Source of the DNA: Psychromonas antarctica
GTDB taxonomy: Bacteria > Pseudomonadota > Gammaproteobacteria > Enterobacterales > Psychromonadaceae
Assembly: GCF_022267535.1 (NCBI RefSeq)
Contig: NZ_JAHNZV010000020.1
Location: forward strand, 1-47,364
Reading direction: 5' to 3'
Length of the DNA stretch: 47,364 nucleotides
The notes under the pieces are model-generated. The model was not told the DNA's origin and did no database searches. It was given only the letters and a program-made list of their open reading frames with translations. A program made the position numbers and the translations under genes. Shown here piece after piece: positions 1 through 47,364 of the stretch; positions within the stretch are counted from its first letter, which is position 1, and each line of letters begins with the position of its first letter.

Positions 1-748
1 AATTAACATCGTAAGCCACTCGTAAATTATCAACAACAAACTCTGCAATCCATTTTACATTGCTGTCATAGTAATTTTTATTAGTAGTAACTATTAAAGT
101 TGAAATGACAATTAACCTGCATTTAGGAGAAACATTACTGTACTCGTGCAAACTTAAATTTAATGAATAGTAGCCTTTGCATACCCCAAACAAGTGAGAA
201 CTTGAAATACCAGGCACAACGTAGTTTATGTATCCTAATTGGGATAATTTTGCCAATTGGGATTTAAGTCTATCATCAGTCATTCCCGTTAATTTTTTTA
301 GCTGGTTATGGCTTAACCCTTTCACTATACCCAACTGTTCTGAATGCGCTAATAACGTAATTAATAATAATCGATTCGATACCCTCAAGCCCTTGTATTT
401 ATTTTTATCCTTACAGGAAAGTAAATCTTGAATTAAATCGCTATGCATACAATCACTACGACTAATTTTATTTAAAAAATCAGAGTGAAATTTCTCTGAG
501 AACATAAACCATTTTGAGGATTTCTCTGAGCGTTTTGGGCGCGGGCATTCAGTTAAATAGTTATTGTAAGTAAGGTACTTTAAGGCAGCTCTGACAACAT
601 GGTCAGAGACGCCATGCTGCTCCGAAAGGCATTTATAATTCCAAACTATTTCTCTGTTTTTATCATGCGTAATTAATAAATAAACAAGAAAGAATTTACC
701 TTCTGCATTTAATCCTGGGAAGTAACTAAGCACTATATTTAAGTTCAT
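1..748 (-). CDS. Tandem winged-helix-like DNA-binding protein, partial
   Basis: An uninterrupted minus-strand frame starts at the ATG complementary to 746-748 and runs off the left edge, giving at least 249 residues. An in-frame stop lies just upstream, so this start is favoured. Two segments look like winged helices: residues about 40-65 (LSEQHGVSDHVVRAALKYL, followed by a basic stretch) and a second near residues 140-175 (LSHNQLKKLTGMTDDRLKS, then LSQLGYINYV). No family was recognised. Two such domains downstream of an iteron array recall Rep_3-type plasmid initiators, but the usual N-terminal initiator motif is not seen, so a phage or plasmid regulator is equally possible. The gene diverges from the MatP-like gene at 1056, and the iterons lie between them. 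Confidence 0.7.
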   Translation of the reverse strand, partial: MNLNIVLSYFPGLNAEGKFFLVYLLITHDKNREIVWNYKCLSEQHGVSDHVVRAALKYLTYNNYLTECPRPKRSEKSSKWFMFSEKFHSDFLNKISRSDCMHSDLIQDLLSCKDKNKYKGLRVSNRLLLITLLAHSEQLGIVKGLSHNQLKKLTGMTDDRLKSQLAKLSQLGYINYVVPGISSSHLFGVCKGYYSLNLSLHEYSNVSPKCRLIVISTLIVTTNKNYYDSNVKWIAEFVVDNLRVAYDVN

Positions 749-830
749 AAACCCATACCAATAATGAAAGATAAAGCGATTATACCACCACAAGGCTAGA
801 ACAGACAGGGGGTTTTTATCAAAAAGGAAT

Positions 831-921
831 TACTAAGTAACGGCACAAAGTAACGATACAAAGTAACGATACAAAGTAACAGTACAAAGTAACAATACTA
901 AGTAACAATACTAAGTAACGA
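831..921. repeat. Seven tandem 13-bp iterons
   Basis: Seven head-to-tail 13-bp units fill exactly 91 bp with no spacer. The consensus is TACAAAGTAACGA, and AAGTAAC is invariant in all seven. Units differ only at position 1 (T/C), position 4 (A/T) and the last two bases. The array sits in the divergent promoter region, 82 bp upstream of the minus-strand winged-helix gene and 134 bp upstream of the ribbon-helix-helix gene. Plasmid origins and centromeres (Rep iterons, ParR/ParG/Omega-type operators) have this form. Binding by either neighbour is an inference. Confidence 0.9.
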
Positions 922-1055
922 CATTGAAAAGTGCGTGCAGTTTCGTTGACATTGCTGACTAATTATTGCAATGTAATCATTTTACTAATTTTCAAATAGT
1001 TGAATACCGGATACAAATCAAATTAAATAATTGAATCTTGAGTGAGGAATTAGTC

Positions 1056-1709
1056 ATGTCAAAAACTGATTGGATAGATAAAAACAATAGTGCGCAATGT
1101 AAATGGGCATTAAACTATTTACTGAAAATTAATAATAACCCTACGAAAATTCATCTCGCTATTGAACCTAATGCAACATCTTATAATCTCGTCCTTACAG
1201 CACTATCCCACGCCCCTAACTCGCTCGAGACGAAAGAGTTAAGAAGATTAATGATGGGTGCTTGGAGAAGAAGAAAAAATGCGCTTAGTGATAATAAAAT
1301 AGAACGCAGTTACAACCTCAATATTTCGGCAATCAATAAACTAGAAAAGTTAGCCAAAAAACAGAAAATGCCCCTCAATAAAACGGTTGAATTATTAATT
1401 AATCGTGGCTTTGATTTTGAAGAAGAAGCCAAAAGAGACGCAAAAATAGAAAGAGAAAGACAGAAAGAGCTGCGGAATCAAAAATCGCATACGGACAGGC
1501 GTACGCAAGAAGCAAAAGAATTAAGAGCAGTTGAAAGGACATTAGCGGAAGTACAACGCTCTTTTGAAGAGCTAGAGAAAAAATATAATGATCAATTGCA
1601 ACTACTACATGGGTATACGATAAAACTACAGGATGCTGAAATTTTCGATAAACCAATGACCAAAGAACAAAAAAAACGTAGAGATCAAAAAATACAAGAA
1701 AAGCAATAA
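1056..1709 (+). CDS. MatP-like ribbon-helix-helix/coiled-coil protein
   Basis: This 217-residue protein has a MatP-like architecture: an N-terminal helical region, an arginine-rich segment (WRRRKN, residues 70-75), a ribbon-helix-helix pattern (ERSYNLNISAINKLEKLA then LNKTVELLI, about 83-115) and a long charged coiled coil (about 120-190) ending in a lysine-rich tail. E. coli MatP has the same order, with RARRKR before its RHH and TLSETIVQLI inside it. MatP organises the Ter macrodomain by binding a 13-bp site. This protein is longer and lies in an accessory region, so a plasmid- or island-borne segregation or regulatory protein is more likely than the housekeeping MatP. ATG 1056 is chosen over an upstream TTG because GAGGA sits 8 nt before it. 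Confidence 0.75.
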   Translation: MSKTDWIDKNNSAQCKWALNYLLKINNNPTKIHLAIEPNATSYNLVLTALSHAPNSLETKELRRLMMGAWRRRKNALSDNKIERSYNLNISAINKLEKLAKKQKMPLNKTVELLINRGFDFEEEAKRDAKIERERQKELRNQKSHTDRRTQEAKELRAVERTLAEVQRSFEELEKKYNDQLQLLHGYTIKLQDAEIFDKPMTKEQKKRRDQKIQEKQ

Positions 1710-1971
1710 TCACTCACAGGGTAATCTTGTTTTAATTATTCTATTTTTTTGGCTAGATTTTCTATTACTTTTAAATATTTCCTACATTAAAGAACCACAG
1801 AATCAACTCAAGCCAAGATAACACCATGATACAAATCATCGAAAATAAAATCAGAAAATTTAATGCGTATTTGAGGTAAAAAGCCAGTGACTTTTCTTTA
1901 TGTACCAACAAATATACCAGGGTAATCAAATATAAAAAATTATGCGTTTAAATACAACACATTAAACCAAC

Positions 1972-1995
1972 GGTTCAAGTCAGGGAGGGCCACCA
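1972..1995 (+). other. tRNA 3'-end-like fragment (candidate att site)
   Basis: GGTTCAAGTC followed by a G-rich stretch and terminal CCACCA resembles the T-loop, acceptor 3' strand and CCA of a tRNA. The preceding bases cannot form the rest of a tRNA and the T stem has no partner. The acceptor part is one base short of canonical. A terminator and an integrase start follow directly, as expected where an element integrated into a tRNA 3' end. Confidence 0.4.
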
Positions 1996-2006
1996 CTTTA
2001 AACATT

Positions 2007-2028
2007 AAAGACGCTTTTTAGCGTCTTT
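2007..2028 (+). terminator. Rho-independent terminator after tRNA fragment
   Basis: A perfect 9-bp stem (AAAGACGCT / AGCGTCTTT) closes a 4-nt T loop and runs into a T-rich tract. This is the kind of terminator that follows tRNA or tmRNA genes and is carried along with an att site. Confidence 0.75.
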
Positions 2029-2112
2029 TTTGTTTTCTAAAGCCCCATAAACACTGGGCTTAGCTTCCAACTAGGTTTTATAAGGGTTTGTAATATCGAG
2101 AACTTTTAGCTA

Positions 2113-2149
2113 CATTGATAGTTACATTAATAAAATGTAACTATCAATG
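2113..2149. promoter_or_regulatory. 16-bp palindrome upstream of integrase start
   Basis: CATTGATAGTTACATT and its exact reverse complement flank the 5-nt spacer AATAA and end 8 bp before the integrase ATG. A perfect inverted repeat over the start region suggests an operator for autoregulation, or an integrase or excisionase site. There is no T-tract, so it is unlikely to be a terminator. Confidence 0.6.
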
Positions 2150-2157
2150 GTGTTACT

Positions 2158-2259
2158 ATGGCTAGAATGACCAAACCTTTGAACAATACAGAAATCAAAC
2201 AAGCAAAAGAGAAAGAATATAGCCTTGCTGATGGTGGAGGTCTAATGCTTGGGAGGTAA
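2158..2259 (+). pseudogene. Truncated P4-type tyrosine integrase (N-terminus only)
   Basis: An ATG opens 33 codons beginning MARMTKPLNNTEIKQAK and containing YSLADGGGLML. This is the characteristic start of the DUF4102 arm-binding domain of phage P4-family integrases (usually about 400 aa). After LML the reading diverges from the family (normally a basic strand follows) and stops within two codons. The catalytic domain is absent downstream. The short frame is the scar of an integrase gene lost by deletion; its position beside a tRNA-like end fits an island junction. Confidence 0.7.
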
Positions 2260-3065
2260 TGAAAATCTTCATATATCCAATACACAATTAGTCGCTCGCG
2301 GTTCTAGAAACACACCCAATTTAAAGTCGCTCTAATTCAAAACCGTTAGTCAATATCCCCCCTCCTCCCTTTAATCAGCGACAAGTCGACGGATGTAACA
2401 GGAAGTTATTTAATAAGTAGAAATACGATTAAAAACAGATCAACCGCCGCGCGCGCCATAAGATTCAATCCGTAGATCATAGACTGACATGACACTTCAT
2501 ATTCAGAGCGCTAATTCTGGGGTGGTGTTACCTGATGGAGGTTAGCTAGGTCGTCATATTGACCTAGCCAACTGAGATTTGTGGATTAGAAGTTGAGACC
2601 GGCTGAGGTTTTTAGCTGAAATATTTAGAAATCAATTCTTCATAATATTTACTAGCGAATAACTGGCAAGAGTACTGTCACTTAGTCCTCGTAATTTCAA
2701 TAATTTGAGGTGGCGCGCATAGAGTGTATTAAAATGACTTTGTGCGTTTGTTTCCATAGTAGACTCCAAGTTCAAGCGCTCAATATTGAGCATGCTGAGA
2801 GATTAGTTGAAAAGCGGGTTTGTTTTTTCTGCCGCAGAGCGCCTTCGTTCAGCAAAGCACTTGAACGCATAACGGCTGTGACCATTTACAGCGTCAGGCT
2901 CTGCTAATGAGGCATAAAATATTCTATGAAAATCTACAATAAATGGCCACGTTGCTGCACTTCAATGCTTTACTCCTGGCACTGTTGTTTTAGCGTTAAA
3001 AATGCAAGAATTTTTTCAATTAGGTCGATCCCCTTATTTCACCTAATAGCGACAGGAGTTAGCTT
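2260..3065. other. Intergenic, no gene recognised
   Basis: No convincing coding frame was found on either strand. The 65-codon GTG frame at 2710 has no ribosome-binding site and unremarkable composition. The stretch contains the GCTAGGTC/GACCTAGC inverted repeat at 2541-2572 and is probably the eroded remainder of an integrated element. Confidence 0.5.
2541..2572. repeat. 12-bp inverted repeat with GCTAGGTC core
   Basis: GTTAGCTAGGTC and GACCTAGCCAAC are complementary except at one position, around an 8-nt loop (GTCATATT). The 8-bp core recurs as an inverted pair at 5784-5813, suggesting a dispersed element or a shared operator. Confidence 0.6.
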
Positions 3066-3908
3066 ATGAAAAAGCGGGAAGATGTTATCTCTGAGACGGC
3101 GCCTATGAAGGCCCATTGGCGAACAGTTCTACATGAGGTGATTTTCGAAGCCGATACCCCATTAGGAAAAGGATTCGATATATTACTCATCGGCAGCATT
3201 TTGGTGAGTGTTATAGCGGTGATGCTCGACAGTATCCTTGCTGTGCGGTCACATTTCGGCAGCTTGCTCTATGGGATAGAGTGGCTATTTACGATTATCT
3301 TCACTGTCGAATATCTTCTTCGACTGGTGTGCGTCGGCAAGCCGCTCAAATACGCCATTAGTTTTTATGGAATAGTCGATTTGCTGGCGATTATCCCGAC
3401 TTACGTTAGTCTATTCTTGCCGGGAAGCCAGTATCTGTTGATCATCCGAATTTTACGAATACTCCGCATCTTTCGTATCCTGAAGCTAGCGCCATACCTT
3501 GGCGAGTCGCGACTGCTTATGAAGGCGCTGCGAGCGAGTAGCCGCAAGATTACCGTCTTTATCTACACGGTAATGACTCTGGTGGTTATATTCGGCTCAC
3601 TGATGTATGTCATCGAGGGAGGGGACAATGGCTTTACTAGCATTCCGCGCAGCATCTACTGGGCAATTGTTACTCTGACTACGGTCGGATATGGCGATAT
3701 TTCGCCTCAAACCGTGCTCGGGCAGACGGTTGCGTCGATGGTGATGATTACCGGCTATGCGATCATCGCCGTGCCGACTGGTATTGTTACCGTGGAAATG
3801 ACGCGCGCATTCGGTCGTAAGGTTTCCACCCAAGCCTGTCCAGAGTGCAGTGCTGAAGGTCACGATAGCGATGCCCGCTACTGCAAATTCTGTGGTGCCA
3901 CGTTGTAA
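3066..3908 (+). CDS. Voltage-gated K+ channel with C-terminal zinc ribbon
   Basis: A 280-aa six-helix channel of the inner membrane. S1-S3 lie at about 36-115. The S4 voltage sensor (about 123-142) carries arginines at 128, 131, 134 and 137. The pore loop has the K+ selectivity filter TTVGYGD (205-211) between S5 (about 160-182) and S6 (about 218-242). The C-terminus carries CxxC (258-261) and CxxC (273-276), forming a rubredoxin-like zinc ribbon seen in some bacterial Kv proteins. Expected role is K+ conductance and membrane-potential control. AGGAG lies about 8 nt before the ATG. The coding sequence looks more GC-rich than its neighbours, hinting at transfer, and the gene stands alone. Confidence 0.93.
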   Translation: MKKREDVISETAPMKAHWRTVLHEVIFEADTPLGKGFDILLIGSILVSVIAVMLDSILAVRSHFGSLLYGIEWLFTIIFTVEYLLRLVCVGKPLKYAISFYGIVDLLAIIPTYVSLFLPGSQYLLIIRILRILRIFRILKLAPYLGESRLLMKALRASSRKITVFIYTVMTLVVIFGSLMYVIEGGDNGFTSIPRSIYWAIVTLTTVGYGDISPQTVLGQTVASMVMITGYAIIAVPTGIVTVEMTRAFGRKVSTQACPECSAEGHDSDARYCKFCGATL

Positions 3909-4103
3909 TGATGAATCTGGCAAAGAACGGTTGGAATAATTAACTCCTTGTGTTGAATATCAAAGAGTTAATATCTTTTTGAGATGGTTTTTACCGTGTA
4001 TCTGGTTGGTGATGTTGGTTGCAATTTCTGAAAAAATCAAAGCAGATAGGGTTAGCATGCGTTAATGTATCTGATCTAATGCCCATTATGGAGAAGGTAA
4101 TAC

Positions 4104-5357
4104 GTGTCTAGCCATTCTGAACAATTACTTATTGAATCTCATTATGCGGTGGTAATCCACCAGGACTTTAAGCCGCTCTATGCTGATGACAACTATGCCA
4201 GATTCTTTGGTTATCAGAGCGCTGAAGATATCCTATCTCTTACTAGCTTATTGCAACTAATAGCACCGCATGAGCATCGAGATGCGATACTTTTGTACAA
4301 TGAGATTATGTCAGGAAAGCAAAAACCAGGTATTCGTACATTCAAAAATGTTAATAAAGAGGGTAATGAATTAGCCGTATTAGCGATTGATAGCATTGTT
4401 GATTGGCAGGGGCAGCAAGCAATGCAGGTAATAATCGTTGATTTAAGTTATCAATTTGAAATGCAACGTAACCTGAAACTAAGTGAAGAGCGTTACCGTG
4501 TGTTGGTCGATGGCTCAATTCAAGGTATTCTTGTCCATGAAAATTTTAATCCGTTGTTTTGTAATCTGGCATATGCGCAGATGTTTGGGTTTGAGGATGA
4601 ACAAGCCTTGATGGATAGTAACTCAATTCTCCCGTTAATCTCTTCAGAATATCACCATCAAGCGCATCAAGACAATCATGCGTTACTTGTTGGAGAGAAG
4701 CGGGTAATTAAAACCGAAATCAAAGGAATACGTGCTGATGGCTCAACAGTATGGTTAAGCTTATTATCAAGAACAGTGCTATGGAATGGTGAGCAAGCCG
4801 TTCAGGTCACAGTGATGGATATTACTGAGCAGCAGTTGCTACGTGAACGGCTTGAGCAACGCGCTAACTATGATGTATTAACAAACCTTCTCACTCGTCG
4901 TGCATTCAATGAATTACTGCAAAAAGAGTTTGCCTATTGCCAACTACATTCAAATTCTTTGTGCTGTGTTCTGATAGATATAGACAATTTTAAATATATC
5001 AATGATCAAAACGGTCATCATAGCGGTGACGAAGTACTTCAGTTATTTGCCTCTACTTGTAAAATGAGCCTCAGGAAAAGTGACTTTATTGGTCGTTGGG
5101 GAGGTGATGAGTTTGTGCTGGTATTACCTAATACCGATCTTGAGCAGGCAATACTCATAGCCGAACGTCTTTGTAATGACATAACTAAACTTAGAGTAAC
5201 TACAGAGAGTGGGGCTCTGAGTTTTTCAGTCAGTATGGGGGTGTCGGCATTATCGGAGCACATATCCAGCGTCGATATATTGTTATCTGAGGCCGATAAA
5301 GCATTATATAAAGCAAAAAACCAAGGAAAAAGTCGTGTCGCTATTGCATCAGAATAA
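4104..5357 (+). CDS. PAS-PAS-GGDEF diguanylate cyclase
   Basis: A soluble 417-aa sensor cyclase predicted to make c-di-GMP from two GTP. Two PAS domains (about 8-115 and 128-242, the second ending in the typical VMDITEQ) are followed by a GGDEF domain (about 250-415). The active site RWGGDEF (331-337) is intact, as is the inhibitory RxxD site (RKSD, 324-327) at the right spacing. There is no membrane segment or signal peptide, so the signal is cytoplasmic. The start is GTG, supported by GGAGAAGG at 4090-4097. It is monocistronic; the ligand cannot be read from the sequence. Confidence 0.93.
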   Translation: MSSHSEQLLIESHYAVVIHQDFKPLYADDNYARFFGYQSAEDILSLTSLLQLIAPHEHRDAILLYNEIMSGKQKPGIRTFKNVNKEGNELAVLAIDSIVDWQGQQAMQVIIVDLSYQFEMQRNLKLSEERYRVLVDGSIQGILVHENFNPLFCNLAYAQMFGFEDEQALMDSNSILPLISSEYHHQAHQDNHALLVGEKRVIKTEIKGIRADGSTVWLSLLSRTVLWNGEQAVQVTVMDITEQQLLRERLEQRANYDVLTNLLTRRAFNELLQKEFAYCQLHSNSLCCVLIDIDNFKYINDQNGHHSGDEVLQLFASTCKMSLRKSDFIGRWGGDEFVLVLPNTDLEQAILIAERLCNDITKLRVTTESGALSFSVSMGVSALSEHISSVDILLSEADKALYKAKNQGKSRVAIASE

Positions 5358-5603
5358 ACTTAGATATTTGTAGTACTTTTGTGAAAATGTACTTAACCTT
5401 GAAAAGGTGATCGCGAAGAAGGTGACAAGTAGAGATTACAATATTTATAAAAGTTAATTGGGTGTAGTTCCTTTGAATCGACGCTAGTCCCTTGCAATTA
5501 GTTGGATAATCGCTATTTCATGTTATAAAAACGCGAATTTTTGTAATGATATGCACTCCATTAATGGGACAATTAATACTTTCCGCTCCAAAACACAAAA
5601 TAC

Positions 5604-5665
5604 GGGGCGTGGACTTTAGTCCACCTAATAAAGAATTAAAGTAAGCGGGCTGAAGCCCGCGCCCC
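5604..5665. repeat. REP-like double hairpin
   Basis: GGGGC (5604-5608) pairs with GCCCC (5661-5665), enclosing two hairpins: GTGGACT/AGTCCAC (5609-5624) and GCGGGCT/AGCCCGC (5645-5660). Each has a 2-nt loop. The nested three-way-junction layout is typical of REP/BIME palindromes. It is much more GC-rich than the surrounding DNA. Confidence 0.75.
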
Positions 5666-5783
5666 AAAAAATAAGCCTGTGCCAGCATGGTTGCGCAATT
5701 TTTTCTGTGCGTTTATTCAACACGTTCCGTCGATTCAAAAGAACGACACCCAAGTTAATTTAACTTCCAACAGATTCTAGATC

Positions 5784-5813
5784 GCTAGGTCAATAGCAAC
5801 ATATGGACCTAGC
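5784..5813. repeat. Second GCTAGGTC/GACCTAGC inverted pair
   Basis: The 8-bp arms are identical to the core at 2545-2568, here separated by 14 nt. Both spacers contain CATAT. The recurrence 3.2 kb apart argues against coincidence. Confidence 0.5.
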
Positions 5814-6271
5814 AAATTTTCATCAGCTATCACCACGCCTACCCTCTCAACTTTTACATTAAACAGATTTTCCTGTCGTTGTCGTCGGGCCCGCCCTCTG
5901 CTTGTCTTTGACTCTGAATTTAAGCTGTTTTTGGCAATTTCCCGAGGCTGACGACAGTCACTAGATACATAACCTCAGCACGGGTTAAGCAAAACGATAC
6001 AATACCTTTATTTACGCGGATTTCAGCGTTAAATCATCTACCAATAACCAGTTATTACTACAATGATTCGCCTTGAACTACGCAAAACTAACGATACTGT
6101 ATATTGTAAAATTTTAACTAATTGATATTTATGTCAATTACGTTTCCATTATCCCGAGTTGAGGTTACATAATTAAAAGTAGGCATAAAGAATCTGCTTT
6201 GGCTATCTAAATTACTTTTTGGAGTCCTCAACTTGCGTCTATAAACGTAATAACGCTTTTCTCTTTTAACG

Positions 6272-6387
6272 CTGTTGATGAAGCAAAGCGAAACCAAATT
6301 TCGCAATCTGATAAAGTGTGTAAAGCGTCTTTAATGATTTTTATTTTTACCTGAGTTAAATGCATAGGCATGTTATATTTTATAAAT
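6272..6387. repeat. Partial copy of dispersed repeat (family of 13.62-13.90 kb)
   Basis: This segment aligns by eye with 13782-13900. Shared landmarks are CTGTT(G/A)ATGAA, a CGAAAC...TTTCGCA hairpin, AAGTGTG, TTTTAC and the end ACCTGAGT...GCAT...GCATGT. The left half of the element is not evident here. It ends about 60 bp before the aminopeptidase start and may contribute to its promoter. Confidence 0.5.
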
Positions 6388-6450
6388 ATTCAATAAGAGC
6401 AAAGTTACATTTTCAGCCTCTTTGCTCGGCAGACTAATTCGGACACAACA

Positions 6451-8241
6451 ATGACGCAAACAATCGAACAAAAACTAACCGCTATTCGCCAATATATGGA
6501 AAACCAAAATTTAGACGCCTTTATTGTCCCCCGCGCCGATGAATATCTGGGTGAATATGTTCCCGAACATAATCAACGTCTTCTGTGGTGTAGCGATTTT
6601 ACTGGCTCTGCTGGCACCGTTATTATTTTAAAAGATCGCGCTGCTATTTTTACCGATGGCCGTTATACCATCCAAGTTAAACAGCAGGTTAATGCTACAT
6701 TATTTGAATTTCACCATCTTATTGATACCCCACATATGGCCTGGTTAAGTAAGCAACTTCCTAGTCATGCAAATGTTGGTTTTGATGCCAAGGTACATAA
6801 CTTAAATTGGTATAAAAGTAGTATTAAAGTGCTTTCGGAGATGCAGATAAATCTTATTGCTGTAGCGCAAAACCCAGTAGACCTCAGTTGGCTCGATCGC
6901 CCACAACCCACTCAAAATAAGGGATTATTACTAGCACAAAGTTATACTGGTCTTTCAAGCTTAGAAAAACGCCAAAAAATTGGAGCTGATATTGCAAAAC
7001 AAGGTGCTGATGCAGCGATCATCAGTGCGCTCGATTCCATTGCATGGTTATTGAATATTCGTGGTAAAGATATTCACTGTTTTTGCGTCATTCTAGGTAG
7101 CGCTATATTAATGAAAGATGGCTCGATGACCTTCTTTACTGATCCCGCTAAAATCCCTGCGGGTTTTGATGCGCATGTTGGTGAAGGCGTGACAGTAGTC
7201 GCTGAATCAGCAGCAATGGCAACTTATCAATCACTGGGAAAACAGGGTTTAAAAGTACTTGCGGATCCAGAGACATCGAACGCATTCTGTCAATTAACGG
7301 CAGAAGCTGCTGGTGCGACACTTATTCCTGGCATCGATCCAGTGGCCACCCCAAAAGCGTGTAAAAACAACACTGAATTAACCGGCATGCAGCAAGCGCA
7401 CATTCGTGATGGCGCATCAGAAGTTCGTTTTCTTTGTTGGTTAGAAAATGAAGTTGCACAGGGTAACCTCCATGATGAGGCCTTTTTATCAGATAAATTA
7501 ACTGATTTCAGAGCAAGCAATGAACACTATGTGGAATTAAGTTTTGATACGATTTCTGCAGCAGGTGCAAATGCGGCAATGTGTCACTACAACCACTTGA
7601 ATGGCACGCCTGCAAAGCTGCCAATGGACAGTATATATCTCGTTGATTCTGGCGCTCAGTATCTGGATGGCACCACTGATATCACCCGTACAGTCGCCAT
7701 CGGAACGGCATCCGATGAACAGAAAAAGATGTTCACACTGGTATTAAAAGGTCATATCGCATTAGCACAAATAAAGTTCCCAGAGGGGACGAGCGGTAGT
7801 CAACTGGATTCGCTTGCACGTCAATTCTTATGGCAGCATGGCTATGATTATGATCATGGAACAGGACACGGTGTGGGCTGTTTTCTTAATGTACACGAAG
7901 GCCCGCAACGTATCGCTAAAAATTCAAATGGTGTGGCATTAGAACGGGGAATGGTCGTATCCAACGAACCCGGTTATTACAAGCAAGGTGAGTATGGGAT
8001 CCGTTGTGAAAATCTTGTCTACGTCGCAGATAAGGGCCTCGTTAATAATGGTAAAAAATTCTATCAGTTTGAGACATTAACGCTCGTTCCCTTTGATTTA
8101 CGTCTTATCGAAGGCGCTTTGTTAACCAAAGACGAAGTGAACTGGATCAATCTTTACCATGCGCAAGTTAAGGAGAAAATTTCCCCACTACTAACGGGTG
8201 CAGATTTGACTTGGTTAGAACAAGCGACGCAAAGCATCTAA
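6451..8241 (+). CDS. Xaa-Pro aminopeptidase (M24B, long form)
   Basis: A 596-aa cytosolic metallopeptidase predicted to release N-terminal residues preceding proline. Two creatinase-like N-terminal domains (about 1-305) precede the pita-bread catalytic domain (about 310-550) and a C-terminal extension. The dinuclear metal ligands are visible: D399 and D410 (VDSGAQYLDGTTD), H473 (HGTGHGVG), E506 (NEPGYY) and E520 (IRCENLV). The length and three-domain form match eukaryotic-like APP1 rather than the shorter E. coli PepP (about 440 aa), so no symbol is given. It is convergent with the AlkB gene across a shared terminator. Confidence 0.95.
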   Translation: MTQTIEQKLTAIRQYMENQNLDAFIVPRADEYLGEYVPEHNQRLLWCSDFTGSAGTVIILKDRAAIFTDGRYTIQVKQQVNATLFEFHHLIDTPHMAWLSKQLPSHANVGFDAKVHNLNWYKSSIKVLSEMQINLIAVAQNPVDLSWLDRPQPTQNKGLLLAQSYTGLSSLEKRQKIGADIAKQGADAAIISALDSIAWLLNIRGKDIHCFCVILGSAILMKDGSMTFFTDPAKIPAGFDAHVGEGVTVVAESAAMATYQSLGKQGLKVLADPETSNAFCQLTAEAAGATLIPGIDPVATPKACKNNTELTGMQQAHIRDGASEVRFLCWLENEVAQGNLHDEAFLSDKLTDFRASNEHYVELSFDTISAAGANAAMCHYNHLNGTPAKLPMDSIYLVDSGAQYLDGTTDITRTVAIGTASDEQKKMFTLVLKGHIALAQIKFPEGTSGSQLDSLARQFLWQHGYDYDHGTGHGVGCFLNVHEGPQRIAKNSNGVALERGMVVSNEPGYYKQGEYGIRCENLVYVADKGLVNNGKKFYQFETLTLVPFDLRLIEGALLTKDEVNWINLYHAQVKEKISPLLTGADLTWLEQATQSI

Positions 8242-8258
8242 TTGGCTTCGGTTTAGCA

Positions 8259-8293
8259 CCTAAAAGAGCGCAATATTGTTGCGCTCTTTTAGG
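8259..8293. terminator. Bidirectional terminator
   Basis: A perfect 15-bp stem (left arm CCTAAAAGAGCGCAA) closes the 5-nt loop TATTG. The A/T ends give a U-tract in either direction. It serves both the aminopeptidase and the convergent AlkB-like gene. Confidence 0.9.
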
Positions 8294-8301
8294 TTCAACT
8301 T

Positions 8302-8931
8302 TTAGAATCCATTGTCTGCATCAATCGTTCTAAAGGTTAAATTAATCCGAGGGGAATCGACCTTCTTAGTCGGCGGTAGTCGGTGTAACCAGTGACTTTG
8401 GGTTTCACCTTTCATCACCAATAAACTACCGTGTTGTAAGAATACGGAAAGAGTTTCTTGACAGCGTTTATGTTTAAAAGAAAACTTTCGTTCAGCCCCC
8501 AAACTTAAGGATCCAATCGCGCCATTTTTTAGTAAATCCTTTTCTCCATCACTATGCCAAGCCATCCCTTCGTCACCATTGTGGTACAAGTTAAGCAAGC
8601 AAGAGTTAAAATAATGGCCGGTTTTGTCTTCTACCCTTTTTTTGAGTTCCAGCAGTTCATTAATCCACGGTAAAGCAACTTTGCTACTGTTTGAATAGGT
8701 ATAACTAAAGGGCTTATCGCCGTACCAAGCTACTTTGCGTTTAGTGAAAATCTGTTTTCCAAAAATATTAGCTTGATCACTTTGCCATTGGATTTTAGTG
8801 AGCAGAGTATCAAAATAACGATTGGCTTGATCAAAAGGGATCAGCACACCATGGTATTCCACCGTGCCATCATAATCGATAACATTAATGGGCGTTTCTT
8901 CCGGCTCAGCAAATAAGTCCCTATTTTTCAA
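8302..8931 (-). CDS. AlkB-family 2-oxoglutarate/Fe(II) dioxygenase
   Basis: A 209-aa protein predicted to repair alkylated bases by oxidative demethylation. The double-stranded beta-helix core spans about 105-205. Iron ligands are H126 and D128 (AWHSDGE) and H183 (HWLHRLP); the 2-oxoglutarate arginine is R195 in PRINLTFR, with R201 the AlkB-specific second arginine. The form (N-x-Y before HSD, short N-terminus) resembles the ALKBH2/3-like bacterial group more than E. coli AlkB. It is not beside ada. A single gene, convergent with the aminopeptidase. Confidence 0.9.
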   Translation of the reverse strand: MKNRDLFAEPEETPINVIDYDGTVEYHGVLIPFDQANRYFDTLLTKIQWQSDQANIFGKQIFTKRKVAWYGDKPFSYTYSNSSKVALPWINELLELKKRVEDKTGHYFNSCLLNLYHNGDEGMAWHSDGEKDLLKNGAIGSLSLGAERKFSFKHKRCQETLSVFLQHGSLLVMKGETQSHWLHRLPPTKKVDSPRINLTFRTIDADNGF

Positions 8932-9130
8932 TCTACTTCCCCTTTCGCTATGAATGAGTCTGTCGCTTTTAATGATAGAGAGCAGATTTTATCGCAAAAG
9001 GAAAAACACCCAACCCTTTTTTTATGTATGGCCGCTCTAAAAATATACTTTCCCTAAAAATAATCAGATAAAAGTAAACCGAACTAAAGATTGAAACGTA
9101 TGTATAGCTATATCTAAAATGGAGTAAATT

Positions 9131-9319
9131 ATGTTTTCAATATTTAAAAAAGATCCAATAAAAAACCTCAATAAACAACTATCTATTAAACTTGAGAAAG
9201 CAATGCAGGCACAAAGAAAAGGAGATATAATGGCTTATTCTCAGTTAAGTTTCGAAGCACAAGAAATAGATAAACAGATTGTAGAAATCGAAACACAAAA
9301 TGCTAAAGACGAATGCTGA
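9131..9319 (+). CDS. Small helical protein, DUF6435-like
   Basis: A 62-residue, highly charged and predicted all-helical protein starting MFSIFKKDPIKNLNKQ. It resembles the small DUF6435 family common in marine gammaproteobacteria, which has no known function; this is from memory of the family's appearance. There is no signal peptide or transmembrane helix. A GGAG sits about 6 nt before the ATG. It is flanked by genes on the opposite strand, so it is monocistronic. Confidence 0.7.
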   Translation: MFSIFKKDPIKNLNKQLSIKLEKAMQAQRKGDIMAYSQLSFEAQEIDKQIVEIETQNAKDEC

Positions 9320-9354
9320 CGAGTTCTATGTTAGGGCTTTGTAGTGAGTCATTT

Positions 9355-9687
9355 TTATTTAGTCAGCCCTCTTTGTTTACGAGCTTTTTCAATACTGCCA
9401 GCATTGTGTAAATTTTTATAACCCGCCTCTTTTAAGTCCGAGATGGCAAGATCTGATCGACCACCTGTATTATCATATAAATAAATTTCAGTATTTTTAT
9501 CTGGGTAAATTTTAGCAACTTCTTCGACAATATTCACATATGATATACGCACATCTCCGGCAATATTATCACTTTTATTTTCCATCAAAGTTCGCACATC
9601 AATCCAGACTGGAGCAGCAAAAGAGAATGAACTAAATAATGCAACAATAGCCAATGAAGCAACTAAAAAAAGTGCTTTAATTTTCAT
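9355..9687 (-). CDS. Periplasmic PspE-like rhodanese lacking the catalytic Cys
   Basis: A 110-aa protein with a signal peptide (about 1-24, cleavage after SFA or FAA) and a single rhodanese fold. WIDVR opens the domain as in E. coli PspE, and AGYKNLHNAGS matches its C-terminal part. The active-site loop, YCNAGRQS in PspE, here reads YDNTGGRS: the sulfur-carrying cysteine is replaced by Asp72 and no cysteine remains in the mature protein. Sulfurtransferase activity is therefore unlikely and a binding or structural role is inferred. AAGGAG-like bases precede the ATG. Confidence 0.88.
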   Translation of the reverse strand: MKIKALFLVASLAIVALFSSFSFAAPVWIDVRTLMENKSDNIAGDVRISYVNIVEEVAKIYPDKNTEIYLYDNTGGRSDLAISDLKEAGYKNLHNAGSIEKARKQRGLTK

Positions 9688-10104
9688 TATCTAACTCCTT
9701 CGATAGTAGAAATATTATATTTTATTGTTTGAATCGAAGCCTTGCATCGTATGAACAATGCAATATACACGCTTGGTTAACGGTAAGCGGTAATTGCTGG
9801 CAAGTCTAATATTACTCGACGTAACATATCAAAAATAATAACAACCGTGCCCACTGTAGCACCTGAAGTTATCACTTTCGCAATAGAGACGCCTGACTCG
9901 GATATTTTTGATAATAGAAAAGATGGAACAGTCCCCTTTTAAAGCGAGTCGATATGTGAATGAAAACATTAAGTGAGCACCAAAAAATTCGTTTGTTTGT
10001 GCGTTCAGGCCACAAAAAGATAGGCCAGTCAGGATGGCGTTAAATAATGAGGGATTGTACAAAACGAAATGATATAGGTGCCAGAAACTTCAACACTCGT
10101 GTTA
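9688..10104. other. Intergenic region with possible gene remnant and repeat
   Basis: On the minus strand an open frame at 9777-9938 encodes a hydrophobic segment ending SGATVGTVVIIFDMLRR and a stop. It has no usable start codon near its beginning and may be the C-terminal scrap of a membrane protein. The remainder contains repeat copy 1 (9979-10056). No complete gene was found. Confidence 0.35.
9979..10056 (+). repeat. Dispersed direct repeat, copy 1
   Basis: About 78 bp aligned by eye with 13221-13300. The shared blocks are ACCAAAAA, TTTGTGCGTTCAG(G/A)CCACAAAAA and AAATAATGAGGGATT. It is in the same orientation as copy 2, and the two bracket the cyclase/pepsin/avidin operon. Confidence 0.75.
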
Positions 10105-10887
10105 TTAGGAATTGTTTTTTTGTAATATTATGCTGTCCATTCTAGTTTGCATAAATCTATCTTGCGCCGATGTCGGTCTAGCCATCCATGAATATAGCGT
10201 TAAATGATCACTACCGTAATTTAACATTCCAGAAAGAGAGCATGTTTCTTTCGTTACTGAACAATATCCGCTTAGCGTAATGCCTTGAGCCATATTCACT
10301 TGCGCATTAACATCTATAAAACCGAGAAGCTGTACTTCACTTTCTCGCTTTGCCAAGGTCGCTTGAGTCAGACCCGATCTGGCGTCCACTTTACCAATCG
10401 TTAATATAATATCGTCGTATAAACTTACCCAGCGTCCTACTATCGGGTAAATATTTGTCGCTGACTGTAATTCGAATAAGCTTTTTTGGGAGAATAAACT
10501 ATGAGCTTGCTGAGCGTTTTTCACCTTAGTGAAAAGTAATTCATCAATATAATTACTTTTTTGATAACTCTCAAAGGGCACAGAAACAACGATAGAATTG
10601 GTTAATATCATCTGACCATCTAGCTGCAGTTGTCCGCACATTGAGCCAACCCAATGGCAACTGTCATCTTTTACTCCGCCTTCAATATTATTCCAGTAAA
10701 TAGCAATCGCAATGCTCTGTCCAAAATCTTTCGATGGATTGTCAACGGAGCAACTCCCTACTAATAAATACTCACCACTTGATCCTGTCTGTGAAACATA
10801 TGTCCCAAATATTGTCGAACCTTTAACCATAAGAGACATCTCTGAACCAAACGTATTAAGCCAAGTGCCAGTCAAATTATCATTCAT
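10105..10887 (-). CDS. Protein with two tandem avidin-like domains
   Basis: A 260-aa protein without a signal peptide. Domain 1 (about 3-122) follows the avidin/streptavidin pattern from strand 1 (LTGTWLNTFGSEM) through GTYVSQTGSSGEYLLVG, a YWNN strand, HWVG, DGQMILT and a final ELLFTKV strand. Equivalents of biotin-pocket residues N23, S27, Y43, S45, W79 and W92 are present (N11, S15, Y30, S32, W65, W79), but the W108 position is Met and D128 seems lost. Domain 2 (about 148-257) is more divergent and keeps candidates for W108 (W234) and D128 (D251). Known avidins are mostly single-domain and secreted. The last gene of a three-gene operon, 14 nt after the pepsin-like gene. Biotin binding is unproven; another ligand is possible. 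Confidence 0.75.
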   Translation of the reverse strand: MNDNLTGTWLNTFGSEMSLMVKGSTIFGTYVSQTGSSGEYLLVGSCSVDNPSKDFGQSIAIAIYWNNIEGGVKDDSCHWVGSMCGQLQLDGQMILTNSIVVSVPFESYQKSNYIDELLFTKVKNAQQAHSLFSQKSLFELQSATNIYPIVGRWVSLYDDIILTIGKVDARSGLTQATLAKRESEVQLLGFIDVNAQVNMAQGITLSGYCSVTKETCSLSGMLNYGSDHLTLYSWMARPTSAQDRFMQTRMDSIILQKNNS

Positions 10888-10901
10888 TGTAAGCCCTTAA
10901 T

Positions 10902-12074
10902 TTAGTTGCGAAAAATTAATGCGGGGGCAGTCTGTTTCGTCTTGATTATTTGAGGACCAGCATGCTTGTTAAAAATCCAAACACCTTTGGGTTGGATCTT
11001 ATTATCGGACACCACGTCATACTCATAGACGGTGTAAAGATGGTCCATAAGCACCGAGCCCACCAATAACATGTTGTCTGCACCAGAGAGTCCCTGAAAC
11101 TGAGATATAATCTGTCCTTTTTTCTCACCTGCTTCGATTTTGCATTTATAGATGTCACTGCTGATCTCAAGCTCGCCATATTCTAATCCAGCGTTATCCA
11201 ATAAAGTAATGGAAATAAGTGGGTTACCACGTGTGCTTAAATTATATATTTGGGATAACACCGATTCATCACCTTTAAACTGCGACGAGCCGCTATCCAG
11301 TGAAAAAAACATGTCCGCACTAATAATTTGACCATCAACACGGATTGACGCGCCTGAAGCACTCCACAAGTAACTTGCCTCTTGTTGATAACATGACCAA
11401 GGCAAAAATATATATTCTAGTGAAGATGCATAGGAATGATCCAGGCGGCCAAACCCGATGCGCCCGAGGGAGGTATCATCCGCGGATGGGGTCAAAAAAG
11501 TGATGTAGGGATTTCTCTCACTGACTAATCCCATCTGCACAAGCTGTAGAAAAAAGTGGAATTCAGTATCTTGCTCTGCATTAGACTGGTGTAATCGAAA
11601 AGGGGTCCCGCTAAGCACTGGCCTATTTAAGCTATTTTGACTACTAGGTAGGCCGATTCCTCCATCCCAGTCTAACGCTTCAAACTGCAAACCTGAGTAC
11701 TCTTTGGCTAAAAACAGATCCACGAATAGTGCATCACAATGTGTGCTTTGTGAAAGTGATAATTTATCTTTGCCTATTTCAACTTGCATCGTTCCCCATG
11801 GACCAAAACTAACAGATTGAGATTCGGTGCTTACCCTCTCTAATGTTGAAGATGCTGATAGGTTGAATTGTGCATCGGCGTAATGCATACAACTATTTTC
11901 TGCGCATAAACTAGAGGTCACCCAATTGAAGTTACTACCCGTATCAAAACACATTTTGAGTGTCTGAGCAGGCGTTCCTATACCTAGTTCACAGTACCAA
12001 GGAGTCGCACCATTGTTCTGGAACGGCCCTCTTTGAAGGAGGAGTTCAAAACCTGTACTGCTTAATGTCTTCAT
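10902..12074 (-). CDS. Pepsin-like aspartic protease (family A1), shewasin type
   Basis: A 390-aa bilobal aspartic protease, rare in bacteria. The N-lobe has YCELGIGTPAQTL then the first catalytic motif DTGS (D44) followed by W51. The C-lobe has the second motif DSGS (D260). WDGGIGLP (136-142) and LLVGSVLMDHLYTVYEYD match the pepsin segments around FDGILGL and the final beta hairpin. The flap reads SFGPWGTM, so pepsin Tyr75 is replaced by Phe90. There is no signal peptide or propeptide, as in the bacterial homologues called shewasins from Shewanella; cytoplasmic location is inferred. It lies 32 nt after the GGDEF gene and 14 nt before the avidin-like gene. Confidence 0.88.
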   Translation of the reverse strand: MKTLSSTGFELLLQRGPFQNNGATPWYCELGIGTPAQTLKMCFDTGSNFNWVTSSLCAENSCMHYADAQFNLSASSTLERVSTESQSVSFGPWGTMQVEIGKDKLSLSQSTHCDALFVDLFLAKEYSGLQFEALDWDGGIGLPSSQNSLNRPVLSGTPFRLHQSNAEQDTEFHFFLQLVQMGLVSERNPYITFLTPSADDTSLGRIGFGRLDHSYASSLEYIFLPWSCYQQEASYLWSASGASIRVDGQIISADMFFSLDSGSSQFKGDESVLSQIYNLSTRGNPLISITLLDNAGLEYGELEISSDIYKCKIEAGEKKGQIISQFQGLSGADNMLLVGSVLMDHLYTVYEYDVVSDNKIQPKGVWIFNKHAGPQIIKTKQTAPALIFRN

Positions 12075-12106
12075 TAAAATCGTTCCTCATCGTAAATGAT
12101 GATTGA

Positions 12107-13093
12107 TTAAGCAGATCCGGCATTGCCATCACTCTCTCTTTGGAATGTTCCCCATTTTTCTGAAAATTTATTTTTTTCAATTAGTTCGGAGTGGCAGCTG
12201 ACTTTATTTCTACCCGTTTTTTTAGAATGATACATTGCAGCATCTGCCCTCGCTAATATACTTTCACCATCACAATCTATTTCAGTGACGAAAGTAACAC
12301 CAATACTGACAGTGAGATATATGGCGTTATTATCTAATTCAAATTTATTTTTTTCTAGCTTAGATCTTAGTTTTTCGGCAATGATGACTGCATCATCTAG
12401 ACTGAGATCATTAAGAATAATTGCAAATTCTTCTCCACCAACTCGCCCAAAGTAGTCAGAAACTCTTAATTCTGAATTCAATGAATTTACCGCATGTTTA
12501 AGAGCCTCATCACCAAAATAATGGCCAAAAGAGTCATTGATGCGTTTAAATCGGTCTATATCTAACATCAGTAATGCAAATTTTCTACCACATAAATGGT
12601 GACTTTTTAAAGATTGGGAAAGTGCATTAGTGAATGAGCGACGATTAGCAATACCGGTCAATTCATCTATCTCAGATAACATCTTTAAACGTTGTTCCAA
12701 TAGATGCCGCTCGGTAATGTTTTTTGCCATCCAGACAACGGTTCGCTCACCATTTTCTATTAAAGGAAGCGGCTTAATGATCCCCTCAAACCATATTTCT
12801 TGAGGAGACGGCACATGTGCAGGTAAGTTAATCATGTCCTGTTTATCAAACTTATAGTGCACAACTTGCGTATTATTAAGTTCCAGAGCTGCCACTATGT
12901 ACGAGTGGAATTCCTTCGCCATATCAGGAGGCGCGACATCAAAAAGTGAACGGCCAATAAAAGGCTTGCAATCGAATCCCGTTGCATTGTGCTCTCCACC
13001 ATAGACATCGATATAGAGACCTGACTCAGAGAAAATAAACACATGCTCTGGTAAAGAGTCTAGTACGGTAAAATACCGATTTTTTAAGTCCAT
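12107..13093 (-). CDS. PAS-GGDEF diguanylate cyclase
   Basis: A 328-aa soluble protein with one PAS domain (about 5-128, ending in WMAKNITERH) and a GGDEF domain (about 135-300). The active site is GGEEF (219-223), a functional variant, and the RxxD inhibitory site (RVSD, 210-213) is intact, so it should make c-di-GMP with product inhibition. AGGTGG sits 4 nt before the ATG. It is the first gene of the operon with the pepsin-like and avidin-like genes, suggesting that a PAS-sensed signal and the two unusual proteins share expression. Its degenerate C-terminal tail has no known role. Confidence 0.92.
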   Translation of the reverse strand: MDLKNRYFTVLDSLPEHVFIFSESGLYIDVYGGEHNATGFDCKPFIGRSLFDVAPPDMAKEFHSYIVAALELNNTQVVHYKFDKQDMINLPAHVPSPQEIWFEGIIKPLPLIENGERTVVWMAKNITERHLLEQRLKMLSEIDELTGIANRRSFTNALSQSLKSHHLCGRKFALLMLDIDRFKRINDSFGHYFGDEALKHAVNSLNSELRVSDYFGRVGGEEFAIILNDLSLDDAVIIAEKLRSKLEKNKFELDNNAIYLTVSIGVTFVTEIDCDGESILARADAAMYHSKKTGRNKVSCHSELIEKNKFSEKWGTFQRESDGNAGSA

Positions 13094-13220
13094 CGAACCA
13101 CCTGACTATATGCATTACCATCAATGATATAAATAAGGAAAACAAATGAATCCATTCACAAAAGCCTAAAAATCCAAACTTTTAATCGAAATTATATATT
13201 AATAAAGATCCCAAATGATA

Positions 13221-13300
13221 ACCAAAAATGATCGAGTATTTGTGCGTTCAGACCACAAAAAAATGCAGTTTGTCGCGGTTGAAGCAAATAATGAGGGATT
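13221..13300 (+). repeat. Dispersed direct repeat, copy 2
   Basis: The counterpart of 9979-10056 (about 80 bp, similarity concentrated in three blocks), located 120 bp upstream of the GGDEF start. The two copies flank the operon in direct orientation, as would be left by recombination or by two insertions of one element. Confidence 0.75.
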
Positions 13301-13339
13301 TAATAGAAAGAAAAACATCAACATCGCTTCGCAAGATAC

Positions 13340-13380
13340 TAATTAACCTGAATTCGGGATAACAGAATTCAGGTTAATTA
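13340..13380. repeat. 15-bp perfect palindrome
   Basis: TAATTAACCTGAATT and its exact reverse complement flank an 11-nt loop (CGGGATAACAG). There is no T-tract on either side. It may be an operator, a folded remnant of a small mobile element, or a weak terminator-like structure upstream of the GGDEF operon. Confidence 0.7.
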
Positions 13381-13619
13381 TGTTGTTTTATTTTGTCAGC
13401 AAAAAATTAAAGAGTAAGCCATAACTGCTAGCTAACAAACAAGAATAGGTGTTGCAAAAATCACCAAAATTGCGGACAAAAAGCATGAGTGTTCAGATCT
13501 TTTGCACAGATCTTTTCTTTCCTCAGGATGCAAATTCACAAATCCAGAATAATGTGCTAATAACAGTCTCAAATGTAGATGCAATATATTGTTTGTATAG
13601 GCTTTCTATGCATAATGCC

Positions 13620-13900
13620 ATTTATATTAATATGCTTATGCACTTAACTCAGGTAAAAATGGGAAAAGATAAAAACACGTCAAAAAATTGCACCACAGAG
13701 TAAAATGAGGAAAACAGAGGAAAACATAATTACCTTATATTTTAGTATGTTAGTTTTTCCTCTGTGTCGCGCGCAGCGCCTCTGTTAATGAATGCGAACC
13801 GAAACGCAGTTTCGCAGTCGCATGAAGTGTGCGTGGTAGTGGTTTTAATCTTTTTACAAAAAATAACCTGAGTCATCTACATAAGCATGTATATTAATTA
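13620..13900. mobile_element. MITE-like element, about 280 bp
   Basis: Imperfect terminal inverted repeats of about 40 bp lie at 13620-13660 and 13861-13900. They share ATGCTTATG and ACTCAGGT with matching spacing. The interior contains complementary tracts (GAGGAAAAC near 13710, TTTTTCCTCTGTG near 13754). No transposase is encoded. The right half recurs at 6272-6387. A non-autonomous element is inferred; no target-site duplication was identified. Confidence 0.5.
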
Positions 13901-14036
13901 GCACACAATTATTTACCTACCATATGCAGCACCTTGCTTAGATTTATTTTAAATCAATAGCTTGTGGATATTCCTGAAATATTGACTCGTGTACTGGCGA
14001 TAAATAACAAAAATTATATATACACAAGGAAAAACA

Positions 14037-15518
14037 ATGAATAAAAGTAACTTGTTAAAAAATAGTGTTGTCATTGCGTCACTTGCGCTAGGCGGCATCT
14101 CCGCTGCCAGCGCGGTCATAAACGGCATTAACACCCCAGCGGCGCAATATAAAGATTATCTCGTACAGGTCTTTACTGATGCTACTTGTGGGGGGTTATT
14201 GATTAACGGCACGCATGTTATTACTGCGCGGCACTGTTTGGATGATGACTTCTACAATCAAGATGTTGTCCCCAGCTCTGTTGGTGATATCGAGATTTTT
14301 CAGTCTCTTTGGCACCAAAATCCTGAATATTTAGGGCATCATTTTAAAGCCTTGGACGATCAGATGACCGTTAGTTTTGCGGATTACCACCTGTACTTCC
14401 CGCTAATGGATGCGCGCCGCAATAAATTTAATTATGTAGGTGATCGCACCCGCCTGCCTCGGTGGGAGCAGGATTTAAACAGTAACGGTATTATTGATGA
14501 TGATGAAATGGTTTGGGAAACTGATTACGCAACGGTTGTTCAAGTGTTTCTTGACGACCCAGAATCCAGTTTTTCATACACTGGTCAAGGGGAGTTCTTT
14601 ACAGATATCGTAATTGTTAAATTAAACAATGGGGAGCGCGTGTTAGCGCAGTCCTCTGCCCTCGCACTTTCAGAAGTGATTGATTGGGATCAAGATAAAT
14701 TACCCCTTGAAGTCGTCCCCGATGGACAAGAGTTAGTTTTTAATGGGTGGGGAATAAGCGTAGAGGGGGAAACACAAGTATCTGATCGCCTAAAGCAAAT
14801 GACCATCAAGTACGACACGGCTGTTGCAGATGTATTTAAAATAGACGCGTTGGGCTGGTTGATTATTAACGAATCCCGATTATTTACTATTAACAAAAGC
14901 GAGGCAGGCAACTACATTGAGGGCGGCGATAGTGGTTCCCCTCTCGCATACGGGCATAGATCAATCGGCTTGGTTTCACGAGGCAACTCTTCTAGTGGCG
15001 ATTTCGCTTCATTCACTGGCTTATTGCCGTTTATGGCCTCCAAAATCAATGCGCTGAATACTGTGACGTACTTGAAAGATGAAAGTGGCGCTGCTTATTG
15101 GGAGTTTCCCGTTCAAAACTTAACGATGAATGAAACGGCGTTAACTATGCGCGTTGATGGTGATGAAAGCGAGTTTTCACTTGATGCGTCCGATTGTGGC
15201 AGTGTGCTTAAATTAGGGGAATATTGTGTGGTTAAAATCCAAGCAAACACCACCGATAGTACATTAACCCGCGCTGATTTGTATATCGAGTATGGTGCGG
15301 GTTTACAACGAGTTATCCCGATGACGCTAAATGCTACGCCAGAAGCGGTAAACCCGTATTGGTTTGATATAGAGAACGGCAACTACCCGTATGAGCCAGA
15401 GGTGAGTGAGCCTGATGTAACGGGGCCTGATACTGCGGGAAGTGGCGGTGGTGGTAGTATGGGGATTTGGAGCGTAGTATTGTTGATGCTGGCGGGTGTA
15501 AAAAGATTAACAGTATAA
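14037..15518 (+). CDS. Secreted trypsin-like serine protease with GlyGly-CTERM
   Basis: A 493-aa exported protease. The signal peptide spans about 1-26 (cleavage after SAASA), directly exposing VINGINTP, the trypsin-type mature N-terminus. The triad is H66 (TARHCLDD), D190 (TDIVIVKL) and S299 (EGGDSGSP); C51-C67 is the usual His-loop disulfide. An insert at 146-157 (DLNSNGIIDDDE) has the shape of a calcium-binding EF loop. After the protease domain comes a beta-rich segment with C387/C397, a Pro/Glu linker and a GlyGly-CTERM tail (SGGGGSMGIWSVVLLMLAG plus basic end). In this family that tail directs type II secretion with rhombosortase processing and surface attachment. It resembles the Vibrio VesB/VesC group. 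Monocistronic. Confidence 0.93.
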   Translation: MNKSNLLKNSVVIASLALGGISAASAVINGINTPAAQYKDYLVQVFTDATCGGLLINGTHVITARHCLDDDFYNQDVVPSSVGDIEIFQSLWHQNPEYLGHHFKALDDQMTVSFADYHLYFPLMDARRNKFNYVGDRTRLPRWEQDLNSNGIIDDDEMVWETDYATVVQVFLDDPESSFSYTGQGEFFTDIVIVKLNNGERVLAQSSALALSEVIDWDQDKLPLEVVPDGQELVFNGWGISVEGETQVSDRLKQMTIKYDTAVADVFKIDALGWLIINESRLFTINKSEAGNYIEGGDSGSPLAYGHRSIGLVSRGNSSSGDFASFTGLLPFMASKINALNTVTYLKDESGAAYWEFPVQNLTMNETALTMRVDGDESEFSLDASDCGSVLKLGEYCVVKIQANTTDSTLTRADLYIEYGAGLQRVIPMTLNATPEAVNPYWFDIENGNYPYEPEVSEPDVTGPDTAGSGGGGSMGIWSVVLLMLAGVKRLTV

Positions 15519-15548
15519 TCGTGTAATAACGTAATAATAGTAAAACTA

Positions 15549-15575
15549 AAAACGGCCCTAAATCAGGGCCGTTTT
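15549..15575. terminator. Bidirectional terminator
   Basis: An 11-bp perfect stem (AAAACGGCCCT / AGGGCCGTTTT) closes the loop AAATC. It lies between the convergent protease and fibre-like genes and gives a U-run on both strands. Confidence 0.9.
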
Positions 15576-15600
15576 GCTTGGTAAGACTTCAAAATAGACT

Positions 15601-17301
15601 TTACTGTCTAAATGTTACCCGCTTACCTGCGCCATCTTTCACCCAAAAAGAGCTTTGCCCCCTTGTTGAATACCGGGCATATGCAGCAACTGAGCCGTTA
15701 AATTCTTTATATCCTGCTTGACAACCTCCCGTGTTGTTTGGGGCGTGGCAGTGCCACTCACACGTCAAATATTTCTCTACCATGGCGCCTGTTTTTAATA
15801 ACGGAAATTTTGTCCTGTCGCTCACTGCACAGGCCATTGTTCCAGTGCTAACTTGCTCACTCGCTTCTTGTCCATTCACGGTTGAAGTGAACTCATACAT
15901 ACTCCAATTGCCCGCTGGCTTGTAAAAAGCCCCCGAACTGCCCACAGTCACCGTTGCAGAAGTTGGTCCGGCAGGCTCCGCTGCTTTCTTCTCTAACACC
16001 GCAATGCGGAGGCTATGCTTATTAACTTCGGTTTGTGTATCATTGGCCTTCGCGTAAACCTTGTCGGTATATTGACGCGCTGACTCGATGTCTTTTTCAT
16101 TAGTGGAAATTTTACTCGCGTTATTACCAATGTTTATTTCACTTACATTGATACGCGTTAAATTGGTCGATATATCTTTTTTGTTGGTTGAAATATCGGT
16201 TTTATTAGCGGCAATGTCTATTTTATTGACGTCAATATCTGTTTTGTTTTGGGCTATTTTTGCAATGTTTGCATTAATCTTTGCAGTATTACCGTTCACT
16301 GCTGTTTGTAAGCTAGCAATTTTAACCGCATTAGCATACGTATCGGCACGCACCACGCTAATAGCGTCTAACGCATTGGCGTGGTTCGTGGCGATGATTT
16401 TGCTTAACTCAATGTCTTTTTGCTTGAGTAAATCAATAGACGATGAATTTGCCTTACCTTGTGCTGTATTGCTGCTGATTAGTGCTTTCTGTACACCCAG
16501 CTCTTTACTGTGCGCACTCAATGTTGCAGTGTGAGTACTTAAGGTCGCAGAGTGCGTCGCAAGTAGGTCAGTATTCGCTTTTGTCGCAAGCTCGGTCGCA
16601 TCTAAACGATTTTCATGCAATGCAATCGCGGTCGCATTGGCATTTGTCTTGTTGGTATTTGTAAGGATATTATTTTTATTGGTGGTCATGCCCGCCGTAT
16701 TAGATGCGATGTTGCCGGTATTCCCTGCCACAACTGTTTTCAATTTAGCGGCTTCGACTGCGTTATCATAAGCCGATGCGCGAACAACATTAACCGAATC
16801 CAATAGGTTTGCATTCACCGTTTCTACGCGCTTACTGATATCAATATCTTTTAATTTCAATAATTCAATGGCTTTTGAATTATCTTTACCAACAACCGCA
16901 TTGCCATTAATAAGGCTCTTTTGTGCCGTTAATTCTGTACTGTGAGTATTTAACGTTGTGTTGTGCGCGTCTAAAGTGGTGGCTTGTGTTGTAAGTTGAT
17001 CTTTATTTCCTTTTGTTGCCAACTCTGTAGCATCGAGTCTATTTTCATTTACAGCAATTGCGGCGGCATTGGTCGCTGACGCGGTGTTTAGCGTATCTAG
17101 ATTTGCGCCTGCCGTTGTTTGGATCACGCCACCGAGAACCGAGTTTGCGGTTACGTTTTTAGCGTAAACGTTCTGAATATCTTTGATATCAAAGTTATTC
17201 ATCTCGATGCTAGTTTGCATCTTGTTTAGACCGCTTCCGGTTGTATCTTTGACTTCTAAACGATAATTATTTGCAGACTTAACCCCGGTTACATTACCAG
17301 T
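15601..17301 (-). pseudogene. 5'-truncated fibre/stalk protein with coiled-coil repeats
   Basis: From the first ATG (17220) the frame codes for 539 residues, but coding-like sequence (YRITGNVTGVKSA...) continues 27 codons upstream to a stop without any start codon, so the 5' part appears lost. From that ATG: a 144-residue tandem duplication (about 52-170 and 196-314, both opening NENRLDATELATK or HENRLDATELATK), a 7-residue repeat of the NKTDIxx type (about 325-373) typical of trimeric coiled coils with Asn core layers, and a C-terminal domain with four cysteines (C464, C487, C491, C500). It resembles phage tail-fibre or trimeric-adhesin ends. It could still be translated from ATG 17220, but no signal peptide or anchor is present. 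Confidence 0.65.
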
Positions 17302-17403
17302 GATACGATAGTTTTATATTTACATAGCTAAATTTATTGTGCACTATTGCCTGATTATCAAATTTAAAATATTTCTTTGAAATTTTCATAAGCAGGAAAA
17401 ATA

Positions 17404-18144
17404 ATGAAAAAAAATTTTGTAGCATCACTATTCGTAGTTAGCACGGTAATCGGCTTGTCTGGTTGCCAGACTCTCGACATGAGCAGTCTGAGTTCGGCCA
17501 ATGGTCTTGTGTATCCACACATTGAAAAAAAAGCGATAAATACCGAAACAGTTAATTATAAACTAGTGCAAGGTAGCAAGCGACAAACTAAAAATAAAGT
17601 CTCAATAACCCTAGAGCCTGTGGTTATAGAAGAAGGCGACATTTACCATCGCGTATCTGTTAAACCTCTCTTTACTTTGCTGACAGTAGATGGACAGAAG
17701 AACTATGAAGTAACTTATTCACCCGTCGTAAGTCAAGATGAGCGTTTGAGATTTAACTTGAAAGTATCAAACTCTTCATCTCGTGTTCTTCGCCCAAGCG
17801 GTGCGGTACTAACATTCGGTGTTGATGGAAGTTCTACAAGTGTGCGCAGCGACAACTATCAAGAACTATTAAATATGATGATAGTACCTAATTCAAATAC
17901 TGAAATCGTTGTTGCAGGACCAAAGTTATCCGAACTTAAAAAAGACAAGGGGGTAATGGCGATCGATCTTTATGAGGTTAAAGTAGGTGATAAGTTATCA
18001 AACTATAGCTGGATTTTAGAGTATGAGAAAAAAGGGGCAACCTTAAATACTATTATCAAAAAAGAAAAAATCACGGTAACTAATGATGAAGCGCGAAGTC
18101 TGCACGGCAAGTTAGTTGTATTAGATAATATAGCAGGCCAATAA
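17404..18144 (+). CDS. Lipoprotein of unknown function
   Basis: A 246-aa protein with a lipoprotein signal peptide: basic MKKN, hydrophobic core and the lipobox LSGC with the lipidated cysteine at 21. The mature part begins QTLDMSSL and is predicted beta-rich with many Lys and Ser. No Asp follows the cysteine, so outer-membrane sorting is expected. No family was recognised. AGGAAA lies about 6 nt before the ATG. It diverges from the truncated fibre gene and is followed by a GC-rich terminator shared with katG. Confidence 0.85.
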   Translation: MKKNFVASLFVVSTVIGLSGCQTLDMSSLSSANGLVYPHIEKKAINTETVNYKLVQGSKRQTKNKVSITLEPVVIEEGDIYHRVSVKPLFTLLTVDGQKNYEVTYSPVVSQDERLRFNLKVSNSSSRVLRPSGAVLTFGVDGSSTSVRSDNYQELLNMMIVPNSNTEIVVAGPKLSELKKDKGVMAIDLYEVKVGDKLSNYSWILEYEKKGATLNTIIKKEKITVTNDEARSLHGKLVVLDNIAGQ

Positions 18145-18216
18145 ACTACAGCATTGATGTTTTGGTCGTATCTATTTTTGGAAAAACGTCAGTAAGCATC
18201 TGTTTGTAAAACATTA

Positions 18217-18238
18217 AAGCGGGGCCCCCTCCCCGCTT
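18217..18238. terminator. Terminator between lipoprotein gene and katG
   Basis: An 8-bp stem AAGCGGGG / CCCCGCTT with a C-rich 6-nt loop lies between two convergent genes. The flanking T/A tract is short, so strength is uncertain. Confidence 0.7.
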
Positions 18239-18246
18239 GTTTACTT

Positions 18247-20487
<2,241 letters not shown>

Positions 20488-20502
20488 TTATCTGTACAAG
20501 AT

Positions 20503-20689
20503 TATAATACCAATTTTATTAATTAGAGGATCTATTTAAGCGTAGGGAAAACCCTTGAAAGCAAGGCATTGATTACAGTAACTATTTGTTATAATTAAAA
20601 AAAATAAAAAACGCGAATTTTATTGGCCTTTGCTAACATTCATTTTAACAAGTATAAATGAATAGATAATTAGTAGATTTGGTATAATA
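20503..20689. mobile_element. MITE-like element, copy A, upstream of katG
   Basis: The ends are imperfect inverted repeats: TATAATACCAATTTTATTAATTA on the left (about 20503-20525) and its degenerate complement ending TTTGGTATAATA on the right (about 20667-20689). The interior CTATTTAAGC, AGCAAGGC(A/T)TTGATT(A/G)CAGTAACTA and AAACG...AATTTTATT recurs at 29635-29750. It encodes no protein. Length is about 187 bp. Confidence 0.6.
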
Positions 20690-20906
20690 CGCTGACAACA
20701 CTATTGCTCATTCCAAAGCGTATGCGAAGCGCCTTAACTCTATTCTAAGGATAGGTTTTATCTATCACTTCCAGCCTAATTAAAGGTTGTGATGGTATTT
20801 ATTAATCTATCGAAGATAGAAATAATAGGTAGAAATACGAAGAAAATGCAAGAAATGAACGGCAAAAAATTGCAAATACAAAGCTTTTGAGTGAATAGTG
20901 ATGTTC

Positions 20907-20955
20907 TATACCCATGTTACCTCAAGATTTTGCATCTTGAAGTAACATGGGTATA
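20907..20955. repeat. 22-bp-arm palindrome, dispersed family
   Basis: Left and right arms (TATACCCATGTTAC... and ...GTAACATGGGTATA) match at 21 of 22 positions around a 5-nt loop. One arm plus the loop recurs at 45675-45700 with a single change, so this is a repeat family rather than a local operator. It could also act as a transcript hairpin. Confidence 0.75.
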
Positions 20956-21592
20956 AGCGTTATCAAATTAATAGAGACGCGTCTGGCCTTTACCTATGAA
21001 TATAATTTGGAGAGCATCATGTCTTAGAAATTATTGGGGATCTCCCCGACTTTTCTTTTCTAAAGACTCAGCAGCCTGTTGATAATTATCACCATTCAAA
21101 GCAACCTCAATTTTGATCTTCAGGAATTAGTTTTTTTCTTGGACAGCGTAAAGAGCATGACTATCTGGGGCGACGACATTGCATTTTCTTTTCTCATCGT
21201 CCTCCGAAAATTCAGGGCGAGACACCAATAACGAAAGTGACTGCAACCGTTAAAAGCACAAAATAAAAGGCAGGCATCCAAACCTTTTCGCTCGTTAAAC
21301 TAAACTATCCCATAACTCACCATAAAAGAGATCAGCACAAGCTTTCTGCCTGCGAAGAGCCCATAAATGATCAACATTAGCAGACTTTTTTATGCCGACT
21401 CATCGTATTGCTTCTCTTTCAAACAACAAGGTCAGCATCTTATATTTTCAAAAATTTTCATAAAAACATGATCAAAGCCTAGCTAACTGCTTAAAATTTG
21501 AGCGTGTTTAATTAAATATCAACTATAGTCTTTGCTGATATGCACAAAATTCCGCCGATAAATGATGCATAACTGACAACAAGGAAAGTAAC

Positions 21593-21856
21593 ATGAGTTT
21601 TGAAAATGAAGATAAAGCTAAGAGCTATTGGGACGAGAATATAAAACTCGTTTTATCCTTATTAGGTGTTTGGGCTGCAGTTTCTTTTGGCTGTGGCATC
21701 TTGTTCGTTGATGTTTTAAACGAGATAACTTTCATGGGTTTTAAACTCGGATTCTGGTTTGCTCAGCAAGGTGCAATATACGTTTTTTTAGTGCTTATTT
21801 TTATCTATGTAAAAAAATCAAATGCACTCGATAAAAAATACGGCGTTGACGAATAG
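21593..21856 (+). CDS. DUF4212 symporter small subunit
   Basis: An 87-aa inner-membrane protein with two transmembrane helices (about 20-42 and 50-75) and the family sequence KAKSYWDENIKLV at the N-terminus. DUF4212 (TIGR03647) proteins are encoded just before a VC_2705-type sodium:solute symporter and are thought to be its small subunit. The spacing to the symporter is 16 nt, consistent with one operon. Confidence 0.92.
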   Translation: MSFENEDKAKSYWDENIKLVLSLLGVWAAVSFGCGILFVDVLNEITFMGFKLGFWFAQQGAIYVFLVLIFIYVKKSNALDKKYGVDE

Positions 21857-21872
21857 ATAAGAGGTAATAACG

Positions 21873-23591
21873 ATGGATGTTCAAACATTAACTTATGTGA
21901 TTGTTGGCCTTACCTTTGCTTTATATATAGGCATCGCCATCAAAACGCGCGCAGGCTCAACGAAAGAGTTTTACGTCGCGGGCGGAGGTGTTCCACCGGT
22001 TTTAAATGGCATGGCAACAGCCGCAGATTGGATGTCAGCCGCTTCATTTATTTCTCTTGCAGGTATTGTCTCTTTTGTTGGTTATGACGGCAGTGTTTAC
22101 CTAATGGGTTGGACGGGTGGTTACGTACTGCTCGCGCTTTTAATGGTACCTTACCTGCGTAAATTTGGTAAATTTACGGTGCCCGATTTCATTGGTGATC
22201 GTTACTACTCACAAACAGCGCGCACGGTTGCGGTCATTTGTGCAATTTTCATCAGCTTTACTTATATTGCGGGCCAGATGCGTGGCGTTGGAGTTGTCTT
22301 CTCTCGCTTCCTTGAAGTGCAGGTTGATACGGGTGTTTATATTGGCATGTGCGTGGTATTTTTCTACGCGGTTTTAGGTGGCATGAAAGGGATAACTTAC
22401 ACACAAGTAGCACAATACTGTGTAATGATTTTTGCCTTTATGGTACCCGCTATTTTTCTTTCCGTGATGATGACAGGGCATATTTTCCCACAACTTGGAT
22501 TTGGTGCTGAATTGCTAGATGCGAGCGGTAATAGTTCGGGTATCTACCTACTCCATAAGCTTGATGGACTTTCTTCCGAGCTTGGCTTTGCACAATACAC
22601 CGAAGGTTCAAAGAGCATGATTGATGTGTTCTTTATCTGTGGTGCGTTGATGTTTGGTACCGCAGGTTTACCCCACGTCATTGTACGTTTTTTTACGGTT
22701 CCACGTGTAAAAGATGCACGTAGCTCTGCCGGTTGGACACTCCTTTTTATCGCGATTATGTACACTACGATCCCTGCACTTGCTGCTTTCTCTCGCGTTA
22801 ATATGATTGAATCGGTAAATGGTGCAGATGGAAAAGGCATTGCACATGAGCAAGCACCTAACTGGGTCAATAGCTGGGAAAAAACCGGCTTAATAAAATG
22901 GGATGATAAAAATAACGATGGCAAAATGTACTACGCTAAGGGCGCTGAAAATGAGATGTACATTGACCGTGACATCATCGTATTAGCAACACCAGAAATG
23001 GCAAATTTACCCGCATGGGTAATTGCATTAATGGCAGCCGGTGGTTTAGCTGCCGCGCTATCAACATCCGCAGGACTGCTACTGGTTATCTCAACATCAG
23101 TGTCACATGACCTACTGAAAAAGAACCTGATGCCAGATATTTCCGATAAAAAAGAGCTGATGTATGCCCGAATAGCTGCAGCTGCAGGTGTTGTTATGGC
23201 CGGATACTTCGGAATTAACCCCCCAGGTTTTGTCGCCGCAGTTGTTGCCATCGCCTTTGGTCTAGCGGCCTGTTCATTATTCCCCGCTATTACAATGGGT
23301 ATTTTCTCTAAGAGAATGAATAAAGAAGGGGCGATTGCAGGTATGCTAGCAGGTCTATTATTCACCACGGTTTATATTATTTACTTCAAATTTATAAATC
23401 CAGCGGGCAACATTGCTGATAACTGGTTGTTGGGTATTTCACCAGAAGGTATTGGGCTGTTCGGCATGGTCATTAACTTTATCGTTGCCGCGGCGGTCTG
23501 TAAAGTAACCGCCCCCACGCCTCAGTCGGTTGTTGATATGGTCGAGTCTATTCGCTTCCCTAAAGGCGCGGGTGGCGCACAAGATCATTAA
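21873..23591 (+). CDS. Sodium:solute symporter, VC_2705 family
   Basis: A 572-aa polytopic inner-membrane transporter of the SSS family, related to acetate permease ActP. The N-terminal GSTKEFYVAGGGVPP and MATAADWMSAASF motifs are typical of the ActP/VC_2705 branch. A soluble insert (about 305-365, charged and Asp/Lys-rich) lies between helices, as in TIGR03648 proteins. Pairing with DUF4212 and the downstream DUF294 and exonuclease genes is the conserved context of this branch. The substrate is probably a short carboxylate; this is inference. Confidence 0.93.
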   Translation: MDVQTLTYVIVGLTFALYIGIAIKTRAGSTKEFYVAGGGVPPVLNGMATAADWMSAASFISLAGIVSFVGYDGSVYLMGWTGGYVLLALLMVPYLRKFGKFTVPDFIGDRYYSQTARTVAVICAIFISFTYIAGQMRGVGVVFSRFLEVQVDTGVYIGMCVVFFYAVLGGMKGITYTQVAQYCVMIFAFMVPAIFLSVMMTGHIFPQLGFGAELLDASGNSSGIYLLHKLDGLSSELGFAQYTEGSKSMIDVFFICGALMFGTAGLPHVIVRFFTVPRVKDARSSAGWTLLFIAIMYTTIPALAAFSRVNMIESVNGADGKGIAHEQAPNWVNSWEKTGLIKWDDKNNDGKMYYAKGAENEMYIDRDIIVLATPEMANLPAWVIALMAAGGLAAALSTSAGLLLVISTSVSHDLLKKNLMPDISDKKELMYARIAAAAGVVMAGYFGINPPGFVAAVVAIAFGLAACSLFPAITMGIFSKRMNKEGAIAGMLAGLLFTTVYIIYFKFINPAGNIADNWLLGISPEGIGLFGMVINFIVAAAVCKVTAPTPQSVVDMVESIRFPKGAGGAQDH

Positions 23592-23604
23592 TAGCGTAGT
23601 CATA

Positions 23605-23646
23605 GCGAATACCTTACTTAACCCATTGTTAAGATAAGGTGTTCGC
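23605..23646 (+). promoter_or_regulatory. Intercistronic hairpin
   Basis: GCGAATACCTTACTTAAC pairs imperfectly with the following arm ending TTCGC around the 5-nt loop CCATT. There is no U-tract. It lies between the symporter and the cNMP/CBS/DUF294 gene and may attenuate read-through or protect the upstream transcript. Confidence 0.6.
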
Positions 23647-23670
23647 ACTTATATTAAAGGTTACTTTTTA

Positions 23671-25515
23671 ATGGACATAACCGAACTTCAACCGATTACT
23701 AACTTCATCAAAACCCTTCCTCCTTTTGACCAATTAAGCGATCCGATGATTAGCCATTGCTGCCAATCGCTTTCTATTGTGTATTACAGTAAAAATGAGC
23801 GATTTGTTCATGTAGATAATAATGAGCCACAACTCTACATCGTGCGTAGTGGTGCCTTCGAAGTGACCACTGAAAATGGCGAATTGATTGACCGTATCAG
23901 TGATGGCCAATATTTTGGTTTTAGTGGCATGCTGTCAGGCGAAAAAGTCGTTAATAAAGTGCATATTTTAGAAGATGGTTTAATCTATCAATTACCTTTA
24001 AACAGTTTTAACCATCTGCGCGCTTCAAGCCAAATATTCGATCGTTTTTTTAATCAAGCTTTCGCTAAGCGGATACGTAACCAAGGTGACATTACCAGTA
24101 ATAAAATAAATACGGGTCGCATTAGTTCACTCATTTCAGAAAAAATGGTCAGTATAGACGGTGCCTCAACTATTCAGCAGGCGGCGGTATTAATGTCCGC
24201 GAAACGTGTTTCTTCGTTGATTGTTATCGATAATAAACACATAGCAGGTATCATTACTGATCGCGATTTGCGTGATCGTATTTTAGCTAAAGGTCTTAGC
24301 AGTGAAACAATAATAAAAACAGTGATGACAAATAACCCTATCACTGTTTCTAAAGATGCACTTATCTTTGAGGCGATGTTATTGATGAGTGAAAAAAACA
24401 TTCATCACTTGCCCATCGTTGCAAACAACCAACCTATATCAATGCTCACTAGCACAGATATTATGCGCAACCAAAGTTCACAACCACTGCTTTTAATTGG
24501 CCAAATAGGCCGGCAAAAGAGCATTGAAAAGCTCGTTATAGTGAGCCAACAACTCCCCGCTTTATTGCAAAATTTAATCACTAGTGAGGCGAAAGCGCAA
24601 GAGATTGGACGAATTCTCACCTTAGTGACTGATGCGCTTACAAAACGTTTGCTCTTTATTGGAGAGCAACAACTCGGCAAAGCGCCCATGCAATTTTGCT
24701 GGTTAGCGTTTGGCTCACAAGCACGCCAAGACCAAGCAGCCGGAGCGGACCAAGATAACGCCCTATTACTCGAACATACAACCGATACAAGCAGTGAACT
24801 CTATTTTAAAAAACTTGCTGAGGTGGTTTGTGATGGATTAAATCAATGTGGTTTTCCTTACTGCCCGGGTAATATTATGGCAACAAACCCAAAATGGCGA
24901 TGCTCACTACAACAGTGGAAAGCACAATTTAGTCAATGGATAAGCGCGCCTCAACCTCAGGCACTTTTAAATTCGACCATATTTTTCGACATGCGTCCTA
25001 TCTATGGTGAGGTATCATTATTCTCTCAATTACAAAATAAAATCTTACAGCAAACAAAAAATAACGATATTTTTCTAGCCGCCTTAACACGCAACGCGAC
25101 CCAACAAATTGCACCGCTAGGATTCTTTAAAAACTTTGTCATCGAGCGAGATGGCAGTGAAGTAAAAGGGATCGACCTAAAACATAAAGGGCTGGCATTG
25201 ATTAATGATATTGCCCGTATATACGCACTGGCAAACGGAATCCCCGCCGTAAACAGTAAACAGCGCTTAACGGCACTGATCGGCACACATGGCATCAACA
25301 CAGAAGATATTCACAACCTTATGGATGCCGCAGAGTTTATCGCCCACAAACGTTTAATAAACCAAAGTAGTCAATATGAACAAGGAGTCCCGTTATCAAA
25401 CTACCTACTACCGGATAGCCTGAGTTCACTTGCCCGACATCACCTTAAAGAAGCATTTAAAGTTATTAATGATAGCCAAACAGGTATTAAACTTAAATTT
25501 TTGAGGCAATTTTAA
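23671..25515 (+). CDS. cNMP-binding/CBS/DUF294 nucleotidyltransferase-like protein
   Basis: A 614-aa cytosolic regulator with four parts: a cyclic-nucleotide-binding fold (about 15-135), a CBS pair (about 150-270, with ITDRDLRDRI), a GlnD-like nucleotidyltransferase domain DUF294 (about 290-430) with FGSQARQDQAAGADQDNA (GS at 348-349, acidic pair D360/D362), and a helical DUF294_C (about 450-610). The same order occurs beside VC_2705 symporters, where it is presumed to control transport or acetate metabolism by nucleotidylation. The effector and target are unknown. Confidence 0.93.
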   Translation: MDITELQPITNFIKTLPPFDQLSDPMISHCCQSLSIVYYSKNERFVHVDNNEPQLYIVRSGAFEVTTENGELIDRISDGQYFGFSGMLSGEKVVNKVHILEDGLIYQLPLNSFNHLRASSQIFDRFFNQAFAKRIRNQGDITSNKINTGRISSLISEKMVSIDGASTIQQAAVLMSAKRVSSLIVIDNKHIAGIITDRDLRDRILAKGLSSETIIKTVMTNNPITVSKDALIFEAMLLMSEKNIHHLPIVANNQPISMLTSTDIMRNQSSQPLLLIGQIGRQKSIEKLVIVSQQLPALLQNLITSEAKAQEIGRILTLVTDALTKRLLFIGEQQLGKAPMQFCWLAFGSQARQDQAAGADQDNALLLEHTTDTSSELYFKKLAEVVCDGLNQCGFPYCPGNIMATNPKWRCSLQQWKAQFSQWISAPQPQALLNSTIFFDMRPIYGEVSLFSQLQNKILQQTKNNDIFLAALTRNATQQIAPLGFFKNFVIERDGSEVKGIDLKHKGLALINDIARIYALANGIPAVNSKQRLTALIGTHGINTEDIHNLMDAAEFIAHKRLINQSSQYEQGVPLSNYLLPDSLSSLARHHLKEAFKVINDSQTGIKLKFLRQF

Positions 25516-26195
25516 TGCTACATAGCTATTTTATGAAGATCCATTTTAACTACCGATATTGGCGCTGCAGAAATCTATTACTAAATGATTACTATAAAGC
25601 CTTAGAGCCTTTACTTGAGCTGTCCATAGAAAAAGCCCCACTGCTCGCATTAGACTTAGAAATGACTGGCCTCGATGCAAAAAAAGATCAGATTATTAGT
25701 ATTGGGCTGATCCCCATTACAAATGGGGAGATAAAACTCAATAAAGGTCAGCATAAGCTGCTAAAAATCACCGGCAGTGTTGGTCAAAGTGCGACAATAC
25801 ACGGCGTATTAGATAAAGATCTACAGCAAGCATTACCATTGAATGAAGCAATCCTATGGCTTTTAAAAGAGGCCAAAGGCCATATCCTGGTTGCCCATCA
25901 TGCACCTCTCGATCTGAGCTTTATAGAACAAGCATTAATGCAGCAAACGACTCAAAAGTGCCGTTTATTTGCCATCGATACGATGCGGATTGAACATAAA
26001 CGCTTAGCACATAGGCAGCAAATAATAAAAGAAGGCGATCTTCGATTAGGTAGTTGTCGCAGTCGTTATAATTTACCAAATTATGAGGCCCATAATGCCC
26101 TCGTAGATGCTTTATCTTGCGCAGAGTTATTACTGGCACAGCTCAGTAGAATGGGCGGGGCGGGTAACGTAAAAGTTTCAGAACTAATATGTTAG
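25515..26195 (+). CDS. DEDDh 3'-5' exonuclease (DNA polymerase III epsilon-like)
   Basis: A 226-aa exonuclease with the full DEDDh set: D47 and E49 (LDLEMTGL), D133 (HHAPLDLSF), H193 and D198 (EAHNALVDA). Its ATG shares one base with the stop of the DUF294 gene (TAATG), indicating translational coupling. The N-terminal 35 residues precede the fold and the clamp-binding tail of true DnaQ is not obvious. It is the last gene of the symporter operon; its link to transport is conserved but unexplained. It is convergent with the next gene with only 10 bp between stops. Confidence 0.9.
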   Translation: MLHSYFMKIHFNYRYWRCRNLLLNDYYKALEPLLELSIEKAPLLALDLEMTGLDAKKDQIISIGLIPITNGEIKLNKGQHKLLKITGSVGQSATIHGVLDKDLQQALPLNEAILWLLKEAKGHILVAHHAPLDLSFIEQALMQQTTQKCRLFAIDTMRIEHKRLAHRQQIIKEGDLRLGSCRSRYNLPNYEAHNALVDALSCAELLLAQLSRMGGAGNVKVSELIC

Positions 26196-26205
26196 AGCTC
26201 CAAGT

Positions 26206-26772
26206 TTAAGGCATACCGACACTGATAGCGAGTGAGATATTACTTTCAAATATCGAAGCCAGCCCATTCGTTACCCTATATTCTAAATATACTTCAGAGT
26301 TCTCATCTTTTGCTGATATTTGATCGGTTAGGTCTATATCAAATGAACTATTATCGGAGAAACTATGTTTTTTATTTTTTAATGCCGAAAGTAACTCTGC
26401 TTTAAAATCTATTCCTTTAAAGTATTTATTAACGATAGGAGCAATTGAAGAAAGTTGCATCAAACGTTCTAATTTCTCTGTATCTGATACATTCTCACCT
26501 GAATATAGACTCATTTTCAACTTCATAATTAAACAATCTTTTTGCTCAAAGATTGCCATACTGTTATCTTTGAAAACGATATATTCTCTAATATAGTCTG
26601 CTTCCATTGGTACTTTTTTGCTAATGCGATTCGTCACACTGGCGACATTATTTAACTGCTTTAATTTTTCAGTTAGATCAACGCTTTGAATAGTACATTG
26701 ATATGCATTAACCGAATAACAACTAAGAGCAAATATAAACGTGATTATTTTGCTTATTGGAAACTTCATCAT
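26206..26772 (-). CDS. Exported small protein, candidate immunity partner
   Basis: A 188-aa protein with a signal peptide (MMKFPISK, hydrophobic core, cleavage after VNA) and two conserved-looking cysteines in the mature part (AYQC and QKDC). No enzyme motif is visible and no family was recognised. The start is placed at 26772: AAGG precedes it by 6 nt, and a longer upstream frame would overlap the preceding gene and lose the signal peptide. It lies 13 nt after a gene for a peptidoglycan-targeting hydrolase. This arrangement, a cytosolic-start hydrolase followed by a periplasmic small protein, is what effector-immunity pairs of type VI secretion look like. The immunity role is inference. Confidence 0.75.
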   Translation of the reverse strand: MMKFPISKIITFIFALSCYSVNAYQCTIQSVDLTEKLKQLNNVASVTNRISKKVPMEADYIREYIVFKDNSMAIFEQKDCLIMKLKMSLYSGENVSDTEKLERLMQLSSIAPIVNKYFKGIDFKAELLSALKNKKHSFSDNSSFDIDLTDQISAKDENSEVYLEYRVTNGLASIFESNISLAISVGMP

Positions 26773-26785
26773 TGTTAACCTTATT

Positions 26786-27715
26786 TTATTGAATTGTTTT
26801 TTTATTCGGAATAATTTCAATATGCCAACACACGTTAGATTTTTTAGTTTCATCAATAAATTTTTCAATATATCCATTTTTCACTAAAAATGTTAACGCC
26901 TTAGTAAATTTATCCTGGTTAAACTCTTTACCTGATGCTGTTCGTGTTGAATTTAAACCTATGTCTATTATATTTAAGGTTTTATACACTTCAGGTGTCA
27001 CACAATGCTTTGAAGTACGTTTATTATTCTTTAAATATTCTTCAATTTTTGCTGTCATTAAATCAATTACTGTACTCTTTTCTGACGTTGAGTTCTTTTT
27101 ATAAACCTTTAATACCTCCTCACCAACGAAACCATATAAATCAAACTGCTTTTGATAATTGATTTTTGCATTTCGATACATAATGCTTGCTTGTTCCTTT
27201 GGTGTTCGAATCGTACTCGTTATTACGGCATGTGGCATACCCGAATCTTTTAGGGCCATTTTAATCACTTTCTTACTGTATTCAGATACGATTTTTGCAG
27301 ATGCCTTAATATTAGATTTATATGTAACTTGATAATCACTTAAATTATCAATGCGATAAATTAAAGGGGAATTTACTATAGGAAAGATCGAGTGAATTAG
27401 TTTATCCCAAGTCATATAATTTTTTTGATGAGCTGCAATTTTTTCTTGATCAATCACCTTGTAATTTTTTGTCAACGCTCGGAAAGTTGCTCCATTAGGG
27501 TCCACTCGGCCATCTGGATTCATAAGTTTAATGACATCACGCTGAAAACTAAGAATTGCATTTATTGTGACAACGCCACAACGACCATCAAGCTGTAAAG
27601 GCTTTATAGGTGAAAATTTTGAATAGTAACAGTTCAACAATGTCTGAATTAATTTAACATCAGCATATTGATTCAATCCCTTATTACCAACAGAACGATC
27701 TATTGAAAGATGCAC
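26786..27715 (-). CDS. Peptidoglycan-binding/M15-like peptidase, candidate effector
   Basis: A 309-aa protein without a signal peptide. Residues about 14-83 form a peptidoglycan-binding domain (ADVKLIQTLLNCY, LQLDGRCGVVT, AILSFQRDV). The C-terminal half has the pattern of an M15 D,D-carboxypeptidase/endolysin: STIRTPKEQ (R170), SKHC (H237), IIDIG (D251) and CWHIEI (H298), matching the Zn-site order His-Asp-His with a longer than usual His-Asp spacing. It likely cleaves peptidoglycan peptides. Phage endolysins and T6SS effectors share this make-up. No T6SS or phage genes are nearby, so it could be an orphan effector or a phage remnant. Confidence 0.75.
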   Translation of the reverse strand: MHLSIDRSVGNKGLNQYADVKLIQTLLNCYYSKFSPIKPLQLDGRCGVVTINAILSFQRDVIKLMNPDGRVDPNGATFRALTKNYKVIDQEKIAAHQKNYMTWDKLIHSIFPIVNSPLIYRIDNLSDYQVTYKSNIKASAKIVSEYSKKVIKMALKDSGMPHAVITSTIRTPKEQASIMYRNAKINYQKQFDLYGFVGEEVLKVYKKNSTSEKSTVIDLMTAKIEEYLKNNKRTSKHCVTPEVYKTLNIIDIGLNSTRTASGKEFNQDKFTKALTFLVKNGYIEKFIDETKKSNVCWHIEIIPNKKTIQ

Positions 27716-28006
27716 AGTGATTACCCTTACTTATTTTTTAATTAGTGCGAATACTAGCAACTAAGCATTATTTCATCAACAAAAAGTGTATTGGATAATT
27801 TATTTATAATTTATTCATCTAAAACCAGAACCTTTCTATAAAATGAACAGAGCGTTCAACTTAAAACAATAACGTGGCATTAAATAACTTACCGCTATCC
27901 ATTCCATTGATGGCTAAAGTAAGCCTAAATTTCTAAAGCCTCTATCCTGTTTATTTATGATAGTTTATGCTCAGGTTACTTTATAAAAATAAATTAAGGA
28001 AAGGCT

Positions 28007-29134
28007 ATGCGTATCACCGCTAATTTCGATGCTGGTAATATTGAAGTTATAAGTTTGGATAATAAAAAAGATATTCAATTAGCTATTCGCCCTGACTTTG
28101 GAGGAGAGTTTTTGCAATGGTTTAACTTCCGAATCGACGGTGAAGTGGGGGAACAATATATTCTGAATATTATTAATGCGGGTGAATCATCATATATTGA
28201 AGGATGGGAGAATTATCAAGCGGTGGCTTCTTATGATCGCCAACATTGGTTCCGTCTACCAACATTTTACAAAGCAGGAAAATTAACCATAGTGGCAAAT
28301 ATGGAATGTGAAACAATTCAAATAGCTTATTTTGCCCCCTACAGTTACGAGCGCCATCAAGATCTATTAGCGGCAGTACAAATGCACCCCTTAGTGAGTT
28401 TAGAACATTTAGGTGAAACCATTGATAAACGTGATTTAACCTTAGTTAAAATTGGTAATGGTGATACGAACAAGCGCAACATTTGGATCACTGCGCGCCA
28501 GCACCCCGGTGAAACCATGGCGGAATGGTTGGTAGATGGGTTAATACATTGCTTGTTAGATAGTGATAACGCCACTGGCAAATTGTTATTAGATAAAGCT
28601 AACTTCTATATTGTGCCTAATATGAACCCTGATGGCAGTGTGCGCGGACATCTACGCACAAACGCATTAGGTATTAACTTAAACCGTGAATGGTTAAGTC
28701 CAAGTTTAGCAAAAAGCCCTGAAGTATTTCATGTAATCAATAAAATGGAAGAGACAGGGGTGGACCTGTTTTATGATGTTCACGGCGATGAAGCATTACC
28801 TTTTGTGTTCCTTGCTGGATCTCAAGGCACGCCAAGTTATAACAATCGCCTTGCTCGTCTGCGTGATCGCTTTTCAGACGTATTTAAATTAGCCAGTGCC
28901 GATTTTCAGACTGAATTGGGGTATGACATTGATGCGCCAGGAGAAGCAAACATGACAGTTGCAACGAACTGGGTTGCGGAACGTTTTGACTGTCTTGCTA
29001 ATACCTTAGAAATGCCTTTCAAAGATAACAATAATGTACCCGACTCGATTATGGGTTGGTCACCAGAGCGCTCTGTTAAATTAGGTGAAGCATCGTTAGT
29101 GGCAATGTTAGCGGTTGTTGATGAGCTACGTTAG
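28007..29134 (+). CDS. M14 zinc carboxypeptidase, cytosolic type
   Basis: A 375-aa protein of the cytosolic carboxypeptidase (CCP-like) branch of M14. A beta-sandwich N-domain (about 1-120) precedes the catalytic domain. The zinc ligands are H166 and E169 (RQHPGETMAEW) and H259 (YDVHGDE); MNPDGSVRGHLRTNALGINLNREW supplies substrate-binding Asn/Arg, and E335 (TLEMPF) is the catalytic base. There is no signal peptide. Bacterial members trim C-terminal residues of unknown targets. AAGGAAAG precedes the ATG by 6 nt. Monocistronic. Confidence 0.93.
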   Translation: MRITANFDAGNIEVISLDNKKDIQLAIRPDFGGEFLQWFNFRIDGEVGEQYILNIINAGESSYIEGWENYQAVASYDRQHWFRLPTFYKAGKLTIVANMECETIQIAYFAPYSYERHQDLLAAVQMHPLVSLEHLGETIDKRDLTLVKIGNGDTNKRNIWITARQHPGETMAEWLVDGLIHCLLDSDNATGKLLLDKANFYIVPNMNPDGSVRGHLRTNALGINLNREWLSPSLAKSPEVFHVINKMEETGVDLFYDVHGDEALPFVFLAGSQGTPSYNNRLARLRDRFSDVFKLASADFQTELGYDIDAPGEANMTVATNWVAERFDCLANTLEMPFKDNNNVPDSIMGWSPERSVKLGEASLVAMLAVVDELR

Positions 29135-29202
29135 TTAATCCTTTGAGCCAGTTGCTCGGAGTAGCGGCTCAGGTTATTAACCATTAAATAAGAAAAAATA
29201 AA

Positions 29203-29228
29203 ACCCGATCAAGTAGCACTGATCGGGT
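29203..29228 (-). terminator. Terminator for the minus-strand small membrane gene
   Basis: A 9-bp stem ACCCGATCA / TGATCGGGT with an 8-nt loop; read on the minus strand it is followed by a T-rich tract (TTTATTTTTTC). It lies about 180 bp beyond the stop of the 68-aa gene. Confidence 0.6.
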
Positions 29229-29411
29229 AATGAAAGGCACTTGATAAACCCTATTTCATGCTCGCACTACTAGTAACAGCTGAAACCGATGAAAGTGGAG
29301 TGAGCAAGAGAAAGCTCATTTATAGACAGTTTTATTTTTGAGTGACAACTCAATTAACTTAACAATAATCAGGCGATTAATCTTATGTGTGCTTGTGAAC
29401 AAATTGCACGT

Positions 29412-29618
29412 TTAAATTTTAATAAAGTACGGTATCGCCATTAAAATAATACCAACGATAAGCAACATAGTGACACTAGACATAAAATATGGAAATATAA
29501 AAAGTGATATACCGATACACAATGGAACAATAGCTCTTTGCTTTCTTCCATACATAAAATAACCGCTACCAATAGCCGCAAAAAAAACACTCCAAACCAT
29601 TATAGATGAGCTGTCCAT
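29412..29618 (-). CDS. Small two-helix membrane protein
   Basis: A 68-aa hydrophobic protein with two or three membrane segments (about 8-22, 30-45 and 48-66) separated by YGRKQR. Similar short proteins occur in marine gammaproteobacteria and are sometimes labelled amino-acid transport proteins without evidence. Function unknown. A MITE-like copy starts 17 bp upstream of its ATG and probably supplies or disrupts its promoter; no clear Shine-Dalgarno sequence is seen. Confidence 0.65.
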   Translation of the reverse strand: MDSSSIMVWSVFFAAIGSGYFMYGRKQRAIVPLCIGISLFIFPYFMSSVTMLLIVGIILMAIPYFIKI

Positions 29619-29634
29619 TTAGAAATCACCTGCT

Positions 29635-29750
29635 TATATCAATTCATTAATTAAATGTTCTATTTAAGCCTAAGAAAAATATTTAGAAGCAAGGCTTTGA
29701 TTGCAGTAACTAATTGTATTAGTTAAAAAAACGTAAATTTTATTTGCGCC
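29635..29750. mobile_element. MITE-like element, copy B (partial)
   Basis: It aligns with the left two-thirds of copy A (20503-20640): ATTAATTA, TCTATTTAAGC, AGCAAGGCTTTGATTGCAG, TAACTA, AACG..AATTTTATT. The right terminal repeat is not evident. Like copy A it lies immediately upstream of a minus-strand gene. Confidence 0.6.
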
Positions 29751-29971
29751 TCGCTTAATTCCGCATCAATTACATGAATAATCTCATGCAATACAAGTTG
29801 AGCAACAGTATCAAGCCCGAATGCAACAACGTGGTGATGAGTATGATGCAAATGCTTCGATATTTATATTCTCAATCTCACAAACAGCTAGAATTGTTGG
29901 ATATGAATTCAAACGCTGCAAATATTCCGCTAAACAGCGAAAACGTAGAGAGGATTCCTCGAATCTGATGG

Positions 29972-30215
29972 CTAACGCATTTTATTTTGAACAATCGGTT
30001 TATCAGTAAACAAATAATCTTTCAGCTCTTTTTCTTCATCTCTATGATGAACAAGAATTACTTGCGATTTTTAGCCTTTACAAGCATCAACTCATTGATT
30101 ATACAAATGAGCCGCTTCAATTTCTTCCATCAAAAGCGCACTGTCTTCTTTGAAGTGCATCGAACTTTCAAGCTGATATTCACCTGTTTATTCCATTCGC
30201 CCTTGAAATAGACAT
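29972..30215 (-). pseudogene. Decayed encapsulated-ferritin (EncFtn) gene
   Basis: Reading the minus strand, an ATG with GGAG opens ten codons, then a +1 frameshift leads into a 71-codon stretch broken by two stops. It contains LLMEEIEAAHLYNQ, a stop, VDACKG, a stop, VILVHHRDEEKE, then directly ELKDYLFTDKPI. These blocks match the encapsulin-cargo ferritin family (Rhodospirillum Rru_A0973 has LMEELEAVDWYxQRVDA, AILAHNRDEEKEH, then LRTYLFT). The segment between DEEKEH and the final block, with the metal-binding His, is missing. No encapsulin shell gene was recognised downstream. Confidence 0.7.
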
Positions 30216-30288
30216 ATTAAGTCTCCATGGTTATTAAGCAACCATATAGCTAGTATTCTCTAGCAGTGCATTCAGATAGGGAGTTTTA

Positions 30289-31050
30289 ATGAAGAAGTTA
30301 TTCCAGACCCTTTGCGTTTTATTGGCTATCTCATCGCAGACAGATGCTAGTCCGATTCAACTAGATCAAGATATCGATTCCGGTAAATTTTTATCTTTCA
30401 CCCAGCCAACGCGGAATGATTCCAGCGCTAAGTATCTGGCTAAATTATATAATATTAAAGCATTTCAATCAGCGCAGATTAGACAACCCTATAGTGAGTT
30501 TGAACAGCTATACCAAAAAGCAATCACTGGGCAAGCTGAATTAGAAACGCTTAGTGAACAGATTGCCTTACAAAGCAATAGCACCCTTTTTTCATCTGGC
30601 GTTAAATCTAAATTACGCGCGATCGACAAAATTAATAGTGATCTTGCAGGGGCTAGTGAGAAGATCACTGATTTAGCCCGCACTTCTATTGTGGCCAAAG
30701 ATGTGCCAACTCTGATGGACGCTTTTACATTATTTGACCAGCAAACAGAACTGCTGCGCATTAAAAATCGTTTTTTAGCACCCGTCGCATCCGGTTACCG
30801 AGATTTAAGCCTCTTAATACGGTTACCTAAAAGTCAGATTGTTGCAGAAGTTCAGCTGCATTTAGAAGCCTTTTCAGCAATAAAAAATGGTAAAGAGCAT
30901 GAAAATTATGAGCAAATTCAACAGATAGAACGTTTACAACTTACTGATAATCGCGCGTTAAGCGAAATAGAGCTAGCGGCTATTAGCAAACTTAGAAAAG
31001 AGTCACGACAACTTTACCAGCAAGCTTGGAATCAGTATTTAACGGCATAA
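30289..31050 (+). CDS. Exported protein with RelA/SpoT-like domain
   Basis: A 253-aa protein with a signal peptide (about 1-20, cleavage near TDA/SP). Residues about 105-215 read like a RelA/SpoT nucleotidyltransferase fold: KITDLARTSIV (as in the D-x-x-R strand), KNRFLAPVASGYRDLSLLIRL (as in the N-x-Y-R-S-L region) and VAEVQLHL (as in EVQIRT), followed by HENYEQI. The assignment is from pattern memory. The fold normally makes (p)ppGpp in the cytoplasm; export suggests a different role such as a toxin, or loss of activity. No neighbour clarifies this. Short N-terminal region of unknown fold. Confidence 0.65.
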   Translation: MKKLFQTLCVLLAISSQTDASPIQLDQDIDSGKFLSFTQPTRNDSSAKYLAKLYNIKAFQSAQIRQPYSEFEQLYQKAITGQAELETLSEQIALQSNSTLFSSGVKSKLRAIDKINSDLAGASEKITDLARTSIVAKDVPTLMDAFTLFDQQTELLRIKNRFLAPVASGYRDLSLLIRLPKSQIVAEVQLHLEAFSAIKNGKEHENYEQIQQIERLQLTDNRALSEIELAAISKLRKESRQLYQQAWNQYLTA

Positions 31051-31382
31051 AATCAACATGTACACGGCGAAGCGAATGCGAAACCCACAGAGAAGAAAGT
31101 GTAGCAACAAGCAGAATGAATGACGAACGTGATGGCGCCTAAATTTTTGGCTGTTCTAAACTAGCGTTTTATATAAAAATAGCGGATAGGCCGGTGCGTA
31201 ATATGGGCTGAAAAACATCAAACTGGGCATTATTGCCGGGTTTGATGTTTTGCTGTAAAGATTAATTTAGACAAAAAATAAAATCCTTCACCGAGCCCAC
31301 TAGGCAAACTTTCTGGTATCTACTTCAGTTCAGTCAAACTGTTATCGTCAAAAGCACGATAAGCGACTAGCAAATTGAGTTA
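31051..31382. other. Intergenic region between convergent genes
   Basis: No gene seen. It holds the terminator at 31212-31251. A CGAAGCGAATGCGAAAC-like tract near 31070 recalls the interior of the MITE at 13.8 kb, but the match is too short to call. Confidence 0.5.
31212..31251. terminator. Nested bidirectional terminator
   Basis: AAAACATCAAAC (31212-31223) pairs perfectly with GTTTGATGTTTT (31240-31251). The loop contains a small GGCA/TGCC hairpin. It separates the convergent RelA/SpoT-like and chemoreceptor genes. Confidence 0.8.
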
Positions 31383-33263
31383 TCACACTTTAAAGAAAGA
31401 AAGTTCACTCTTTTGAGATTCAGCCAACTGCGATAACTCCAATGATGCCTGCAATGTCTGCTCAATAGCGGAAACGTTTTGATGCACCAAATCAAAAGTC
31501 TGAGTAGTATTTTTGGATATATCTTCAGTCACACAATACTGTTGTTCTGAAGCGGTTGCCACTAGCGTATTAATGTCAGAAATAGATTGTACTGCTGATG
31601 AAACATCCTCAAACGAAGCTTTAACATGGTCAGCAAGTAAAACAGATTCTTGAATCAATTTAACATTGTCACTCATATTCTGATTGGCTTTCTCAGATTG
31701 AGATTGTAATTTCTCTATAATTTCTTGAATGCTGACGGTTGACACTTGAGTTTTCGACGCCAAATTGCGAACTTCATCGGCAACAACCGCGAAACCGCGC
31801 CCCTGCTCACCGGCACGGGCAGCCTCAATGGCGGCGTTCAGTGCCAATAAGTTTGTTTGGTCGGAGATATTATTAATCACCTCCGTTACGCTACCAATTT
31901 CAAATGCAAACTGTTTTAGTTCCTCAACAATTTTTGCAGTCTCAGTAACCGAAGCGTTAATATCATTTGTTAAGGCAATGTTCTTTTCTAAAGTTAGTTT
32001 ACCGTTTATTACGCTTTCCTGTGCTTTTCTGGTTTCCTCTTCAGCCTGTAGTGCTTTATTACTGACCTCTTGAGACGTAGAAGATAGCTCATTAATGGCA
32101 GTAGAAATTTGTTCCACTTGAGCGAGCTCATTCTGAGCATTGCTTTGAGTATCATTCATCACTGCATTTAATTCCTGTGAAGCAGAAGAAACGTTTTCCG
32201 AGATGCTATGAGAGTTTTTGATAAGTCCTGTTAGCTGATTCGACAGGTTAAGCAAAGAAAGATAAATGCCTGTTTCCTTACCTGTTTGTTTTAAGTTTTG
32301 CGTTAAATCCCCACTTGCCATTTTTTCCATTAAAGCGGCTATATCGCCCGGTGTGCCACCTACGGGTTTCAGCACTAATTTATCCACAACAACAAGCAAG
32401 ACAAGCACCGCAATAATCAAACTGATCACACTGATTATAATATCTGAAAGCAGTTGGCTATCAGCCCCTTTCTCGATGACACTATCGTGAATAAATGTGA
32501 CATAACCCCATCCAGTAATATCTAACACGCCCCAAAATGCTGTAAAAGCAGTCTTTTCACCATTAATATTGGCGCTATATGATAATTCCGGGTTAGCAGC
32601 GGTAAATTGTTTAAACAGAGGGCGCTCAGTAAAAATATTTTTATCGATAAGTTCAGAATAGGGAGCAATTAATAGGGTACCATCAGAAGTGTACATGAAC
32701 ATATCCTTTCGATTAACGCTTGCTTCAAGCACACTTTCTAAATAGATATTAGAAAGCACCGCAACAGAATCATCAACCTTAAAAGCCATGCCTAATACTT
32801 TTTTCCCCGTTACAGCAGAGTTAAAAGGTGGCGATACAAAAAATGCACTCCCCTTATTAAAGACAGCATTATAATAGGCGCGATTTAACGCTTTCACATT
32901 AAAGCCCAGCTTTTTACCCTGCACATTATAAATGTCACCCTCCCTTGTAAAAAGATAGATGCCATCACTCATGCCTCTTTGCGCTCTAGATAGCGCTTTT
33001 AATTGCGCTATCGCAGTAGGGGATAAGCCGTCGCTGCTAATTTCAGCAGCAGAAACATCAATAGATGACAGCATCTGTCTGTAACTATTAAATTTTTCTA
33101 CTAATCCGGCTTCGACCGTTGCATTTTTCTCACGCAATAAGGCTTTGTTTAGATCAACACTCTCCCCCTTGAAAGCGCTGTAACTTAACGAGACCAAAAT
33201 TGCAATAATTGCAATAATAATGAGACTCAGTGTTCCTACTATTTGAAGCTTAAATTTGTTCAT
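31383..33263 (-). CDS. Methyl-accepting chemotaxis protein (Cache type)
   Basis: A 626-aa inner-membrane chemoreceptor. TM1 is about 8-28, a periplasmic Cache-like ligand domain about 35-265 (with [15 protein letters not shown] and [14 protein letters not shown]), TM2 about 275-297, then HAMP and the cytoplasmic signalling domain. The hairpin tip [20 protein letters not shown] and [13 protein letters not shown] are canonical. There is no C-terminal CheR-binding pentapeptide. The ligand is unknown; Cache domains often bind amino acids or small carboxylates. Monocistronic. Confidence 0.96.
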
Positions 33264-33934
33264 ATTTGGTGACCTTTTAGGCGAACTTTTATTACTTATC
33301 CATCAGCACCATCTATAGCAGGTACACTGCAAGACAAACTGCGCATATAATTTATTGATAAAGGCAGCGAAAATACCACAGAATGCAACACGGAACACAT
33401 AAAAAAATTGCATTTAAAATCAAAAAACTCTTGTATGCACAAATTGTATTTTTTTAAATTATTACAAAAAAAACACCACAATACATTGATTTAAATGTGT
33501 TAATAAAAACCGGTGCACTCACTAGATAAGAAATAAGAGCCCCCCCCCAAAGCACCACATAAACCCTTTCATAAAGAATGGTTTCTGATCTTTTTTAGAG
33601 TGAGTTTATTGCCCAACCTAACAGCAAAGTTTGCCTTAAATTGAATTTATAATCGCTGTTGAGTTCACCATTTTTTTTTTGCTGCTTAGAAGTTTACAGC
33701 GACAACATAAATAGGGCGTTTTATACACATAGACAAAGGTGATACCAAAAGAATTAATTAAACGCTCAAATCTGCGCAGGAAACATTGGCACTAACAAGG
33801 CTTGAGATAGGAGAAAAGAGGAGCGGTTAATGTAAGGTATTAGCGAATAGAGTAAGAAGTATCCATTTGAATTGAATATTCCTGCAAAGATTCGATAAGT
33901 TGTGTGCACTGACTTCTTGCTAAATAAGCGATCG
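33264..33934. other. Intergenic region, no gene seen
   Basis: AT-rich, with a run of nine C (33540-33548), a long T run near 33672, and GATACCAAAAGAATTAATTAA near 33751, which resembles the terminal repeat of the 20.5-kb MITE family and may be a fossil end. The chemoreceptor promoter should be at the left. Confidence 0.4.
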
Positions 33935-34648
33935 CTAGCCAAGTAATGATTTAACTAATTGAGGCACTAACTCAGTCGCCTTACCACGTTGCACTTGAGT
34001 AAAATGACTCTCAATGTCACTGTCATCAAGGTTAATTTCAATTGAGTCTGCACCTGCTCTAGTTGCTTCTTGTACAAAACCAGCTGCAGGATAAACTTTA
34101 CCGGAAGTACCTATCGCAATAAAGAGATCCGCACTGAGCAGGTGATGATAAATAACATCCATCTGTAGCGGCATTTCACCAAACCAAACAATATGAGGCC
34201 GCAGCGGAGCAGCAGGCTGACAGCATTTGCAAAGATCAGGGCGGTTGAGGTCATTAAGCCATGGAAAGACTTTATTTGACTTTGGGCAGTGTACTTTTAA
34301 TAACTCACCATGCATATGAATGACATTTTTAGAGCCCGCTCTTTCATGTAGATTATCTATATTTTGGGTCACTAAAAGAAACTCACCGTTGAAGTTTTCC
34401 TCTAGCGCAGCTAACGCATAATGTGCTGCATTGGGTTTTATCTGTGGCTGCGATAAATCTCGTCTACGCTGATTATAAAAATCTAAAACCAGTTCAGGGT
34501 TACGATGATAACCTTCTGGTGTTGCCACGTCTTCTACTGCATGATTTTCCCATAAACCATCCGCACTGCGAAATGTTTTGATGCCTGATTCTGCGGAGAT
34601 ACCCGCTCCGGTTAATACGACGATTTTTTTATATTTTTCGAATAGCAA
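33935..34648 (-). CDS. cobB: NAD-dependent protein deacylase (sirtuin) CobB
   Basis: A 237-aa class III sirtuin that removes acyl groups from lysines using NAD. Visible motifs: [10 protein letters not shown] (14-23), [12 protein letters not shown] (94-105), catalytic H113 (HMHGEL) and the zinc region C121 with CKCC (140-143), as in E. coli CobB. Y58 and R61 (YNQRR) are the pair that marks desuccinylase/desmalonylase activity. The start lacks the N-terminal extension of the E. coli long isoform. It may act on acetyl-CoA synthetase, which is not in this window. Confidence 0.96.
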
Positions 34649-35136
34649 AATTCACCTCTACTGTTTAGCTGTCTATATAAAATATACTGCAACAGAAAGT
34701 ATTGAGGAAGTCGATAAATGCAGAGAATCATAGTTACTTACAATACTCAAATAATGACAGCTTAGGTGATTTCTCGTCAGGATATCAACTAAATTTCGGC
34801 CATTGGGGAAATAGCGGCTTCTAGGAAGAGACTTACCGTCATAATCTTTATGGATATTTTTCAAATAGCAATATAATAGCTAACGATTAGTCTCTTTCAA
34901 TTTTTATATCTTCATGTTACCTATTTCAAACTACTGGGCACTTCCATTTGCCATCATGATTATATCATAAAAGTATTCACCGTTGAGTTAACAACTATAT
35001 GATTTAGAACGTCTAACATAGCATTTTTCCTCTAAAATACTTCGCACTTATACTGACTAAGTGCTAACATCATGCGTCAAATTAACGTCACACAAAACAC
35101 AACATATTTTATGTAAACCAAAAAACAGGGAATGTT
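34649..35136. other. Divergent intergenic region, no gene seen
   Basis: It separates cobB from the DUF975 gene and should contain both promoters. The 63-codon minus-strand frame at 34673-34864 has no ribosome-binding site and no family resemblance. No repeats were identified. Confidence 0.4.
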
Positions 35137-35775
35137 ATGACCATATTATCTACAACACTAAATCAAGAAATAACCGCACAAGCAAGGCAGGCACTCAATG
35201 GTAAATGGGGACTTGTTGTCGGCGCAATGCTTATCGTAATATTACTGAATATCCTTTCACAAATAGTTCCTATTGTAGGACCTATTGTGTGGTTAATTGT
35301 TTCTGGTGCATTTTCATTAGGTTTTGCTTCTTTATATCTCAATCTTTGCCGCGGCGAAAAAGCAGAATTCTCACAAATATTCAGCGGTTTTAATAACTTC
35401 ACCACCGCTTTAGTTGCTAATTTATTAATGACTTTGTTTATATTACTTTGGGCATTATTATTAATTATCCCAGGTATTATAGCCGCTTATTCATATATGC
35501 TGACTTTCTTTATTCTCTCCGATGAACCGTCACTGACAGCATCGGAAGCGATCAATAAAAGTAAAGAAATGATGAAAGGTTATAAGTGGAAAGCTTTCTT
35601 CTTAAGCTGTCGTTTTATCGGCTGGGCACTACTCGCCATTTTAACCTTAGGCATTGCTCTTTTATGGCTAGCGCCTTATATAGGCATGAGTTTTGCTAAG
35701 TTTTATGAAGATATCAAAGAAAATCATGCAGAAACAGTCACAATAGCAGAAGAACCACAAGCACTGGCTTGCTAA
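35137..35775 (+). CDS. DUF975-like integral membrane protein
   Basis: A 212-aa inner-membrane protein with about five hydrophobic helices. The N-terminal soluble helix (ITAQARQALNGKWG) and the stretch IIPGIIAAYSYMLTFFILSD with SEAINKSKEMMKGYKWK are characteristic of the DUF975 family. Function unknown; no transport motif is visible. AGGGAATGTT precedes the ATG. Single gene followed by a strong terminator. Confidence 0.85.
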   Translation: MTILSTTLNQEITAQARQALNGKWGLVVGAMLIVILLNILSQIVPIVGPIVWLIVSGAFSLGFASLYLNLCRGEKAEFSQIFSGFNNFTTALVANLLMTLFILLWALLLIIPGIIAAYSYMLTFFILSDEPSLTASEAINKSKEMMKGYKWKAFFLSCRFIGWALLAILTLGIALLWLAPYIGMSFAKFYEDIKENHAETVTIAEEPQALAC

Positions 35776-36094
35776 AAAAATTATAATAAAAAGCTTATTG
35801 CTATTTTTTCTGAATATTAAATCGCAACTTCTTATTACCCATAATTTTTAGGTTTCCGTAGCAGTAGATTTCTACACAGAAAGGTTAGTAAGCGTAGTGC
35901 TTACTAACCTTTTTTTATATCTACAATAAAAATTACTCATGTGTGATAAGCCATTGACTCGCTTATTGAGCTTATAAATCACTACTTTCATGCTCAACGG
36001 ATTGCTTATTGTGATGAACGCGATGAGTAACTAATGGATATATTATGAAAATTAGCACAGTATAATCTTGCCCAAATTATAAAAAGAGCGGTTT
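35776..36094. other. Intergenic region with terminator
   Basis: It holds the terminator at 35880-35912. The region 35850-35880 contains GTAG...CTAC complementarity, so the 3' UTR is structured. Nothing else is seen before lplA. Confidence 0.5.
35880..35912 (+). terminator. Strong Rho-independent terminator
   Basis: A 14-bp perfect stem (AAAGGTTAGTAAGC and complement) closes the loop GTAGT and runs into a T7 tract. It ends the DUF975 transcript. The 3' UTR could also be released as a small RNA, but nothing shows this directly. Confidence 0.9.
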
Positions 36095-37111
36095 ATGAGC
36101 AAAATAAGAATATTGGTTTCTAAATCAACCAACCCTTGGTTTAATTTAGCTGTAGAGGAAGTTATTTTTCGCAACATGGATCCCAAACACCGGGTCCTCT
36201 TTGTGTGGCGTAATTCTGAGACTGTTGTTATCGGGCGAGCACAAAATCCATGGCGAGAGTGCAATACAGCTAAAATGGAGAAAGACCAAATAAAACTAGC
36301 AAGAAGGCAAACAGGTGGAGGAGCTGTATTTCATGATATAGGAAACAGCAATTTTACCTTTATGGCCGGAAAGCCAGAATACGATAAAACGGTGTCAACC
36401 CAGATTGTCATCAATGCGCTAAATTCACTAGGGATTCAAGCGCTTACCAATGGCAGAAATGACTTAGTGGTAGAAGATGGAGAGACGCTAAGGAAGTTTT
36501 CAGGTTCTGCGTATCGAGAAGCTAAGGATAGAGGGTTTCATCACGGAACACTGCTACTCAATGCCGACTTAACCCGCCTCGCCAACTATCTAACCCCCAA
36601 TCCCAAGAAGCTAGCAGCCAAGGGTATTACTTCGGTAAAATCTCGAGTCACCAACCTCAACGTTATTAAACAGGATATTGATCACGACATGGTTTGTGAT
36701 GCACTGATCGGGGCTTATCTCGACTACTATAATGAGAATGCTGATATCGAGTTTGTCTCACCAGATACAGTATCGGATCTGCCCGGTTTAGAATACACAT
36801 TTAAGCTATACAGTAGTTGGGAATGGAACTATGGAAATACACCACCATTTACTCATTCAATGGATGAGCGCTTTATTTGGGGCAGTGTTGAGGTATGCCT
36901 AAACGTATTAAAAGGCCATATTACCGCAGCAAAAATTTATACAGACAGCCTTGCCCCTCGCCCATTTGAGCAATTAGCGGAAAAACTAAACAATTCTGGA
37001 TACAATAAAAAAGAGATAAATGCGCATTTAGATAGTTTGATTGCCAGTGAGCAAAACAACGAAAGCCAACTATCAGACTTTCGATCGTGGTTTTTAGAAA
37101 GGGTCGAATAA
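36095..37111 (+). CDS. lplA: Lipoate-protein ligase A
   Basis: A 338-aa enzyme that activates lipoate with ATP and attaches it to lipoyl domains of 2-oxoacid dehydrogenases and the glycine-cleavage H protein. The lipoyl-AMP-binding loop RRQTGGGAVFHD is at 70-81, the catalytic lysine K134 in KFSGSAYR, and HHGTLLLNADL follows. The C-terminal accessory domain (about 250-338) is present, so both steps should occur in one protein as in E. coli. Convergent with trxC, 72 bp apart, with no clear terminator between. Confidence 0.96.
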   Translation: MSKIRILVSKSTNPWFNLAVEEVIFRNMDPKHRVLFVWRNSETVVIGRAQNPWRECNTAKMEKDQIKLARRQTGGGAVFHDIGNSNFTFMAGKPEYDKTVSTQIVINALNSLGIQALTNGRNDLVVEDGETLRKFSGSAYREAKDRGFHHGTLLLNADLTRLANYLTPNPKKLAAKGITSVKSRVTNLNVIKQDIDHDMVCDALIGAYLDYYNENADIEFVSPDTVSDLPGLEYTFKLYSSWEWNYGNTPPFTHSMDERFIWGSVEVCLNVLKGHITAAKIYTDSLAPRPFEQLAEKLNNSGYNKKEINAHLDSLIASEQNNESQLSDFRSWFLERVE

Positions 37112-37183
37112 TTGTATCTATCCCCATTCTAATCCAGACCTGCATATGCCCAGTTACCCGAGATAGCACAGTCTTATTTTAAC

Positions 37184-37618
37184 TTACTTATTTAATGCCT
37201 TATCCAACCAACCATTAAATTGAGTTTTTGAAAGCGCCCCACTTAGCATATCGACTCTCTGACCGTTCTTAAACACCATTATCGTCGGAATACTGCGTAT
37301 TTGATACTCACCAGCAAGGGATTGATTCGCTTCAGTATCTATCTTAACAAATCGAACCGTCCCTTTTCTTTGTTTGGCAACTTCTTTGAATACTGGTGCA
37401 AAACCGACACATGGCTTACACCACGGAGCCCAGAAGTCAATAACAACAGGCTTATCACTGAACAAAATAGGATCAAGGTTATTATCAGTTCCTTCAATTG
37501 GGGCTCCATCAAAAAGAGAAGCTTTACATTTTCCGCATGTTGCAGAATCTGTAACTTTATCTTGAGGAACGCGATTCATGGCGGAGCACGACGGACAACT
37601 GGTTTTAAATGATGACAT
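37184..37618 (-). CDS. trxC: Thioredoxin 2 (TrxC)
   Basis: A 144-aa cytosolic thioredoxin with the N-terminal zinc finger (C8/C11 CPSC and C28/C31 CGKC) that distinguishes TrxC from TrxA. The thioredoxin fold spans about 45-142 with cis-proline SIPT. The active site is WCKPC (66-70) instead of the usual WCGPC, a change expected to alter redox potential or partner choice. It is often OxyR-regulated in other bacteria; no site was identified here. Confidence 0.95.
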   Translation of the reverse strand: MSSFKTSCPSCSAMNRVPQDKVTDSATCGKCKASLFDGAPIEGTDNNLDPILFSDKPVVIDFWAPWCKPCVGFAPVFKEVAKQRKGTVRFVKIDTEANQSLAGEYQIRSIPTIMVFKNGQRVDMLSGALSKTQFNGWLDKALNK

Positions 37619-38112
37619 TTCTTACCTCTTAAAATTCAATTTTTATTTATTAGACTTTACTAATATACAGCAAGCATTAATAAAAGCGAAGAATAAAATA
37701 ATAGCAGCGCCCCCTTCTGCTTTGGCTATGTTAATTAACCTAAGCAAAAAAGCGAGGAAAGTAAATCATCTAAACGAAACATTCTGCTAATTAAGCAACA
37801 AAAAAGTTTCGCTGTTCCATAATTTGGAAAATATTGGCATCGAGCATTACCAATCAATAGGAGACGAATCATAAAGCCCCCTCCTACAGAAACTATTTAG
37901 GACATAACCGGAGATCTCCCTAATATTAAATAAGGCATGTATTTTGCTTTATTAACTAACATGTACGTAAAAAGATATTTACAACTTAATCTTTACACAA
38001 GCACAAGCGAAGTTTTATTCTATTAAAGTGATTTTTTATGCGAAAATTCTGTTATTTAGTGAATAAATAGCTACTATGGACTTTTTGATCGATATGATAA
38101 GGGATAAACGTA
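37619..38112. other. Divergent intergenic region
   Basis: No gene seen; the frame at 37578-37790 is a shadow of trxC and its upstream DNA. It should contain the trxC promoter on the left and the ABC transporter promoter on the right. GATAAGGGATAAACG precedes the ATG at 38113. Confidence 0.4.
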
Positions 38113-38910
38113 ATGAAGAATAAAATATGCAAGATGCTCGTTTTAGGTGCAATGACGCTCAGCTCAGTAAGCGCTAATGCAGGTGCAGGATTAGACCGTA
38201 TCGCAGAGTCAGGGGAACTACGAGCATGCTTTGACGCGGGATACATGCCCTTTGAAATGAAATCTAAGAACAATAACTACGTTGGTTTTGATATCGACTT
38301 AGGTAAAGAAATGGCAAGGCAAATGGGTGTTAAGTATGTACCTGTAAACACAGCATGGGATGGTATTATCCCCGCCCTTATAACAGGTAAATGTGACCTA
38401 ATTATGGCTGGAATGACGATCAATGCTCAGCGTAATATGAAAGTCAATTTTGCAGACCCCTATATTGTAGTAGGCCAATCCATCATCTTGAATCCTAAGT
38501 TAAGAGGGAAAATCAGCAGTTATAAAGATCTAAATGCACCTGAATATACGGTGACAAGTAAACTAGGTACAACAGGTGAGGTTGTTGTAAAAAGAATGCT
38601 CAGCAAAGCTAAATATAACGCATTTGAAACCGAAACAGATGCCGCTATGGAAGTGATAAATGGTAAAGCAGATGCCATGATTTACGACATGCCATTTGTA
38701 TCTATCTATACAGCTCAAAATAGCGATAAAGTTGATTCTATTCTTGAACCTTTCACTTATGAACCGCTTGGTTGGGCTGTAAAACAAGGCGATGCGGATA
38801 TGATTAACTTCTTAAATAACTTTCTTCGTCAAATTAAAGGTGATGGCACTTACGATCGAATCTATGACAAATGGTTCAAAAGTGACGATTGGTTGAAACA
38901 AATTAACTAA
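38113..38910 (+). CDS. Polar amino-acid ABC transporter, substrate-binding protein
   Basis: A 265-aa periplasmic protein of SBP family 3. The signal peptide is about 1-23 (SVSANA cleavage). The mature protein opens with LDRIAESGELRACFDAGYMPFE; GFDIDLGKEMA, ALITGKCDLIMAGMT, FADPYIVVGQ and GKADAMIYDMPF are the family hallmarks. It delivers a polar amino acid to the permease encoded downstream. The exact substrate cannot be read; the D in GFDIDLG and an Arg-containing pocket fit an amino acid. Confidence 0.95.
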   Translation: MKNKICKMLVLGAMTLSSVSANAGAGLDRIAESGELRACFDAGYMPFEMKSKNNNYVGFDIDLGKEMARQMGVKYVPVNTAWDGIIPALITGKCDLIMAGMTINAQRNMKVNFADPYIVVGQSIILNPKLRGKISSYKDLNAPEYTVTSKLGTTGEVVVKRMLSKAKYNAFETETDAAMEVINGKADAMIYDMPFVSIYTAQNSDKVDSILEPFTYEPLGWAVKQGDADMINFLNNFLRQIKGDGTYDRIYDKWFKSDDWLKQIN

Positions 38911-38954
38911 GTCAATTAGTCATACCATCCAGCTTAATATTGAGATCTATTTTG

Positions 38955-39008
38955 AGACGTGCAGTTCTAACTGAGCTTAAACTACAACGCAGTAAGAACT
39001 GCACGTCT
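38955..39008 (+). promoter_or_regulatory. Intercistronic hairpin between binding protein and permease
   Basis: AGACGTGCAGTTCT and its exact reverse complement (14 bp) flank a 26-nt loop. There is no T-tract. Such hairpins after binding-protein genes stabilise the upstream mRNA and lower expression of the permease genes. Confidence 0.75.
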
Positions 39009-39094
39009 AAATATAAAATAGCCCCATTAATTCTGCTAATTAGTATTAGATGCTTTTTGCACCTAGATACTTGCATCCTTACCTTGGTATTAAA

Positions 39095-40042
39095 ATGCAA
39101 AATAAAAAACACAATGTGGTCTGGCAGGCACTGTTTGTATTAACATTAATCATCATTGGATTTGCAGTTTATTCGGCATCACAAAAGATTGATTATACGT
39201 GGCAATGGAATCGTATTCTCCCTTATATAATAGATTCGTCGCCCGCTGAAACCTTCGCTGAAAATGATGGCCAAGTCACTATTAATGAAAACGGCACAAT
39301 TACTGTCGATTTCGACAACGGCGATCCTGCTTTACTTATCAAAAAAGCAGATCATCTGTTTGTCAGTGATGGCGCTTTTATTTTTGCAGGTGATAAAATA
39401 TCCAGCGTCAACCAGAAGAGCATGGGGGTACTGCTAGAAGGTCTATTGATGACCATTAAACTATCTGTCATATCCCTGTTTTTTGCCATTATTATAGGCT
39501 TAATCGCTGCGCTAATGCGTATTTCTCAAAATCCTCTTAGTCGCAATTTCTCTTTTTTATATATAGAGATTATTCGTGGTACACCACTGCTGGTGCAAAT
39601 ATTTATTGTCTATTTCTTCTTAGGAACTATTTTTGATTTAGATAGGTTCACTGCGGGTATTACTGCTTTATCCGTTTTCACCGGCGCTTATATTGCAGAG
39701 ATAATTCGTTCAGGCATTCAGTCGATACCACCCGGTCAAATGGAAGCTGCTCGCTCGTTGGGAATGAATTATCCAACCGCGATGACTTACGTCATTCTAC
39801 CTCAGGCATTTAAACGTACCTTACCGCCAATGGCAGGACAGCTAATTAACTTAATCAAAGATTCATCGCTGGTGTCTGTTATTTCAATCACAGACTTGAC
39901 CAAAGCTGGACGAGAAGTCGTTGCCGGCAGCTTCGCGACATTTGAAGTGTGGTTTACGGTAGCAGCGCTTTATCTTGTACTTACATCAACATTATCTTTT
40001 GCTATTCAGCGCATAGAGAAGAGGTTATCAAACAGTGACTAG
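39095..40042 (+). CDS. Polar amino-acid ABC transporter, permease (HisM/GlnP type)
   Basis: A 315-aa inner-membrane permease from the ATG at 39095, chosen because it gives a standard MQNKKHN-type N-terminus; an ATG 45 bp upstream is possible and neither has a strong ribosome-binding site. TM1 is followed by a soluble periplasmic segment (about 25-105), then five TM helices with [16 protein letters not shown] and the EAA loop [22 protein letters not shown] contacting the ATPase. The long periplasmic insert, carrying [18 protein letters not shown], is unusual for this subfamily. Confidence 0.9.
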
Positions 40043-40790
40043 AGCAGATTATAAAGGCGAAGAGATGGTGATCGCCAACAGTGTAGATAAAATATACGCA
40101 AACAACTGCCATGCGCTTAAAAAAGTTTCTGTTACGGTAAAACGTGGAGAGGTTGTGGTTATTATTGGGCCATCAGGCTCAGGTAAATCTACATTTTTAC
40201 GCACCCTAAATCAGTTAGAAACCGTTACCGAGGGAGAAGTCATTATCGATGGTATTAAGATGTATGACCCTTCAACAAATATTAATACACTACGTGAAAA
40301 TGTAGGCATGGTATTTCAGTCTTTTAATCTTTTCCCACATTTATCTGTTAAGAAGAATGTCATGCTTGCCCCTTTAAAAGTGCTTAAATTAAGCAAAGCA
40401 CAGGTTGAAGAAGAGGCGATCAAATTACTTACTCGAGTGGGCTTAGGCGAGAAAATAAATGTCTTTCCAAGTCAATTATCAGGAGGTCAGCAACAAAGAG
40501 TCGCGATAGCAAGAGCTTTAGCCATGAAACCAGACTTGATGTTATTTGATGAACCAACATCTGCACTAGATCCTGAAATGGTTGGAGAAGTGCTAGAAGT
40601 AATGAAATCACTCGCTGAAGAGGGGATGACCATGGTGGTGGTAACCCATGAAATGGGCTTTGCAAATGAGGTGGCCGACAGAGTTTTATTTATGGAAGAT
40701 GGTCAACTTCTTGTTGATGATGTACCGGATAAATTTTTTAAAAACCCGTCTCATCCAAGATTAAAGAAATTCTTATCGAGCATTTTGTAA
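40035..40790 (+). CDS. Polar amino-acid ABC transporter, ATP-binding protein
   Basis: A 251-aa ATPase with Walker A GPSGSGKS (45-52), Q-loop QSFNLFPH, signature LSGGQ (148-152), Walker B LMLFDE (168-173) and H-loop H205. It closely resembles GlnQ/ArtP. The GTG start overlaps the permease by 8 nt; an ATG at 40065 with AAGG 7 nt upstream gives the more usual N-terminus ([11 protein letters not shown]) and is a serious alternative. Last gene of the three-gene transporter operon. Confidence 0.95.
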
Positions 40791-40953
40791 TTTACAAAGT
40801 GGACAGCATAAAACGGTAGGTATCAGGTCGGAATGGCATAACAGTCAGCCTTCCGTCCTTCCCAAAAGATTTACTACGGTTTTAAAAGTTTACTATTGAG
40901 TAATATTAGTTCACGCATTATCTCTTAGGCGCATTAATAAAGTAATGCCTTAA

Positions 40954-41313
40954 TTATGCTGTTATTGATATATCCGTATGCATAGCTTCACTATGGTGAC
41001 ATTCAATATGTAAATGTTTAGCAGTTAAGCTTAATTCTCTCACCACTATCTTAGCCGTTTCACGCAGTAAAGTGATCGCTCGTTCTTCATATTCAGCTAA
41101 TACCTGAAGGTGGATGGCTGCTACTGTTTCAATATTCACATCACCTGCATATAATTCGCGATATTCCTGCCCATCATCAGCCCAGTAACCTCTTTGTTTT
41201 GAGACCGTCGCACCGCCAAAGTGTTTTGATAGTGCATTACCAAAAAGATCGGCTACTTGAACATAAGTATTATCAGTACAGGCTAGGTAGGCTATAAAAG
41301 TTATACGAGTCAT
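40954..41313 (-). CDS. Conserved-looking small protein of unknown function
   Basis: A 119-aa soluble protein, predicted alpha/beta, with GGATVSKQRGYWADDGQEYRE in the middle (read in parts: an aromatic and acidic loop) and a long helix (ERAITLLRETAKIVV), ending in ECHHSEAMHTD. Several His and acidic residues could bind metal. No family was recognised. It lies 23 nt after the 455-aa gene on the same strand, so the two form an operon. A function in the service of the membrane protein upstream is inferred only from linkage. Confidence 0.7.
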   Translation of the reverse strand: MTRITFIAYLACTDNTYVQVADLFGNALSKHFGGATVSKQRGYWADDGQEYRELYAGDVNIETVAAIHLQVLAEYEERAITLLRETAKIVVRELSLTAKHLHIECHHSEAMHTDISITA

Positions 41314-41336
41314 GTGATTATCCTATTAATGTTTGC

Positions 41337-42704
41337 TCACTTTTTACCATGGTAAACATAGACGGTCGCCATAACAACTAAGGCACAAGCAGACCAAAGA
41401 CTAACATCAGGGCTTAACCATCGAAACAGATCAACTAAGCCTAAAATATTATCGTTCTTCAGTTTAGCAGCATTGCCGCTCATGTTTAATGCAAAATCTA
41501 TTACCGCTACCCCACCAATGGACACTAAAATCATCTCAATGGTTCTATTTTGAGATATTTTACGCTCTTCAGTAATCCGTTCTAAACGGGAGCGAATAAA
41601 GTTAGCACGTTCGCAAGTTGTTTTTTCCAATTCGTTTATTTGCCAGCTGGCAATAAAATTATCGACTAATTCTTTTCTATTTCCCTGAATACTGCGAGTC
41701 GCTTCGGCGAAATCCAGTTTAAGAAAATTAAGCAATTCTAATCGCCTAGCCGTTTGTGTCAGCAAGGAATCGGTCATCCTCGCTTTAAATCCTTTTTTCT
41801 GTTCGAGTTTAAGTAGATCCCTTAGGGTACTTTTAAAAACGCCACCATAAATGGTCATGAAAGCTGAATATATTTGGGCAATAGCCGTTGCTCGGAATAC
41901 ATCTTTGGCTACGGTATCGATATTATCTGAAAATACCAAGTAGTTACCAGAACCAATAAACATCTGAAACGCCCCGGTATTAAAAAAAACTTTTTCTGCA
42001 CAATTTGCCCATGTCATAAATTGGTTTTTAGCATTTTCAGAGAGAGAGGAACTGCATACCTGCAGGCACCTTCCAGTCCAAAGCAAGTGCTCCGGATTAT
42101 ATCGGAGTTTAAAATCTAAATCGCTGTAGATAGGATCTTTGCACTGAACACGCCCAGCACTTCCTAACAAATCACTTGATATTGGATGCAAAGCATCTAA
42201 AAAATTGGGATAAATAACATGCTGATAGATGCTTTCCGCAATAACCGAAAAAGCCTGATCTATCGTTGAAAGATCCAATCGTTGTAAAGCGGTCGAATCA
42301 AGAGTATCAGAGGATAAAGCAAAATCTATTCTGAGCAATCCAAGCGTATTATCAAAACAATATAGTTCAGCACACTGAAGTTTAAGACCTCGTTTGTCGG
42401 TAAATTTTATAATATCTTCCATCACGGCATGATCATCGTCAAGATTAACGACTCGCTTTAAGATAGGCTGAAAAGTTTCAGGAATTGCATCACGATCTAG
42501 ATTCCCATAACCGTATTTCCAATTAAGAGAATCGGGCAATAGTTGTTGTGATAATAACAAATCAAAGGACTTACCCGTTAATGGCAGAGATAATTTAGCT
42601 TGCTTGAGATCTTCGGATAGACTTTCACTTTGCATATTAATCGGGGTGCGTACAGGGGTCGTGGTGCTGAAAACAAGTGGAGATGCAGCCATAATATGTA
42701 TCAT
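41337..42704 (-). CDS. Membrane-anchored protein of unknown function
   Basis: A 455-aa protein. About 390 residues of soluble N-terminal sequence end in a charged helical region (about 300-392, coiled-coil-like: KLEQKKGFKARM, RSRLERITEERK), then two transmembrane helices (about 393-415 and 433-452) and a short basic tail. The layout (large cytosolic domain, coiled coil, two C-terminal helices) recalls CorA-type channels, but no GMN motif is present. No family was recognised. A nearby ATG at residue 5 is an alternative start. The first gene of a two-gene operon with the 119-aa protein. Confidence 0.75.
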   Translation of the reverse strand: MIHIMAASPLVFSTTTPVRTPINMQSESLSEDLKQAKLSLPLTGKSFDLLLSQQLLPDSLNWKYGYGNLDRDAIPETFQPILKRVVNLDDDHAVMEDIIKFTDKRGLKLQCAELYCFDNTLGLLRIDFALSSDTLDSTALQRLDLSTIDQAFSVIAESIYQHVIYPNFLDALHPISSDLLGSAGRVQCKDPIYSDLDFKLRYNPEHLLWTGRCLQVCSSSLSENAKNQFMTWANCAEKVFFNTGAFQMFIGSGNYLVFSDNIDTVAKDVFRATAIAQIYSAFMTIYGGVFKSTLRDLLKLEQKKGFKARMTDSLLTQTARRLELLNFLKLDFAEATRSIQGNRKELVDNFIASWQINELEKTTCERANFIRSRLERITEERKISQNRTIEMILVSIGGVAVIDFALNMSGNAAKLKNDNILGLVDLFRWLSPDVSLWSACALVVMATVYVYHGKK

Positions 42705-43151
42705 CCTTTGATATTCGATTATGCAATGAGTATAAAGAATATTGATTCGGGAGTATAGGCAAAAAATATCAGGGAAAGAGATGATTTATCATAGTTAATC
42801 AATGGGATATATGTCAATCAACAGACAATTAGTGGTGCCACTAACAGTGCTGGCGGCCATCATTATTGGAGCCTGGATACAGATTTCCATAGCGACCTTT
42901 AGATGATAACCTCAACGGGGGAGAGTGAAAGCGAAGTTATCTTTAGGATCATAAGGTGAGAAAACAACCTCATACAATATTGATAGTTTTGCGTGATTCA
43001 AGGCAACCGAGTGATCAGCTATGGCAATCCATTCGTCAATAGATAGTTAACATCCGTACTGATTAATATCGTCCAGATAAAGCACAGGAATCGATGGGAA
43101 GAAAGCTTTCACTTTCTACGAGCTAACAGCAATGCTATATCATTTGCCTGA
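42705..43151. other. Intergenic region, possible small membrane ORF
   Basis: A 34-codon plus-strand frame at 42802-42906 encodes a single hydrophobic helix (QLVVPLTVLAAIIIGAW) but lacks a convincing ribosome-binding site; it may be a small membrane protein or a fragment of a larger one. The rest shows no coding signal. Confidence 0.3.
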
Positions 43152-43520
43152 TTATTTGATGGCGTTAGCAGAGCTAACCAATAGATCCATTATTAATGTT
43201 GAAGCACCGAGGTGTGCTGCTATTTTAATTTCAATATCAGGGTAATACGGCTTAGTTTCATTAACAATTTGAGGGATATCTTCAATAACATGACGACCAG
43301 AATTAAGAAAATAAGGTAATACGATAATTGACGTTGCACCATCATCGACACATTTTTTTATCCCCTCGGGTATCAGTGTGTCTGCCAGCTCTAAAAAACC
43401 TGCATGAATAATTTTATATTGTTCAGAACAGTGCTGTTTTAATCGCTCAGCTATCGCAACCACTTCCTCATTTGACTGTTTCCGGCGACTGCCATGGGCA
43501 ATAATTAATAATGCTTTCAT
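43152..43520 (-). CDS. CbiX-like sirohydrochlorin chelatase
   Basis: A 122-aa single-domain chelatase of the CbiX-small/SirB family, predicted to insert Fe2+ or Co2+ into sirohydrochlorin. The metal-binding histidines are H9 (IIAHGSR) and H77 (NSGRHVIEDIP). GFLELADTLIPEGI and IIVLPYFL are family motifs. The start at 43520 is chosen over a longer frame because AGGA lies 8 nt upstream and the fold begins there. Just before cysG in the same strand order, so a shared siroheme/cobamide pathway is likely. Confidence 0.92.
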   Translation of the reverse strand: MKALLIIAHGSRRKQSNEEVVAIAERLKQHCSEQYKIIHAGFLELADTLIPEGIKKCVDDGATSIIVLPYFLNSGRHVIEDIPQIVNETKPYYPDIEIKIAAHLGASTLIMDLLVSSANAIK

Positions 43521-43647
43521 CTTATATATCCTATTTCTATTTTTAGAAAATGGCATTATTCACGACCAACTTAAATTTGCTCTCTGGCAATCGTAATTCG
43601 CTTATACGTATTTTACGTTGACGTTACATAACAGGTGATAACCAATT

Positions 43648-45078
43648 CTAATTGAGGTTTACCAAGAAGGGATCTCGGGACAGCTTTTGATGAGTTTCAG
43701 GATTAAACCATGTTAGTTTATTCGCCAAACTGACCACCTCACCAATAATAATCAACGTTGGCCCTTGCACGCCGCCAGCAAGTTGTACTAATTCAGAAAG
43801 TTTGCCGAGTAGCACATGCTGATCGGGCCGGGTCCCGTTACTGATCAATGCAACAGGGGTGTCTTTGGCACGACCAAAATGGAGCAACTGCATTTGTATC
43901 TCTTCAGCCTCTAATATGCCCATATAAATAACCAGCGTTTGATTACTAATTGAGAGAGCTTGCCAATTAAGCGCGTCACCATCGGGTTTTCTATGTCCAG
44001 TGACAAAAGTGACCGACTGTGAAAAATCTCGATGAGTAAGCGGAATGCCAGCGTACGCACTACACCCCGAAGCAGCCGTTATTCCTGGCACAACTTGAAA
44101 AGCAATACCGGCCTCGACAAGCTGCTCAAGTTCTTCGCCACCACGACCAAAAATAAATGAATCGCCACCTTTTAGGCGAACGACTTTTTTACCTTGTCGC
44201 GCATACTCCACCAGCATCTCATTTGTTCTGGATTGTGCTACCTCATGATTCCCGGCATTTTTACCAACAGAAATTAAATCAGCATCTCTGCGCACTAAAT
44301 CTAAAATCTCAGACGAGACCAATCTGTCATAGAGAACGACCTCTGCTTGTTGCATCAATTGCAATGCTTTTAAGGTAAGTAATGAAGGATCGCCAGGACC
44401 GGCTCCGACTAAGGCAACTTCACCATAAGCTACATCAGAAGTTAAATCTTCCTCCATCAATTTAAGAGCGTTATCGGTTTGGCCCTTTTCTAATAAGCTC
44501 GCTAGTCGACCATTTCCAAAGAGTTTTTCCCAATAACGGCGACGTAATGAGACGTTTTTAATGACTTTTTTAACACGGTGTCGAAATTCACCGGAGATAG
44601 TGGCTAAACGCCCTAAATGCATCGGCAATAAAGTTTCTAAGCGCTCACGGATTAAACGTGCTAATACGGGCGCGTTTCCACTGCTTGAAATGGCAACAAT
44701 AATCGGTGAACGATCAACAATAGAGGGCATGATAAAGCTAGAAAGCTCTGGTGCATCGACCACATTGACTAATAATTGCAATTTATTTGCAGCGGTTGCG
44801 ACTTGCTGATTTATCATTTTCTGATTTGTCGCTGCAATCACTAACCATTTGCCAATTAACAAATCTGAAGAAAAACATTGCTGAATGACCTTTAGCTGCT
44901 TCGCCTGTGCTTTTTCCAGAATACGAGCATCAACTTGGGGGGCACAGACAGTCACGTCAATACCGGCTTTAAGTAATAAATGCACTTTACGTAAGGCGAC
45001 ATCACCTCCACCAACAACAAGACATGGTCGGCTTTCGAGTTTGGCAAAAATAGGTAGGTAATCCATCTGAGTGCTCAA
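43648..45078 (-). CDS. cysG: Siroheme synthase CysG
   Basis: A 476-aa fusion that makes siroheme from uroporphyrinogen III for sulfite and nitrite reductases. The N-terminal part (about 1-150) is the NAD-dependent precorrin-2 dehydrogenase/ferrochelatase (VVGGGDVALRK at 21-31, Ser in the AISSSGNAP loop near 129). The C-terminal part (about 220-460) is the SAM-dependent methyltransferase (VGAGPGDPSLL, VVRLKGGDSFIFGRGGEE, VPGITAASGCSAYAG). The length matches E. coli CysG. Having CbiX next door gives a second, possibly redundant chelatase. Confidence 0.97.
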   Translation of the reverse strand: MSTQMDYLPIFAKLESRPCLVVGGGDVALRKVHLLLKAGIDVTVCAPQVDARILEKAQAKQLKVIQQCFSSDLLIGKWLVIAATNQKMINQQVATAANKLQLLVNVVDAPELSSFIMPSIVDRSPIIVAISSSGNAPVLARLIRERLETLLPMHLGRLATISGEFRHRVKKVIKNVSLRRRYWEKLFGNGRLASLLEKGQTDNALKLMEEDLTSDVAYGEVALVGAGPGDPSLLTLKALQLMQQAEVVLYDRLVSSEILDLVRRDADLISVGKNAGNHEVAQSRTNEMLVEYARQGKKVVRLKGGDSFIFGRGGEELEQLVEAGIAFQVVPGITAASGCSAYAGIPLTHRDFSQSVTFVTGHRKPDGDALNWQALSISNQTLVIYMGILEAEEIQMQLLHFGRAKDTPVALISNGTRPDQHVLLGKLSELVQLAGGVQGPTLIIIGEVVSLANKLTWFNPETHQKLSRDPFLVNLN

Positions 45079-45163
45079 TATAAATTAGAAGAATGAGTAC
45101 TATAAAGAAAAATTTAGCTGAATTAAAACACTAAAAAAGCATTTGTTATTTCATTTAATACTA

Positions 45164-45583
45164 TTACTTATTAAGCGGAAGAGAATAATCCAATAAAGCA
45201 CGCACACCATCATGCCAAGTAAAGATGCCTTTCACCACCCCATTCTCTAATACCGGTAAACAGCCTATTTTATTGTCCAACATTATGATTAATGCCGCAT
45301 GGATAGATAAATCGGGATTAATAGTAATAGGTGAGCGTGTCATTATTTGATGTGCGCGTTTATTGAGGGTTGTTTTATCACGAACAGATTCGGCATCCGT
45401 ACCTAAGAAAGGACTCAAACAACGCAATAGATCACGATCACTGATAACTCCTTGTAATTGATCATCTTCAATCACTAAGATATGGCGGAAGGTCGCACAA
45501 TCAAGGATCTGTTTTACAACGGTCAATCTATCATCCATATCCACAGTTGCGACACGAATGGTCATTACATCACAAACATTCAT
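45164..45583 (-). CDS. Two-CBS-domain protein
   Basis: A 139-aa cytosolic protein made almost only of a CBS pair (about 4-60 and 78-132), with VISDRDLLRCLSP and GIFTWHDGVRALLD at the domain ends. Such stand-alone pairs bind adenosine nucleotides and act as energy sensors. ATG 45583 is preferred over an upstream start because AGAGA precedes it and the domain starts there. The gap to cysG is 85 nt, so co-transcription is possible. Target unknown. Confidence 0.88.
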   Translation of the reverse strand: MNVCDVMTIRVATVDMDDRLTVVKQILDCATFRHILVIEDDQLQGVISDRDLLRCLSPFLGTDAESVRDKTTLNKRAHQIMTRSPITINPDLSIHAALIIMLDNKIGCLPVLENGVVKGIFTWHDGVRALLDYSLPLNK

Positions 45584-45674
45584 TTTCAATCTCTTTATAA
45601 CTGGCTCCAAGCGGTTAAAGTCTAAGTATAAAAAAACGGCTTTAACCGATTCGGAAAATGTGAATTAGTCGATC

Positions 45675-45700
45675 CCCATGTTACTTCAAGATACAAAATC
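45675..45700. repeat. Half copy of the 20.9-kb palindrome family
   Basis: CCCATGTTACTTCAAGATACAAAATC matches one arm plus loop of 20907-20955 with one base changed; the second arm has diverged. Confidence 0.6.
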
Positions 45701-45880
45701 AGCAAGTGATATTGTACTTAGATGTTAGGCACGAAATGTAATATAGTTGTTCTCCATTGAGATTTCATAACAATGCAGGAGAATGCAATTTGGCTTGTAC
45801 CTCTTTCGAAAACCAGTAGTGCGTTATAACATTCGATACGGGATTTACCATTCAAGGTGTTAAATGCTTGCGTTTACAGC

Positions 45881-45915
45881 GGCCGATAGGATTAACACAG
45901 TTAATCTTATCGGCC
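45881..45915. terminator. 16-bp hairpin, probable terminator
   Basis: GGCCGATAGGATTAAC pairs with its partner arm around a 3-nt loop with one G-T mismatch. Only a short T run follows on the plus strand and none on the minus strand, so it may stop mdh read-through weakly or act as a processing site. Confidence 0.5.
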
Positions 45916-45986
45916 TTTATGCAGTGCCTTATTGTTGTCTCCGAGCGGAGTCCGGATAAAGCATATTAATGTGATATGAGTATATA

Positions 45987-46934
45987 TTATTCGTCTTTAT
46001 TTAGAACAAAATCAATCCCTTTTTGAATATCTGCATGCAACACGGATAACATCTCTTGTTTTTTCTGCTCTTCAAAAGGGCTTAACTCACCAAAGGGGAG
46101 AACGCGTTCAATACCATTTTTACCCAGTAGCAATGGCTGAGTGAAAAATGGCGAGCAGGCATTACCACCATCAACATAAGCATTTTGAATAATACCTTGC
46201 TTACCTAGCAAGGCTTGCACAAGATTAACGCCAAAAATAGAAGCCGCACGCGCCATTGAAAGTGTTGCTGAACCTCCACCCGCTTTCGCTTCGACAACTT
46301 CGGTACCTGCATTTTGGATCCGCTCAGTCAGTTCAATCACTTCTTGATCACTAAAATGAACACCTTGTACCTGCGATAAGACAGGTAAAATAGTCGTGCC
46401 GCTATGGCCACCAATAACATTAACACGCACATGCTCTGCAGGAAGCCCCGTTTTCTCAGCGACAAAATCCTCTGCACGAATAACGTCTAAGGTAGTAATA
46501 CCAAAGAGTTTGTTTTTATTATAGACACCTGCTTTTTTAAGCACTTCTGATGCGATAGCAACGGTCGTATTAACGGGATTAGTTATAATACCTATACATG
46601 CTTCGGGCGCGACTTCTGCCACTTTAGCAACTAATTTAAAGATAATACTGGCATTAATATTAAACAAATCGGAGCGGTCCATGCCCGGTTTACGTGCAAC
46701 ACCAGCACAAATCAACACCACATCAGCGCCTTCAAGTGCAGGTGAGGGATCGTCTCCGGCATAACCTTCCACTTTGACACTGGTAGGAATATGACTTAAA
46801 TCTTTCGCTACTCCAGGGGTCACTGCAGCAATATCATAAAGTGATAACGATGAATTTTCAGGCAGATCAAGTTTTAACAATAACGCGAGGGCTTGCCCAA
46901 TTCCACCAGCGGCACCCAAAACAGTAACTTTCAT
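45987..46934 (-). CDS. mdh: Malate dehydrogenase
   Basis: A 315-aa NAD-dependent enzyme of the TCA cycle. The Rossmann motif GAAGGIGQ is at 7-14. The active-site residues fall at exactly the E. coli positions: R81 and R87 ([10 protein letters not shown]), D150 and R153 (TLDVIRAED), H177 (GGHSGT). The start is placed at 46934 because GGAGG lies 5 nt upstream; an earlier in-frame start would run through that ribosome-binding site. Single gene on this strand. Confidence 0.98.
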
Positions 46935-47364
46935 AACAACCTCCACGGAGAGTGATTAATATAATATGTTTGTATACTTTAGTGAAAAATAACGAGGTTT
47001 GTTGAAAATGTTAAATCATTGTGATCAGTGTAAAGCTAAATCGCCAGCTTACTGATATTTAAGAGAGGTAACGCTTACTTTCAGAATAAATATATTAATA
47101 AAAATATCTATTTTTAGTTTTTACCACTTTAAATAACCTCCGGCAGGGATAAAAAAAGATGTTTTCTTATCCCTAAATCAATGCAAGGGGGAATCTAAAA
47201 CAAATCTAAAAACAAGGCCCTCTCACATGACGATAATCAACAGAAACGGTTCTAAATTTGCTTATTTATTTTTTATTGGCGGTGACTTTTTGAGGATATA
47301 TCACCTTAAAAGCAAACCGATTTTCGTTATCAAAAAACCACAGGTAAATTAATAAGTATTTGTT
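46935..47364. other. Upstream region of mdh, right edge of window
   Basis: No coding frame seen. AGGGATAA (47145-47152) and TTATCCCT (47167-47174) form a hairpin with an A/T-rich loop. In relatives argR often lies divergently upstream of mdh; no argR start is visible here. Confidence 0.4.

What the first reader, a model, noticed from the sequence alone, without database searches (positions are those of the whole stretch)
10105..13093. Operon joining a c-di-GMP cyclase, a pepsin-like protease and a tandem-avidin protein
Three same-strand genes are spaced by 32 and 14 nt. Pepsin-like A1 proteases are rare in bacteria (shewasins), and avidin-like proteins are sparse. Finding both adjacent, without signal peptides, behind a PAS-GGDEF sensor suggests a cytoplasmic module in which a signal controls a protease and a ligand-binding partner. 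Cleavage of the avidin-like protein, or binding of a biotinylated substrate, would be testable roles. I do not recall this combination being described.
Basis: partly seen in the sequence, partly recalled or inferred. Interest (0 to 1): 0.8.

Follow-up and report, generated by a model that had tools for sequence, protein, structure and literature searches.

The report
Pepsin–double-avidin pair with signalling gene
A bacterial pepsin-like protease and a natural two-barrel avidin occur together as neighbouring or fused genes, and in marine bacteria they are repeatedly found beside genes that make the signal molecule c-di-GMP, which points to an unstudied ligand-binding protease system wired into bacterial signalling.

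Summary
Confirmed: PAS-GGDEF cyclase, A1 pepsin and 260-aa avidin-like gene, gaps 32 and 14 nt. The 260-aa protein is a tandem avidin: its halves are homologous (HHalign 95.7%) and its model best matches engineered single-chain dimeric streptavidin. In a sample of 394 genomes of the order, avidin occurs in 7 and A1 in 43; 5 of the 7 avidins lie directly behind an A1 gene. Pepsin–avidin fusions were published in 2021, so the pair itself is known.

Not found in print: of 22 judgeable split-pair loci, 20 have a diguanylate cyclase alongside, in two architectures (PAS-GGDEF upstream; hybrid kinase plus REC-GGDEF downstream). In 13 of 15 avidin-positive genomes of another genus the (pepsin–)avidin follows a hydantoinase–racemase–MFS gene row. 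Catalytic motifs are kept in 27 of 27 pepsins; six biotin-contact positions are kept and four changed in 24 of 24 avidins. Best reading: a cytoplasmic protease with a ligand-capturing partner for biotin or another cyclic ureide/amide, coupled in marine bacteria to c-di-GMP. Binding, cleavage and direction of signalling are untested.

The parts
12107..13093 (-). PAS_4-GGDEF diguanylate cyclase, 328 aa, GGEEF site intact, RxxD (RVSD) five residues upstream; no TM segment seen
   Evidence: GGEEF in all 6 cyclases of this arrangement, RxxD in 3 of 6
10902..12074 (-). Family A1 pepsin-like protease, 390 aa, motifs FDTGS (Asp44) and LDSGS (Asp260), flap FGPWG, no signal peptide or prosegment evident
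10105..10887 (-). Tandem-avidin protein, 260 aa, two predicted 8-stranded barrels
10516..10887 (-). Barrel 1 (residues 1-124), keeps N11, S15, Y30, S32, W65, W79 (streptavidin N23, S27, Y43, S45, W79, W92)
10114..10449 (-). Barrel 2 (residues 147-258), divergent avidin-like barrel, homologous to barrel 1
9982..10069 (+). Copy 1 of a direct repeat flanking the cassette (role unknown, possibly an insertion footprint)
   Evidence: only two places in the draft genome at E<=1e-3
13225..13313 (+). Copy 2 of the same direct repeat, upstream of the cyclase start

Best explanation
The core is a protease with a ligand-capturing partner. The tandem avidin's first barrel binds biotin or another cyclic ureide/amide, free or carried on a peptide or protein, and sits with the pepsin in one complex (covalently so in the natural fusions), so that the ligand recruits or gates proteolysis in the cytoplasm. 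In marine Gammaproteobacteria this complex belongs to a c-di-GMP circuit: either a PAS-GGDEF cyclase (as in the window) or a PAS hybrid kinase that presumably phosphorylates a REC-GGDEF cyclase. Shown: gene order, recurrence, fusion, the tandem fold by prediction and profile, intact catalytic Asp motifs and GGEEF sites, conserved pocket positions. Inferred: complex formation, ligand class, cytoplasmic site, and that pair and cyclase act in one pathway. Not decided: whether the pair is input to the cyclase or c-di-GMP controls the pair.
For: Of 22 split-pair loci with enough sequence, none picked by cyclase, 20 have a cyclase gene alongside: 6 as PAS-GGDEF upstream (window, L003-L006, L051; L004 lacks the avidin) and 14 as hybrid kinase + REC-GGDEF downstream. 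The own genome has 45 GGDEF stretches, so about 5% would be expected within two genes if it has about 3500 genes, a number I assumed. The two signalling parts differ in architecture and their PAS parts show no specific kinship (probability 1.2%, small alignments), and the tree places the one-component form inside the kinase form (88/91, under the 95/80 mark), as if the sensor was swapped but the cyclase kept. Fusion: 4 loci (L048, L049, L050, L109), and 11 of 15 avidin-positive genomes of g124, of which L048 and L049 are two. Pepsin and avidin distances correlate (r 0.894, n 24, 0 of 9999 permutations). Ligand class: N23, S27, Y43, S45, W79, W92 equivalents kept in 24 of 24, and 13 of 15 g124 loci lie behind a HyuA-HyuB-racemase-MFS gene row.
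Against: Fifteen of the 27 loci come from one genus (g136), and all 6 one-component cyclases look like one orthologous group, so independent events are few: two architectures. The four fusion loci among the 27 have no cyclase next door, and the 13 further g124 loci show none of this type within about 3.7 kb, so the cyclase is not obligatory. T90, W108, W120 and D128 equivalents are changed in all 24, so biotin may bind weakly or not at all. The streptavidin register was read by hand from one pairwise alignment, and D128 could be misplaced by two residues (Asp115 is nearby). The pepsin fold failed (pLDDT 35). Correlated distances show co-inheritance, not contact. The hydantoinase link is in another genus; HyuA, HyuB and MFS relatives were not found in 13 loci outside it, and the racemase in only one of them.
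Confidence: 0.42

Rival explanations
1. Anti-predator or defence store: avidin withholds biotin and the acid protease digests, both held in the cytoplasm and released when a protist or other grazer digests the cell; the cyclase or kinase only tunes expression or biofilm life.
For: [quoted passage not shown] A paper on fungal cytoplasmic defence proteins toxic to nematodes uses the words tamavidin and biotin-binding (PMC6238071, search listing with start of abstract only). Shewasin D works best at pH 3.5-4 and is mainly cytosolic (PMC4814920, part 1 of 7 read). Distribution is sporadic.
Against: Four of ten biotin contacts are changed in all 24 avidins. No PADLOC match for the three proteins. 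A cyclase in the same gene row in 20 of 22 loci, and a catabolic gene row in g124, are not what a stored poison needs.
Confidence: 0.2
2. Enzyme and inhibitor pair: the avidin-like double barrel is the dedicated cytoplasmic inhibitor or chaperone of the pepsin, as beta-barrel inhibitors are of some bacterial metalloproteases (recalled, not from a call).
For: The pepsin shows no prosegment or signal peptide, so something may have to hold it in check; the avidin gene directly follows it in each split locus that has one.
Against: Six ligand-contact positions of the avidin pocket are invariant in 24 of 24, which inhibition by the outside of the barrel would not require; 4 of 15 g124 genomes keep the avidin with no pepsin in the stretch searched, as does the Novosphingobium plasmid locus.
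Confidence: 0.13
3. Scavenging or catabolism of biotinylated proteins, biotinyl peptides or cyclic amides: the pepsin cuts, the avidin holds the ligand, and other enzymes take it further; the cyclase signals the presence of that nutrient.
For: 13 of 15 g124 loci carry HyuA, HyuB, a protein of unknown family, an Asp/Glu/hydantoin racemase and an MFS carrier on the same strand upstream (families from one or two representatives each; the rest by tblastn). An aminopeptidase P is present in all 4 loci without pepsin and in 1 of 9 such rows with it. The Novosphingobium solo avidin has a racemase of the same type about 5 kb away (47%).
Against: In 13 non-g124 loci tested (not the window itself, nor L004, L095-L103, L106, L107) no HyuA, HyuB or MFS of this kind was found, and the racemase only in L054. 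NCBIfam's nearest named kin of HyuA/B are caprolactamase subunits, far under cut-off, so the substrate is unknown.
Confidence: 0.2

Closest known systems
Avidin-aspartic peptidase A1 fusions of 'Extended' and beta6 clade bacterial avidins (PMC8033661)
   Same: Same two domains, pepsin first in 5 of the 6 named; the paper lists about 150-residue C-terminal extensions in Enterovibrio calviensis, Aliagarivorans and Marinomonas (section 10)
   Different: Separate genes here; the paper found no domain in the extension, which by model and profile is a second avidin barrel here; the words diguanylate, kinase, operon and adjacent do not occur in its main text (supplements not seen)
Shewasins A and D (Shewanella A1 proteases; PMC4814920)
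   Same: Bacterial A1 protease, no signal peptide or prosegment
   Different: Flap Tyr in 24 of 24 shewasin-type loci (my label; the shewasin sequences themselves were not held) against Phe in 27 of 27 here; Ser after the second D-T/S-G here in all but one of 27 against the Ala reported for marine homologs (Ala in 11 of my 24 shewasin-type loci); shewasin-type loci often sit beside GNAT and SonM-like methyltransferase genes
Streptavidin and engineered single-chain dimeric streptavidin (6s50, 6s4q)
   Same: Barrel fold; two barrels in one chain (Foldseek E 8e-8, TM about 0.7)
   Different: Natural tandem; second barrel divergent; 4 of 10 biotin contacts changed; NCBIfam streptavidin score 19.9 against a cut-off of 300
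LapD-LapG c-di-GMP-controlled proteolysis (recalled, no call)
   Same: A protease linked to c-di-GMP
   Different: LapG is a periplasmic cysteine protease held by a membrane receptor; here a soluble-looking aspartic protease and a cyclase; no receptor was looked for beyond the neighbours

Membership tests
Peptidase family A1 (pepsin) | Two Asp-Thr/Ser-Gly motifs, one per lobe | tested here: met
   Both motifs in 27 of 27 loci aligned
Peptidase family A1 (pepsin) | Profile match over both lobes above cut-off | tested here: met
   PF00026 71.7 bits, cut-off 19.9, residues 27-353
Peptidase family A1 (pepsin) | Pepstatin-sensitive acid proteolysis | not testable with these tools
   needs purified protein; the flap Tyr (typical of A1, recalled) is Phe in 27 of 27
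Shewasin subgroup | Flap Tyr | tested here: not met
   Phe in 27 of 27; Tyr in 24 of 24 shewasin-type loci
Shewasin subgroup | Ala after D-T/S-G in the second motif (stated for marine homologs in PMC4814920) | tested here: not met
   DSGS in the window; but only 11 of 24 shewasin-type loci have the Ala, so this is a weak criterion
Avidin family | Avidin profile above cut-off | tested here: met
   PF01382 33.3 bits, cut-off 24, barrel 1 only
Avidin family | Eight-stranded barrel like streptavidin | tested here: met
   model and Foldseek; mean pLDDT 74.9, 4-row alignment
Avidin family | Biotin-contact residues | tested here: inconclusive
   6 of 10 positions kept in 24 of 24, 4 changed in 24 of 24 (list and numbering of contacts recalled)
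Avidin family | Biotin binding | not testable with these tools
   needs a binding assay
'Extended' avidin clade of PMC8033661 | C-terminal extension of about 150 residues | tested here: met
   260 aa with a second domain at about 147-258
'Extended' avidin clade of PMC8033661 | Placement in that clade of the avidin tree | not tested
   the paper's sequences were not held
Diguanylate cyclase | GG(D/E)EF active site in a GGDEF domain above cut-off | tested here: met
   PF00990 151.6 bits, GGEEF

The most novel reading that the evidence does not exclude
A dedicated signalling system in which a natural single-chain tandem avidin is the cytoplasmic receptor for biotin or a related cyclic ureide, presents ligand or biotinylated protein to a partner pepsin, and sets c-di-GMP through a linked cyclase; its sensor part was exchanged between one-component and two-component forms in evolution while the cyclase output was kept.
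Probability: 0.22. Interest if true: 0.88.

Novelty: new variant of a known kind. Interest (0 to 1): 0.7.

Why it matters
The physiological roles of bacterial avidins and of bacterial pepsins are both open. A conserved gene row that joins the two, with an output of known chemistry (c-di-GMP) and, in another genus, a cyclic-amide gene row that hints at the ligand, makes both questions testable in culturable marine bacteria. A natural two-barrel single-chain avidin would also interest those who build such proteins.

Tried and rejected
Mobile element or defence island: no phage match for pepsin or avidin, no plasmid match for pepsin, one plasmid match for avidin, and no PADLOC match for the three proteins, so not pursued. 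Known RNA families in 9000-14200: none at E<=1. Empty site in the genus: in 24 genus genomes the cyclase-side flank gave only short, repeat-like matches outside the own genome, so insertion could not be dated; the avidin-side flank was not searched. Shared PAS sensor between the two architectures: not supported (probability 1.2%). Urate/OHCU, carbamoylputrescine- or agmatine-type and arginase-family genes near L051, L104 and L053 as support for a ureide ligand: seen but different each time and noticed after the idea came up, so not counted. Pepsin model: pLDDT 35, not used.

Rows dropped before counts: from the 26 avidins aligned, L052 (gene in two ORF pieces) and L097 (contig end) for the 24-row counts (the 26-row counts are printed there too and agree but for gaps); L004 has no avidin. 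From 27 pepsin loci, 4 fusions and L097 were left out of '20 of 22'; over all 27 it is 20 of 27. L105's kinase is in two ORFs and was counted as present. The wider g124 regions L123-L135 were not scanned for GGDEF. Of the 43 A1-positive genomes of the order, only the best 30 loci were returned and looked at.
Full report
OBSERVATION. Pfam supports each (GGDEF 2e-44, PAS_4 4.7e-5, Asp 9.4e-20, Avidin 7.1e-8). Pfam sees only the first half of the 260-aa protein. The model (4-row alignment, mean pLDDT 74.9; residues 100-114 and 129-144 under 50) shows two 8-stranded barrels, strands 7-121 and 151-257. Foldseek's four best PDB matches are chains of engineered single-chain dimeric streptavidin (6s50, 6s4q; E 8e-8 to 3e-7, TM 0.66-0.72, rmsd 5.6-6.4 over 276-279 columns). 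Profiles of the two halves align with probability 95.7%, E 8.6e-9. So it is a natural tandem avidin with a divergent second barrel, as far as prediction and profiles can show.

RECURRENCE. A scan of genome contigs with the pepsin found 4 relatives at 57-63% identity: Motilimonas, Enterovibrio and Vibrio with all three genes in the same order, and a MAG labelled Aliivibrio with cyclase and pepsin but no avidin (no credible trace by tblastn). In a sample of 394 genomes of the order, A1 was found in 43 and avidin in 7. Six have both; in five (window, G057 = Motilimonas, G150, G175, G186) the avidin lies directly behind the A1 gene, though in G186 it is in two ORF pieces. G120 has avidin alone, G303 has both apart. 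None of the 20 other genus members listed in those calls has either. In 398 genomes of the phylum the tandem-avidin profile hit 5: the window, a pair (G541), two fusions of 643 and 718 aa (G695, G610) and a 752-aa fusion (G429). In 369 of the class it hit 2: the window and a 709-aa fusion (G1056). In 48 genomes of the family of G541 the pepsin profile hit 16, 15 of them strongly. In 12 of the family of G175 it hit 3.

TWO CYCLASE ARCHITECTURES. I read the neighbourhoods of 27 pepsin loci, none chosen by cyclase (window, L003-L006, L047-L053, L095-L109). Arrangement 1, PAS-GGDEF–pepsin–avidin: window, L003, L005, L006, L051, and L004 without avidin. Arrangement 2, pepsin–avidin–hybrid kinase (PAS, HisKA, HATPase, one or two REC, Hpt)–REC-GGDEF (domains by Pfam on L047, L052 and L053, the rest by blastp to L047): kinase directly downstream in 16 (in two ORFs in L105), cyclase after it in 14. 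The exceptions: in L100 an ORF that looks transposase-like by eye follows the kinase, and L108 has no cyclase there. L097 stops at its contig end. Four loci (L048, L049, L050, L109) are fusions without a neighbouring cyclase; L109 has a hybrid-kinase-like gene on the other strand next to it (31% to the L047 kinase). So 20 of 22 judgeable split loci, or 20 of all 27, have a cyclase alongside. All 20 cyclases have GGEEF. The PAS parts of the two architectures show no specific kinship. In a 35-row tree the six arrangement-1 pepsins form one clade (100/99) that groups with three arrangement-2 loci (88/91, below the star threshold; root at midpoint only), which suggests that a two-component sensor was replaced by a one-component one and the cyclase kept. 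The caveat is plain: g136 gives 15 of 27 loci, and the architectures are two events, not twenty.

THE PROTEINS. Both catalytic motifs are present in 27 of 27 pepsins; the flap reads FG[P/S]WG with Phe where pepsin has Tyr (position recalled) in 27 of 27. A1 proteins of the same order that I call shewasin-type (by similarity to one of them, L012; shewasin sequences were not held) have Tyr there in 24 of 24 loci, and the seven of them put in the tree fall in a separate clade. Mapping to streptavidin by eye from the alignment (contact list and numbering recalled), N23, S27, Y43, S45, W79 and W92 are kept in 24 of 24 avidins, and T90, W108, W120 and D128 are changed in 24 of 24. The kept polar set is the one that holds biotin's ureido ring (recalled); the lost set holds much of the rest. 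The survey paper judged extended avidins potent biotin binders (passage); this count is more guarded. Pepsin and avidin distances correlate with r 0.894 over 24 loci, as expected of genes inherited together.

A CLUE TO THE LIGAND. In genus g124 the tandem avidin is in 15 of 348 genomes sampled, fused to the pepsin in 11 and without it in 4. In 13 of the 15 it stands directly behind a same-strand row HyuA–HyuB–(aminopeptidase P)–protein of unknown family with a signal-peptide-like start (by eye)–Asp/Glu/hydantoin racemase–MFS carrier (families named on representatives L049 and L124, the other loci by tblastn); L123 and L126 lack it. NCBIfam's nearest named relatives of HyuA/B are caprolactamase subunits, far below cut-off. 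Aminopeptidase P is present in the 4 loci without pepsin and in 1 of the 9 rows with it; the 4 are close relatives, so this may be one event. The solo tandem avidin on a Novosphingobium plasmid has the same racemase type (47%) about 5 kb on. In the 12 other loci outside g124 that were tested none of these genes was found. Hydantoins, lactams and biotin share a cyclic amide or ureide, which fits the kept pocket residues. This is inference.

MECHANISM. The best reading is a cytoplasmic protease with a ligand-capturing partner for biotin or a related cyclic ureide/amide, coupled in marine Gammaproteobacteria to c-di-GMP. Fusion supports one complex; repeated cyclase linkage supports one pathway. 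The direction is open. Rivals are a store of defence proteins (as the survey authors hint), an enzyme-inhibitor pair, and a scavenging pathway.

LITERATURE. PMC8033661: passages and section 10 read. PMC4814920: part 1 of 7 and passages. PMC8429565 and PMC11395268: passages. PMC6238071: search listing only. The library lacks most subscription papers.

VERDICT. The pair is known as a fusion; its separate-gene form with a cyclase in two architectures, the identity of the extension as a second avidin barrel, and the hydantoinase link were not found in print in these searches.

Noticed in passing
L010, L012-L017, L020, L029, L034 (shewasin-type A1 loci): Shewasin-type A1 proteases sit beside a GNAT acetyltransferase and a TP-methylase; the one tested (L012) is a close relative of SonM, the split-borosin alpha-N-methyltransferase (7ltc, E 4e-73). 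TP-methylase in 10 and GNAT in 12 of 24 shewasin-type loci, each with only about 1-1.5 kb of flank. Such proteases may mature borosin peptides; no held paper has both shewasin and tetrapyrrole methylase, and two borosin papers have no pepsin in their main text.
   Followed up: partly
window 13620-13900: MITE-like element of about 260-280 bp with 23-nt inverted arms (83%); 11 further copies at 90-98% identity in the own genome, a lower bound.
   Followed up: no
window 9982-10069 and 13225-13313: Direct repeat on both sides of the cassette (80-82% in its two blocks), found nowhere else in the draft genome at E<=1e-3; possible insertion footprint or regulatory site.
   Followed up: partly
L050:4800-7058 and L109:4104-6233: Two pepsin-avidin fusions have a hydrophobic segment near the start (19-residue Kyte-Doolittle mean 1.9 from residues 20 and 14) and may be secreted, unlike the window's proteins.
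   Followed up: no
L124, L130, L132, L133 against L048/L136, L049, L125, L127-L129, L131, L134, L135: In the g124 gene row aminopeptidase P is present in 4 of 4 loci without pepsin but in 1 of 9 with it (G695), as if one peptidase replaces the other.
   Followed up: partly
L052:6749-7862: The avidin gene of G186 is in two ORF pieces, apparently broken, while pepsin, kinase and cyclase ORFs are long and open.
   Followed up: no
window 14037-15518: Trypsin-like protein (PF00089, 5e-12) with a Gly-rich, hydrophobic, basic C-terminal tail that resembles a GlyGly-CTERM sorting signal (recalled).
   Followed up: no
window 15601-17220: 539-aa repetitive protein (LDATELATK-type repeats) without a family match above cut-off in Pfam or NCBIfam, possibly a coiled-coil fibre.
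   Followed up: no
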